This document shows, piece by piece, positions 1-50,135 of a stretch of DNA of 50,135 nt. Origin of the DNA: Planctomycetota bacterium (lineage in GTDB: Bacteria; Planctomycetota; UBA1135; UBA2386). Numbering within the stretch: the stretch's first letter is position 1; every line of letters begins with the position of its first letter. The notes under the pieces were generated by a model. That model had not been told where the DNA came from and searched no databases. It was given only the letters and a program-made list of their open reading frames with translations. Where the stretch lies: assembly GCA_016793265.1 (NCBI GenBank), contig JAEUHT010000219.1:1-50135 (forward strand). The letters run 5' to 3'. Made by a program: the position numbers and the translations under genes.

Positions 1-717
1 GGGCCGCCCTTGCCAATCGGTGAACAGCCCGCCGGCCTCGACGACGACGAGGCCGGCCGCGGCGATGTCCCAGACCCGGCCCTGCTCCTGCACGTTGCCG
101 TCGAGCCGGCCGGCGGCGACGTCGGCGAGCTGGGTCACCGAGCTGCCGAGGGTGCGGATGCGCGCGCCGCGCGATTGCAGTCGTTCCAGGAAGCGCAGGT
201 CCTGTTGGCCACGGAACCACTGGCAGCCGACGATGGCAGCGTCGTCGAGCCGGCCCGCGGCGAGCCGCAGGCGCCTACCTTCGCGCTGCACGCCGCGGCC
301 GTGCACGGCCACGTAGCCTGCCTGTTCGGGCATGCAGTGAATGCACGCGAGCACGGGCTGGCGGCGGTGCAGCAGGGCGACCGAGACGGCCCAATGCGGC
401 AGCCGATGCGCGAAGTTGCTGGTGCCATCGATCGGGTCGACGACCCAGATCCAGTCGCGATCGAGCTGGCTCGGCGACGACTCCTCGCCGAGGAAGCCGG
501 CCTCGGGCAGCAGCGCGCCGAGTTCTCGGCGCAGCACCCGTTCTTCGCGCACATCGACCTTCGTCACGAAGTCACCGAGCCCCTTGCGTGAGACGTCGGC
601 CGGGCGCAGGCGACGTTGTGCGGCGAGGCAGCGTCGCGCCGAGGCGCGCACCGCGGCGGCAGTGGCGGCACGAAGGCGCAGCGCGAGGCGCAACGCAGCG
701 GGCGGGGTCGGCTCCAT
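1..717 (-). CDS. Inositol monophosphatase family protein (partial, C-terminus cut by window edge)
   Basis: The minus-strand frame stays open to the left edge, so about 239 N-terminal residues are visible. It carries the family signature: DFVTKVD near residue 50, GEES near 80 and WVVDPIDGTSNFAHR near 90, which are the Mg2+ and substrate phosphate residues. The second signature, WDIAAAGLVVVEAGG, lies near the edge. The family hydrolyses phosphate monoesters such as inositol-1-phosphate, and some members act on fructose-1,6-bisphosphate or 3'-phosphoadenosine-5'-phosphate; the exact substrate cannot be told. I use the ATG at 715-717; an in-frame ATG at 727-729 would add four residues. No good ribosome site decides between them. 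The gene diverges from the lipoprotein gene at 832. Confidence 0.93.
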   Translation of the reverse strand, partial: MEPTPPAALRLALRLRAATAAAVRASARRCLAAQRRLRPADVSRKGLGDFVTKVDVREERVLRRELGALLPEAGFLGEESSPSQLDRDWIWVVDPIDGTSNFAHRLPHWAVSVALLHRRQPVLACIHCMPEQAGYVAVHGRGVQREGRRLRLAAGRLDDAAIVGCQWFRGQQDLRFLERLQSRGARIRTLGSSVTQLADVAAGRLDGNVQEQGRVWDIAAAGLVVVEAGGLFTDWQGRP

Positions 718-831
718 GATGGCGGGCATGCTGCCGCGCCGCGGCCGGGACCGCGACTGGAATTCGCGAGGTCGACGACGCGCAAAATCGGCGCGGCGTG
801 GACCGCGGGCTCTGCTACAACCTGCGGCTCG

Positions 832-2028
832 ATGCCCTTCTCGCGCGCCGCTGCCCTGCTGCTCTCCATGAGCATCGCCGCTGCGTGCAGCGCGCCGCCG
901 ACGCGCGTCGAAGCGCGCAGCTTCGGCCAGCCGCGGCCGCTTGCCGCGGGTTCGTCGGCGCCGGCTGCAGCGCCGGTCCCAGGGCCGGTGGTAGCACCCG
1001 AGCCAGCGGTCGCTGCGCCGGTACCGCCCACCGCGGCGGCGGCCACAGCCCCATCCGGCGAGGGGGCGGCGCTGCCGGCGACGATGCCGGAGCTGGACCC
1101 GCTGCGGGAAGAGGCCGAGCTGCGCCATCTGCTGGCGACCACGAGCGATCCGACCGAGCCCGCGCTCGACCTCGCCGCCTTGCTGCTCGACGAGGAGCGA
1201 CCCGCCGAAGCCCTGCAGGTGCTCGACACCGCGGCCGGACGGCGGCCATCGCCGCTGCTGCGCCTGGCGCGCGCCGGCGTACTGCGCGACCTCGGCCGAC
1301 GCCACCTCGCGGTGGCCGAACTCACCGGGCTGGTGCGTGAACTCGGGGCCGGCAACCTGGGCCCGGGTGTGTTGTTCGAACTCGCCGAGCTGCAGTGGCT
1401 CGAGGGCGCCGGAGCCGATGCGGCGGCCACGCTGGCGCAGCTGCGTGCCGCGCACCAAGGCGACCCGTGGTGCCGGGAGCACCACAGGGACCTCGACGGC
1501 CTCGCCGCCGAGATCGCGCACGACGAGGGTCCGCAGCGGCTGCGGGTGCGCGACCTGCTCGGCAACCTGCGCGGGGCGCCGCTGGCGACCGTGCGCGTCG
1601 CCACGCTGGAACGGCTGGTGGCGATCGCCGACGCCGAGCCGGCGCTCACCCTGGACCTCGCTGGGAGGGCGGTGGCGATCGCGGCGGCCGACGCTTCTCC
1701 GGCAGTGCGTGCCGCCGCGGTGCGCCTGGCGCGGCCGGTGCCCGAGTCCGTCGACGACTTCTGCCGGCTGGCGCTCGACGACGCCGCGGCATTGGTGCGC
1801 CGGTTCGCCGCCTCGCGCGCGGCGGAACTGCTCGGTGCTCGGGCCGTGCCGCTGCTGCTGGCACAGCTCGAGCGCGAATCGGATCCGGCGGCGTTCGCCG
1901 CGCTGGATGCGGCGCTCGCGGCCAGCGGCGGCGCCAGCGCGCTGGTGACGGCCAGCGCCGCGGACACGGCGGCGGGCCGGCTGGCGGTGGTGACGCAATG
2001 GAGGCGACGATGTGCGAACGGGAAGTGA
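832..2028 (+). CDS. Lipoprotein with TPR/HEAT-like helical repeats
   Basis: Predicted product of 398 residues. The start at 832 gives a typical lipoprotein signal peptide: a hydrophobic stretch followed by SIAAAC, with the lipidated Cys near residue 20. A low-complexity Pro/Ala linker of about 60 residues follows. The rest is helical, first TPR-like (around PAEALQVLDTAAGRRPS), then HEAT-like with repeated ASPAVRAAAVRLA-style helices, ending close to an RRRCANGK tail. It is probably a membrane-anchored scaffold facing the periplasm. The next lipoprotein gene starts inside its 3' end (about 19 bases overlap), so the two are likely co-translated. No enzymatic motif is seen. A longer upstream start would lose the signal peptide. 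Confidence 0.8.
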   Translation: MPFSRAAALLLSMSIAAACSAPPTRVEARSFGQPRPLAAGSSAPAAAPVPGPVVAPEPAVAAPVPPTAAAATAPSGEGAALPATMPELDPLREEAELRHLLATTSDPTEPALDLAALLLDEERPAEALQVLDTAAGRRPSPLLRLARAGVLRDLGRRHLAVAELTGLVRELGAGNLGPGVLFELAELQWLEGAGADAAATLAQLRAAHQGDPWCREHHRDLDGLAAEIAHDEGPQRLRVRDLLGNLRGAPLATVRVATLERLVAIADAEPALTLDLAGRAVAIAAADASPAVRAAAVRLARPVPESVDDFCRLALDDAAALVRRFAASRAAELLGARAVPLLLAQLERESDPAAFAALDAALAASGGASALVTASAADTAAGRLAVVTQWRRRCANGK

Positions 2029-3233
2029 ACACGCTGCTGCGCGGGCGGGGCCAGTTCGGCCGGTGGGGGCGTGGGCTCGTCTTGGCGCCGCTGCTGGCGA
2101 CGGCCTGCTCGGTGGCGGCGAATCTCAGCAGCAGCGAGATCCTCGGTGAGGTGGATCGCATCGTGCGCGTCGAGCCGGGCACCGAGTCGCCGCAGATCAC
2201 CTACGCCCCACGCGCCGCGGTCAGCCAGTTCTACATGCGCTGGCCGATCACCTACCCGTTCCGCTGGTTGTTCGGCGCCGTGTTCGGCCGCGATCACGAG
2301 GTCGAACTCGGCAACCCGGCGGAGCACGTGCGCGAGCTGCTGCGCGAACTGCCCGACGAGACCGGCGACGACCTGATCGCCGGTGCCGCCGGCGTCAGCC
2401 GCTGCGGCTGGATCGCCGAGTTCGACCACCACGAACAGAGCCGCATCGTCGCCGTCGACGGTCTGGCGCAGCTGGCGCAGCAACTCGGGCTCGAGGTGTT
2501 CACGGGCCCGTTCGATCAGTTCGGCCTGCCCGCCGACGCGGCGCGCATCACGCCGGCGCGCGCGGTGCTGCAGACGGGGCGCCCCGACGGCCGGGATGCG
2601 CGTACCTGGCACGAGGCGGCGCGACAGTCGTATGCCGAAGCGCTGGCTGCGATCAGCGAGCGGCCGCTCGCCGATCGTGTCGAACGGCTGCAGCTGGTCG
2701 AGGACCTGACGGCGCTGGCGCAGGCCGAGACCGATGTCCTTCTGCGGGCCGCGGTCGCAGCCGCCTTGCGGCGCAGCATGCGCCACCAGCTCGAAGGCAC
2801 CTTCCGCGACGTGCTGCGCGACCGCCGGTCTGGCGGGGTCGACCTGCGCCTCACGGTGATGGAGCAAGTGCGCCGACTCGCCGGTGGCAAGGCCGCCTCA
2901 CTGCTGCTGGCGCTGATGGTCGCTACGCCCGACCAACTCGCGCGCGGCGAACCACGCTTCGAGTCCGATGCGTTGATCCAGCTGCGGTTGATCCACTACT
3001 GCGGGCAACTGCGCGGCGAGCCGTTGCACACCGGCGTGAAGCTGCCTGGCCAGAAGGACTGGGACGTCACCACGCCCGCGGAATTCTTGGTCACCACGAT
3101 CTTGAACGAGCAGGCCTACTACTCGAAGCTGCGCACGCCCGCATTGGCAGCGCTGAGCTGGAGCCTTGGGCGTGCCCGGATCGACCCCGATCCAACCTGG
3201 GTACGGCAATGGAACGACGAGCGCCGGCCGTGA
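2010..3233 (+). CDS. Lipoprotein, helical-repeat type, unknown function
   Basis: 407 residues. The ATG at 2010 is preceded by GGAG six bases upstream and produces a signal ending LLATAC (Cys near 30), a lipobox. An in-frame ATG at 1998 is possible. The protein is mostly helical. It includes a short hydrophobic segment (YPFRWLFGAVFG) and a C-terminal half with regularly spaced Leu/Ala-rich helices, including LLRAAVAAALRRSMRHQLEG. It overlaps the upstream lipoprotein gene and ends in a GTGA overlap with the DUF366 gene. The four genes from 832 to 5040 therefore look like one transcription unit. I do not recognise a named family. The pairing of two adjacent anchored helical proteins suggests a complex, which is inference. 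Confidence 0.78.
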   Translation: MCEREVNTLLRGRGQFGRWGRGLVLAPLLATACSVAANLSSSEILGEVDRIVRVEPGTESPQITYAPRAAVSQFYMRWPITYPFRWLFGAVFGRDHEVELGNPAEHVRELLRELPDETGDDLIAGAAGVSRCGWIAEFDHHEQSRIVAVDGLAQLAQQLGLEVFTGPFDQFGLPADAARITPARAVLQTGRPDGRDARTWHEAARQSYAEALAAISERPLADRVERLQLVEDLTALAQAETDVLLRAAVAAALRRSMRHQLEGTFRDVLRDRRSGGVDLRLTVMEQVRRLAGGKAASLLLALMVATPDQLARGEPRFESDALIQLRLIHYCGQLRGEPLHTGVKLPGQKDWDVTTPAEFLVTTILNEQAYYSKLRTPALAALSWSLGRARIDPDPTWVRQWNDERRP

Positions 3234-3835
3234 CCGATCCGTCCCCGGGCGACGGGCCCGCGACCCGGATGCGAACCCACTGGTGTCAGGATGTGATCGC
3301 CTACGACGGCAGCCAGCTGCGTGCGCACTGGCTGCTGGCGCGCTTCGGCCTCGTCGGCGATGCCCTGGTCGGCTTCCGCGGTCCGTGCCTGGTGCACGTC
3401 GCCGAGATGGCGGACCTCGCCGACCTCGACGGCCCCGGCATCGCCGGCAGCGACATGGTGCACTTCGTCTGGGAGTCGTTCTCGCACCCCGACCTGCTGC
3501 TCGCGGTGCACCGCCAGCGGCTGTTGGCGGCGCAGGCTGGCGAAGTGCTGGCCGAACTGGCGCCGACCGTTCGCTTCCATCGTGACGGGGACGACCTCTT
3601 TGTACGCGACGGCAAGCTGTCGATCTCCATCGCCACCGTGACGGCGGTCAGCAGCTTGATCCACTTCGCCGTCAACGCCACGCCGGGTGGGGCGCCGGTG
3701 CCGATCTCGTCGCTGGCCGACCTCGGCATCGACCCGGCCGTGTTCGCCGAGCGCCTGTTGGCGCGCGCTGCCGCCGAGCAGGCCAGCGTCGCCGACGCCC
3801 GCGCCAAGGTGCGCGGCAAGGGGGAATGGCGGTGA
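3230..3835 (+). CDS. DUF366 family protein
   Basis: About 201 residues from the GTG at 3230. The sequence matches the DUF366 family along its whole length: AYDGSQLRAHWLLARFG, GDALVGFRGPC, a conserved HFVWE segment, LSISIATVTAVSSLIHF, PVPISSLADLGIDP, and a C-terminal ARAKVRG. The family is found mainly in archaea and deep-branching or thermophilic bacteria. It has no established reaction, though its conserved His, Glu and Ser residues suggest an enzyme. Three starts are possible: ATG 3209, GTG 3230 and ATG 3269. I prefer 3230 because GTG overlaps the upstream TGA as GTGA, a pattern repeated elsewhere in this window, but 3269 fits the usual family N-terminus equally well. Cytoplasmic, no signal peptide. 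Confidence 0.85.
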   Translation: MTDPSPGDGPATRMRTHWCQDVIAYDGSQLRAHWLLARFGLVGDALVGFRGPCLVHVAEMADLADLDGPGIAGSDMVHFVWESFSHPDLLLAVHRQRLLAAQAGEVLAELAPTVRFHRDGDDLFVRDGKLSISIATVTAVSSLIHFAVNATPGGAPVPISSLADLGIDPAVFAERLLARAAAEQASVADARAKVRGKGEWR

Positions 3836-5040
3836 AGAAGCACCTGATCCTGCTGCTCAAGCTCGCCGTGGTGGCGCTGCTGATGTGGGTGGTGTTCCGC
3901 CAAGTGCCGTTCGAGGACCGCCTGCTGCGCAAGCCTGCCCCCGACTCGCCGGCCACCGCCGAAGCCGTCGAGATCCTCGGTTCGTGGAAGCAGGAGCCGC
4001 TGCGCTACCGGTCGCTCGCCGATGGCGTCGAACACGAGGTGCGCACCGGCCCGCAGGACGATGGCTCCTGGATCGCCATCGAGCCTGCGTTCCAGACCTA
4101 CTGGCGCAATCTCGACCCGCTGTTGTTCGCGCTGGGCGCCTTCTGCTACTTCCTGACCGCGCTGATCGCCGGCGCGCGCTGGTGGTGGCTGCTGCGCGTC
4201 AACGGCACCGACGTCTCGTTGTTGGAGACGCTGCGCTTCACTTGGATCGGCGTCTTCTTCAACAACGTCATGCCGGGCTCCACCGGCGGCGACGTGGTCA
4301 AGGCGCTCTACATCATGAAGCGCTGCCCTGGCCACCGGGTGCAGGTGCTGGTGTCGGTGGTCGTCGATCGGGTGCTCGGGCTCGGCTCGCTGGCCGTGCT
4401 CGGCGCCATCGTGGTGCTGTTCGCGCTCGATCGGTTCGCCGAACTCGCGATCGGCATCTGGGCGGTCATCGTCGGCGTCGGCCTGGTCGGGGTCGTTGCG
4501 CTGAGCCGACGGCTGCGGCAGGTGGTGCGGCTCAACACCCTGCTCAACAAGCTGCCACAAGGCCTGCGCCACAAGCTCAAGATGGTCGACCAGGCCATCT
4601 TCTTCTACCGCAACCACGGCACGGTGATCACGGCCAGCCTCGCCGCCGGCGTCGTCAACCACGTCATCTCGGTGCTCGGGGTCTACCTGCTCGGCGAGGC
4701 GATCGGCGTCGGCCTGCCGGCGTTCGAGTACTTCGCGCTGATCCCGATCATCAACATCATCACCGCGGTGCCGGTGCTGCCGAACGGCTGGGGCATCGGC
4801 GAGTGGCTCTACGGCAGCCTGTTCGCGCAGTATGGCGCCGGCTACATCCACGGCGGTGGGGCGGCGGCCGCGGCGGCGATGTCGACGCGCGGCGTGGCGC
4901 TGTCGGTGCTCTACCGCCTGCATCTGATCTTCTGGTCCTTGCTCGGTGGTGTATTCGTGCTGTTCGAGAAGGACCGCGTCACCCGCGCCGACATCGAGCG
5001 CGAGACCGAACTCGAAGACCGCGAACAAGCCAAGGACTGA
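3826..5040 (+). CDS. Flippase-like integral membrane protein (lysylphosphatidylglycerol synthase TM family, UPF0104)
   Basis: 404 residues with several hydrophobic segments. The family hallmark, FFNNVMPGSTGGDVVKALY, lies near residues 143-161; VPVLPNGWGIGEW near 315 is the other conserved motif. A non-membrane insert of roughly 70 residues follows the first segment, and the C-terminus is charged. Homologues include the flippase half of MprF and membrane proteins in glycan or lipid assembly; the substrate is unknown. The ATG at 3826 overlaps the DUF366 gene. A GTG at 3832 forms the GTGA overlap and has GGGGGA at better spacing, so the true start may be two codons later. It is the last gene of the 832-5040 cluster. 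Confidence 0.88.
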   Translation: MAVKKHLILLLKLAVVALLMWVVFRQVPFEDRLLRKPAPDSPATAEAVEILGSWKQEPLRYRSLADGVEHEVRTGPQDDGSWIAIEPAFQTYWRNLDPLLFALGAFCYFLTALIAGARWWWLLRVNGTDVSLLETLRFTWIGVFFNNVMPGSTGGDVVKALYIMKRCPGHRVQVLVSVVVDRVLGLGSLAVLGAIVVLFALDRFAELAIGIWAVIVGVGLVGVVALSRRLRQVVRLNTLLNKLPQGLRHKLKMVDQAIFFYRNHGTVITASLAAGVVNHVISVLGVYLLGEAIGVGLPAFEYFALIPIINIITAVPVLPNGWGIGEWLYGSLFAQYGAGYIHGGGAAAAAAMSTRGVALSVLYRLHLIFWSLLGGVFVLFEKDRVTRADIERETELEDREQAKD

Positions 5041-5129
5041 TCGGTCCCGCCGCGGCCCCCGGCGCCGCGGCAAGGAACCGTGCGGCCGCCGTGGAACGGC
5101 CCGGCTGCGGCCGCTAACGTGCGCGCCAA

Positions 5130-6032
5130 ATGACGCTGCTCGTCGTCGGTTCCACTGCGTTCGACACCATCGAGACCCCCCACGGCACCGCCGCCGACTG
5201 CCTGGGCGGCTCGTCCACCTACTTCAGCCTCGCGGCGCGCCTGTTCACCTCGGTGCGGCTCGTCAGCGTGGTGGGGTCGGACTTCCCGTCGGCGCATCGC
5301 CAGTTGCTCGAGAGCCGTGGTGTCGACATCGCCGGCCTCGAGAGCAAGCCCGGCAAGACCTTCCGTTGGCACGGTCGCTACGCCAGCGACATGAACTCGC
5401 GGCAGACCCTGGACGTGCAGCTCAACACCTTCGGCGACTTCAAGCCGGTGGTGCCGCCCGCCTTCCGCGACACGCCGTTCGTGTTCCTGGCCAACGGCGC
5501 GCCGGCGACGCAGGCCTCGGTGCTCGACCAGATGACGAAGCCGCAGTTCGTCGTCGCCGACACCATGGACCTCTGGATCGAACACGAACGCGCGGGCCTC
5601 GAGGCGCTGATGCGCCGGCTCGACGGCCTGATCGTCAATGACAGCGAGGTCAAGATGCTGACCGGCCGCAGCAACCTGATCCAGGCCGGCCGCGCCGCAC
5701 TGGCGATGGGGCCGAAGCTCGTCATCGTCAAGAAGGGCGAACACGGCTGCTTTGTGTTCTCCAACTTCTTCCACTACGCGCTGCCGGCCTACCCGACCGA
5801 GAACGTGCTCGATCCGACCGGTGCCGGCGACAGCTTCGCGGGCGGCTTCATGGGCTACCTTGCCAACTGCGACTCGGTCACGCTGTGGAACATGAAGCGC
5901 GCCGTGGCCTACGGCACGGTGACGGCGAGCCTGACCGTCGAGGGCTTCGGCGTCGACCGCCTGGCCAGCAGCGACCGCGCACTCGTCGATCGCCGCTACC
6001 ACGAACTGCAGCAGTTCGTGGCGGCCGGCTGA
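5130..6032 (+). CDS. PfkB family sugar kinase
   Basis: 300 residues, the usual size for ribokinase/PfkB enzymes. The N-terminal region contains LGGSSTYFSLAARLF, the conserved Gly-Gly sugar-binding loop. The C-terminal signature DPTGAGDSFAGGF places the catalytic Asp at residue 234 next to the anion hole. NDSEVKMLTG (near 170) is the family's NExE-like metal motif. The protein phosphorylates a sugar or nucleoside with ATP in the cytoplasm; the substrate is not evident. It starts 89 bases after the flippase-like gene on the same strand and may or may not be cotranscribed. The following gene is convergent. Confidence 0.93.
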   Translation: MTLLVVGSTAFDTIETPHGTAADCLGGSSTYFSLAARLFTSVRLVSVVGSDFPSAHRQLLESRGVDIAGLESKPGKTFRWHGRYASDMNSRQTLDVQLNTFGDFKPVVPPAFRDTPFVFLANGAPATQASVLDQMTKPQFVVADTMDLWIEHERAGLEALMRRLDGLIVNDSEVKMLTGRSNLIQAGRAALAMGPKLVIVKKGEHGCFVFSNFFHYALPAYPTENVLDPTGAGDSFAGGFMGYLANCDSVTLWNMKRAVAYGTVTASLTVEGFGVDRLASSDRALVDRRYHELQQFVAAG

Positions 6033-6093
6033 TCCGGTCGGACCGACCCGGCCCCGCTGGTCGACGCTCGGCCGCCGGCACGCCGCCCGGCGC

Positions 6094-7656
6094 TCACTGC
6101 ATCTGCGTCAGCAGCGGCGTGCTGAGCTGCAGGCCGGAGGGCGTCAGCGCCACCGCCTGGCTCACGAAGCTGATGCCCGTGAAGCCGCCCGTGTTGGGGT
6201 TCGGCAGCGAGATCGTGCCGTAGCCGAGGGCGTCCGTGATGGTGACGCCGAGCGTCGCCGTCGCCGACAGCAGGAAGAGCTCGCTGAAGCTGTTCGGCGT
6301 GAACAGCGGCGGCAGCACCGCCAGCGGCAGGGCGGGCACGAAGGTCCCAGCGCTGGTGGGGCCGAGCGTCAACAGAGCGAACACGGCCGTGTTGGGCGGC
6401 CCGAAGACGTCGACATCCCAGGTCGGCTGCGTCGCGGTGATCGGCAGCGAGCCGAAGTTGTTCTGGTCGATCTGCAGCGGCGCTGCCGGCAGGTTGTCGA
6501 TCAGCGTGAAGCCGAGCACCGTCGGCTGGAAGTTGGCATAGTCGAAGCCGACGCCGAACCACGAGCCATCGGCGGGCACACCCGGCGTCAGGCTGCCGCA
6601 GGGGAAGCCGTTGATGACGGCGACGCTGCCGTTGTTGTTGGTCGAGAAGACCGTGCTCGCGTACGAGGCCGCTTCGCTGACCCACAGCAGGTTCGGCTCC
6701 GGGTTGTAGGCACCGGTGCTGTCCGGGTAGGTGGGCAGGAACGTGCCGCCGTTCGGATCGAAGGCGAGACCGTTGGTCTTGCCGTAGATGCCGGTGGCGA
6801 CCACCGGCGTGCCATCGCGGCTCATGGCGCCCGAGTTGGTCACCATGGTGCGGATCGTCACCGTGCTCGCCGGGCCGGCCAGCGCTTCGTTGATCAGCAC
6901 GCGCGCCGAGTTGGGCGCCAGGCTCAGCACGTTGCCGCTGCTGTCGTAGGCGATGTTGGCGGCGTCGATCTTGAGGATGGCGCCGTCTTGCGCGAGGACC
7001 GCACCACCGTTGCCGTTGACCCAGTGGCCACCATCGACCGGGGCGTAGTAGAGGTCGCCGGTGGCGCTCTGCAGCAGCGCGCCGGCGCCGATGTTGCCTG
7101 CGCCCGGCTGGGTGCCGACGGCCGCCACCAGCTGCGCCGCCGTCAGGAAGAACTCGACGTTGCCGTTCGGCAGCAGCCGGATCCAGTCGCCCGGCACCAG
7201 CGTCTGCGGCGTGGTGCCGTTGTTGGTCAGCACCTCGAGCTGCAGCGCGCCCGGGCTGGCGGTGCCGGCCGCTGCGGCGTTGCGGCGCACGGTGAACCAG
7301 ACCTTGTCCCAGGTCACGGCGCCGCGATCGGCGGCCTTGACGAAGACGCCGCCGACGCCGATCTGCTGGAAGTAGGTCTTCCAGCCGGCGAACTTGGTGT
7401 AGACGCCGTCGTTGTTGCCGTCGCCGAGGTAACACTGCATCGTCGTGCTCGACAGCAGCGTGCGCGCCGTGGTGCCCGGCACCGGCACCACGAACGAGAT
7501 GTCGAACTCCTCGAGGCGGTTGATGGCGCCGCCGGGGCGTTCACTCGCAGCGTCGAGGCCGGTGAACGGGAACCGACCCGTGAACAGGGCCGTGGGGATC
7601 TGGGCGGAGAGCGTCGCGGTGGCGGCCGCGGCAACGAACAGTAGGCGTTGGATCAT
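6094..7656 (-). CDS. Secreted protein with C-terminal beta domain, unknown function
   Basis: 520 residues from the ATG at 7654-7656, with an N-terminal signal peptide (IQRLLFVAAAATATLSAQ) that predicts export. I see no enzyme motif. The mature protein is rich in Gly, Asn, Thr and Val, as in beta-sandwich surface proteins, and has a DGNNDGVYT segment that could bind calcium. The last 40 residues (GTISLPNPNTGG, then FVSQAVAL) resemble a terminal module common in secreted proteins of high-GC planctomycetes. It is divergent from the putative glycoside hydrolase at 7749, with a 92-base shared upstream region. A longer upstream frame exists but would bury the signal peptide. Confidence 0.75.
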   Translation of the reverse strand: MIQRLLFVAAAATATLSAQIPTALFTGRFPFTGLDAASERPGGAINRLEEFDISFVVPVPGTTARTLLSSTTMQCYLGDGNNDGVYTKFAGWKTYFQQIGVGGVFVKAADRGAVTWDKVWFTVRRNAAAAGTASPGALQLEVLTNNGTTPQTLVPGDWIRLLPNGNVEFFLTAAQLVAAVGTQPGAGNIGAGALLQSATGDLYYAPVDGGHWVNGNGGAVLAQDGAILKIDAANIAYDSSGNVLSLAPNSARVLINEALAGPASTVTIRTMVTNSGAMSRDGTPVVATGIYGKTNGLAFDPNGGTFLPTYPDSTGAYNPEPNLLWVSEAASYASTVFSTNNNGSVAVINGFPCGSLTPGVPADGSWFGVGFDYANFQPTVLGFTLIDNLPAAPLQIDQNNFGSLPITATQPTWDVDVFGPPNTAVFALLTLGPTSAGTFVPALPLAVLPPLFTPNSFSELFLLSATATLGVTITDALGYGTISLPNPNTGGFTGISFVSQAVALTPSGLQLSTPLLTQMQ

Positions 7657-7748
7657 GGAGCGGTTCTCCGCCGCACAGGATAGTCGTCGGGCCAGGATAC
7701 GCCACCGCAGGCTGACAAAGCGGGCAGGGTGTGCGATGCTGCCGCAGC

Positions 7749-9425
7749 ATGTTCCGCCGTGTTGCCTTCGCTCTCCTCGCCTCCGCCCTCGCCGCCCAAG
7801 CGCCTTCCCGTGACGTCTCCGTCGGCGTGTTCCCATTCCTGGTCGGCAACATGGATGCGCGCATCAGCGAGATCGTCGGCAACTGCCAGAGCCATGGCAT
7901 CGACACGCTCTACGTCAGTGCATTTCGCACCACCGGACCGCAGACCGGCGACCTCTGGGTCACCGACAGCGCCGGCGATTGGAACACAGCCTGGGGGCCG
8001 GTGCGCAGCGGTGGCGCCGGCATCCACCTCGCCAATCTGATCACGGCCTGCCACGCCGCCAACGTGCGCGTCGTCGCCGTGCTCAAGTGCTTCGCCGACA
8101 CCGTGCAGCCGGACAACGCCGCCCACAAGCAGTACCTGCTCGACGTGATCGACTACTTCGTCGACGCCTGGTTGCCGAGCGGCCAGCCGGTGTACGACCT
8201 CGACGGCATCGCGCTCGACTACGTGCGCTACGTCGGCGGCACGAACGTCAACGCCGCCAACGTCACCAACTTCGTCGACGACGTGCGGCAGCACCTCGGC
8301 GGGCTGTCGCTGCACGCCTACCTGATCGCCAACCGCTACTCGTTCGACGGTCCGGTCTACAACGGCGCCTTCAACAGCTACTCGGCGACGATGAACTCGC
8401 TGCGCACCCAGTTCGGCCAGGACTGGGAGCAGCTGGCGACGCGCCTCGACGTGCTGATGCCGATGGCCTACACCGCCGACGGCTCGATCTACGCCACAGC
8501 CGCGTTGCATCAGGCCTACGTCGCCAAGACCGCCGAGTACGCGCGCACTGCCGCCACCAACGCCGGCGTGCCGACCCGTCGCGTGGTGCCGACCATCAAG
8601 ACCTACAGCGGCGAAGGGGAGACGACGACGACGACGACGATCGACGCCTCGATCACCGGCGCGCTGCTCGGCGGCGGCGACGGCTACCAGTCGTTCCGTT
8701 ACCAGTTCCTCGTCAACAACCCGAGCTGGTGGACGCCGATGGCGGCCCATGCGGTGCCCGGCTGCAACTGGCCGCGGCCATCCTTCACCGCCAGTTCGCC
8801 GCGGCTGACGACGACGCTCGACCCGACGGCGAGCAGCGACGTCGACCAGAGCACGGCCTCGCTGACGGTGCGCTACGACTTCGACGGCGACGGCAACTTC
8901 GACTCGCCGTTCCTGCCGCTCGGCAGCACGCTGCGCCTCGAACGGCATCCGGGCCAGTGGGCGGCGACGTTGCAGGTGCGCGACGCCGATGGCCACGTCG
9001 GCACGACGCGGCGGCGCCACCTCGCCGGTTCTGCCGTGACGGTGACGCCGAGCGTGCTCAGCACGGTGTTCGGTGGTTCGATGCAGATCGACCTCGACGT
9101 CGGTCCAGCGGGCGCTGGCCAGCAATACCTCGCCATCGCCTCGATCACGGGCACCACGCCCGGCTTCACGTGGGCCCCGGGCTTCCCGGTGGCGCTCAAC
9201 GTCGACGCGGTCACCATGCTGCTCGCCAGCGACCCGACCAGCGGGGCGCTGCAGAACGGCGCCGGCAGCTTCGACAACAACGGCCACGCCACCGCGGTGC
9301 TGTTCGTGCCGCCGCAGCTGCTGACGTTCCTGTCGGGCTGGACGATGCACTGGAGCTTCCTCTGCGCCAACGCGCAGGGCCAGCCGCTCTGCGTCGGCGA
9401 CACCCGCGGCGTGCTGCTCCTGTAG
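7749..9425 (+). CDS. Putative secreted glycoside hydrolase-like TIM-barrel protein (DUF4015/GHL10-like)
   Basis: 558 residues from ATG 7749, which opens directly into a signal peptide (RRVAFALLASALAAQAP). The region at about 20-330 reads as a (beta/alpha)8 barrel: GVFPFLVGNMDARISEIV, NVRVVAVLKCF, the key strand DLDGIALDYVRY with acidic residues typical of GHL10/DUF4015 catalytic sites, and DVLMPMAY. After a (Thr)6 stretch and loop comes a PKD-like region (RYDFDGDGNFDS, near 375). A C-terminal beta module with YLAIASITGTTPGF follows. It is probably exported and acts on polysaccharide, but activity is inferred from fold-level motifs only. An in-frame ATG at 7731 is less likely because it adds a non-hydrophobic leader. 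Confidence 0.75.
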   Translation: MFRRVAFALLASALAAQAPSRDVSVGVFPFLVGNMDARISEIVGNCQSHGIDTLYVSAFRTTGPQTGDLWVTDSAGDWNTAWGPVRSGGAGIHLANLITACHAANVRVVAVLKCFADTVQPDNAAHKQYLLDVIDYFVDAWLPSGQPVYDLDGIALDYVRYVGGTNVNAANVTNFVDDVRQHLGGLSLHAYLIANRYSFDGPVYNGAFNSYSATMNSLRTQFGQDWEQLATRLDVLMPMAYTADGSIYATAALHQAYVAKTAEYARTAATNAGVPTRRVVPTIKTYSGEGETTTTTTIDASITGALLGGGDGYQSFRYQFLVNNPSWWTPMAAHAVPGCNWPRPSFTASSPRLTTTLDPTASSDVDQSTASLTVRYDFDGDGNFDSPFLPLGSTLRLERHPGQWAATLQVRDADGHVGTTRRRHLAGSAVTVTPSVLSTVFGGSMQIDLDVGPAGAGQQYLAIASITGTTPGFTWAPGFPVALNVDAVTMLLASDPTSGALQNGAGSFDNNGHATAVLFVPPQLLTFLSGWTMHWSFLCANAQGQPLCVGDTRGVLLL

Positions 9426-9476
9426 CGGCGGCGGCGTGCATCGGCGGTGGGGCAGGGCTATGGTCATCGCCCTCCA

Positions 9477-11018
9477 ATGACCTCCCTGCAGAGCTACGCC
9501 TGTGGTCGTTGGCACGCCGGCAGCGGCGACGCCAAGACCCTCCACGATCCCGCCACCGAAGCCGTGCTCGGCCAGGTATGCCCCGGCGGCATCGATGCCG
9601 CGGCCGTGTTGCAGCACGCCTACCGCGTCGGCGGTCCGGCCCTGCGTGCGATGACGTTCCCGCAGCGCGCCGAGATGCTGAAGGGCCTGGCCACCATGCT
9701 GCACGAGCACCGTGACGAGCTCATCGAGATCGCGGCCAGGAACGGCGGCAATACCCGCGGCGACGCCAAGTTCGACCTCGACGGCGCCTCGGGCACGCTG
9801 GCCTTCTATGCCCAGCTCGGTGCCGCGCTGCCGGCCGGCAACTGCCTTCCCGATGGTGACGGCGTGCAGCTCGGTCGCACCGCCCGTTTCTGGGGCCAGC
9901 ACGTCTTCGTGCCTCGTCCCGGCGTGGCGCTGCACATCAACGCGTTCAACTTCCCGGCCTGGGGCATGGGCGAGAAGATGGCCTGCGCGCTCTTGGCCGG
10001 CGTGCCCGTCATCACCAAGGCCGGCACACCGAGCGCGCTGCTCGCCTACCGCATCGCCCAGCTCGTCGTCGGCAGCGGTCTCGTGCCCGAAGGCGCCTTC
10101 CAGTTCCTGCCCGGTTCGGTGTCGGCGATGCTCGACCTGCTGGGGCCGATGGACAGCGTCGCTTTCACCGGCAGCTCGGTCACCGGTGCGTTGATCCGCG
10201 GCAACAAGAACCTCGTCGCCCGCAACGTGCGGGTCAACATCGAGGCCGACTCGATCAACCCGGCGGTGCTCGGGCCCGACGTCGAACCCGACGGCGACAC
10301 CTTCGCGCAATTCGTCACCAACGTCGCCACCGACATGACGCAGAAGGCCGGACAGAAGTGCACCGCCGTGCGCCGCATCCTGGTGCCGCAGGAGCTCGTC
10401 GGCGCCGTCGAAGAAGCGCTCGTCGAACGGTTGCGCGCGACCAAGGTAGGCAACCCGCTCGACAACGACGTGCGCATGGGGCCAGTGGCCAGCGCCGAGC
10501 AACTGCGCGACGTGCGCGCCGGCATGCAGCGGCTGCAGGCCGTCAGCGACACCGTGCTCGGGGGCCCCGAACCGATGGCAGACAAGGGTTACTTCGTGCG
10601 GCCGACGCTGCTGCGCGCGAAGCACGCGGATGCCGCGGTGCTGCACGAGCTCGAAGTGTTCGGCCCGTGCGCGACCGTGATCCCGTACTCCGGTCTGGGC
10701 ACCGATGCGGTCGCCCTGTGCAACCGCGGCGGCGGCGGCCTGGTCGCCAGCGCCTACAGCGACGACAAGCAGTTCATCGAGCAGCTGGTGCTCGGCATCG
10801 CCCCGTGGCATGGCCGCGTCTGGCTCGGCAGCGAGAAGACGCAGGGCCAAGCCATCGGGCCAGGTGCCGTGCTGCCAGCGTCGATCCACGGCGGCCCAGG
10901 TCGCGCCGGTGGTGGGGAGGAACTCGGCGGCCTGCGCGGCCTGCACCCTTACATGCAGCGAACGGCGACCCAGGGCGACCGCGCCATCGTCGGCAAGCTG
11001 TTCGGCCGCGAGGGGTAG
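9477..11018 (+). CDS. PaaZ-type aldehyde dehydrogenase (stand-alone; 3,4-dehydroadipyl-CoA semialdehyde dehydrogenase-like)
   Basis: 513 residues, aligning end to end with the N-terminal aldehyde dehydrogenase domain of E. coli PaaZ. Shared stretches include PALRAMTF, VALHINAFNFPAWGM, FTGSSVTGALIRG, EADS, AGQKCTAVRRI and HGGPGRAGGGEELGGLR. The catalytic Glu falls at residue 256 and Cys at 295, the same numbers as in PaaZ. The C-terminal MaoC hydratase domain of bifunctional PaaZ is absent. The product is therefore closer in layout to BoxD of benzoyl-CoA epoxidation or related CoA-semialdehyde dehydrogenases. No other aromatic degradation genes are in the window, so the pathway is open. Start ATG 9477 matches the PaaZ N-terminus. 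Confidence 0.9.
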   Translation: MTSLQSYACGRWHAGSGDAKTLHDPATEAVLGQVCPGGIDAAAVLQHAYRVGGPALRAMTFPQRAEMLKGLATMLHEHRDELIEIAARNGGNTRGDAKFDLDGASGTLAFYAQLGAALPAGNCLPDGDGVQLGRTARFWGQHVFVPRPGVALHINAFNFPAWGMGEKMACALLAGVPVITKAGTPSALLAYRIAQLVVGSGLVPEGAFQFLPGSVSAMLDLLGPMDSVAFTGSSVTGALIRGNKNLVARNVRVNIEADSINPAVLGPDVEPDGDTFAQFVTNVATDMTQKAGQKCTAVRRILVPQELVGAVEEALVERLRATKVGNPLDNDVRMGPVASAEQLRDVRAGMQRLQAVSDTVLGGPEPMADKGYFVRPTLLRAKHADAAVLHELEVFGPCATVIPYSGLGTDAVALCNRGGGGLVASAYSDDKQFIEQLVLGIAPWHGRVWLGSEKTQGQAIGPGAVLPASIHGGPGRAGGGEELGGLRGLHPYMQRTATQGDRAIVGKLFGREG

Positions 11019-11138
11019 CTCAGGGTTCGGTATGGCCGTACTTCAGCCGGCGGCCGGTGGAAAACTCTGATTTTCGGAAACAAGTCGAGCCGGTGGCATC
11101 GACCGCCTGCGTAGCGCGCGGACCAGGAGGCCTTGGCC

Positions 11139-11297
11139 ATGGTTTCGACGCTGCTGATGGCGTGGATCGTCGGTTCCTTCCTCGTCGCACCGATCATCGG
11201 ACGCGCGATGCGCGGGTCCAGACTTCTGCCGGTCGAGCCGGTTGCTACGGTCGCGGTGGCCCCGGCCTTGCCCGTGCGGGCTGGTTCCGCAGGGTAG
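11139..11297 (+). CDS. Small single-pass membrane protein, 52 residues
   Basis: A short reading frame with a strong ribosome site: AGGAGG nine bases before ATG 11139. The product begins MVSTLLMAWIVGSFLVAPII, a single hydrophobic helix with the N-terminus probably outside or embedded. It is followed by GRAMRGSR and a Pro/Val/Ala-rich tail, and stops at TAG 11295-11297. It has no recognisable family. It sits alone between the aldehyde dehydrogenase gene and tRNA-Val, in a patch less GC-rich than its surroundings. The ribosome site and membrane-helix pattern argue that it is real; its short length and lack of known homologues argue for caution. Confidence 0.55.
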   Translation: MVSTLLMAWIVGSFLVAPIIGRAMRGSRLLPVEPVATVAVAPALPVRAGSAG

Positions 11298-11367
11298 TCG
11301 GCGAAGTTCGCCCGGGTTTGCGTCCGGCTGGCGCCGGCAACCCAATCAGGAGCGGATTTGGGAGCCG

Positions 11368-11407
11368 AATCAGCAGCCAGCGGAGCAAATCAGCAGCCAG
11401 CGGAGCA
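11368..11407. repeat. Two perfect tandem copies of a 20-bp unit
   Basis: The unit AATCAGCAGCCAGCGGAGCA occurs at 11368-11387 and again, without change, at 11388-11407. A weaker relative (AATCAGGAGCGG) lies just upstream at 11344-11355. The repeat is in the non-coding stretch between the small membrane protein and the tRNA gene. It has no dyad symmetry, so it is unlikely to be a terminator. Confidence 0.85.
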
Positions 11408-11515
11408 GGGGCAGCGCCGGCAGTGCGTCGCTGCGCGCGTGCGCACCTTCGGATCTCACCCTCGCCTGACCGCGCAAGTCCGGCAGCAGGTCGGCAGCAA
11501 ACGGGAAGGGAGAGA

Positions 11516-11592
11516 TGGTGGGCGTTACAGGAGTCGAACCTGTGACCCTCAGCTTGTCGAGCTGATGCTCTAGCCAACTGAGCTAAACGCCC
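11516..11592 (-). tRNA. tRNA-Val (anticodon GAC), CCA encoded
   Basis: The minus strand folds as a complete cloverleaf of 77 nt. The acceptor stem GGGCGTT pairs with AACGCCC, the D-stem is GCTC/GAGC, and the anticodon stem TCAGC pairs with GCTGA. The variable region is GGGTC, and the T arm is ACAGG-TTCGACT-CCTGT. It ends in discriminator A and an encoded CCA (11516-11518). Counting the seven-base anticodon loop (TCGACAA) puts GAC at positions 34-36 (11558-11556), reading GUC valine codons. Position 33 is then C instead of the near-universal U (see findings). Confidence 0.92.
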
Positions 11593-11775
11593 GTTTGCGA
11601 GGCGGCGATCATGGCGATGCGATCGCGAGAAGCAAGCACAAACCCTCGGTGATCTTCTCGGCGCCGTCGCGCTGGTGCCATCGCCCGTTCCGTGAGGTAG
11701 TCTTCCTGCGCCGAGTTTCCCGTTGCTCGCCCGCTCGGCGCACCCTCGCTCCGCACCGCTGCCCTCCGCCTCGCC

Positions 11776-12420
11776 ATGTCGTCAACCTCCGTGTCGCTGT
11801 GCGCGCCGCTGCGCCTGCCCGAACGCGGCGGCAGCTCGCGGCTGCAGTTCGGCAGCAACGACCTCGTGCTCGAGCAGGTGCGCGGCGGCTTCACGCTGCT
11901 GTGGTCCGACGGGCGCGAAGCGCGCCGCTACGCGTTCGGCTTCGGCGAGGACGGTGAGTTGACGCTCGAACTGCGGGCCCCGGAGCTGCCGCTGTGGGTG
12001 ACGCCGCGCGAGCTGCTGGCGATCGTGCCGGGTGCGCGGTGGTCAGGCTACGTGCAGGTGCCGCTGGTGCCGACGCTGACCTGGCGGCGCGACGGCGGGC
12101 TGCCGCAGACGGTGGTCGTCGTGCATGCGCGCGACCTCGCCACGGAGTGGGACGAAGCCCAGGGGTATCGCTGCCTTGCGCCGTCGGCGCTCTACGTGCG
12201 CTTTCCGATGCGTTCGGGCGAGCCGCGCGCGGTCGTGCCGCTGCGGATCACGAACCGGAGCCAGGAAGTGCTGTCGCCGGCGGCGATCCCGCTGCGCCTC
12301 GCCGACGCCGACCTGCACGAGCTGCGCGAGGCGATCGTCTGCTCGCCGCGGCGACTGTCGTGGAACGGCAGCAACTTCGTCGTGATGGAGGCGCCGACCT
12401 TGGCGACGTCGCGAACGTGA
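11776..12420 (+). CDS. DUF432-like protein, unknown function
   Basis: 214 residues with no signal peptide or membrane segment. The order of motifs resembles DUF432: an N-terminal beta-rich part with RRYAFGF, a Pro-centred APELPLWVTPRELLAIVPG segment, then a strand-rich second half with RFPMRSGEPRAVVPLRI. The match is from memory of the family pattern and is tentative; DUF432 has no known reaction. The gene overlaps the following lipoprotein gene by four bases (GTG start over TGA stop), so the two products are probably made together and may interact. The promoter region lies between the tRNA gene and 11776, where I see no clear sigma-70 boxes. Confidence 0.7.
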   Translation: MSSTSVSLCAPLRLPERGGSSRLQFGSNDLVLEQVRGGFTLLWSDGREARRYAFGFGEDGELTLELRAPELPLWVTPRELLAIVPGARWSGYVQVPLVPTLTWRRDGGLPQTVVVVHARDLATEWDEAQGYRCLAPSALYVRFPMRSGEPRAVVPLRITNRSQEVLSPAAIPLRLADADLHELREAIVCSPRRLSWNGSNFVVMEAPTLATSRT

Positions 12421-13757
12421 ATCGGCGGGCCCTGCATCGTCGGCTCATCACCGGCACGCTGGTGTTGGCGTTGGTGGCTTGCGACGAACCGCGCCCGGCG
12501 CTCGGTGACGAGACCGCGGCCGAGCTGCGGGCGCTGCGGCTCGCGCTGCAGCAGCCGGCGACGCGGCCGGGCCCGGTGACGACCGAGCGGCCCGCGATCG
12601 ACGCCGCGATGGCGCCGCTGCGCGAGGCCCTGCTGGGCCTGCTCGCCTCGCAGCGACAACTCGAACAACAACAGCTCGCCCTGGCGCAGGAGATGCAGCG
12701 CTGGTCGCAGTTGCTGATCGCATCGAGCAATGACCAGCGCGCCGAGGAGGGCAAGGCCCTGGCGGCGCGGCTGCAGGCGCTCGAGCAGAGCCTCACGGCG
12801 CAGGACGAGCGCCATCGCCAGGTCGAGAGTCTGATGACGGGGGCGCTCGACCGCACGGCCGACCGGCTCGAGGCCTTCTTGAAGCAACTGCAGGCGCTGC
12901 CGGCGGCGAACGCGCCGGGGGCCGCGGGTGCTGCGCCTGCCCCGGCACCGGGCAGCGGCGGCGGGCCGCCCGACGGTCGGCCGGATCCGGATCACACTTC
13001 GACCCGCAGTGATCCGGAGGCCACCCCGGCGCGGGTCGATGCGGCAACCGCGATGCGACGGCCGTGGCGGTGGGCGTGGGGGGCACTCGGCGCTCTCGGG
13101 CTGCTCGCCGGCGTCTTGTTCTTCCGCCGCTGGCAGCGTGCGGAGATGCCGTCGCGCACCGCGCCAAACCAGTCGAAGCCCCAGGTGCAGGCCTCGCGCA
13201 GCAACCGGACGGACGGTGCCTCGGCGTACGAACCCGAGCCCGGGCGGGCGCCGTTGCCAGCGGACGGCGAACCCGGCGTCGACGAGATCTGGGCGGCGGC
13301 AGCACTGCTTGGCGAGGCCGTCGGCCGTTTGCGACAGACGGCGCCGACGCCGGGCCCGTCGGAGCCGCCGGAACCGCCGCTTGCCGCGTCCGCCGAGGGC
13401 TCGCCTCCAACCACAGCGCCCGCCGACGTGGTCGAACTCGACGCGCTCGACGACCTGTTCGTGATCGAGGACGAAGAGCCCGTCGCGCCCTCGCCGCCAG
13501 GACCACGATCGCCGAGCGTCGCGCCAGCGCCTACGCCTTCGGCGCCACAGTTTGTACGCTTGCGAATGCCGGCGATGGGGGAACGCAGCCGACAGGCGGT
13601 GCTCAGCCGGCTGCAGAGTGACCCGAGAGTGCTGCGACAGCCGGCGCCGAAGGTGGTCGCGGTCGGTGGCGATGTCGAGATCACCTTCGCCCTCGTGCCC
13701 AGGTTGTCGCCCGGGGAACGCGGCCACCTCGAACAGGCCGTGCGCGACGACTGCTGA
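12417..13757 (+). CDS. Putative lipoprotein or bitopic protein with coiled-coil-like region, second TM segment and acidic cytoplasmic-type domain
   Basis: 446 residues from GTG 12417, chosen for the GTGA overlap with the upstream stop and for the signal sequence it opens: RRLITGTLVLALVAC, a lipobox with Cys22. Residues 40-170 are Gln/Leu/Glu-rich and look coiled-coil (QRQLEQQQLALAQEMQRW). A Pro/Ala/Gly linker follows. Residues 219-239 (WAWGALGALGLLAGVLFF, flanked by Arg) form a second membrane segment. Beyond lie a low-complexity acidic region and a compact C-terminal piece, FVRLRMPAMGERSRQAVL to the end. Either it is lipid-anchored and also crosses the membrane, or Cys22 is not lipidated. 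No enzymatic motif is visible. Confidence 0.75.
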   Translation: MNRRALHRRLITGTLVLALVACDEPRPALGDETAAELRALRLALQQPATRPGPVTTERPAIDAAMAPLREALLGLLASQRQLEQQQLALAQEMQRWSQLLIASSNDQRAEEGKALAARLQALEQSLTAQDERHRQVESLMTGALDRTADRLEAFLKQLQALPAANAPGAAGAAPAPAPGSGGGPPDGRPDPDHTSTRSDPEATPARVDAATAMRRPWRWAWGALGALGLLAGVLFFRRWQRAEMPSRTAPNQSKPQVQASRSNRTDGASAYEPEPGRAPLPADGEPGVDEIWAAAALLGEAVGRLRQTAPTPGPSEPPEPPLAASAEGSPPTTAPADVVELDALDDLFVIEDEEPVAPSPPGPRSPSVAPAPTPSAPQFVRLRMPAMGERSRQAVLSRLQSDPRVLRQPAPKVVAVGGDVEITFALVPRLSPGERGHLEQAVRDDC

Positions 13758-13841
13758 GGATGCTGCGCAGAGCGCTCGCGGCCGCCGCATGCGCTCGCTA
13801 TCGTGGGTGCCTCGAATCCCGCGATACAAGAAGGCAGCAGC

Positions 13842-14948
13842 ATGATCATCGGTGTCCCCAAGGAGATCAAACCGCAAGAAAACCGCGTCGGCGCCGTGCC
13901 GGCGATGGTGATGGACCTCGTCGCCGCCGGCCACAAGGTGCTGGTGCAGGAGACCGCCGGCCACGGCGCCGGCATCTCCGATGATGCCTACAAGGCCGTC
14001 GGCGCGAAGATGGTCAAGACCGCCGGGGAGGTCTACGGCGGCGCCGACATGATCGTGAAGGTCAAGGAGCCGCTGCCGACCGAGTACCCGCTGATCAAGA
14101 AGGGCCAGCTGCTCTTCACCTACTTCCACTTCGCGGCGAGCCGCGAGCTGACCGATGCCATGCTGGCGTCGGGCGCCAACTGCTTCGCCTACGAGACGCT
14201 CGTCTACCGCAACTCGCTGCCGCTGCTGACGCCGATGAGCGAGGTGGCCGGCCGCATGGCCGTGCAGGTCGGCGCCGTCTGCCTGGAGAAGCACATGGGC
14301 GGCCGCGGCATCCTGCTCGGCGGCGTGCCCGGGGTCGAGCCCGCCACGGTGGTGGTGCTCGGCGGCGGCGTCGTCGGCACCAACGCCGCGAAGAGGGCCG
14401 CCGGCCTCGGCGCCGACGTGCGACTGATGGACATCGACCTCGACCGGCTGCGTTACCTCAGCGACGTGATGCCGGCCAACGTCACCACCCTGCACAGCTC
14501 GCCGATCTCGATCCGCGAGCAGATCGTGCACGCGGACCTCGTCATCGGCGCCGTGCTCGTGCAGGGCGCGCGCGCGCCGCGGCTGATCCGGCGCGAGGAC
14601 CTCAAGGCGATGAAGGATGGCGCCGTCATCGTCGACGTCGCCGTCGACCAGGGCGGCTGCATCGAGACCTGCAAGCCGACCACGCACGCCGATCCGACCT
14701 TCGTCGTCGACGGGGTCGTGCACTACTGCGTCGCCAACATGCCCGGCGCCGTGCCGCGCACGTCGACGTTCGGCCTGACCAACGCCACCGGCCCGTGGGC
14801 GAAGAAGCTCGCTGGCATGGGCGCCAAGGCCGCGGCCCAGGACGCCGTGCTCGGCACCGCCGCCAACGTGCTGGCCGGCGTTTGCACGCACCAGGGTGTC
14901 GCCGACGCCTTCGGCATGCCGTTCCGCGCCCCCGGCTCGGTGCTGTGA
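13842..14948 (+). CDS. ald: Alanine dehydrogenase
   Basis: 368 residues, standard length. It opens [20 protein letters not shown], the AlaDH N-terminal substrate domain. It contains [11 protein letters not shown], the conserved KEHMGGRG-type segment (here EKHMGGRG), the NAD-binding [20 protein letters not shown] near residue 170, and [22 protein letters not shown] near the end. It catalyses NAD-linked interconversion of L-alanine with pyruvate and ammonia in the cytoplasm. A GAAGG element precedes the ATG at 13842; an upstream in-frame ATG at 13803 would add 13 non-conserved residues. Its stop overlaps the GTG of uppP, so the two genes are translationally coupled although functionally unrelated. 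Confidence 0.97.
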
Positions 14949-15781
14949 TCGCGGCGGCGGAGCCGCCGGTCTCGCTGCTGCAGGCGGTGGTGCTCGGTCT
15001 GGTCGAAGGCCTGACCGAGTTCCTGCCGGTCTCGAGCACCGGCCACCTGATCGTCGCGCAGCGCCTGCTCGGGTTGCCCGAAGGTGAAGTCGCCAACGTC
15101 TTCGCCATCGCCATCCAGATGGGGGCGATCACGGCGATCCTGGTGCTCTACTGGCGGCGGCTCGTCGCCGCGATGGGCAGCATGCTGCGGCCGCTCTCAG
15201 GTCAGCCCAACTTGCTTTGGCAGATCCTCTGCGGCGCTGTGCCCGCGGCCGGGCTCGGCCTCGCGGCCGATGACTGGATCGACAACCACCTGTTCTCGCC
15301 AGCCGTGGTGGCGGCGACGATGATGATCGGCGGCGTGCTGCTGCTCGTGGTCGAACGGCTGGTGAAGCGGCGCCCGCCGGGCGTCGAGCTGGCGGCGTTG
15401 TCGTACCGCCAGGCCTTCGGCATCGGCCTGTTCCAGTGCCTCGCCCTGGTGCCCGGCACGAGCCGCAGCGCGGCGACGATCTGCGGCGCCCTGCTGCTCG
15501 GGCAGTCGCGCGCGGCGGCGGCCGAGTTCTCGTTCCTGGTCGGCCTGCCGATCCTCTACGGCGCCTCGGCGTTCAAGCTGCGCAAGCACCTCGACGTGCT
15601 GCAGGGCGACCTGCTGCTGCCGTTCGTGGTGGCGACCACCGTCGCCTTCGTCAGCGCGCTCTTGGTCGTGGTGCCGTTCGTGCGCTTCGTACGCCGGCAC
15701 GACTTTGTGCCGTTCGCGTGGTACCGCCTCGTCGGTGGCGCCGCCTTGGCGTGGGCCTGCTGGCGCGGCCTGCTCGCGTGA
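14945..15781 (+). CDS. uppP: Undecaprenyl-diphosphatase
   Basis: 278 residues from GTG 14945, which overlaps the ald stop codon. Many hydrophobic segments are present. Both family signatures are intact: EGLTEFLPVSSTGHL at residues 21-35 and VPGTSRSAATI near 170-180, the two halves of the active site. The enzyme recycles undecaprenyl pyrophosphate to the monophosphate carrier lipid used for peptidoglycan and other envelope glycans. Its presence fits peptidoglycan synthesis in this lineage. It ends convergently with the small protein gene at 15797, with only 15 bases between stops. Confidence 0.96.
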   Translation: MIAAAEPPVSLLQAVVLGLVEGLTEFLPVSSTGHLIVAQRLLGLPEGEVANVFAIAIQMGAITAILVLYWRRLVAAMGSMLRPLSGQPNLLWQILCGAVPAAGLGLAADDWIDNHLFSPAVVAATMMIGGVLLLVVERLVKRRPPGVELAALSYRQAFGIGLFQCLALVPGTSRSAATICGALLLGQSRAAAAEFSFLVGLPILYGASAFKLRKHLDVLQGDLLLPFVVATTVAFVSALLVVVPFVRFVRRHDFVPFAWYRLVGGAALAWACWRGLLA

Positions 15782-15796
15782 GGGCGGGCGCGGTGA

Positions 15797-16114
15797 TCAG
15801 CCGCGCTTGTAGCCGAGCTGGCGAACCACCAGCAGCACTTCGCTCCAGCTCGGGAACGGCCGCCCGTTCTCCTTCTTGAAGCGATCGATGGCGGCGATGA
15901 ACTCGAGCGCTTCGGCGTCGACCTCGGCCATCGACGGCGACGAGCGGTCCGGTTCCTCGACATCGTCGAGCGGGTCCGGCTTCGGCGGCGGCGGCTTGCG
16001 GACCGCCGCGGGCGCCTTCGGCTTCGAACGGGCCGTCGTCGCGGTCTTGCCGCGCGCCTTCGGCGTGGCCTTGGTGACGGTGCCCTTGCGCTTCTTCTTG
16101 ATCGCGATGGCCAT
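15797..16114 (-). CDS. Small conserved protein (PFPSWSEV type), unknown function
   Basis: 105 residues. The first 40 are Lys/Arg-rich and disordered (AIKKKRKGTVTKATPK), then Pro-rich and acidic linkers. The conserved core is at the C-terminus: FIAAIDRFKKENGRPFPSW followed by SEVLLVVRQLGYKR. Short proteins with this core are common in planctomycetes and, to my knowledge, uncharacterised. The basic tail and helical core would fit nucleic-acid or ribosome association, but that is inference. It starts nine bases after mtnA on the same strand and is likely the last gene of the purC-purE-mtnA operon. Confidence 0.8.
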   Translation of the reverse strand: MAIAIKKKRKGTVTKATPKARGKTATTARSKPKAPAAVRKPPPPKPDPLDDVEEPDRSSPSMAEVDAEALEFIAAIDRFKKENGRPFPSWSEVLLVVRQLGYKRG

Positions 16115-16123
16115 ACGCCGGCT

Positions 16124-17167
16124 TCATCGACCGCCCGCGCCGACGGCCTTGATGCCGGCGTCGAACGGCGGCTGCAGCACGCCACGATCGCTGACGAAGC
16201 CGCGCACGAGCCGGCCCGGCGTGAGGTCGAAGGCAGGGTTGCGGGCGCCGACGCCGGTGGGGGCGATGCGCTGCCCGGCGAGGTGGGTGACCTCGGTGGC
16301 ATCGCGCTCTTCGATCGGGATGCCAGAGCCATCGGCGAGCTGCAGGTCGAAAGTCGAACTCGGCGCCACGCAGTAGAACGGCACACCGTGGGCTGCGCAG
16401 GCGAGCGCCAGCGGGTAGGTGCCGACCTTGTTGGCAAAATCACCGTTCCTGGCGATGCGGTCGGCGCCGACCAGCACGAGCTGCACTTCACCGCGCGCGA
16501 TGAGGCCGGGGCCGGCGCCGTCGACGAGCAGCTGCACGGGGATGCCGGCGGCGGCCAGTTCGAGCGCCGTCAACCGCGCCCCCTGCAGCAGCGGGCGGGT
16601 CTCGTCGGCCAACACGCGGAACGGCACGCCGGCGCGCGCCGCCGCGAACAACACCGCCAGCGCGGTGCCGTCGCCCATGGCGGCGAGGCGGCCGGTGTTG
16701 CAGTGGGTCAGCACGGTGCTGCCCGGCTGCACCAGCAGGCGGCCGTGTTCGCCCAGGCGGCGGCTCATCTGCTCTTCGTCGCGGTGCAGCTGCTGCGCCG
16801 CTGCGAACAGGTGTTCGAGCGTCGGCACCTCCCGCACGGCGGCGAGGCAACGTTCGATCGCCCAAGCCAGGTTGACCGCGGTCGGCCGCGCCCGCACCAG
16901 CGCCGTCGCCACCGCGCGCACCGTCTCCAGGAACGCCGACGGCAGCGGCACCTGTTCGCGCACACCGAGCACGAGCCCGTAGGCCGCGGCGACGCCGATC
17001 GCCGGCGCCCCGCGCACACGCAGGCCCTGGATCGCCTCGATCACCTCGTCGACGCGGCGCACGACCAGCACGCGCCGTTCGTGCGGCAACAGGGTCTGAT
17101 CGAGCAGTTCGAGGTGCCCGTCGTGGGCGCCGAGCCAGGTGATGGTTGGGGGCAGGGGCGGGATCAC
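16124..17167 (-). CDS. mtnA: S-methyl-5-thioribose-1-phosphate isomerase
   Basis: 347 residues, normal length for the aIF2B/MtnA family. Motifs in order: RGAPAIGVAAAYG near 52-64; LTHCNTGRLA with the catalytic Cys156; DETRPLLQGARLTALEL; and VGADRIARNGDFANKVGTY near 235 with the catalytic Asp; then APSSTFDL. It isomerises 5-methylthioribose-1-phosphate to the ribulose form in methionine salvage. No other salvage genes are nearby. It lies 22 bases downstream of purE in the same orientation. Regulatory eIF2B-like paralogues lack the Cys/Asp pair, which is present here. Confidence 0.96.
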   Translation of the reverse strand: MIPPLPPTITWLGAHDGHLELLDQTLLPHERRVLVVRRVDEVIEAIQGLRVRGAPAIGVAAAYGLVLGVREQVPLPSAFLETVRAVATALVRARPTAVNLAWAIERCLAAVREVPTLEHLFAAAQQLHRDEEQMSRRLGEHGRLLVQPGSTVLTHCNTGRLAAMGDGTALAVLFAAARAGVPFRVLADETRPLLQGARLTALELAAAGIPVQLLVDGAGPGLIARGEVQLVLVGADRIARNGDFANKVGTYPLALACAAHGVPFYCVAPSSTFDLQLADGSGIPIEERDATEVTHLAGQRIAPTGVGARNPAFDLTPGRLVRGFVSDRGVLQPPFDAGIKAVGAGGR

Positions 17168-17189
17168 CGCTGGACTCCGCGGCTCTGGT

Positions 17190-17699
17190 TCAGCAACCGA
17201 AGCGGGCGCGCACCTCGCGGTCCTTGGCCAGCGTCTTCTCGCGTTCGGCCGCGCGCAGACCGTCTACCTTGGCGGCGATCGCCGGATCGGCGAGCGCCAG
17301 GATGCGCACGGCGAACAGCGCCGCGTTCTTGGCCGCGGCCTGGCCGATGCCGGTCGCGGCGACCGGGATGCCGGGCGGCATCATCACGGTCGACAGCAGC
17401 GCGTCTTCGCCGTGCAGCGGGCCGCTGTCGATCGGCACCCCGATCACCGGCAGCGGCGAATGTGCGGCCAGGGCCCCGGCGAGGTGGGCGGCCATGCCGG
17501 CGACGCCGATCAGCACCTTGACGCCGTTCGCGCGCGCGTCGCGGGCGAAGCCACAAGCTTCGTCGGGCGTGCGGTGCGCGCTGAGCACGCGCACGTGGAA
17601 GCCGATGCCGAGTTCGGTGAGCGTCTTGAACGCGCCATCCAGAGTCGGCAGGTCGGAGTCGGAACCGAGCAGGAAGGCGATCGGGCGGGTCGTGGTCAT
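17190..17699 (-). CDS. purE: N5-carboxyaminoimidazole ribonucleotide mutase
   Basis: 169 residues. Diagnostic PurE motifs are GSDSDLP at 12-18, SAHRTPDE near 40-47 (catalytic His), GVAGMAAHLAGALA, and PVIGVPIDSGPLHGEDALLS. It converts N5-CAIR to CAIR in de novo purine synthesis as an octameric cytoplasmic enzyme. The class I type would need a PurK partner, which is not in the window. The class was not decided from sequence here. It lies seven bases after purC, supporting coupled expression of consecutive pathway steps. Confidence 0.96.
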   Translation of the reverse strand: MTTTRPIAFLLGSDSDLPTLDGAFKTLTELGIGFHVRVLSAHRTPDEACGFARDARANGVKVLIGVAGMAAHLAGALAAHSPLPVIGVPIDSGPLHGEDALLSTVMMPPGIPVAATGIGQAAAKNAALFAVRILALADPAIAAKVDGLRAAEREKTLAKDREVRARFGC

Positions 17700-17706
17700 G
17701 CGGGGT

Positions 17707-18597
17707 TCAGCGGGTGAGTCGGGCCTGGATGTCGCGGTAGGTGGCGGCGGTCTGCTGGATCACCTCGGCGGGCAAGGTCGGCGGCGGCGGCGTCTTGTTC
17801 CAGCCGGTGCCGGTCAGCCAGTCGCGCAGGTACTGCTTGTCGAACGAGGTCGGGTTGCCGCCGGGTCGCACCTCCTCGGCCGGCCAGAAGCGGCTGGAAT
17901 CCGGCGTCAGGCACTCGTCGATCAACAGCACCTTGCCGTCGAGCAGGCCGAATTCGAACTTGGTGTCGGCGATGACGATGCCACGTTCGCGGGCGATGGC
18001 GCGGCCCTTGGTGTAGAGCGCCAGCGCGGCGTCGCGCGCCGCCACGGCGACACGTTCGCCGACGAGCTCGACGACGCGCGCGAACGGGATCGGCTCGTCG
18101 TGGCCGGTCTCGGCCTTGGTCGACGGCGTCAGGATCGGCGGCGAGAGCTCGCTCGCGTGTTGCAGCCCCTTCGGCAGCACGACGCCGCTGACGGCGCCAT
18201 CACGCTGGTAGTCCTTCCACCCGGAACCGGTCAGGAAGCCCCGCACGACCCACTCCACGGGCAGCGGCTGGCACTTCTTGCAGCGCATGATGCGGCCGCG
18301 CAGCAGCGGCTTGTACTGCGCCGGCACGTCGCTCCAGGCGTCGACGTCGGTCGACAGCAGGTGGTTGGCGCAGACGCCGCGCAGCTGCTCGAACCAGAAC
18401 GTCGACGTCTCGGTGAGCACCCGGCCCTTGCCGGGGATGCCTTCTTTCATCACCACGTCGAAGGCGCTGATGCGGTCGCTGGCGACCAGCAGCAGGTCGC
18501 CGTTGAGTTCGAAGATCTCGCGCACCTTGCCGCGGCCGAGGCGCCGGGCGAAGGGCAGCTCCAGGGTCAGGATGGTCTCGGTCACGGCGCGGATCAT
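17707..18597 (-). CDS. purC: Phosphoribosylaminoimidazole-succinocarboxamide synthase (SAICAR synthetase)
   Basis: 296 residues, the longer eukaryote/Bacteroidetes-like form. Motifs include GKVREIFELNGDLLLVASDRISAFDV at 22-47 (ATP loop, split by strands), VEWVVRGFLTGSGWKDYQ, and LIDECLTPDSSRFW with metal-binding acidic residues. It ligates aspartate to CAIR using ATP, the step after PurE. It is the first gene of the minus-strand purC-purE-mtnA operon. A lipoprotein gene lies 70 bases upstream. Cytoplasmic, no unusual features. The start at 18597 gives MIRAVTETILTLELPF; Val5 (GTG) is an alternative. Confidence 0.96.
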   Translation of the reverse strand: MIRAVTETILTLELPFARRLGRGKVREIFELNGDLLLVASDRISAFDVVMKEGIPGKGRVLTETSTFWFEQLRGVCANHLLSTDVDAWSDVPAQYKPLLRGRIMRCKKCQPLPVEWVVRGFLTGSGWKDYQRDGAVSGVVLPKGLQHASELSPPILTPSTKAETGHDEPIPFARVVELVGERVAVAARDAALALYTKGRAIARERGIVIADTKFEFGLLDGKVLLIDECLTPDSSRFWPAEEVRPGGNPTSFDKQYLRDWLTGTGWNKTPPPPTLPAEVIQQTAATYRDIQARLTR

Positions 18598-18667
18598 GCG
18601 TTGGCGCCGGCCCGTCGCAAGCGAGAAGCAAGGCTCCGTCAGCGTCCGGCCCGAGATGCCGCGATGC

Positions 18668-19858
18668 TCAGGACTTCTGCCGCACGCCGAAGGCCAGGTT
18701 CAGCTCGGGGATGTTGTTGCTGCGCACCTCGACGAAGTCGTCGACGAAGGCGAAGGTGTCGTAGGTGCGATCGATGGCCGCGAACCAGGTCTCGTTGGTG
18801 CCGGCGACCGTGATGGTGATGCCGCCGTCGGCCGCCAGCGAGTAGGTGCCGACGTAGGAGAACGACTCGCCGCTGGCGCCGACCGCGTCGAGATCGAAGC
18901 CGCCCTGTGAGGACAGCGTGACCACACCGACGAAGGCGTCGCTGCCCATGTTGGTGGGGTTCACGAACAGGGTGTGGCCGCCGACCAGGAAGGTGCCGGC
19001 GACGCGCACCGGGTCGACCGGCGACGCCGGCGCATTGAACTTGCGCAGCATCAGCAAGAGACCCGCTTCGCCGTCGCTCTCGTCTTCGTCGAGGCCGAAG
19101 ACGACGTCGTTGGTCGCCGCCGAGCGCATCACGCGACTGTCGGCGCTCTGGCCCGACAGCTGGTAGCTCATGGTCAGGTTGCAGGAACCGTCGCCGACGT
19201 CGCCGGTCAGCAGGTTCTGCATGCTGCCGCCGAGCACGAGCGCGCTGGTGCCCTGGAAGCCGGTGCCGCTGATCGCGCGCGCCGTGCCGGGATCACCATC
19301 GGCGATGGTGACGGCGCCGTGGGCGCCGCGGCCGACGTTGTCGGGGCCGGGCACCGACCCGCCGAACACCGTGTGCAGCGACAGCACGTGCCAGGCGCCG
19401 CCGAGTTCGACCTGCCCGCTGACGACGCGGGTGCCGAAGTAGAGGCCGATCGACGGGCTGCTGGTGTCGGAGACGCGGTCGGTGAAGAAGAAGTCCGGGT
19501 GGCCGCCGGTGACCTGGCCATAAGCGCCGCGGAACACCACCGAGGCATCGCGGCCGGAGCCGGTGACGTAGATCGACAGGGCGCCGTCGCTGGCGAGCGC
19601 GTAGCGGTCCGCGATCGAAGTGCCGGTGGTGCGCGTCACCGTGTAGGTGCTGTCGTCGAACAGGTTGAGCGTGCCACGATCACTGAGCGCGACGGCGGTC
19701 TGCACCGGGAAGGTGCCGAAGCCGCGCAGCGAGCGGAAGCCGAACAGGTGGTGGGAGGCGGCGATCTTGACTTCGCTCGGCGGGATGTCCTGCTTGCCGC
19801 CGTCGGCACACGCAGGCAAGAGGAGCAGGGGAAGCGACAGCGGGACGTAGCGCGACAT
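18668..19858 (-). CDS. Lipoprotein, beta-rich, unknown function
   Basis: 396 residues. The signal peptide ends LLLLPAC (lipidation Cys near 16), followed by a short spacer (ADGGKQDIPPSE). The mature part is made of repeated strand pairs with Gly/Asp/Thr turns, for example GTLNLFDDSTYTVTRTTG and GGITITVAGTNETWFAAID. Segments around 40-80 and 320-390 look like diverged copies of one module: rising strand, SYVGTYSLAADGG or DRYALASDGALS, then a Gly-rich strand. That suggests a beta-propeller or repeat-sandwich, which is inference. No catalytic residues recognised. It is divergent from the DUF3187 gene at 19962. Confidence 0.75.
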   Translation of the reverse strand: MSRYVPLSLPLLLLPACADGGKQDIPPSEVKIAASHHLFGFRSLRGFGTFPVQTAVALSDRGTLNLFDDSTYTVTRTTGTSIADRYALASDGALSIYVTGSGRDASVVFRGAYGQVTGGHPDFFFTDRVSDTSSPSIGLYFGTRVVSGQVELGGAWHVLSLHTVFGGSVPGPDNVGRGAHGAVTIADGDPGTARAISGTGFQGTSALVLGGSMQNLLTGDVGDGSCNLTMSYQLSGQSADSRVMRSAATNDVVFGLDEDESDGEAGLLLMLRKFNAPASPVDPVRVAGTFLVGGHTLFVNPTNMGSDAFVGVVTLSSQGGFDLDAVGASGESFSYVGTYSLAADGGITITVAGTNETWFAAIDRTYDTFAFVDDFVEVRSNNIPELNLAFGVRQKS

Positions 19859-19961
19859 CAGGGTGGCGGCAGTCTAGGTGGTGGGGCACGCCCCGCCAAT
19901 CGGCTGGCGGCTCCACCATCACGCTTGTGCGCCGGCACCCGACAACTACCCTGTGCCGCCG

Positions 19962-20969
19962 ATGCGCCCGCTGCAGCCGCTGTCCGCCTGGCTCACCCTG
20001 CTGTCCACCGCCTGCGTGGCGGCCCCACAATGGCAAGGGCCGTTGCCGACCAGGAACCAGCACCCGGCCCAGTTGACGGTGATGCAGATGGCCCCCGCCG
20101 CGGCCCGCGTGCTGGCGGCAGGCGCCAGCGCCGCTCGCCTCGACAGCGCCTACTCGAGCCTGTTCCTGAGCGGCAACAGCCCGGTTGCGAACTGGCTCAT
20201 GGACGGCGAGTTGTTGCGCACCGCGGCGAGCGTGCGCCACGGGCTCGGCGGCGGCCTCGAAGTGGCAGCCGAGCTGCCGTTCGCGCACGCCAGCGGCGGC
20301 TTCCTGGACGCGCTGCTGATCGACTACCACGAGCTGTTCGGCTTCCCGGACCAGAACCGCGACACCACCGAGCGCGACCGCTTCCTGGTGTCGGCTCGTC
20401 AGAACGGCAACGAGGTCTTTGGCATGGAGCCTCACGGCGTGCACCTGCTCGACGTGCCGCTGTGGCTGACCTGGCAGGCGCTGGCGCCGACGGCGCACGG
20501 GCCCGGGCTGGCGCTGCGCACCGGCCTCGAGCTGCCGAGCGGCGATGACGGCCGCGGCTACGGCAACGGCGAGTTGGACTACAGCCTCGGCGCCGTGCTC
20601 GAATGGCGCGCCGCCGGCATCGGCTGGTACGGGCACGCGCAGCACACCTTCGCCGGTTCGCCAGCGAGCGCCCGGCAGGTCGGCTTCGACTTCGCCGACG
20701 TCACCACGCTAGGCCTCGCCGCCGAGCTGCCGCTGACGAACGAGCTGCACGCGTTCGCGCAGCTGGCTTTTGAGAACTCGACCCTGCGCCGGCTCGCCGT
20801 GCCGGCAGCGGAACGCGACCAGATGCTGCTGTGGATCGGCGGGCGGCTCGGCCTCGACGAGCAATGGGCGGTCGAGGTCGCCTTCGGCGAGGACCTCATC
20901 GGCAAGGCGTCGCCCGACTTCACGGCCTGGCTCGGGGTGGCATGGCTGCCGGCCGCCGGCGGTTCGTGA
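19962..20969 (+). CDS. DUF3187 family outer-membrane-type protein
   Basis: 335 residues with an N-terminal signal (LQPLSAWLTLLSTACVAAPQ). Family features are GPLPTRNQHPAQLTVMQM near the start, YSSLFLSGNSPVANW, the lipid-facing strand pair VRHGLGGGLEVAAELPF, GGFLDALLIDYHELFGFPD with NRDTTE after it, and late strands such as LGVAWLPAAGG at the C-terminus. DUF3187 proteins resemble small outer-membrane beta barrels; no substrate is known. I chose ATG 19962 because it begins the signal sequence; the longer frame upstream has no signal. The gene ends about 80 bases before the dif-like site. Confidence 0.83.
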   Translation: MRPLQPLSAWLTLLSTACVAAPQWQGPLPTRNQHPAQLTVMQMAPAAARVLAAGASAARLDSAYSSLFLSGNSPVANWLMDGELLRTAASVRHGLGGGLEVAAELPFAHASGGFLDALLIDYHELFGFPDQNRDTTERDRFLVSARQNGNEVFGMEPHGVHLLDVPLWLTWQALAPTAHGPGLALRTGLELPSGDDGRGYGNGELDYSLGAVLEWRAAGIGWYGHAQHTFAGSPASARQVGFDFADVTTLGLAAELPLTNELHAFAQLAFENSTLRRLAVPAAERDQMLLWIGGRLGLDEQWAVEVAFGEDLIGKASPDFTAWLGVAWLPAAGGS

Positions 20970-21047
20970 GGCGCGCCGGGGGACGGGGACAGGGCCAGTG
21001 CGCCGGGTAGGCGCGCGGGGCAACCCGGAGCCCGGCTCCCCCTCCGG

Positions 21048-21075
21048 CCTTAACATAACATATCTTATCAGAACC
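21048..21075. other. dif: dif-like XerC/XerD recombination site
   Basis: A 28-bp AT-rich island in GC-rich DNA between the convergent stops at 20969 and 21141. On the minus strand it reads as an XerC-type arm GGTTCTGATAA (21075-21065), a six-base centre GATATG (21064-21059) and an XerD-type arm TTATGTTAAGG (21058-21048). E. coli dif has arms GGTGCGCATAA and TTATGTTAAAT around a six-base centre. The XerD arm is therefore identical over its first nine bases. The XerC arm matches at 8 of 11 positions, including GGT and ATAA. Arm lengths and the 11-6-11 layout are exact. This is the expected chromosome-dimer resolution site near the replication terminus. Confidence 0.8.
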
Positions 21076-21140
21076 TCAGCGGGGGAGCGAGGCTGGGGTA
21101 GTCAAGCCGCCTCGGCATCGACCGGGCTCGGCGCCCGGCG

Positions 21141-23231
21141 TCAGCTCCTGCCGCGCTTGCCGGCTGGCGCGGCAGTCCCGAGCCGCTGCATCTGCTCGGT
21201 CAGCGCCACCTGCAGGCTGGTGAAGCCTGCGTAGTGCACTGTGCGGGCCGGTACGCCTTGCCCGCGCGCCAGGTCCAGGGCCGGCTCGGTGGTCTCGTGG
21301 CGGTTCCAGTGCAGCAGCAGCAGCATGTCGATGCCGCCGCGCATGCGGTCGGCGATCGCGTTGACGATCTTCTGTGGCGACGTGTAGTTGGTCATCAGCC
21401 ACTCGGCCTGGAAGCCCCAGTCGGCGGCGAGCGCCTCGAGCCGCGGATGGTGCCGGCGCTGGCGTTCGTTGCCGCCGACGACGAGCACCCGCGGCGGCCG
21501 GCCGAGCGCCTTGATCGCCGCTTGCACCGCGGCGCGCCCGGTGTCGGCCGTTGCCGGCGCCTGGTCGTCGAGTTCGAGCAGCTTCTCGATCGCCTGCATG
21601 TCGTCCTTGGCCAGCTCGGGATAGACGCAGGCGACCTCCTCGAGCAGGCCGTGCGCCTGCTGCAGCGCCTCGATGTCCTTGCGTGCCCGCAGCGAACGCG
21701 CCACCGCGACCTGCAGCTGGGCGCGTTCGTAGTCGTGGCCTTCGAGCTCCTCGTAGACGGCGGCCAGTTCGACCTTGATCTCGACGTGGTCCAGCGCCTG
21801 GCCGACGAACTCCTCGTTCTTGAGCAGCTTCTCCAGCGCCTCGAACTTGCCCCGCTGCTGCAGCACTTCGCGCATCTCGGCGTAGGCCGCGCGCGCCTGG
21901 TCGCGTTCGCCGAGCATGTTGTGCGCGGTCAGCACGACGCGCATGGCGTCGATGCGTTGGTCGAGGTCGATGGCGACCTCGAGCACGCGGCGCGCCGCGA
22001 GCAGCGCCGGCGCGGCTTCGCCGAGCGACAAGTACTCGAGGGCGACGAACAGCAGCTGGTCGGCGGACGAACCGCGGCCGACGTCGACGGCGTCGAGGAA
22101 GCGCAGCGCCAGCTTGCGGTCGTGCTGCTTCAGCGCCTCGTGCACCGAGTAGAAGCTCTCCAGGTCCGGTTTGACGGTCTCCAGCGCCTGTTCCATGAGC
22201 CGCAGCGCGCGTGAGGTCTCGGTGGCGTCGGCGAGGCTCAGCAGCGCCGCCGCCTGGAAGAAGCGGGCGCGGTCGCGCAGCGCCACGTCGCGTCCCTCGA
22301 GCCGGCGCAGGCCGGCGATGGCGCGCTCGAAGCCGCGCGCCGCGGCGGCGAGGTCGCCGGTCTCGTAGGCCAGCAGGCTGCGCAGGTAGACCGCCTCGGG
22401 CGCCGCATGTTCGGGTTCTTCGGCGACGTGCTGCAGGCGCGCCAGCGCGGCGTCGCGTTCGGCCCGCTGCTGGCGCGGCTCGACGCTGACCGTGTCGTGC
22501 ATGCGCAGCTCGCCGAGCGCCGCGACCAACGACGCCGAACTGGCCAACATCGGCTGATCCTCTGCCAACGCCTCGGCGCGTTCGGCGGTGGTGATCGCCG
22601 CCTGCCACTCACTGGCGGCCAGCAGGCGCTCGGCCAGCGCCCGGTGGTAGCGCGACTGCACGTCGGCGGGCAACCGGGCGAAGCTCGCCATCGACAGGAT
22701 CTTGCCGAGGATCGAGGCGGTGCTCTCCTGGTCGTCACTGTCGACGCGGCCTTCGAGCTTCGACAGCAGGTCGGTCACCGCGGCATCGACGATCATGTCG
22801 AGTTCGCCGGTGGCGGGCTCGGCGGCGAGGTACTGGATCGCGCGCAAGGCCAGTTTCAGGTCGCCCGACCAGAACAACGACCGCACCACCATCGGCAGCG
22901 CGTTGCCGGCGACCTGCGGATCACCGAGCAGGTCGAGCAGCTTCTGCGGGTCGGCGAGCGTCGCGGCGATACGTTCGCGATCGCCGCGGCGATCGTAGGC
23001 ACGAACGGCGCCGAACAGGCTCCAGCGGCGCAGTTCGCCCGTGGTCTCCGGCAGGTCGAGGTCGAGCAGGGCCCGCGCATAACCGACCAGGAAGCTCGCG
23101 CCTGGTCGCGTCGCTGCACATTGCCAGTAGTCGAGCAGCTGCTGCCGCAAGAGCTCCGGTTTGGCCTCGCCCTTCTCGGCGGAATGGACCTGCTGCAGCA
23201 GCAGACGATCGAGTGCGGTCTCCCAACCCAT
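21141..23231 (-). CDS. TPR-like repeat protein with C-terminal DUF2325-like domain
   Basis: 696 residues, cytoplasmic, no signal. Residues 1-570 are helical repeats, several with TPR spacing (LLAASEWQAAITTAERAEAL; YLSLGEAAPALLAARRVLE; MLGERDQARAAYAEM). Residues about 580-680 form a distinct alpha/beta domain starting RVLVVGGNERQRRHHPRLEA, with AEWLMTNYTSPQKIVNAI, MLLLLHWNRHETTEPALDLA and VHYAGFTSLQVALTE. This strand order and the Gly-Gly and Ser/Asn loops fit DUF2325, a nucleotide-binding-like fold of unknown function. The gene is 77 bases after the 23309-25066 gene on the same strand, probably in one operon. Its 3' end lies beside the dif-like site. Confidence 0.8.
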   Translation of the reverse strand: MGWETALDRLLLQQVHSAEKGEAKPELLRQQLLDYWQCAATRPGASFLVGYARALLDLDLPETTGELRRWSLFGAVRAYDRRGDRERIAATLADPQKLLDLLGDPQVAGNALPMVVRSLFWSGDLKLALRAIQYLAAEPATGELDMIVDAAVTDLLSKLEGRVDSDDQESTASILGKILSMASFARLPADVQSRYHRALAERLLAASEWQAAITTAERAEALAEDQPMLASSASLVAALGELRMHDTVSVEPRQQRAERDAALARLQHVAEEPEHAAPEAVYLRSLLAYETGDLAAAARGFERAIAGLRRLEGRDVALRDRARFFQAAALLSLADATETSRALRLMEQALETVKPDLESFYSVHEALKQHDRKLALRFLDAVDVGRGSSADQLLFVALEYLSLGEAAPALLAARRVLEVAIDLDQRIDAMRVVLTAHNMLGERDQARAAYAEMREVLQQRGKFEALEKLLKNEEFVGQALDHVEIKVELAAVYEELEGHDYERAQLQVAVARSLRARKDIEALQQAHGLLEEVACVYPELAKDDMQAIEKLLELDDQAPATADTGRAAVQAAIKALGRPPRVLVVGGNERQRRHHPRLEALAADWGFQAEWLMTNYTSPQKIVNAIADRMRGGIDMLLLLHWNRHETTEPALDLARGQGVPARTVHYAGFTSLQVALTEQMQRLGTAAPAGKRGRS

Positions 23232-23308
23232 GTGGTGGCTCCGCAGCCCCTATCGGATCGCCGGCGTTCTGCCTTGGCGCGACCGGCGAAGGCCCGGTCG
23301 CACGGTGC

Positions 23309-25066
23309 TCATTCGAGCAGTGGGCGCACCTCGGCGGGCATCACCACGACGAGGCCGGCGAGCGCGGCGCTGCCGCCGGCGCCGCGGCCGAGCGCGCCGA
23401 GCACGAGGTCCCCCGCCCGCAGTTCGGCCAAGGCCGCGCTGCTGGCGGTGAGCCAGTGTTCGTCGTCGTCGTCGCGCACGCCGAAGCCACGCGGCCCGAC
23501 CGCCTCGACCGTGAACAGCCGCGGCCGCAGCGCCGGATCGTGCGTCGTGCTGAGCAGCGCGCCGGCGGCATCGAGCCGTTCGAGCTGGTCGAGCAGCGGT
23601 CCCGAACAGCGCTGCAAGGCGCCGTCGAGCTCGAACTCCTGGGTGCGGGCCGCCCAGGCGTAGAAGCCGCGCAACGTCGCGTGGGCGGCGCGAACGGCGG
23701 CCGCTCGCTGCCGCGGCGCCGCGCCGAGGTAGACGTGCAGCAGCATGCGCAGCAGGTCGTCGCCCGTGACCAGTTCGAGGTCGGTGCGCGGCAACGGCGC
23801 GTTCTGCTGCAACTGGATCAGCAGCCGCAGCCAGTCGGCCTGGGCATCCTGCTCGAGGCCCGACTCCCACAAGTACTCCACCACCAGCGGTTCGAGGTCG
23901 CCGCCGAAGTCCTCGCCGACCGGCTGCACCGGCGTTGCCGCATCGTCGCGGGCGCTGTCCTGCCCGTCGTCGTCGTCCGCGTAGAGTTCGTCGTCGCCGT
24001 CGTCGTCGCGGTCGGCCGCGTCCGGCCGCTCCGCCTGCGGCGCGCGCCAGGGGGCCCGCTCCAGCGCGTCCGCCTCCGGTTCGGCCTCGTCGGGCTCGAT
24101 GCCGGCCATACGTTCGAGTTGCGCGAACAGGTCCTCGACGTCGCGCTTCTGCCGCAGGCCTTCGTCGAGCGTGCGCACGAGGCGTTCGCCGAGCGTCTCC
24201 CCCGCCGGTTCCGCTGCCGTCGTCGGCGTCGGCGCGGCCGCACCGGCGTGGTGCGCGTTCCACAGCTCCAGCAGCAGCTCCCTGGCCCGGTCGAGGTCGA
24301 CGTCGGTGTCGAACGCGAGCCCATCGAGCAACGGCCCGAGCACCGGCCCGGGCCGCGCGGCGGCCGCGAGCTGTTCGGAGATCGCCGTCGCCGCGAGGTC
24401 GCTGCCGGCCTTGCGCAGCAGGCGATCGAGGTCGGCTTCGAGATGTTCGATCGGCACCGGCGGCGGCGCGGCAAGGGCCGCGGCCTCGGCGGCGGCCTCG
24501 TGGCGCGCCAGCAGCAGGTGTTCGAGCTCGACTTGCTGCAGCCGGCGATCGAGCCCGAGCCGCTGCACGTCGCGGGTGAAGGCCGCCGCGAGCTCGGCGC
24601 CGGGCCGGAACACCGCCGCCGCCACCGACGGCTGCCAGGTGTCGGTCTCGGACGCGTAGAGCCGGCCGACGATCAGGTCGCCCGGCTGCAGCGAGTCCGC
24701 CGGCACGTCGAGCTCGTAGATGGCAGCGTCCTGCAGGTCCTGCGCTTCGAGCGGGCCGGCGTCGGCACCGACCACGAACACCCCCACCACCGATTCGGCG
24801 ACGTCCTCCGCGTCGCTGCCATACGCCGGCAGCTCGATCGGCACCGCGCCGAGCAGCTCGCTCGAGCGCTCCAGGGTCACCCACTCGTGGAAACGCAGTT
24901 CGGCGGTGTCCGCGGCGCCGCGCAGTCGGGGCTCCGGGCGGTCGTCGCGGCCGAAGAACTCGCGCCGGGCCCGCTGCAGCTCCACCGCGAGGTGGTGGTT
25001 CTCGGCCATGCGTTCGGCGATGCGGGTCACGGCGACGGCCGCACCCTTGGCTACGTCTCGGGTCAT
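23309..25066 (-). CDS. Unknown protein with acidic linker between two similar terminal domains
   Basis: 585 residues starting at ATG 25066. The N-terminal domain (1-190) contains LRFHEWVTLERSSELLG and the beta hairpin LQPGDLIVGRLYASETDTW. A helical middle follows, then an Asp-rich linker near residues 345-370 (DRDDDGDDELYADDDDG). After it come a second helical part and a C-terminal hairpin, LAELRAGDLVLGALGRG, that repeats the N-terminal GDLIVG pattern. The ends may thus be copies of one small barrel domain. No signal peptide or membrane segment; no known enzyme motif. It is the first gene of a two-gene unit with the TPR/DUF2325 protein. A longer upstream frame was rejected as antisense noise. 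Confidence 0.72.
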   Translation of the reverse strand: MTRDVAKGAAVAVTRIAERMAENHHLAVELQRARREFFGRDDRPEPRLRGAADTAELRFHEWVTLERSSELLGAVPIELPAYGSDAEDVAESVVGVFVVGADAGPLEAQDLQDAAIYELDVPADSLQPGDLIVGRLYASETDTWQPSVAAAVFRPGAELAAAFTRDVQRLGLDRRLQQVELEHLLLARHEAAAEAAALAAPPPVPIEHLEADLDRLLRKAGSDLAATAISEQLAAAARPGPVLGPLLDGLAFDTDVDLDRARELLLELWNAHHAGAAAPTPTTAAEPAGETLGERLVRTLDEGLRQKRDVEDLFAQLERMAGIEPDEAEPEADALERAPWRAPQAERPDAADRDDDGDDELYADDDDGQDSARDDAATPVQPVGEDFGGDLEPLVVEYLWESGLEQDAQADWLRLLIQLQQNAPLPRTDLELVTGDDLLRMLLHVYLGAAPRQRAAAVRAAHATLRGFYAWAARTQEFELDGALQRCSGPLLDQLERLDAAGALLSTTHDPALRPRLFTVEAVGPRGFGVRDDDDEHWLTASSAALAELRAGDLVLGALGRGAGGSAALAGLVVVMPAEVRPLLE

Positions 25067-25192
25067 CGCCGCGCAGGGTGACCAACCGGGGCCACGATTG
25101 CAACCGCGAGCCGCCAGGAGCCGGTGGCCACCGCCCGCCCAGGGCCGGGTCGCCCGCTGGTTCCTCCGGGCCGCCGTGCTACCTTCCTGCCC

Positions 25193-25852
25193 ATGCTGTC
25201 GAAGCGCTCCGTCGGCGCGGGCAAACCCACCCGCATCTACCTCGTCGGCGCCCACGCCACCGGCAAGACCACGCTCGCCCGCTGGGTGCGCGACCACTAT
25301 GGCTTGCCGATGATCGCCGAGGTGGCGCGTGGCGTGCTCGCCGAGATGGAGGCGCGGCTCGAGACCCTGCGCACCGACATCCAGCTCGTCAACCGTTACC
25401 AGCTGCAGGTGTTCCATCGCCAGATCGAGGCCGAACACAAGGTCGACGGCTCGTTCGTCAGCGACCGCGCCTTCTGCAACCTCGCCTACGCCGCACACCA
25501 CTCGACCATGCTCGGCGACATCTTCCGCGACCGCCGCCTCGCCGAGTACATGAACTGGGTGCGCGAGGGCCTCGTCTTCTTCCTGCGGCCGCACCGCGAA
25601 CTCGTCATCGCCGACGGCGTGCGCGCCGGCCTCGAATGGGAGGAGGTCGTGCGCATCGACGGCATGGTCAAGCTGCTGCTCGAGATGTTCGACGTGCCCT
25701 ACATCCCGGTCGAATCGTTGTCGATGCAGGAGCGCGTGCGGCTGGTCGAACGCGTCTTCACGCTGGCCGGGCTGCAGCGGCTCGACGCGGGGGCAAGCGA
25801 AGCGCCGCCGGCGCCGCGCGGCGACAGCGTGGTGGCGCCGAATCGCAGCTGA
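25193..25852 (+). CDS. P-loop ATPase/kinase-like protein (AAA_28/NadR-like)
   Basis: 219 residues. The Walker A motif GAHATGKT is at 19-26, on a strand IYLVGAHATG typical of NadR-like and AAA_28 kinases. VSDRAFCNLAYAAHHST near 85 holds the conserved aspartate and DRxxxN-like segment used by that group. It ends in a Pro/Ala-rich tail. Proteins of this type phosphorylate small molecules such as nicotinamide riboside, or act in repair and signalling; the substrate is unknown. It starts the + strand trio with the PNP-like gene (67 bases on) and purN, and diverges from the 23309-25066 gene across 126 bases. Confidence 0.8.
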   Translation: MLSKRSVGAGKPTRIYLVGAHATGKTTLARWVRDHYGLPMIAEVARGVLAEMEARLETLRTDIQLVNRYQLQVFHRQIEAEHKVDGSFVSDRAFCNLAYAAHHSTMLGDIFRDRRLAEYMNWVREGLVFFLRPHRELVIADGVRAGLEWEEVVRIDGMVKLLLEMFDVPYIPVESLSMQERVRLVERVFTLAGLQRLDAGASEAPPAPRGDSVVAPNRS

Positions 25853-25919
25853 GCGGGCAGGCCCGCCGGCGCCGCCAGAACGCAGGGGCTTTTTGCCGCG
25901 CGGCCGCTACCTTGTGCGC

Positions 25920-26741
25920 ATGGCCTCGCCAAGCCAACAGCGCGCCCTCGCCCGGGAGATCGCCCAGTTCGTGAGTGAACGTACGCCGCTGCGACCCCGC
26001 GTGGCGATGCTGCTCGGCAGTGGTCACGCGTCGATCGCCAACCAGCTCAAGGAGAAGGTCGTGCTGCAGGGGGACGACCTGCCGGGCCGACCGCTGCAGT
26101 CGCCGCTGCTGATCGGCTTGCTCGAAGGGGTGCCGGTCGCCGTCGCCGACGCGCCGCTGGCGATCTACGAAGGCCACTCCGCCCAGGACATCGCCCTGCC
26201 CGTGCGCGTGCTGCGCGCGCTCGGTGCCGAGCTGCTGATCCTCTCGGCCGGCGCCGCCAGCCTCTGCCAGCAGATCGAGCCTGGTTCGATCGCCATCGTC
26301 GAGGACCACCTCAACCTCGCCGGCATGCACCCGTTGATCGGCCCCAACGACGACCAGCTCGGCCCGCGCTTCCCCGACATGAGCGAGCCGTACGCGCGGC
26401 AATGGCAGGACATCGCCCGCGAGGTCGCCATGCGCGCGGGCATCCCGTGCCAGCCCGGGGTGTTCGCGACGGTGTCGGGCCCGACGATGCCGACGCGCGC
26501 CGAGTACCGTTTCCTGCGCCAGGCTGGCGCCGACCTCGTCGGCGTGTCGCTGGTGCCCGAGGCGATCGCCGCCGTGCACGCCGGATTCCAGGTGCTGGCG
26601 CTCGTCGGCGTCACCCAGCAGGTGCTGGTCGGCCGCCCGGCGCAGCTGTCGATCGAAGCGATGATCGACGCCGCCGATCTCGCCGCCCCACGCATGGCGA
26701 CCCTGCTGGTCGGCATCGTCGCGGCCAGCTCGGAGGTCTGA
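25920..26741 (+). CDS. Purine nucleoside phosphorylase homologue with altered active site
   Basis: 273 residues (length and fold like trimeric PNP/PunA). Similarity is clear in YEGHSAQDIALPVRVLRALG, IVEDHLNLAGMHPLIGPNDD, LGPRFPDMSEPYAR, and RFLRQAGADLVGVSLVPEAI. Against human PNP, Ser33 (GSG), Tyr88 and Ser220 are kept. The phosphate and base residues are changed: the PGHAG loop with His64 is missing, Arg84 and His86 read Pro and Ala, NAAGG reads AGAAS, Glu201 reads Pro (GPTMPT), and Asn243 reads Gln. It may bind a nucleoside-like ligand without phosphorolysis, or act on another substrate. It is followed by purN after one base, so the two are coupled. Confidence 0.85.
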   Translation: MASPSQQRALAREIAQFVSERTPLRPRVAMLLGSGHASIANQLKEKVVLQGDDLPGRPLQSPLLIGLLEGVPVAVADAPLAIYEGHSAQDIALPVRVLRALGAELLILSAGAASLCQQIEPGSIAIVEDHLNLAGMHPLIGPNDDQLGPRFPDMSEPYARQWQDIAREVAMRAGIPCQPGVFATVSGPTMPTRAEYRFLRQAGADLVGVSLVPEAIAAVHAGFQVLALVGVTQQVLVGRPAQLSIEAMIDAADLAAPRMATLLVGIVAASSEV

Positions 26742-26742
26742 C

Positions 26743-27333
26743 GTGGCCGATGCGGGCCGGCCGCGACTCGGTGTGCTGCTCAGCGGCACCGGACGCACGC
26801 TGCAGAACCTGCTCGACCGCATCGGCGACGGTTGCCTGAAGGCCACCATCGCCGGGGTCGCCAGCGACCGCGACGACGCCTTCGGCCTGCAGCGGGCGCT
26901 CGACCATGGCCTCGAAGCCCGGCACCTGCGCGAACCCTCGGCGATCTGGTCCTGGCTGCTCGAACTCGACGTCGACCTCGTCATCCTGGCCGGGTACCTG
27001 CGCCTCCTGCCGATCGTGCCGGAGTTCGAAGGCCGCGTGCTCAACATCCACCCGGCGCTGCTGCCGAAGCACGGCGGCAAGGGCATGCACGGCGACCGGG
27101 TGCACGCCGCCGTGCTGGCCGCCGGCGACCGCGAATCGGGCTGCACGGTGCACCTGTGCAACCACCGCTACGACGACGGCCGCATCCTGCTGCAGGCGCG
27201 TGTGCCGGTGCTGCCCGGAGACACCACCAGCACGCTCGCCGCGCGCGTCTTCGCGGCCGAATGCGCAGCCTACCCCGCCGCGATCCTGATGCGCTGGCGC
27301 GAGTTGCAGACCGACGGCGGCGCGGGACGCTGA
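26743..27333 (+). CDS. purN: Phosphoribosylglycinamide formyltransferase
   Basis: 196 residues from a GTG start one base after the PNP-like gene. Motifs are GVLLSGTGRTLQNLLD (GAR phosphate loop; usually GSGSN, here GTGRT), ILAGYLRLLP, NIHPALLPKHGGKGMHG with the catalytic Asn/His pair, and SGCTVHLCNHRYDDGRIL, where the catalytic Asp lies in DDG. It transfers a formyl group from 10-formyl-THF to glycinamide ribonucleotide in de novo purine synthesis. The lost Ser in the phosphate loop and the variant SGCTVH-downstream region make it somewhat divergent, but the catalytic set is present. It ends convergently with the ABC permease gene. Confidence 0.92.
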   Translation: MADAGRPRLGVLLSGTGRTLQNLLDRIGDGCLKATIAGVASDRDDAFGLQRALDHGLEARHLREPSAIWSWLLELDVDLVILAGYLRLLPIVPEFEGRVLNIHPALLPKHGGKGMHGDRVHAAVLAAGDRESGCTVHLCNHRYDDGRILLQARVPVLPGDTTSTLAARVFAAECAAYPAAILMRWRELQTDGGAGR

Positions 27334-27373
27334 ACGCACCGACCCGGACGGGTGACGCGATACCCGGCTGGCT

Positions 27374-28378
27374 TCAGGCCGGTGGCCCACACCGGCCCGG
27401 CTTGCCGCGCCGGCGCACCCAGCGGCGCACCACTTCATCGCCGGCCGCCCCGATCAGGATGACGCCGCCGACGACCGCGAACTCGAGCTGGTTGCTGCCG
27501 AAGACGAGGTTCACCGTGTTGGGCAGCACCTGCATCAACGCCGCCCCGAGCACGACGCCGAGTACGACCCCCTCGCCACCGCGCAGCGCGACGCCGCCGA
27601 GCACGGCGCCGGCGATCGCGTAGAGCTCGTAGAAGTTGCCGAAGCTCGACGCCTGCGCCGAGTTCACGTCGAGCACGAACAGCACGCCGCCGAGCCCGGC
27701 GAGCAGGCTCGACACCAGGTACGCGGTCACCGTCAGCCGCCCCGTGCGCACGCCGGCGAAGCGGGCCGCCTCTTCGTTGCTGCCGAGCGCGAACAGGTGG
27801 CGGCCCCACACCGTGCGGGTCCAGACGACCCAGGTCAGCAGGGCGATGCCGGCCAGCACCAGCAGCGGCACCGGCAAACCGAAGCCGGGGCCGAGCGGCA
27901 CCCTGCCGGTGGCGAGCTCGCGCAGCCCGCCGGCGCTGCTGCCGAGGCCCATGGTCTGGTCGTCGGTGAAGCGCCGCATCAGCCCGCGGTAGAGCAGGAG
28001 GCCGCAGAGCGTGACGACGAACGGCTGCAGCCGCAGGCCGACGATCAACAGGCCGTGCCAGAGGCCGATGCCGGCGGTGACGGCGAGCACGGCCGGCAAG
28101 GCCAGCCACGGCGGCCAACCACAGTCGCGGATGAGCCAGGGCAGGCAGCAGCCGGCGACACAGACCACGGCGCCGATCGACAGGTCGATGCCGCCGGTGA
28201 CGATCACGAACGCCGCACCGAGGCTCAGCACGCCGTAGAGGCCGAGCCGCTGCAGCAGGTTCTGCAGGTTGTCGGGCGACAAGAACACGTAGACGCCGCG
28301 GCCGGGATCGTACGACTGCCAGGTGGCGAAGGCAGCGATCACGACCAGCAGCACGGTGATGCCGAGCAGCTTCTTCAT
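27374..28378 (-). CDS. ABC transporter permease, ribose/galactoside (RbsC) type
   Basis: 334 residues with many hydrophobic segments. The RbsC-family signature is GAAFVIVTGGIDLSIGAVV (near 55-73), FVVTLCGLLLYRGLMRR, and GSNEEAARFAGVRT. The last is the cytoplasmic coupling segment that contacts the ATPase. Its start overlaps the end of the ATPase gene by four bases. It is the last gene of the 31750-27374 operon. A single permease gene serves both halves, as in Rbs systems, and probably forms a homodimer. The imported sugar is not known. Confidence 0.93.
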   Translation of the reverse strand: MKKLLGITVLLVVIAAFATWQSYDPGRGVYVFLSPDNLQNLLQRLGLYGVLSLGAAFVIVTGGIDLSIGAVVCVAGCCLPWLIRDCGWPPWLALPAVLAVTAGIGLWHGLLIVGLRLQPFVVTLCGLLLYRGLMRRFTDDQTMGLGSSAGGLRELATGRVPLGPGFGLPVPLLVLAGIALLTWVVWTRTVWGRHLFALGSNEEAARFAGVRTGRLTVTAYLVSSLLAGLGGVLFVLDVNSAQASSFGNFYELYAIAGAVLGGVALRGGEGVVLGVVLGAALMQVLPNTVNLVFGSNQLEFAVVGGVILIGAAGDEVVRRWVRRRGKPGRCGPPA

Positions 28379-29862
28379 GCCGACTCCGCCGCGGTGGCCA
28401 GCATCATGATGCGCTGCTCATCGGCTTCGTCGCGGCGCAGTGAGCCGGCGAGGCGCCCCTGGTGCAGCACCAGCACACGGTCGGCGAGCGCCAGCACCTC
28501 CTCGAGCTCGGAGCTGACGAACAGGATCGCGAGGCCACTGCCGGCCAGGGCGTGCAGCCGGGCGTAGATCTCGGCGCGGGCACCGACGTCGACGCCGCGC
28601 GTCGGCTCGTCGAGCAGCAGCACCTTCGGCGAGGCCGCCAGCCACTTGCCGAGCACGATCTTCTGCTGGTTGCCGCCCGAGAGCGCACCGGCGCCGACCT
28701 GGTCGTTGCCACCGTGCAGGTCGAGCTCGCGCCAAGAGCGCGCGCCGAGCTCCCGTTCGTAGCGGCGATCGAGCCAGCGGCCGCGCCGGCGCAGCGTCGG
28801 CAGCGACAGGTTCTCGCGCACCGACATGGGGAGGATCAGGCCTTGCGACTTTCGATCCTCGGGCAACAGCACGAGGCCGGCGGTGGCGGCGGCGCGTGGA
28901 TCGTGGTCGACGAGCCGCTGGCCAGCGACCTCGATGCTGCCGGCGACGGCGCGGTCGGCGCCGAACAGCGCCCGCAGCAGTTCGCTGCGGCCGGCGCCGA
29001 GCAGGCCGGCGATGCCGACGACCTCGCCGGCGCGCAGTTCGAGGTCGACGGCGTGCGCGGCGAACGCCGCGGTGCGCAGGCCAACGACCCGCAACACCAC
29101 CTCCCCCGGCGGGTGGGGCGTGCGACGCTGCAGCGACAGCTCGCGGCCGACCATCAACGACACCATGCGGGCGTGATCGATGTCGTCGCGACGCAGTTCG
29201 CCGCTGTTGCGGCCGTCGCGCAGGCCGACGACACGATCGGCGACGCGCGCCACCTCGCCGAGCCGGTGCGTGATGTAGACGATGCCGACGCCGCGCGCCT
29301 TGAGCTCGTGCACGACCGCGAACAGCCGTTCGGCCTCGACCTGGGTCAGGCTCGACGTCGGCTCGTCCATGATCAGCACCCGCGCCTCGGCGCGCAGCGC
29401 GCGCGCGATCTCCAGCAGCTGCTTCTGGCCGGGGCTCAGCGCCCCCACCAGCGTCTGCGGCGACACCTCGAGGCCGAGCCTGTGCAGCACCGCGGTCGCG
29501 GCCGCCGCCATCGCCGCCTCGCGCAGGAACGGGCCGCGTCGCAGCTCGGCGCCGAGGAACAGGGCGCCGGCCACGGTCAGGTTGTCGCACAGGCTCAGCT
29601 CCTGGTGGATCAGGGCGATGCCGAGGCGCAGCGCCTCGGCCGGCCCGCTGAGCCGCAGCGCCACGCCGTCGAGACGCAGTTCGCCGGCATCCGGTGTGTG
29701 CACCCCAGCCAGCACCTTCATCAGGGTGCTCTTGCCGGCGCCGTTCTCGCCGATCAACGCCACCACCTCGCCACGCTGCAACACGAAGTCGACGCCGCGC
29801 AGCGCCAGCACGCCTGGAAAGGCCTTGTTGATGCCGCGCGCCTCCAGCAGCGGAGCCGCCAT
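28375..29862 (-). CDS. Sugar ABC transporter ATP-binding protein (RbsA/MglA type, tandem ABC)
   Basis: 495 residues, two ABC domains. The first has LIGENGAGKSTLMKVLAG, the signature LSPGQKQLLEIARAL, and MDEPTSSLT. The second has the variant Walker A GLLGAGRSELLRALF, signature LSGGNQQKIVLGKWL, and LLDEPTRGVDVGA. This layout is the hallmark of RbsA/MglA-type ATPases. It powers import of a monosaccharide through the permease encoded next (four-base overlap) and sits three bases after the binding-protein gene. Cytoplasmic face of the inner membrane. Confidence 0.96.
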   Translation of the reverse strand: MAAPLLEARGINKAFPGVLALRGVDFVLQRGEVVALIGENGAGKSTLMKVLAGVHTPDAGELRLDGVALRLSGPAEALRLGIALIHQELSLCDNLTVAGALFLGAELRRGPFLREAAMAAAATAVLHRLGLEVSPQTLVGALSPGQKQLLEIARALRAEARVLIMDEPTSSLTQVEAERLFAVVHELKARGVGIVYITHRLGEVARVADRVVGLRDGRNSGELRRDDIDHARMVSLMVGRELSLQRRTPHPPGEVVLRVVGLRTAAFAAHAVDLELRAGEVVGIAGLLGAGRSELLRALFGADRAVAGSIEVAGQRLVDHDPRAAATAGLVLLPEDRKSQGLILPMSVRENLSLPTLRRRGRWLDRRYERELGARSWRELDLHGGNDQVGAGALSGGNQQKIVLGKWLAASPKVLLLDEPTRGVDVGARAEIYARLHALAGSGLAILFVSSELEEVLALADRVLVLHQGRLAGSLRRDEADEQRIMMLATAAESA

Positions 29863-29865
29863 GGG

Positions 29866-30915
29866 CTACTTCTTGGCCTTGCCGGTCTTGACCTTCAGAT
29901 CGTCCCAGAACGCCTGGCAGTCGGCCTTCCGGATCTGCCGCGCCGGGATGTCGAGGAAGCCGCCGGGCGGCAGCAGCGCCCGCCGTTGCGCCGGGTCCGG
30001 CTCGCGCACCAGCTTGCCGAGCAGCTCCAGCGAACGGCGGCCGTACTCGTACGGGTTCTGCACCACCGTGCCGTGTACGTGGCCGTCGAGGATGCCCTGC
30101 AGCGTGGCTTCGTTCTCGTCGAAGCCGACCAGCGCGACCTTGCCGAGCCGGCCGGCCGACTGCACTGCTTCGAGCAGCAGCGGCGGTTCGTATTCGAACA
30201 GCCCGACCATGCAGGCGACGTCCCCCCAGCGGGCCAGCGCGTCCTGCGCCGCGGCCTTGCCCTTCTGGCGGTTGAACTCGTCGGTGAACGTGGCCCGGAT
30301 CTCGTACTTGTCGCCCTTCAGCGCCGCCGTCTGCGCATCGAAGCGCTGGGGGTCGTGGGTGCGCCCGAGCAGCTCGTCGATGATGCCCTGCCGCCGGCGG
30401 CGCGCGTTGTCCTGGTCGAGCGTGCCGACCAACAGCACCACCGCGCCCCCGGCCGGGATCGCCTCGGCGACGAGCTTGCCGCACAGCCGGCCGGCGTCGT
30501 AGTTGTCCATGCCGACGTAGCACAGGCGCTGCGACGACGGTGCGTCGCTGTCGTGCGTGATCAGGACGGTGCGCGCGGCCACCTGGTCGAGCAGCGCGGT
30601 CATGTTCTCGGGGTCCTTCGGCGACAGGGCGATGCCTTGGACCCCGCGCGCCAGCAGGTCCTCCAGCAGGCGCTTCTGCTCCTCGGCGGTGCCGTTCGCC
30701 GGCATGCGCACGAGGGCGTCGACGTCGAACTCCTGCTTCGCCGCTTCGACACCGAAGGTCGCCACCGTCCAGAACTCGGCGACGCAGTTGGTCACGAAGG
30801 CGAGCTGCGGCCGGGCCGCGGTCTGCTTCTCGGCCGGCGTCGCGCCGGGGGATGCGCCGCCACCACCGCAGGCGGTGGCGACGAGCGCCAACAGGATCGA
30901 GCAGCGCTTCATCAC
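29866..30915 (-). CDS. Sugar-binding lipoprotein of ABC transporter (periplasmic binding protein type 1, RbsB-like)
   Basis: 349 residues. The signal ends LLALVATAC (Cys16), then a Gly/Ser/Pro spacer. The mature protein shows the Peripla_BP_4 order: LAFVTNCVAEFWTVATFGVE, GVQGIALSPKDPENM, VLITHDSDAP, YVGMDNYDAGRLCGKLVAE, VALVGFDENEATLQGI and GTVVQNPYEYGRRSLELL. It delivers a sugar to the RbsC/RbsA-type complex encoded downstream. Ligand specificity cannot be read by eye. It lies 25 bases after the SDR gene and three bases before the ATPase gene. The start may be the second Met. Confidence 0.94.
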   Translation of the reverse strand: MMKRCSILLALVATACGGGGASPGATPAEKQTAARPQLAFVTNCVAEFWTVATFGVEAAKQEFDVDALVRMPANGTAEEQKRLLEDLLARGVQGIALSPKDPENMTALLDQVAARTVLITHDSDAPSSQRLCYVGMDNYDAGRLCGKLVAEAIPAGGAVVLLVGTLDQDNARRRRQGIIDELLGRTHDPQRFDAQTAALKGDKYEIRATFTDEFNRQKGKAAAQDALARWGDVACMVGLFEYEPPLLLEAVQSAGRLGKVALVGFDENEATLQGILDGHVHGTVVQNPYEYGRRSLELLGKLVREPDPAQRRALLPPGGFLDIPARQIRKADCQAFWDDLKVKTGKAKK

Positions 30916-30940
30916 GGGTTCCTCTGGGTTCGTTGCGCGT

Positions 30941-31750
30941 TCAGCAGACCGTCATGCCGCCGTTGACGGCGACGTCCTGGCCGGTGATGAAGCTCGCCGC
31001 TTCGCTGGCCAGGAAGGCGACCAGGCCGCCGACGTCGCCGGGCACGCCCCAGCGCCGCATCGGGATCAGCGCCTTGTAGGCGTTCTTCTGCGCCGGCGGG
31101 TCGTTCTGGTGCCGTTCGACCGGGATCCAGCCCGGCGAGACGATGTTGACGGTGATGTTCCACGGCGCCAGTTCGCTGGCCATGCTGCGCGTCCAGCCGG
31201 CTTGCGCGCCCTTGGCGGCGACGTACGGCGCGAAGTTGGGCACCCCGCGGCGGAACACCTCGCTGCCGATGTTGATGATGCGGCCGAAGCGCCGCTGCTT
31301 CATGCCACCGAGCAGGGCGCGGGTCAGCAGGAACGGCGACTTGACGAAGAAGTCGAGCATCTGCTGGTGGAAGGCCCAATCGTAGAGCTCGAACGGCTTC
31401 TGCGGCTGGTCCGGCGTGGCGTTGACGACGCAGATGTCGATCGGGCCGAGCTTCTTCTCGACCAAGCTGCACATCTTGGTCACCTGCTTCTCGTTGGTGA
31501 CGTCGGCGCGCACCAGCACGCCGTGGTAACCGCGCGCCTCGAAGTCGGCGAAGGTCGCCGCCGCGGCCTCCTTGCCGTTGGCGTAGTTGATGGCGACCTT
31601 GGCGCCGTGCGCGGCGAGCGCATAGGCCATGGCGCGACCGAGGCCCTTGCTGCTGCCGGTGACCAGGGCCGTGCGCCCTGCCAGCATGAACGGGCGGGGT
31701 TCGACGTCGATCGGCGGCGGGGACGAGGCGGAGCGGGTGGTCTTCTTCAT
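30941..31750 (-). CDS. Short-chain dehydrogenase/reductase (SDR)
   Basis: 269 residues from ATG 31748-31750. The N-terminal extension is Ser/Pro-rich. The NAD(P) loop TGSSKGLG is at 31-38, NADP preference being possible from NYANGK near 55-60. The catalytic triad is visible: Ser163 (IGSEV), Tyr176 and Lys180 (YVAAK). The C-terminal ITGQDVAVNGGMTV is typical of FabG-like oxidoreductases. It starts the operon with the sugar ABC transporter and probably oxidises or reduces the imported sugar or its product. It is divergent from the DUF1549/DUF1553 gene at 31822, leaving a 71-base shared control region. A much longer in-frame extension upstream was rejected because it lacks conserved sequence. 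Confidence 0.93.
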   Translation of the reverse strand: MKKTTRSASSPPPIDVEPRPFMLAGRTALVTGSSKGLGRAMAYALAAHGAKVAINYANGKEAAAATFADFEARGYHGVLVRADVTNEKQVTKMCSLVEKKLGPIDICVVNATPDQPQKPFELYDWAFHQQMLDFFVKSPFLLTRALLGGMKQRRFGRIINIGSEVFRRGVPNFAPYVAAKGAQAGWTRSMASELAPWNITVNIVSPGWIPVERHQNDPPAQKNAYKALIPMRRWGVPGDVGGLVAFLASEAASFITGQDVAVNGGMTVC

Positions 31751-31821
31751 GGGCGGTGACGCGTAGCGGAACGCTACCGGGTTGCCGGTCCGCGGGCGAC
31801 CATCTACAAGGCGACTCCACC

Positions 31822-34464
31822 ATGCCACCGCGCCCGCGTCGCCGCGTGTCCGCCGTCGCCGTCGGCCTGTTCGCCGCCGGGCTCGCGGCGCAGGCCCGGC
31901 CGCTGCCGCCGCTGAGCGACGCGGCGTTCGCCGCCCGCCGGGAGCACTGGGCGTGGTCGCCGCTGGCGGTGGTCGAACCGCCGGGCCCCGCCACCACGCA
32001 CCCGGTCGACGCCTTCGTCGATGCGCGCCTCGCCGCGGCCGGCCTGCGGCGCTCGCCATCGGCCACGCCGAGCACCCTGCTGCGCCGCTTGTGGTTCGAC
32101 GTCGTCGGCCTGCCGCCGCCGCCCGAGGCGGTGGTGCGCTTCACCAGCGACCCGAGCGACGCCGCCTACGAACGGGAGCTCGACGCGCTGCTGGCGTCGC
32201 CGCAGTTCGGCGAACGCTGGGCCCGGCACTGGCTCGACCTCGTGCGTTACGCCGAGACGCTCGGCCACGAGTACGACTTCCCGGTGCCGAACGCGTGGCG
32301 CTATCGCGACTACGTGATCCGCGCGCTGAACCACGACGTGCCGTACGACCAGTTCGTGCGCGAGCACATCGCCGGCGACCTGCTGCCGACGCCGCGGCGC
32401 GGCGCCGACGGCGACGACGAGAGCGTGCAGGCGACCGCAGCCTGGTGGTTCGTCGAACAGACCCACTCGCCGGTCGATGCCAAGAAGCACGAAGCCGATC
32501 GCATCGACAACCAGATCGACGTGCTCGGCAAGGCGCTGCTCGGCCTGACCATCGCCTGCGCGCGCTGCCACGACCACAAGTTCGACGCCATCCGCGCCGA
32601 CGACTACTACGCGCTGTATGGCTTCGTGCGCAGCTCGCGCTACGTGCAGGCGCCGCTGCAGGCGGTCGACCCCGCCGGCGACGGTTATCGCGCGGCGCTG
32701 GCGGCGCAGCGGGCCGTCGCGACGGCGTGGCTGGCGGCGGCGCCGGCCGCCGAGTGGGCGCCTTTGCGCGACGACCCGGCGGCGCTGGCGCCGGCGAGCG
32801 GCGTCGGTCCGTTGCGGGCCGAGGACGAGCTCATCGCCAGCGCCGACGGCGATCGTGCCGATTGGATCCTGACCAACGATGGCTTCGGCGACAGCCCCTG
32901 GCACGCGCCGTTCTGCCCGGATCCCGAGGCGCTGGCGCCCCGCCTCCTGTCGCTGCCGGGGCCGTTCTGGCTCAGCGCCGCCGCCGGCAGCGGTCGCGAC
33001 GGCGTGCTGCAGACGCGCACCTTCCCGCTGACGCAGCGCTACCTGCACGTGCGGGTCGCCGGTGAGCACGCGCGCGTCAACGTCGTCGTCGACGGTCTGC
33101 ACCTCGTGCGCGACCCGATCTACGGGCCGCTGCACGCGAAGGTGCACTGCGCCGAAGCGCACTGGCTCACGTTCGACTGCGCGCCGTGGCGCGACCGGCC
33201 GGCGTTCCTGCAGTGCCTCGACCAGCGCGCCCAGGACCTCGCCGACGCCGATCAGGCGACGCGCCCGTATCCCGACGCCGCCTGGCTCGCGGTGCAGCTG
33301 GTGGTGCTGTCGGCTGCCGCCGAGCCGCCACCGACCACCGCCAACGCGCCGTTGCCGGCGCCCGGTTGGAGCGAACCGCCGCCCGACGTGCGCACGGCCC
33401 TGACGGCGCTGGCCAAGGCCACGGCCGCGCTGCCGGTGTCGCCGACGATCCCGTCGCTCGGCGACGGCACCGGCGTCGACGAACACGTCTTCGTGCGTGG
33501 TGACCACCGCCGGCCGGCCGCGCCGGCGCCGCGGCGCTTCTTGCGCGCGCTCGACGGCGATGCCCCGCTGCCGGTCATGGCCGGCAGCGGCCGGCTGCAG
33601 CTCGCCGACCGCCTGCTGCGCCCTGACAACCCGCTGCCGCCGCGCGTGCTCGTGAACCGCCTGTGGCACCACCTGTTCGGCCGCGGCCTCGTGCGCACGG
33701 TCGACAACCTCGGCGCGCTCGGCGAACCACCGAGCCACCCGGAGCTGCTCGACTGGCTCGCGCACGATTGTGTGGCGCATGGTTGGTCGATCAAACACAC
33801 GCTGCGGCTGCTGCTGACCTCGGCGACCTACCGTCAGCAGAGCCGCCGCGGCGACGCCGGCGAAGTCGCCGACGCCGACAACGTGCTGCTGCACCGGCAG
33901 AACGTGCGCCGCCTCGAGGCCGAGGCCGTGCGCGACGCCCTGCTGGCGGCCAGCGGTCGCCTCGACGCCACCTGCTTCGGGCCGTCGATCGAACTGCCGC
34001 ACAGCGACCAGATCGAGGCGCGTGGCCGGCCGCGTGCCTCGGGCCCGCCCGATGGCGACGGCCGCCGCAGCATCTACCTCGCCATGCGCCGCAACTTCAT
34101 GCCGCCGATGCTGCAGGCGTTCGACCTGCCGACGCCGTTCGCGACCGTCGGCGCGCGCAGCGTCTCCAACGTGCCCGCGCAGGCGCTGACGCTCGCCAAC
34201 GACACCTTCGTGCATACGATGTGCGAACGGCTCGGCCAGCGTGTGCTCGACGAGGCCGGCACCGCCGACGACCGCTTGACGCGCTGTTACCTGCTGCTGC
34301 TCGGCCGCCCGCCGGACGCCACCGAGCGGCGACTGGCGCTCGCCTTCGTGGGCGACGTGGCGGTCGCCACGACCGACCTCGGCGCGGGCTTCGCCGACCC
34401 ACGCTCGTGGGCGGCGCTGGCGCACGCGCTCGTCAACAGCACCGAGTTCTCCTATCGCCGCTGA
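31822..34464 (+). CDS. PSCyt2/PSD1-type protein (DUF1549-DUF1553)
   Basis: 880 residues with an export signal (VSAVAVGLFAAGLAAQA). DUF1549 covers about 50-270 and contains LLRRLWFDVVGLPPP, QFGERWARHWLDLVRY and the c-type haem motif CARCH at 246-250 within IACARCHDHKFD. DUF1553 lies in the last 300 residues: RVLVNRLWHHLFGRGLVRT, PSHPELLDWLAHD, YRQQSRRGD, and ALTLANDTFVH. The usual N-terminal PSCyt1 cytochrome domain is missing; an insert of about 270 residues separates the two domains. These planctomycete proteins are exported and of unknown function, often near sulfatases or glycoside genes. The DUF1501 gene starts two bases after its stop. Confidence 0.94.
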   Translation: MPPRPRRRVSAVAVGLFAAGLAAQARPLPPLSDAAFAARREHWAWSPLAVVEPPGPATTHPVDAFVDARLAAAGLRRSPSATPSTLLRRLWFDVVGLPPPPEAVVRFTSDPSDAAYERELDALLASPQFGERWARHWLDLVRYAETLGHEYDFPVPNAWRYRDYVIRALNHDVPYDQFVREHIAGDLLPTPRRGADGDDESVQATAAWWFVEQTHSPVDAKKHEADRIDNQIDVLGKALLGLTIACARCHDHKFDAIRADDYYALYGFVRSSRYVQAPLQAVDPAGDGYRAALAAQRAVATAWLAAAPAAEWAPLRDDPAALAPASGVGPLRAEDELIASADGDRADWILTNDGFGDSPWHAPFCPDPEALAPRLLSLPGPFWLSAAAGSGRDGVLQTRTFPLTQRYLHVRVAGEHARVNVVVDGLHLVRDPIYGPLHAKVHCAEAHWLTFDCAPWRDRPAFLQCLDQRAQDLADADQATRPYPDAAWLAVQLVVLSAAAEPPPTTANAPLPAPGWSEPPPDVRTALTALAKATAALPVSPTIPSLGDGTGVDEHVFVRGDHRRPAAPAPRRFLRALDGDAPLPVMAGSGRLQLADRLLRPDNPLPPRVLVNRLWHHLFGRGLVRTVDNLGALGEPPSHPELLDWLAHDCVAHGWSIKHTLRLLLTSATYRQQSRRGDAGEVADADNVLLHRQNVRRLEAEAVRDALLAASGRLDATCFGPSIELPHSDQIEARGRPRASGPPDGDGRRSIYLAMRRNFMPPMLQAFDLPTPFATVGARSVSNVPAQALTLANDTFVHTMCERLGQRVLDEAGTADDRLTRCYLLLLGRPPDATERRLALAFVGDVAVATTDLGAGFADPRSWAALAHALVNSTEFSYRR

Positions 34465-34466
34465 CC

Positions 34467-35864
34467 ATGCCGCCGACCCGTCGCCACCTGTTGCAGCGCC
34501 TCTGGCACGGCTTCGCCATGCTGCCGCTCGCGCAGCTTGCACCGCGACCCCTGGCCGTGGCGCGACGCGACCCCGACGGCGGCCCGGCCCTCGTGCGCCA
34601 CCACCCGCCGCGCGCGCGCAACGTGATCTTCCTCTACATGGATGGCGGCCCGAGCTGCCAGGACCTGTTCGACTACAAGCCGCGCCTCGCCGCCGACGAT
34701 GGCAAGCCGTTCGCGCTGCCGATGGAACCGACGCAGTTCAACGACAACGGCAACACGCTCGGCCCGCGCGCGAGGTTCCACCGGCGCGGTGACAGCGGCC
34801 AGTGGATCAGCGACCTGCTGCCGCACCTCGCCACGCAGGCCGACCGCCTCTGCGTGGTGCGTTCGATGGTCGCCGACTTCAGCGAGCACACCAACGCCAA
34901 CTACTTCCTGCACACCGGCCACGGCCTGCAGGGGCGAGCCAGCCTCGGCGCCTGGGTCGGCTACGGCCTCGGCAGCGAGGCCCACGACCTGCCTGCGTTC
35001 GTCGTGCTCAACGGCGGCCTGATCCCGCCCGGCGGCGTCGACAACTTCCACTCCGGCTTCTTGCCCGCGCACAGCCAGGGTTCGGTGTTCGCCATGCGAG
35101 GTGCCACGATCGCCGACATCACGCCGCACGAAGCGGCCGCGGCGCAGCGCGCCAAGGCGGCGCTGACGGCGGCGCTCGACGACCACACGCTGCTGCGCGA
35201 CGGCGGCGATCCGGCGCTCGCCGCCGCCATCCACAACCATGAGCTCGCCTTCCGCATGCAGGCCGCGGTGCCCGAGCTGCTCGACCTCGACGGGGAATCG
35301 CCGCGGCTGCGCCGGCTCTACGGCCTCGACGACGACTACGAACCGACCCGCATCTACGCGCGGCAGTGCCTGCTGGCGCGCCGCCTCGTCGAACGTGGCG
35401 TGCGCTTCGTCGAGCTGACCTGCCCCGACACCGGCCACGACCGCTGGGACCAGCACGGCAAGATCGACGCCGGCCTGCGCGACAACTGCCGCATGGTCGA
35501 TCGCCCGATCGCCGCCCTGTTGCAGGACCTCGCCGCCCGCGGCCTGCTCGACGAGACCATCGTCTTGTTCGGCGGCGAGTTCGGTCGCACCCCGTTCGCG
35601 CAAGGCAGCCTCGGTCGTGATCACAACCCGTTCGGCTTCACCATGTGGCTCGCCGGCGGCGGCTTCCGGGCCGGCACCAGCTTCGGCGAGACCGACGAAT
35701 ACGGCTACAAGGCCGTCGTCGATCCGGTCTCGGTGCACGACCTGCACACGACGCTGTTGTGGCAGCTCGGCATCGACCACGAGCGCTTCACCTACCGCTT
35801 CGGTGGTCGCGACCTGCGCCTGACCGATGTCTATGGCCGGGTGTTGCGCGAACTGCTGACCTGA
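34467..35864 (+). CDS. DUF1501 family protein
   Basis: 465 residues, a normal partner of DUF1549/DUF1553 proteins in planctomycetes. The leader PTRRHLLQRLWHGFAMLPLA is Tat-like. Family motifs are FLYMDGGPSCQDLFDYKP, CVVRSMVADFSEHTNANY, VRFVELTCPDTGHDRWDQH, and FGGEFGRTPFAQ followed by GRDHNPFGF near 370-395. The fold is related to alkaline phosphatase/sulfatase-type metalloenzymes; Asp and His residues in those motifs could bind metals, but no activity is established. It begins two bases after the upstream stop and precedes the TIM-barrel gene by 32 bases, so the three genes are likely one operon. Confidence 0.95.
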   Translation: MPPTRRHLLQRLWHGFAMLPLAQLAPRPLAVARRDPDGGPALVRHHPPRARNVIFLYMDGGPSCQDLFDYKPRLAADDGKPFALPMEPTQFNDNGNTLGPRARFHRRGDSGQWISDLLPHLATQADRLCVVRSMVADFSEHTNANYFLHTGHGLQGRASLGAWVGYGLGSEAHDLPAFVVLNGGLIPPGGVDNFHSGFLPAHSQGSVFAMRGATIADITPHEAAAAQRAKAALTAALDDHTLLRDGGDPALAAAIHNHELAFRMQAAVPELLDLDGESPRLRRLYGLDDDYEPTRIYARQCLLARRLVERGVRFVELTCPDTGHDRWDQHGKIDAGLRDNCRMVDRPIAALLQDLAARGLLDETIVLFGGEFGRTPFAQGSLGRDHNPFGFTMWLAGGGFRAGTSFGETDEYGYKAVVDPVSVHDLHTTLLWQLGIDHERFTYRFGGRDLRLTDVYGRVLRELLT

Positions 35865-35896
35865 CGCCGCCGGCCCGCCGCGCTATACCGGCGCCC

Positions 35897-36799
35897 ATGA
35901 CCCTCTCGCGCCGGCAACTGCTCGCCGCGGCCCCCGCCGCGTTCCCCCTGACCAGCAACCTGCTCCCGCATCGGCGCGGCCAGGGCCAGGGCCAAGGCCA
36001 GGGTGCTCCGGCGCGCCCGGCGGCGACGCCGAAGACGCGCTTTGCCGCCAACATCGAGATGTGGTGGGGCAACCTGCCGCTGCTCGATCGCATCCGCAAG
36101 GCGCACGAGCTCGGCTTTCCAGCGATCGAGTTCTGGCCCTGGCGCGGCAAGGACCTCGCCGCCATCGCCGCCCTGACCAAGGAACTCGGCATGGCGGTCG
36201 CGCAGTTCACCGCTTGGGGCTTCTCACCGGGCCTCAACCAGCAGCAGAACCACGCCCGCTTCGTCGCCGAGATCGAAGCCAGCTGTGCGGCGGCGAAGCA
36301 GCTCGACTGCAAGCTGATGACCGTGGTCGGCGGCAACGACGTCAAGGGCATGACGCAGGCCGCAATGCACGAGCAGATCATCGCCGGGCTCGCGCTGGCG
36401 GCCCCGATCGCCGAACGCGAGAACGTGATGCTGATCCTCGAGCCGATGAACGTGCGCGTCGACCACAAGGGGCACTGCCTCTACGGCAGCGAGGCCGCCG
36501 TTCGCATCTGCCGCGCCGTCGCCTCGCCGATGGTCAAGATCAACTGGGACCTCTACCACTGCCACATCAGCGAAGGGGATCTCTGCGGCCACCTGCACGA
36601 CGGCTTCGACCAGCTCGGTTACGTGCAGGTCGCCGACCATCCCGGCCGCACCGAACCGGGCACCGGCGAGATCCACTACCCGCGCGTGCTGCGCGAGCTG
36701 CACGCGCTCGGCTACCGCGGTTTCGTCGGCGTCGAGTGCAATCCGAGCCAGCCCGAGGCCGAGGCCGCCAAGGGGCTGTGGTTCGCCGACCAGTGGTAA
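35897..36799 (+). CDS. Hydroxypyruvate isomerase-like TIM-barrel protein, Tat-type leader
   Basis: 300 residues. The leader SRRQLLAAAPAAFPLTSN suggests twin-arginine export. It is followed by a GQGQGQG low-complexity spacer and the barrel: FAANIEMWWGNLPLLDRIRK, AIEFWPWRGKD, VVGGNDVKGMTQ, LILEPMNVRVDHKGHCL, VKINWDLYHCHISEGDL, and VGVECNPS. Glu in ILEPMN and Glu in GVECNP, with Asp and His between, match the metal and catalytic Glu set of the hydroxypyruvate isomerase/xylose-isomerase-like family. Substrate unknown; sugar or keto-acid isomerisation is likely. It may act in the periplasm on products of the same locus. Confidence 0.9.
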   Translation: MTLSRRQLLAAAPAAFPLTSNLLPHRRGQGQGQGQGAPARPAATPKTRFAANIEMWWGNLPLLDRIRKAHELGFPAIEFWPWRGKDLAAIAALTKELGMAVAQFTAWGFSPGLNQQQNHARFVAEIEASCAAAKQLDCKLMTVVGGNDVKGMTQAAMHEQIIAGLALAAPIAERENVMLILEPMNVRVDHKGHCLYGSEAAVRICRAVASPMVKINWDLYHCHISEGDLCGHLHDGFDQLGYVQVADHPGRTEPGTGEIHYPRVLRELHALGYRGFVGVECNPSQPEAEAAKGLWFADQW

Positions 36800-36930
36800 T
36801 CGGCTGCAGCGCCGGCGCCCGCCCTTCGTGATGGGACGCATTCGCGACGCCGCGGCCGCCTCGGGGCCCTGGCGCACCGGCGACGGCGCCCGACAATGCC
36901 CCCCACCCGGCTCAGCCGCGGCTCACGCCC

Positions 36931-38070
36931 ATGTTCCCGCTCGCCGTGCTGCTGACGTTCCTGCCGCAGGCGCCACCGGTCGCGCCGCCGCCGACTGCGA
37001 GTGAAGCCGTCGCGACCGCCAGCGACGCCGCCTGGGTCGATCCCGAGCTGGCCTCGGCCTGCTGCAAGGCCGCGGATCGGGGCCTGCGCTGGCTGGCGGC
37101 CCGGCAGACCGACGCCGGCTGTTGGGTCGGCCACGTCGGGCACAAGATGCAGGACGACTACGTGCTGCTCGAACAGGCGCAGACCGTCGCGCAGCAGCAG
37201 CGCACCGGCCACGGCCACCTCGGCGTCACCGCCTTGTGCGGCATGGCCTTCCTCGCCGGCGGCCACCTGCCCGACCGCGGCCCCTACGCCCGCCAGGTGC
37301 ATACGATCGAGCAGTACATGCTGCGTTGCGCCAACGAGTCCGGCCTCGTCACCGACAGCGGCACGCGCATGTACAGCCACGCGTTCGCGACGCTGTTCCT
37401 GGCCGAGCTCTACGGCATGGGCGCCACGCCGGCGACGAAGGTCGCCCTCGAGCGCGCCGTCGACCTCATCGTCGACAGCCAGAACGAGTACGGCGGCTGG
37501 CGCTACAACGCCTTCGATCGGGAGATCGACCTCTCGGTCACCGTCTGCCAGGTGCAGGCGCTGCGGGCGGCGCGCAACATCGGCATCCGCGTGCCTGCCG
37601 CCACCATCGACCGCGCCATCGCCTACGTGCAGAAGAGCCGCGTCAGGCAAGGCCCCGACCGCGGGCTCTTCTATTACAAGATCTACGGCCGCGGCGCCTT
37701 CGACAAGCCACGCGAGTACGCCATCAACGCCGCCGCCCTGACCGCCCTGTCGAGCGCGGGCATCCACGAGGCGGAACTCAGCGACCCGGTGCTCGACTTC
37801 CTGGACGCGGAGTATGCCCGGGTGCACCGGCGCGACGGCGAGCACTACTACTACTGGTACGGCAACTACTACGCGGCCCAGGCCTTCTACCAGCACGGCG
37901 GCCGCCGCCTGCGGGCGTTCTACGAACGGCTGGCCCGGGACCTGTTGACGGCGCAGGCTCCGGACGGCCGGTGGAGCAATACGACGGGCCCAGGCGATGA
38001 GATGGCGACCGCGATCGCCTGCATCCTGCTGCAGATGCCGCGCCAGTACCTGCCCATCTTCCAACGCTGA
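36931..38070 (+). CDS. Secreted prenyltransferase/squalene-oxidase-repeat-like (alpha/alpha toroid) protein
   Basis: 379 residues with a short N-terminal hydrophobic signal (FPLAVLLTFLPQAPP). Repeated units with Leu-rich helices and QxxxGGW-like turns occur (WLAARQTDAGCW; IVDSQNEYGGWRYNAFDREI; LTAQAPDGRWSNTTG). They show the helical barrel fold shared by terpene cyclases and bacterial homologues of unknown role. The DxDD-type cyclase motif is not evident, so cyclase activity is unlikely. FDREIDLSVTVCQVQALRAAR fits an anchored surface enzyme or binding protein. The neighbouring gene at 38184 is a barrel protein on the same strand, 113 bases on. Confidence 0.8.
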   Translation: MFPLAVLLTFLPQAPPVAPPPTASEAVATASDAAWVDPELASACCKAADRGLRWLAARQTDAGCWVGHVGHKMQDDYVLLEQAQTVAQQQRTGHGHLGVTALCGMAFLAGGHLPDRGPYARQVHTIEQYMLRCANESGLVTDSGTRMYSHAFATLFLAELYGMGATPATKVALERAVDLIVDSQNEYGGWRYNAFDREIDLSVTVCQVQALRAARNIGIRVPAATIDRAIAYVQKSRVRQGPDRGLFYYKIYGRGAFDKPREYAINAAALTALSSAGIHEAELSDPVLDFLDAEYARVHRRDGEHYYYWYGNYYAAQAFYQHGGRRLRAFYERLARDLLTAQAPDGRWSNTTGPGDEMATAIACILLQMPRQYLPIFQR

Positions 38071-38183
38071 TGCGGGCCGCGGCGGGCCCCGGCGGCGCCT
38101 TCCTTTGCCCTTGATTCCCGTGCCTCGTCGGTGACGATCCGGGCCGGTCAAACTCGTTCTGTCCACCGGTCAGTCCAGGGCGT

Positions 38184-39272
38184 ATGCGCAATCCTCCCGC
38201 ACGTGTCGTTCTCGCCGCGTGCCTCGCGGCCGCTTCCGTAGCCGCGCAGGCACCGGTCTCCCCGTCCCCCGCCGTCGACCCGATCACCGGCGAACGTCCG
38301 GCCAAGGTCCCCGCGGGCTACGCGGCCTCCCCGGCGAGCCTGTTCGATCGCACGATCGTGGGCACGCAGGAGCCCCAGGACTACTCGATGTGGGCCGAGT
38401 ACCGGCGCAACCACGGTGAGTTCGTCGATCGTATGCAGCGCTACGACCCGCAGGTCGAGTTCCGCATCGGCGCCGCGCCGGACCTGGACCTGCGCAACGA
38501 GCCCGGCGAATTCGATCTCTACAACTACGGCGCCGACATCAAGCTGCCCGTGCTGGTGTCGACCGAAGGCTACCTGCTGCTCGGCGGCTACGGCGACACG
38601 CGGCGCTACCTGTTCACGACCGCGGCCGGCAGCCGCGGCAACCCATCCGGCGTGCACCTCGACGACAAGACGCTGACGGGTGCTGGCCTCACCTTCGGCG
38701 CCGGCGTCTTCCTCGACGACAACTGGTTGTTCGAAGCCTACGTGCAGCCCGGCGTGTGGTCGGACCTCGACGCCGGCCTCAAGCACAAGGACTTCGACTT
38801 CCCCGGGCAGGCGCTGTTCACGTGGCGCACGATGCCGGAGTTCTTCTTCAAGTTCGGCGCCCGCTACAACCAGGTCTACCACGACGCGCCGTGGCTGCCG
38901 ATGCTCGGCTTCAGCTGGGAGATCACCGAGGGCTTCCGATTCGACCTGCTGCTGCCCGAGCACCTCGAGTTCTCGTTCTGGCCGACCTCGAACACCGGCA
39001 TCCTGTTCGGTGTCGACGTCGATGGCGGCGAGTACCACGTGCGCACCTCCGCCGCGACCGGCAACCAACAGGGCGACGTGCACGTGCAGGAGATCTCGAC
39101 CTACTTCGGCTGGATGACGCGCTTCAACGAGAGCACCTCGCTGCTGCTGCGCGGTGGCCTCGTCGTCAGCGGCGACTACTACCTGACCACCGGCCGCAAC
39201 AACTTCGACCCTGCCGAGGGCAGCCTGAACCAGGGCCTGTTCGCCGAGGTCTCGTTCGGCTTCGACTTCTGA
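38184..39272 (+). CDS. Outer-membrane beta-barrel-type protein (DUF6268-like)
   Basis: 362 residues with a signal peptide (VVLAACLAAASVAAQAP). The mature part is made of alternating short strands ending in aromatic residues: FRIGAAPDLDLR, VLVSTEGYLLLGGYGDTRRY, LTFGAGVFLDDNWLFEAYVQ, FFFKFGARYNQVYH and the C-terminal AEVSFGFDF. A terminal Phe is typical of outer-membrane barrels. The match to DUF6268 is tentative. No substrate is apparent. The stop codon TGA overlaps the first base of the following hairpin, which probably terminates the transcript. Confidence 0.78.
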   Translation: MRNPPARVVLAACLAAASVAAQAPVSPSPAVDPITGERPAKVPAGYAASPASLFDRTIVGTQEPQDYSMWAEYRRNHGEFVDRMQRYDPQVEFRIGAAPDLDLRNEPGEFDLYNYGADIKLPVLVSTEGYLLLGGYGDTRRYLFTTAAGSRGNPSGVHLDDKTLTGAGLTFGAGVFLDDNWLFEAYVQPGVWSDLDAGLKHKDFDFPGQALFTWRTMPEFFFKFGARYNQVYHDAPWLPMLGFSWEITEGFRFDLLLPEHLEFSFWPTSNTGILFGVDVDGGEYHVRTSAATGNQQGDVHVQEISTYFGWMTRFNESTSLLLRGGLVVSGDYYLTTGRNNFDPAEGSLNQGLFAEVSFGFDF

Positions 39273-39298
39273 TCTTCACCGCCAAGGGCGGTGAAGAT
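39272..39298 (+). terminator. Strong hairpin after the barrel gene
   Basis: A perfect 12-bp inverted repeat: ATCTTCACCGCC at 39272-39283, loop AAG, and GGCGGTGAAGAT at 39287-39298. It begins at the last base of the upstream stop codon. No T-run follows, so classic intrinsic termination is not proven. The convergent rocF gene ends at 39454, so it may serve both strands. It is also the 5' part of the 100-bp repeat listed next. Confidence 0.6.
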
Positions 39299-39441
39299 CA
39301 GCGCTCCCGGGACGCCGCAACGCGTCGACGGCGACAACGCGGAATCAGCCAACTGGCTCCGCTGCGGCGTCGAGGGCACCGCCAAGGGCGGTGAAGATCC
39401 GCGTTCCCGGGACGCCACAACGCGTCGACGGCGACAACGCG
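39277..39441. repeat. Two 65-bp copies spaced exactly 100 bp apart
   Basis: The block at 39277-39341 recurs at 39377-39441 with three base differences by hand comparison. Shared runs include CACCGCCAAGGGCGGTGAAG, TCCCGGGACGCC and AACGCGTCGACGGCGACAAC. Each copy contains the GGCGGTG half of a hairpin; only the first has the full 12-bp stem (the second pairs over 7 bp). Between them lies a unique 35-bp spacer. The region is non-coding between convergent genes. Confidence 0.85.
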
Positions 39442-39453
39442 CATGCAGCCCGG

Positions 39454-40383
39454 TCAGAGGATGCGCTTGCCGAACGCGCTCAGGATGACGTCGACGGCGA
39501 CCTCGCCGGACTGGTTCTTGACGTCGAGGATCGGGTTCAGCTCGGTGACTTCGAGGCTGGTCATGCGGCCGGTGTCGCTGACCATCTCCATCAGCAGGTT
39601 CGCTTCGCGCCAACTGATGCCGCCCTTGACGGGCGTGCCGGTGCCAGGCACGTCGCGTGGGTCCATGCCGTCGAGGTCGAACGACACGTGGAAGCCGGCG
39701 GTGCCGTCGTTGGCGAAGCCGATCGCCTCCTGCATGATCGCCCGCATGCCCCGCTCGTCGACGTCGCGCATCGTGTAGGCGTGCACACCGGACTCACGGA
39801 TCACCTTGCGTTCGATCTCGTCGATGTCGCGGATGCCGATCAGGCAGACGTTGCGCGGTTCGACCTTCGGCTTGAAGCCACCCATCTCGACCAGCAGCGG
39901 ATGGCCCATGCCGATGTTCGTGGCGAGCGGCATGCCGTGGATGTTGCCGGTCGGCGAGATGTCCGGCGTGTTCATGTCACCGTGGGCATCGACCCAGATC
40001 AGGCCGATCTTCTGGCCGCGGTTGCGGAAGTGCTCGGCGACGCCGGCGACGGTGCCGATGGCGATGCTATGGTCGCCACCGAGCACGATCGGCACCTCAC
40101 CGAGTTCGAGCGAACGGCGCACCCGCAGCCGCAGACGGTTGCAGACGTGGTAGATCGGCTCTAGGTAGCGCGCGCTCGGCCGGCCAGGGTCGCGCGTCTC
40201 CGGAGCCGGCACACCGACATCGCCGTCGTCCTCGACCTGGAATCCGAGCTGGCGCAGCCCTTGGGTGACGCCGGCGATGCGGATCGCCGACGGGCCCATG
40301 TCGACACCGCGGCGGCCGGCGCCGAGGTCCATCGGCACACCGACGAGCCGCACGATGCGGGGAACGGAAGGAAGGTCGCTCAT
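39454..40383 (-). CDS. rocF: Arginase
   Basis: 309 residues from ATG 40381-40383. It matches bacterial arginase closely. Manganese ligands are visible in GGDHSIAIGTVAG, WVDAHGDMNTP, NIHGMPLAT and FDLDGMDPRDVPGTGTPV. RRGVDMGPSAIRIAG lies near the start, and NPILDVKNQSGEVAV near the end is arginase-like rather than agmatinase-like. It hydrolyses arginine to ornithine and urea. It is the last gene of the ltaE-manB-SAM hydrolase-rocF run, 14 bases after the SAM hydrolase gene. A longer frame upstream overlaps that gene in another phase and was rejected. Confidence 0.95.
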   Translation of the reverse strand: MSDLPSVPRIVRLVGVPMDLGAGRRGVDMGPSAIRIAGVTQGLRQLGFQVEDDGDVGVPAPETRDPGRPSARYLEPIYHVCNRLRLRVRRSLELGEVPIVLGGDHSIAIGTVAGVAEHFRNRGQKIGLIWVDAHGDMNTPDISPTGNIHGMPLATNIGMGHPLLVEMGGFKPKVEPRNVCLIGIRDIDEIERKVIRESGVHAYTMRDVDERGMRAIMQEAIGFANDGTAGFHVSFDLDGMDPRDVPGTGTPVKGGISWREANLLMEMVSDTGRMTSLEVTELNPILDVKNQSGEVAVDVILSAFGKRIL

Positions 40384-40397
40384 GCGGAGCCGACAGT

Positions 40398-41162
40398 CTA
40401 CGGCCGGAGCAGCCGGATCGTCGCGCCCGTTCCGGCGCCCAGGGTGGCGGCCGCACTGCCCTGGTTCTGGGCGATCTCGAGCAGGCCGAACGAGCCGACG
40501 TAGGCCAGCAGGGCCCCGGCGGCGACGTCCTGGTAGGTGCCGACCAGCGGCACCTGTTGCGCCCCCACCACCACCCCACGCACGCCGTCGAGCGCCGCGG
40601 CCGGCACGTTGCTCACGAGGTTGCCGTAGTGGTCGACCCAGAGCACGTGCGGCGTCGCTGCCGACGGCGCCAGCAGCGCCGGATCGCTGATGCGCGGACC
40701 GAGCGCGGTGAAGCCATACCGACCGCTCGCCAGCCAGGCTGCCACCGGCGCCATCAGGTCGCGGCCGTGGAACGTGCGCGACTCCGCAGAGAGCCCGAGG
40801 TGCTCGACGTCGATGGCGCGCACCTCGGCTTCGCCGGCGGTCTGCAGCACCCGACTGACGAGGCCGTTGTCGGGGCCGATCCAGTAGCACTGCTCTGCCG
40901 CGACGGCGAGCAGGCGCCGCGTGGTGCCGACCCCGGGATCGACGACGCCGACGTGCACGGTGCCGGCGGGGAAGCGGGCGACGGCGGCGCCCCACACGAA
41001 GGCGCCGGCCGCGACCTGATGCGGCGGCACGCCGTGGCAGAGGTCGATCACCTGCACCTTCGGGCTCGCCCGCAGCAAGGCGCCCTTGAGCAGGCCGACG
41101 TAGGGGTCGCTGAGGCCAAAGTCGCTCAGCAACGTCACGCAACCGGTCGGGCGGGCGAACAT
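40398..41162 (-). CDS. S-adenosyl-L-methionine hydrolase (adenosine-forming), DUF62 family
   Basis: 254 residues. DUF62 signatures: TLLSDFGLSDPYVGLLKGAL near 10-29, VIDLCHGVPPHQVAAGAFVW, GTVHVGVVDPGVGTTRR, GPDNGLVS, FHGRDLMAPVAAWLASG, and VDHYGNLVSNV. The conserved Asp, Arg-Asp and His residues (DFG, GRD, DHYGN) belong to the SAM-binding and water-activating site. The enzyme cleaves SAM to adenosine and methionine; some relatives (fluorinases and chlorinases) use halide, but nothing here points to halogenation. It is seven bases after the manB gene. It is not essential to the pathway of its neighbours. Confidence 0.94.
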   Translation of the reverse strand: MFARPTGCVTLLSDFGLSDPYVGLLKGALLRASPKVQVIDLCHGVPPHQVAAGAFVWGAAVARFPAGTVHVGVVDPGVGTTRRLLAVAAEQCYWIGPDNGLVSRVLQTAGEAEVRAIDVEHLGLSAESRTFHGRDLMAPVAAWLASGRYGFTALGPRISDPALLAPSAATPHVLWVDHYGNLVSNVPAAALDGVRGVVVGAQQVPLVGTYQDVAAGALLAYVGSFGLLEIAQNQGSAAATLGAGTGATIRLLRP

Positions 41163-41169
41163 GGTGCGG

Positions 41170-42507
41170 CTAGTGGTCGGCCGGGTGGCCGAGCATCGCG
41201 AACAGCTCGTCGCGCTTCTGCTCCATGAGCTGCTTCGTATCGGCCTCCAGGCACAGCCGCAGGAACGGCTCGGTGTTGCTCGGCCGCACGTTCACCCACC
41301 ACGTCGGGTAGGTCACGGTGATGCCGTCGAGCCAATCGATCGTGGCATCGGCGTAGCGCTTGCCGATCTGCTGCATCAGGCCCTGCTTGTCCTCGACCTT
41401 GAAGTTGATCTCACCGGTGCCGTGGTACTTGCGCAGCGCGTCGGCAGCCTGTTTGAGCGTCTTCTTCTCCTGGCTGAGCTGGTTCATCACCAGGATCGCC
41501 GCCAGCACCCCGCAGTCGGTGTAGAAGTTCTCGGCGAAGTAGAAGTGGCCCGACAGCTCGCCGCCGCCGATGCAGTCCTGCTTGCGCATCGTCTCCTTCA
41601 TGAACGAGTGGCCGACGCGTTCGCGCACCGGTCGCCCGCCGAGCTTGACGATCTCCTCCTTGACCACCTTCGACGACCGCAGGTCGTAGATGATGCCCTT
41701 GCCTGGATGCCGCTGCAGCATGCCGCGCGCGAGGATCACCGTGACCAGGTCGGCGTGCACCGTGCGGCCGTCTTCGTCGACGAACGCGCAGCGATCGGCG
41801 TCGCCGTCGAAGGCGAGCCCGAGCGGCGCCTTGTGCTTCTTGACCAGGTGGCGCAGATCGTCGAGGTTCGACTCCTTGAGCGGGTTGGCTTCGTGGTTCG
41901 GGAAGGTGCCGTCGAGCTGTTCGTAGAGCGGCACCACTTCGAGGCCCTCGATGGCGCGGAAGATCTCGGGCGACTCGTTGGCGCCCATGCCGTTGGCATA
42001 GTCGACGCAGATCTTCATCGGCGTGATGCCCTTGGCGAAGGACGCGATGTGCCGCACCCAGTCGGCCTTCAGGTCGACGCGGTCGCGTTTGCCGCGGCGA
42101 TCCGCGGGCTTCGGGTCGCCTTGGGCGACGAGCCGCTCGATGTCCTTGATGCCGGTGTCGCCCGACATCGGTCGAGCCTCGGCGCGGCAGAGCTTGAAGC
42201 CGATGTACTGCTTCGGATTGTGCGACGCGGTGACGGCGAGACCACCGTCGCAGGGCAGCTTGCCGATCGCATAGTAGACCATGGGCGTCGAGGCCAAGCC
42301 GATGTCGACGACGTCGCAGCCCTGGCTCAGCATGCCGTCGATGACGGCGTCCTGGATCTCGGGCGCCATCGTGCGCATGTCGCGGCCGACGACGAGGCGT
42401 TTGGCGCCAAGGAAGCGCACCATCGCCGCGCCGATGCGGAAGGCGATGCGCTTGTCGATCTGGTCGGGGTAGGTGCCGCGGATGTCGTAGGCCTTGAAGA
42501 TGCTCAC
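41170..42507 (-). CDS. manB: Phosphomannomutase/phosphoglucomutase
   Basis: 445 residues with all four alpha-D-phosphohexomutase regions: AYDIRGTYPDQI at the start, the phosphoserine loop TASHNPKQYIGFKL at 93-106 (Ser95), metal loop AFDGDADRCAFVD near 245-257, sugar loop GGGELSGHFYFAE near 320-332, and phosphate loop RPSNTEPFLRL near the end. It interconverts mannose-1- and -6-phosphate or the glucose equivalents for glycan precursor synthesis. Which sugar is preferred cannot be told by eye. It is 13 bases after the threonine aldolase gene in one operon. Confidence 0.96.
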   Translation of the reverse strand: MSIFKAYDIRGTYPDQIDKRIAFRIGAAMVRFLGAKRLVVGRDMRTMAPEIQDAVIDGMLSQGCDVVDIGLASTPMVYYAIGKLPCDGGLAVTASHNPKQYIGFKLCRAEARPMSGDTGIKDIERLVAQGDPKPADRRGKRDRVDLKADWVRHIASFAKGITPMKICVDYANGMGANESPEIFRAIEGLEVVPLYEQLDGTFPNHEANPLKESNLDDLRHLVKKHKAPLGLAFDGDADRCAFVDEDGRTVHADLVTVILARGMLQRHPGKGIIYDLRSSKVVKEEIVKLGGRPVRERVGHSFMKETMRKQDCIGGGELSGHFYFAENFYTDCGVLAAILVMNQLSQEKKTLKQAADALRKYHGTGEINFKVEDKQGLMQQIGKRYADATIDWLDGITVTYPTWWVNVRPSNTEPFLRLCLEADTKQLMEQKRDELFAMLGHPADH

Positions 42508-42520
42508 GGTCTGGTTCCTT

Positions 42521-43573
42521 TCACGAGGTCGAGGAGGAGTTCGGTCGGAAGCTGCGGCAGGCGGCGAGGCATCGTGTCACGCCGTCGTCGTCGACGTCGC
42601 GGTGCAGCACGAAGCGGACCCGGCGCGGCCCTGCCTTGGCGGCGAGCACGCCGGCCGTTCGCAGGTGCTGCAGCAGGGCATCGGGTGACGCCGTCGGTTC
42701 GAGGTCGAGCATGACGATGTTGGTCTCGGTGGCGCCGACGTCGACGCGCGCCCACGGCAAGGCGTGCAGCCCCGCGGCCAACACCTTGGCGCGCCGGTGG
42801 TCCTGGACCAACAGCGCGGGCCCGTCCTGTAGCGCCAGCAGCGCTGCGGCAGCGAGCACACCCGCCTGGCGCATGCCGCCGCCGAACGCCTTGCGCGCCC
42901 GGCGGGCCTCGGCGACGAAGGCGACGCTGCCGGCGAGCACCGAGCCGACCGGCGCACCGAGGCCCTTGCTGAGGCAGAGCGTCGTGCTGTCGACGTCGGC
43001 GACGAGCTCGCTGGCGGGCCGGCCGAGCGCCACCGCGGCGTTGAGCAGGCGGGCGCCGTCGACGTGCACCAGCAGGCCGTGCCCGTGTGCAGCAGCGGCC
43101 GCCGCCGCCATGCGCGCCGGCGTCGCCACCCGGCCGCCGGCCATGTTGTGTGTGTTCTCCAGCACCAGCAGCCGCGAGCGCGGGAAATGCGGATCGTCGG
43201 CGCGCACCGCGGCGTGCACCTGTTCGGGCGTCGGCGTGCCATCGGCGGCGACCAGCGGCCGCACCTGGGTGCCCGACAGCCGCGCGATGCCGCCACCTTC
43301 GTAGAAGTAGACGTGGCTGCGCTCTTCGCAGATGAGCTCGTCGCCGGCCCGGCAGTGTACGTGGATCGCGACCTGGTTGGCCATCGTGCCAGAGGGCAGG
43401 AACAGCGCCGCCGGCTTGCCGAGCAACGCCGCCGCCGTCGCTTCGAGCCTGACCACGGTCGGATCCTCGCCCCAGACGTCGTCGCCGACCTCGGCTGCAG
43501 CCATCGCTGCGCGCATCGCCGGCGTCGGCCGCGTCATCGTGTCGCTGCGGAAATCGGCGGGCGGAACGGCCAT
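42521..43573 (-). CDS. ltaE: Low-specificity L-threonine aldolase
   Basis: 350 residues of the PLP-dependent beta-eliminating lyase family. FRSDTMTRPTPAM opens the fold. ALFLPSGTMANQVAI binds the cofactor phosphate. HVDGARLLNAAVALG holds the PLP Asp, and CLSKGLGAPVGS carries the Schiff-base Lys203. It cleaves L-threonine (and allo-threonine) to glycine and acetaldehyde. It starts the minus-strand operon with manB, the SAM hydrolase and rocF, and diverges from the MFS transporter gene across about 60-100 bases. Its relation to the other operon members is not obvious beyond amino-acid metabolism. Confidence 0.95.
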   Translation of the reverse strand: MAVPPADFRSDTMTRPTPAMRAAMAAAEVGDDVWGEDPTVVRLEATAAALLGKPAALFLPSGTMANQVAIHVHCRAGDELICEERSHVYFYEGGGIARLSGTQVRPLVAADGTPTPEQVHAAVRADDPHFPRSRLLVLENTHNMAGGRVATPARMAAAAAAAHGHGLLVHVDGARLLNAAVALGRPASELVADVDSTTLCLSKGLGAPVGSVLAGSVAFVAEARRARKAFGGGMRQAGVLAAAALLALQDGPALLVQDHRRAKVLAAGLHALPWARVDVGATETNIVMLDLEPTASPDALLQHLRTAGVLAAKAGPRRVRFVLHRDVDDDGVTRCLAACRSFRPNSSSTS

Positions 43574-43665
43574 CTCGAGCGGCTGAGGATGCCCGGCGCG
43601 GGCGCGAATGCAAGCAGCGCCGCGGCGCCGGATTGCTGTTGCGCGCCGCAGCGGCGACGGCGACC

Positions 43666-44925
43666 GTGGCGGCGGTGCCCACGCTCGAACGCCAGCTCCG
43701 CCTGCTGCGAGGTTATGGCCTCCTGACCTACCCGTTCGCGTGCGTGCCGTTCCTGTTCCTGTGGTTCCAGAGCCACGGGCTCGACGCCGCCGGCTACGGC
43801 GAGGTGCTGAGCACCTACTACCTCGCCATGCTGCTGGCGGAGGTGCCGACCGGCATGCTCGCCGATCGCTTCGGGCAGAAGGGCATGCTCGTGCTCGGTC
43901 CCGGTGTGCTCGCCGCCGGGTTCGCGACGCTCTTGCTGTGGCCGACGCGGTCCGGTTTCCTGGTCGGCGAAGCCCTGTTGGGGTGTGGCCACGCCGTGTT
44001 GTCCGGGCCGCCGACGGTGATGCTCTACGAGTCGCTGCGCGCGCACGGTCAGGAAGCGCGCTACCTCACCGAGGAGGCGCGCGTCAACGCCCGGCGCATG
44101 CTCGGCACCGGCTGCAGCTTCGCGCTCGGCGGCCTGTTCGCCCACCTCGGCGACCCGCATCACGCCGCCTACGGCCTCACCATCGCCGTCACCTGCGGGC
44201 TCGAGCTGCTCGCCGCCGGCATCGCCCTGCGCACGATCGCCGCGCCGCGCGCCCCGTCGCTGCGCGCGCGGCACGTGCTGCGCCACGTCGGCGGCGAACT
44301 GCGCAAGCCCGCGGTGGCCTGGTTGTGCGCCTACTGGGTCGTGCTGTTCGCGCTGCTGCGGTTCCCGTTCCACAACTACCAGCCCTACCTGAGCGCCGCC
44401 GCCGCGCTCGAGCCGTGGTTCGGCGAACCGCTGCTGGTCGGCACCTTGTTCACGGTGCTCAACCTGTGCGCGGCGCCGCTGAGCTCGCTGTTGCCGCGCC
44501 TGGTAGCACGCCACGGCAGACTCTGGCTGTTCTGGCTGATGCCGCTCGTGCTCGCCGGTTCCTTGCTGCTGATGGCCGCCGAACGCCTGGCCGCGGCGGC
44601 CGGCCAAGGCAGCGTGCTGCTGGCCTGGTGCGGGGTGTGCATGTTCTTCGTGCAGCAGGTGCCGTTCGGCATGCACCAGTCGCTGCTCAACGAGTTCGTC
44701 AACCACCGCCTCGGGGCGACCGCGCGCACCACCGTGCTGTCGACGCTGTCGCTGCTGGCGCGGCTCGCCTACGCGGGCCTCAACCTGCTGTTGTTCCGCC
44801 TGCAGGCGCGCCACGGGCTGGGGCCGGCCCTGGGCCTCGCCGGCCTGGTCGGCGCCGTCGCCACCTGTCTGGTGATGTGGGGACGGCCGCGCGGCACGCT
44901 GCGCGGCAGCGGCCCGATCGGCTGA
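43666..44925 (+). CDS. MFS-type transporter
   Basis: About 419 residues; many hydrophobic segments. The conserved A-loop lies between helices 2 and 3 as GMLADRFGQKGMLVLGPGV. The second half repeats the layout (LVARHGRLWLFWLMPLVL), as in two-domain MFS proteins, and a loop sits around 205-225. Substrate unknown; the small, hydrophobic sequence fits drug or metabolite efflux. The start is uncertain: GTG 43666 and GTG 43675 are in frame; a TTG at 43633 gives a longer N-terminus rich in Ala. No clear ribosome site was found. Gene order (divergent from ltaE) gives no clue to substrate. Confidence 0.87.
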   Translation: MAAVPTLERQLRLLRGYGLLTYPFACVPFLFLWFQSHGLDAAGYGEVLSTYYLAMLLAEVPTGMLADRFGQKGMLVLGPGVLAAGFATLLLWPTRSGFLVGEALLGCGHAVLSGPPTVMLYESLRAHGQEARYLTEEARVNARRMLGTGCSFALGGLFAHLGDPHHAAYGLTIAVTCGLELLAAGIALRTIAAPRAPSLRARHVLRHVGGELRKPAVAWLCAYWVVLFALLRFPFHNYQPYLSAAAALEPWFGEPLLVGTLFTVLNLCAAPLSSLLPRLVARHGRLWLFWLMPLVLAGSLLLMAAERLAAAAGQGSVLLAWCGVCMFFVQQVPFGMHQSLLNEFVNHRLGATARTTVLSTLSLLARLAYAGLNLLLFRLQARHGLGPALGLAGLVGAVATCLVMWGRPRGTLRGSGPIG

Positions 44926-44966
44926 TCCGCCGCGGCCGTTCCACCCGGGGCCGCGCGCGCCGCCGC

Positions 44967-46532
44967 TCAGCGGCCGAGGTCGACGAAGTCGCCGCCGTTC
45001 TGCTCGGCCAGCTGCTGCAGGAACTCCTTCTGGAACTCGCCGATGGCGATGGCGTGGATGACGACGCGGTAGAGCTCGTTGTGGCGCCGCACTTCCTTCA
45101 GGATCTCGTTGGTGTCGATCAGCTTGCCCACCGACGGGCGGCCGTCGCTGAGGAAGTAGACCGTATCGAGCGGGCTCTTGATCGCGTTCTTGTCGAAGCC
45201 GGTCGCCGAGGCCTTGCTCGGCTTGTCGGGGTCGACGTTGAACACGTAGAGCAGCGCCTTCAGCGTATTGGTCTTGCCGGCGGCGAGGTTGGCGGCGCCG
45301 CCGAGACCGGCCGCGGCCAGCTGCTGCGACTCCGAGCCGCCCAGTGGCCGCAGGCTCTTGACCCACGACTTGGCGGCCTCGCGATTGACGACGTTGCCCG
45401 GCACCAGGCGCCGCTTCCACGGGTTGAGGTCGGTGGCGAAGGCGACGATGTCGAAGTTGGTGTCGGTGCCGAGCGAATCGAGTGTCTCGATCAGCATGGT
45501 CTGCACGATCGTGAAGCGCTTGCGGTCGCGGTAGCCCTGGAACTTCTCGACCTCGACGACGAGGTCCTCCATCGAGCCGGAGACGTCGATGATGAACAGC
45601 ACGTTGGTCGACGTCGTCTTGATGCCGGCGAACGTGCTGGTCTGCTCCTTCTTGCCGTAGAAGGCGTCGGAGCGCTTCCTGCTCTCGGCCTTCTTGGCGA
45701 GCTCCTCGTCGGTCGGGATGCGCCAGCCCTGGATCGCGGTGAGGTTCTTCCACTGCTCCTGCCAGCGATCTGGATCGACCCCGAGGTCCATGCCCGTGAT
45801 GCGGAACAGGGCGTCGGCGCACTCCAGGCGCAGGCGGCCCGATTCCTTCATCAGGTCGATCAGCGGCTGCACGGCCTCGGCCGGGCGCAGCGTGCCGACG
45901 GCGCCGACCGCCGCCGTGCGCACCTGCCACTCGCTGTCCTTCAGCTGCGGCACGATGGCCGCCGCATATTGCTTCAGCTTGAGCGCGTTGATGGCGTCGA
46001 TCGCGGCCATGCGTACTTGCGGCTCCTTGTCGCCGACCAGCACGCCGAGCACACCCTTGTCGCCGCCGACGCCGATCGAGTGCAGCGCGCGCGCCGTCTC
46101 GTACTTGACGTTGACCGAGGCCTTGGCGTCGCCGCCGACCAGTTCGATCATCGGCACCGCGGCCTTCAGCTTCGCCTTGCCGAGCACCTTGATCAGCAGC
46201 GCCTGCAGCTCGCTGTCCTTGAGCTTCGGCAGCTCGTCGATCCAGGTCTGGAAGGTCGCCGGGTCGTGGTAGGTCTCGAACACCGCGAGCGCCGCCTGCT
46301 GCAGCGCGTCCGACGGCATCTTCAGCACCTTCAGCAGCTCCTCGGCCGCTGGCGCACATTCGTTGCCCTTGAGGGTCATCACCGCCTCGACCTGCAGCGC
46401 CTCCTCGCGCGCCTTCTTCATGTAGGTCTTGAACTCCTTGACGGCATCGAGGCGCGCGTCGAGGTCCTGGCAAGGAGCCGCGGCGCAGAGCGCGAGCGCG
46501 GCGAACGTGAGCAACGACAGGATCCGGTGCAT
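44967..46532 (-). CDS. Secreted HEAT-repeat and VWA domain protein
   Basis: 521 residues with a Sec signal (ILSLLTFAALALCAAAP). Residues about 40-260 are HEAT-like helical pairs (DSEWQVRTAAVGAVGTLRPAE and similar). Residues about 305-510 form a von Willebrand A domain: VLFIIDVSGSMEDL holds the MIDAS motif DxSxS near 316, with VYFLSDGRPSVGKL (second Asp) and HAIAIGEF. The VWA domain probably binds a partner protein through a metal ion; the HEAT part probably binds another. It is 30 bases after the zinc-ribbon gene. Unknown role in the periplasm or at the cell surface. Confidence 0.85.
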   Translation of the reverse strand: MHRILSLLTFAALALCAAAPCQDLDARLDAVKEFKTYMKKAREEALQVEAVMTLKGNECAPAAEELLKVLKMPSDALQQAALAVFETYHDPATFQTWIDELPKLKDSELQALLIKVLGKAKLKAAVPMIELVGGDAKASVNVKYETARALHSIGVGGDKGVLGVLVGDKEPQVRMAAIDAINALKLKQYAAAIVPQLKDSEWQVRTAAVGAVGTLRPAEAVQPLIDLMKESGRLRLECADALFRITGMDLGVDPDRWQEQWKNLTAIQGWRIPTDEELAKKAESRKRSDAFYGKKEQTSTFAGIKTTSTNVLFIIDVSGSMEDLVVEVEKFQGYRDRKRFTIVQTMLIETLDSLGTDTNFDIVAFATDLNPWKRRLVPGNVVNREAAKSWVKSLRPLGGSESQQLAAAGLGGAANLAAGKTNTLKALLYVFNVDPDKPSKASATGFDKNAIKSPLDTVYFLSDGRPSVGKLIDTNEILKEVRRHNELYRVVIHAIAIGEFQKEFLQQLAEQNGGDFVDLGR

Positions 46533-46562
46533 CGAGGGGTCGGGTGCGGGACGGCGCTTAGC

Positions 46563-47099
46563 CTACCCGCTGCGGCCGGGCTCGACATGCCGCCACCACG
46601 ACAAGCGCTGGTCGCGCTCCACCTGCCGCCGCAGCACGTCGAGGTCGTGTTCGACGTCGAGCACCGTCTGTTCGCCGAGGTGCGGCCCGCCGAGGCGGGG
46701 CTTCAGCACGAAGCCGAGGTTGCTCTGGAACTCGACCTCGATGACCCAGTGGCAGCGTTGCCCGCGCGCACCGAGGCGCAGCGACTTGGCCAGGTTCTCC
46801 AATTGCACCAGCGCCCGGGCATCGGTGCCCACCATCTCGATGAACGGCAGCGTGCGGGTCCGCGCATCGGCGCCGCCGCTGCTGCGCACGCGCAGGCCCG
46901 GCAGGTAGTCCAGGGTGCGGGCCAGCGGCCCGCCGGGGGCGTCGCCGCCGCGGCGCCGCGACTCCTCGCCGTCGCTCAGCGTCTCGACGGCGCGGCGATC
47001 GCCGAAGCGCGCGCAGCAGAGCTGGCACTCATGCAGCGGCAGGCCGTCGACGAGCACGACCTTCATGTCACTGTTGCCGCACTCGAGGCAGGTCTTCAC
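46563..47099 (-). CDS. Small zinc-ribbon protein
   Basis: 178 residues. Two CxxC pairs lie at the N-terminus: Cys4/Cys7 (CLEC) and Cys25/Cys28 (CQLC), spaced as a treble-clef zinc ribbon. The rest has a Ser/Gly/Arg-rich linker, then a strand-helix domain with LPFIEMVGTDARALVQLENL and VIEVEFQSNLGFVLKPRLGG. No catalytic motif is seen. A nucleic-acid or protein-binding role is plausible but unproven. It is 33 bases after the 47133-49121 gene and 30 bases before the VWA gene, all on the minus strand; they may be one transcript. Confidence 0.7.
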   Translation of the reverse strand: MKTCLECGNSDMKVVLVDGLPLHECQLCCARFGDRRAVETLSDGEESRRRGGDAPGGPLARTLDYLPGLRVRSSGGADARTRTLPFIEMVGTDARALVQLENLAKSLRLGARGQRCHWVIEVEFQSNLGFVLKPRLGGPHLGEQTVLDVEHDLDVLRRQVERDQRLSWWRHVEPGRSG

Positions 47100-47132
47100 C
47101 GCGGCAAGATACCGTGGTCGCGCCGGCCGGCC

Positions 47133-49121
47133 TCACTGCTTCTGCGGCGGCGTCTCGGCCGCCGGCGCCGCCTGGCCGGTGCCGAGCTGGCGTTCGGCGA
47201 TCTGGCGCAGCCAGTCGTCCTCTTCGCGCGTCGTGTCGAGGCGCACGCCGGCATCGTTCTCGTCGCGCACGACCTCGCCGACGGCCGAGCGCGGCAGCAT
47301 GACGCGGTTGCTGCGGAACTCGAGCACGATGTGGTCGTCGGCGATGCGGGTCAGGATGCCGCCGACCAGCCGGTTGTTGTTGGTCAGCCGCACGAAGCCC
47401 GAGGTCGCCTTCTGCAGCTCGTCGTAGTCGCGCGAGCCGAGCGCCGTCAGCTTCTCGATCTGCGCCATCGGCAGGGTGATCTCGCCGTGCTCCATGCGCA
47501 GGGTCACCGACTCCTGGTCGGCACACTTGACGCTGCCGACGAAGTAGTTGCCGTTGTGCAACTGGGCGAAGGTGCGCGCGCCGGGCAGCACGCCATCGAC
47601 CGCCTGCGGGTGCGTCGGCTTGCCGAGCGCTCCGACGCGCAGGTCGTCGCCGAAGCGCACCAGCCGTTCGGCGTTGCGCGGCGCCGGCGCGGGTTCCACC
47701 TTGGCGACCGCGACCGGCCACGGCGATTCCCTGCCGGTCGGGGTGACCGTGGGCGCCGTGACGACCGTGGGTGACGGGGTCGGCGCGACCTCCGGAGCGA
47801 TCGTCGGCGTCGGCGCGACCTCGGGCGTGCCTGCCGTCGGCGGCTCGACCACGGCGACCGGGTCCGCCGGCTTCGGCTGCACCGGCTGCACCACGGGCGG
47901 GACCGGATCGGTCGGCGGTTGCCCGGTGCCCGCGGGCGGCGTCGTGCTCGGCGGTGGCGTGGTCGAGGTCGCCAGCAGACTGGCGGTCTCCTTCGGCACC
48001 GGCGGCACGCTGGCGACCACCGCGACCTTCGGCCGCGTGATCTGCACGGTGTCGAGGCGCTCGGGTTCGATGCGCAGGCCGAACCAGGCCGGCCGCGCGA
48101 TGACGAGCCCGACTGCGGCCGACAGCAGCAACAGGGCGGCGAGCGTCGACACCATGCGCAGCAAGCGGCCCCGCCGCGGCGGCGCCACCACCGCGACGGC
48201 GGCGGCAGCAGCAGCCTCGTCCTCGGCGTAGATGTCGTGGCCCTCGACCTGCTCCGGCGCCACCGCCGCCAACTGCGGCTGCAGCACCTGGGGCTCCGGC
48301 GCCGCGCCGACCTCGTCCACCTCGGCGAGTTCGTCGACGTTCGAGGTCGGCAGCGGCTCCCAGCCCTCTTCGTGGTCGTCGTCGCCGGTGCTCGCCGACA
48401 GCGCTGGCGCGAAGTCCTCGGCGGCGCCGGCGTGCCCGGCGACGGTCTCGGTCTCGCTCCAGGCCGGCTCTCCCTCCGCCGGCTCGTCCACCTCGACCAG
48501 GTGCGGTTCGAGCGGCTGCAGTTCCAGCTCCGGCGCGACTTCGTCGTCGGCGGCCGCGGCGGCCGGCTCCAGGTCCTTCTGCCACTCGCCATCGCCGTCG
48601 TCGAGTACGAACGGCCCCGACACCTCGAACTCCTCGGGCACCTGGTCGTTCGGTTCGAGCAGTTCGAGTTCGCTCTCGCTGTCGAGCCCGAACTCCTCCT
48701 CGTTGGTCAGCATGGCGCCGAGTTCGGCTTCGAACTCGGCCTTGGCGGCGCCGATGGCGCCGGTGGCACCAACTTCGGCCTCGTCCGCGAGCTCGGCCCC
48801 TGCCTCGGGCACACCGACCTCGTCGAGGTCGAGCCCGTCGCCGTCCCACTGGGACTTCGCGCCCTCGCTGAACTGCGTGCGCTCGGCGAACGTCTCCGAC
48901 GGATCCAGGCCTTTGGTATGGTCCTCGAACAGCACATCGTCCGGATCGCCCGCCGGCGTTGCCGCCCCGGCAGCCTTGGCAGCAGGTGTCTTGGCTGCGG
49001 CCTTCGCTTCTTCCGGCGTCGGGAACAACTCGTCCAGGTCCTCCGCGCGCATGTCCTCGATGACGAAGTCGTCCTCGTTCAGGGCATCAGGATCCTGTTC
49101 GTACTGATTCTCGCCGGTCAT
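47133..49121 (-). CDS. Bitopic acidic protein with Pro/Thr linker and duplicated C-terminal beta module
   Basis: 662 residues. The ATG at 49119-49121 follows GGAGAA at good spacing. Residues 1-310 are strongly acidic and low complexity (EDDFVIEDMRAEDLDELFP; EEEFGLDSESELELLEP). One membrane segment (LVSTLAALLLLS-like stretch ending VGLVIARP) lies near 315-335, preceded by PPRRGR, so the acidic part is cytoplasmic and the rest periplasmic. A Pro/Thr/Val linker of about 170 residues follows. The C-terminus holds two similar modules near 545-640 (FAQLHNGNYFVGSVK and FVRLTNNNRLVGGIL), each ending LP-x3-h. No known family. Confidence 0.78.
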   Translation of the reverse strand: MTGENQYEQDPDALNEDDFVIEDMRAEDLDELFPTPEEAKAAAKTPAAKAAGAATPAGDPDDVLFEDHTKGLDPSETFAERTQFSEGAKSQWDGDGLDLDEVGVPEAGAELADEAEVGATGAIGAAKAEFEAELGAMLTNEEEFGLDSESELELLEPNDQVPEEFEVSGPFVLDDGDGEWQKDLEPAAAAADDEVAPELELQPLEPHLVEVDEPAEGEPAWSETETVAGHAGAAEDFAPALSASTGDDDHEEGWEPLPTSNVDELAEVDEVGAAPEPQVLQPQLAAVAPEQVEGHDIYAEDEAAAAAAVAVVAPPRRGRLLRMVSTLAALLLLSAAVGLVIARPAWFGLRIEPERLDTVQITRPKVAVVASVPPVPKETASLLATSTTPPPSTTPPAGTGQPPTDPVPPVVQPVQPKPADPVAVVEPPTAGTPEVAPTPTIAPEVAPTPSPTVVTAPTVTPTGRESPWPVAVAKVEPAPAPRNAERLVRFGDDLRVGALGKPTHPQAVDGVLPGARTFAQLHNGNYFVGSVKCADQESVTLRMEHGEITLPMAQIEKLTALGSRDYDELQKATSGFVRLTNNNRLVGGILTRIADDHIVLEFRSNRVMLPRSAVGEVVRDENDAGVRLDTTREEDDWLRQIAERQLGTGQAAPAAETPPQKQ

Positions 49122-49305
49122 GGCTTCTCCGTTGCGATCGGGGGACAGCTCGCTATCGGCTACCGCGCGCCTGGACCTGATGACGCAATCGCACACGGTG
49201 CCGGGCACAGGCGGCGGTCCATGCTATCGGCAGCTTGGCCGCCGCTGCGGCCTCAGGAAGAGCCAGCTCCGCGCGGCGCCAGCCGGCCTCAGGCGCCGGC
49301 CCCAA

Positions 49306-50135
49306 TCAGGCGCCCGCCTCAGCCGCCAGTTCGCGGTTGAGGTCGGACGACGGCAGCAGGCGCCGCACGCCGCCGCGCAGCACGGTGAGGCCGAGCGCGT
49401 CGATGTACTCGAGCAGCGGGATCAGGTACTTGCGGCTGGTCTCGAGCTGGTCACGCAGCGCCGGAATGTCCAGCACTTCGCCGTGGGCCAGGCAGTTGTC
49501 GCGAATGGCCCGGGCGACCTTGCGCACGATCGCCGCGGCGTAGAAGTGGTCGCCGACCTTGTCGATGCGGCCTTCGTCCTGGGCGCGGTCGAGCAGCGAC
49601 AGCAGCGCGTCGCCGCGCAGGCCGACGGCGGCCTCGAGTTCGGCTAGCTCCGGCGGCCGGAACCCGCCTTGATCGCAGGTGCGCACGACGGCGTCGAAGT
49701 GGCGTTGCTGGTCGGGCGGCAGCGGGCGCAGCCGGTCGAGGAACAAGACCTGGCCCTGGCGGCCGTTCTGCGTGCGACCGGCTGCGTGCCAACGGTCGAA
49801 GACGAAGTCGATCAGCGGCAGCGGCAGCGTGCGGGTCGCCCGCACCGCGGCGCGCTTGATCGACGCCGCCGCCGGACGGTTCTTGAGCATGCGCTCGACC
49901 GAGGCCAACAGCTCCTGTTCCCCGGCGGCGACGAAACGGCCGGCGAAGGCGCGCATGGCGCGGGAGTGCAGCGACGCCTCGGGCATCGCGGCGAGGCACT
50001 CGAGCACGGTGGCCTCGGTGGTGCCGGCCGCGCGCGCGAGGTCGTCGACGGTGGCGCCGTCGGGCCCGGCCTGGTCGAGTTCGAGCTGCAGGCGTGCATC
50101 GGGGCGGTCGCCGGCGGCGACGATGCCGCTGAGTT
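49306..50135 (-). CDS. selB: Selenocysteine-specific elongation factor SelB, C-terminal part (5' end beyond window)
   Basis: About 275 residues are visible; the frame is open to the right edge, so the GTPase domain is outside. The visible part is the tandem winged-helix region that binds SECIS RNA: GATVDDLARAAGTTEATVLE, FRPPELAELEAAVGLRGDAL, HGEVLDIPALRDQLETSRKY and LIPLLEYIDALGLTVLRGGV. The SRKY-x3-LLEYxD motif is diagnostic of SelB. The protein ends in a short Ala/Glu tail. Its presence predicts SelA, SelD and tRNA-Sec elsewhere and one or more selenoproteins. It is separated from the 47133-49121 gene by a 184-base gap with no other recognised element. Confidence 0.9.
   Translation of the reverse strand, partial: LSGIVAAGDRPDARLQLELDQAGPDGATVDDLARAAGTTEATVLECLAAMPEASLHSRAMRAFAGRFVAAGEQELLASVERMLKNRPAAASIKRAAVRATRTLPLPLIDFVFDRWHAAGRTQNGRQGQVLFLDRLRPLPPDQQRHFDAVVRTCDQGGFRPPELAELEAAVGLRGDALLSLLDRAQDEGRIDKVGDHFYAAAIVRKVARAIRDNCLAHGEVLDIPALRDQLETSRKYLIPLLEYIDALGLTVLRGGVRRLLPSSDLNRELAAEAGA

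Follow-up and report, generated by a model that had tools for sequence, protein, structure and literature searches.

Does a 28-bp AT-rich sequence between two convergent genes of a planctomycete contig act as the chromosomal dif site, or does it only resemble one? The site matters because the standard 2011 survey missed dif in this phylum, with the prediction of Kono et al. failing in both Cyanobacteria and Planctomycetes (PMC3025954), and its surroundings also reveal likely DNA signposts. The window, i.e. the whole stretch of DNA analysed here, is one entire contig (C245, 50,135 bp) of a high-GC, 81%-complete MAG of 4.9 Mb in 316 contigs, and the PSCyt2/PSD1 proteins found in this genome are consistent with its placement in Planctomycetota.

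A single-copy sequence with the layout of dif

The site, its parts and the two neighbouring genes are as follows.

21048–21075, minus strand: very probable dif site, 28 bp, GGTTCTGATAAGATATGTTATGTTAAGG, single copy in its own genome, aligned across family and phylum
21065–21075, minus strand: predicted XerC-binding arm GGTTCTGATAA, TTC and GATAA invariant in 21 aligned family sites
21059–21064, minus strand: 6-bp central region gatatg, presumed place of strand exchange, 11-6-11 spacing constant in 21/21
21048–21058, minus strand: predicted XerD-binding arm TTATGTTAAGG, TTATG invariant in 21/21, then mostly T-W-A-A
19878–20969, plus strand: DUF3187 protein gene, convergent on the site (PF11383, E=5.6e-28; start codon uncertain)
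21141–23231, minus strand: conserved 696-aa ORF without Pfam match, convergent on the site, relatives 56–80% identical

A first-pass annotation of this DNA had described a 28-bp sequence of 11-6-11 layout at 21048–21075, situated between convergent genes, and both statements are borne out at the exact coordinates. Read on the minus strand, the 28-mer is GGTTCTGATAA-gatatg-TTATGTTAAGG, i.e. two 11-bp imperfect inverted arms around a 6-bp centre as in dif, and it is enclosed by the DUF3187 gene (plus strand, ending at 20969) and the 696-aa ORF (minus strand, ending at 21141). Compared with E. coli dif, 20 of 28 positions are identical. At up to three mismatches the 28-mer is the sole match, both in the window and in the whole 4.9-Mb assembly; the search for a second copy which the annotation had called for returned none, and the many copies that it named as evidence against dif do not exist in this assembly.

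Conservation in family, class and phylum

A sequence of this kind could in principle be an AT-rich dif look-alike produced by chance, for which nothing speaks beyond the limited 20/28 likeness to E. coli dif. In shuffled versions of the window, the 28-mer was absent even at three mismatches (0 matches). Moreover, its core is conserved in 21 aligned genomes while the surrounding DNA has diverged, and this conservation refutes the chance origin, to which we assign a negligible probability. In the alignment (family f1, 21 sequences), TTC, GATAA, the TG closing the centre and TTATG are all invariant, a C or T stands immediately 5′ of GATAA in the XerC arm, and the DNA outside the site varies.

Of the 34 genomes of this family, 25 have exactly one copy (≤3 mismatches to the family consensus), and a reversed-pattern control gave zero matches in the same 34 genomes; the nine genomes without a copy are incomplete or diverged. 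Thus, in its own genome and in the family, the sequence occurs once per chromosome, as is expected of dif. At the same threshold, none of 120 other genomes of the order carried this exact form. Relaxing the pattern brought up variants from further families of the class, for example TCGGATAATGTATGTTATGTATA. Across the phylum, 88 of the 397 genomes sampled gave a match, a few of them by chance as judged from the control columns.

As a separate observation, a low-GC planctomycete family (f19, GC about 0.43; loci L104–L127 among others) has a nearly invariant dif, ACGTCTGATAATATATATTATGTTACAA.

The neighbouring genes shift around the site

Since the site lies between convergent genes, with DUF3187 adjacent in most family contigs and G-rich boxes on its flanks, it might be taken for a regulatory or transcription-stop element of these genes. 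However, the left neighbour changes, and relatives of the 696-aa ORF, which adjoin the site in several genomes, are 9–16 kb away in five others. In genome G019 the DUF3187 gene is 1.6 kb off; in G018 it was not found, and the site (L099, G018:C140) is inverted relative to its conserved neighbours, which could follow from a terminus-centred inversion. Other families have the site without these genes: none of the seven window proteins tested was found beside it there. A terminator, moreover, predicts no switch of GC skew. The shifting neighbours therefore indicate that the conserved unit is the 28-mer and not a gene-bound regulatory element, and we consider the regulatory explanation very improbable.

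GC skew and distance from dnaA

The hand counts of the first-pass annotation had given an excess of G on the left (about 139:123) and of C on the right (about 131:160). The left-hand sign stands (G 140, C 127 at 20688–21047), whereas the right-hand one is reversed, as 21076–21495 holds G 159 and C 144. Over 10-kb flanks the claimed direction holds, with +0.029 to the left of the site and −0.022 to its right. The switch of skew near 21 kb, whose absence had been named as evidence against dif, is present in the window flanks and in the family contigs. Cumulative GC skew across the window peaks at 23071, at a distance of 2.0 kb from the site. GC skew is weak throughout this GC-rich family; the skew argument from the window alone is weak, and the comparative evidence carries the case for dif. 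When the family contigs are oriented from XerC to XerD arm, all 21 of them show greater GC skew on the side of the XerC arm than on that of the XerD arm, and pooling them in a 5-kb profile gives a step from +0.021 to −0.030 at the site.

These measurements cover contig flanks (the own genome being in 316 contigs) and sampled stretches of four complete relatives. In the single-contig relative G322, with the origin near position 0, the skew switches between 3.12 and 3.46 Mb and dif is at 3.23 Mb; G261 fits roughly (sampled switch 3.30–3.48, dif 3.24); in G194 and G303, two of the four, skew is noisy and places the terminus poorly.

Among 12 genera with single-contig genomes, 8 have the site roughly opposite the best-scoring dnaA, at a distance of 0.40 of the circle or more (binomial P about 6e-4). 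The remaining four do not show this for their best dnaA hit, and the test is complicated because several genomes have two dnaA-like genes; in G322, it is the second dnaA-like gene that sits opposite dif. Thus, the site is near the skew switch or terminus by local skew in 21/21 contigs, by the stretches of G322 and roughly of G261, and by dnaA position in 8/12 genera. Dif-like sites not opposite the best dnaA hit were seen in G318, G448 and G268 (one genus, with a dnaA-like gene about 250 kb from the dif-like site), and in G180 and G173; displacement of the origin or a dnaA paralogue is a possible explanation for these five genomes.

Polar words converge on the site

Short G-rich words are distributed around the site with a preferred orientation.

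2068–49145, no strand assigned: polar-word zone (CGGGGGA, GGGGGAG, GGTGGGG, GTGGGGG and similar), orientation flips at the site

A leave-one-out scheme was used, in which the word set was learned from 20 genomes and applied to the omitted one. Words learned in this way from the other 20 genomes point in the window 9 times toward and 7 times away from the site on the XerC side, and 15 times toward and 2 times away on the XerD side, with the best polarity breakpoint at −2353 to +78 bp relative to dif. In each of the 21 contigs, the breakpoint interval includes dif or ends no more than about 1.5 kb away. Leaving out 60 bp around the site, the most strand-biased words (toward:away) are GGTGGTGG (135:10), GGTGGGG (130:5), GTGGGGG (72:1) and GGGGGAG (81:5), and the degenerate words GGTGGKGG and RTGGGGG reach 177:10 and 125:3.

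The same bases in other orders are less polar; the word bias is therefore not mere G richness. Moreover, the bias persists in genes of both orientations, with gene strand assigned by a simple ORF and GC3 rule, and in uncalled DNA, so that gene orientation does not account for it. Short words that aim at dif from either flank and change orientation there form the pattern of KOPS/AIMS. Accordingly, we regard GGTGGKGG, RTGGGGG and GGGGGAG as candidate KOPS, which the FtsK gamma domain may read. The E. coli KOPS GGGNAGGG was also considered as the guiding word and rejected, as in this family it is not strongly polar toward dif (only 38 toward, 21 away). The site is the convergence point of the segregation signals of the two replichores and not necessarily the exact point where forks meet, which has been argued for dif sites in general (PMC3025954).

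XerC, XerD and FtsK genes and the proposed mechanism

A scan for the recombinase genes, suggested by the first-pass annotation, found both partners of a dif system in the genome, XerC on contig C211 (320 bits) and XerD on contig C167 (296 bits). Both scores fall short of the curated equivalog cut-offs, as do those of most control genomes: of 14, only 2 exceed the cut-off for XerC and 4 that for XerD. Over the catalytic domain, XerD aligns with its E. coli counterpart (PDB 1a0p). FtsK is encoded on contig C45 by a single frame of 1237 aa that includes the 4TM, alpha, motor and gamma domains, and the recognition segment of its gamma domain is QRALAVGYTRATRLLE. At the position of E. coli FtsK Asn1296, the own genome and 9 of 10 relatives readable there have T (register from the alignment), which would be in keeping with a different guiding word. 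A split FtsK, prompted by the presence of two gamma genes, was rejected, as the motor gene also has the 4TM domain in its single 1237-aa frame.

Xer-dependent att/pdif sites of mobile elements and plasmids have the same 11-6-11 layout as dif, so that layout is shared with a site of this kind. Yet the sequence occurs once per genome, its own assembly included, the locus is kept over many genera beside DUF3187 and purC-type genes, the Xer-type recombinases found sit on contigs other than that of the site, and both skew and polar words converge on it. It would be surprising if a mobile element or plasmid were the source of the site.

We are thus highly confident that the 28-mer is the chromosomal dif site of this planctomycete. 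Copy number, convergence of polar words, the XerC, XerD and FtsK-gamma genes and the terminus position in relatives all support this interpretation, which the first-pass annotation had proposed. The steps beyond the sequence we infer from the E. coli system. Each of the 11-bp arms would be bound by one recombinase, XerC or XerD. Once a chromosome dimer has arisen through an odd number of crossovers, FtsK, the translocase at the septum, would take its direction from the G-rich KOPS-like words of both replichores and draw the two dif copies together, and its gamma domain would activate XerD. Cleavage and strand exchange in the 6-bp centre would then resolve the dimer.

GGGGAG boxes and a companion gamma protein

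Two further boxes lie directly beside the arms.

21036–21042, minus strand: GGGGGAG box, 5 bp outside the XerD arm, facing away from dif, offset fixed in 16/21 genomes
21081–21087, plus strand: GGGGGAG on the XerC side, mirror of the XerD-side box, facing away from dif, in some relatives only

GGGGAG starts exactly at +28 from GATAA, the seventh base past the XerD arm, in 16 of 21 genomes, with a background of 1.5e-4 per strand-position. On the XerC side, fewer than half of the 21 genomes have CTCCCC, located between −29 and −18. All GGGGAG copies ≤300 bp from the site face away from dif, on both sides, opposite to GGGGGAG over 40 kb, which faces toward dif. The fixed distance of the box suggests a bound protein next to XerD. 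The flanking G-rich pair was also considered as an intrinsic terminator and rejected, as no T run follows it and its left half is missing in most relatives.

A second gene is located directly downstream of ftsK (L044:1465–3129; G000:C45 near 15.2 kb), with a dnaB-like gene after it. Its product is predicted to be a membrane protein; it lacks the motor, has five hydrophobic segments and an acidic linker, and ends in an FtsK_gamma-like domain. Of the 34 family genomes, 30 contain two gamma matches, which mostly lie about 2 kb from each other. The gamma helix of this companion reads DYQEALG, compared with GYTRATR/GYNRAAR in FtsK, and therefore the usual KOPS contacts look lost. Tentatively, and with more doubt than conviction, we suggest that GGGGAG may be a built-in accessory box of dif, possibly docking a gamma-type domain beside XerD or stopping FtsK, with the companion as a possible partner; the pairing of box and companion is speculation. 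If true, this dif would have its own activation element.

Comparison with known systems

In Planctopirus limnophila, which lacks FtsZ and divides in a budding-like manner, ftsK is the only essential gene of the dcw cluster (PMC12283558). With a concrete dif and a set of candidate KOPS, segregation of the terminus under the guidance of FtsK can be put to a direct test in Planctomycetota, and dif also provides an anchor to orient planctomycete genomes and MAGs. No later planctomycete dif or KOPS was found in the full-text literature searched, subscription papers being outside this scope and priority unproven. From the sequence comparisons, which support it strongly, this is almost certainly a real dif accompanied by candidate KOPS words and, judging by that literature, new to the phylum.

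The site is like E. coli dif in its 28-bp length, 11-6-11 layout, TTATGTTAA XerD arm, presence of both XerC and XerD genes, FtsK gamma domain and converging polar words. It differs in the XerC arm, GGTTCTGATAA here against GGTGCGCATAA in E. coli, in the centre gatatg, in the KOPS-like words (GGTGGKGG, RTGGGGG and GGGGGAG, not GGGNAGGG) and in the extra GGGGAG box by the XerD arm. In the low-GC family, the centre of ACGTCTGATAATATATATTATGTTACAA is close to that of E. coli.

Like KOPS, SRS and AIMS, the words of this family are short, strand-biased and aimed at dif, in whose vicinity their polarity is about 95% or higher. This word set was not found in the literature searched, and its binding by FtsK gamma is putative.

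The dif of the actinobacterium Frankia alni, CACGCCGATAATGCACATTATGTCAAGT (PMC3025954), shares CCGATAA before the centre and TTATGT after it with several planctomycete families, while its outer arm bases, its centre and its phylum are different.
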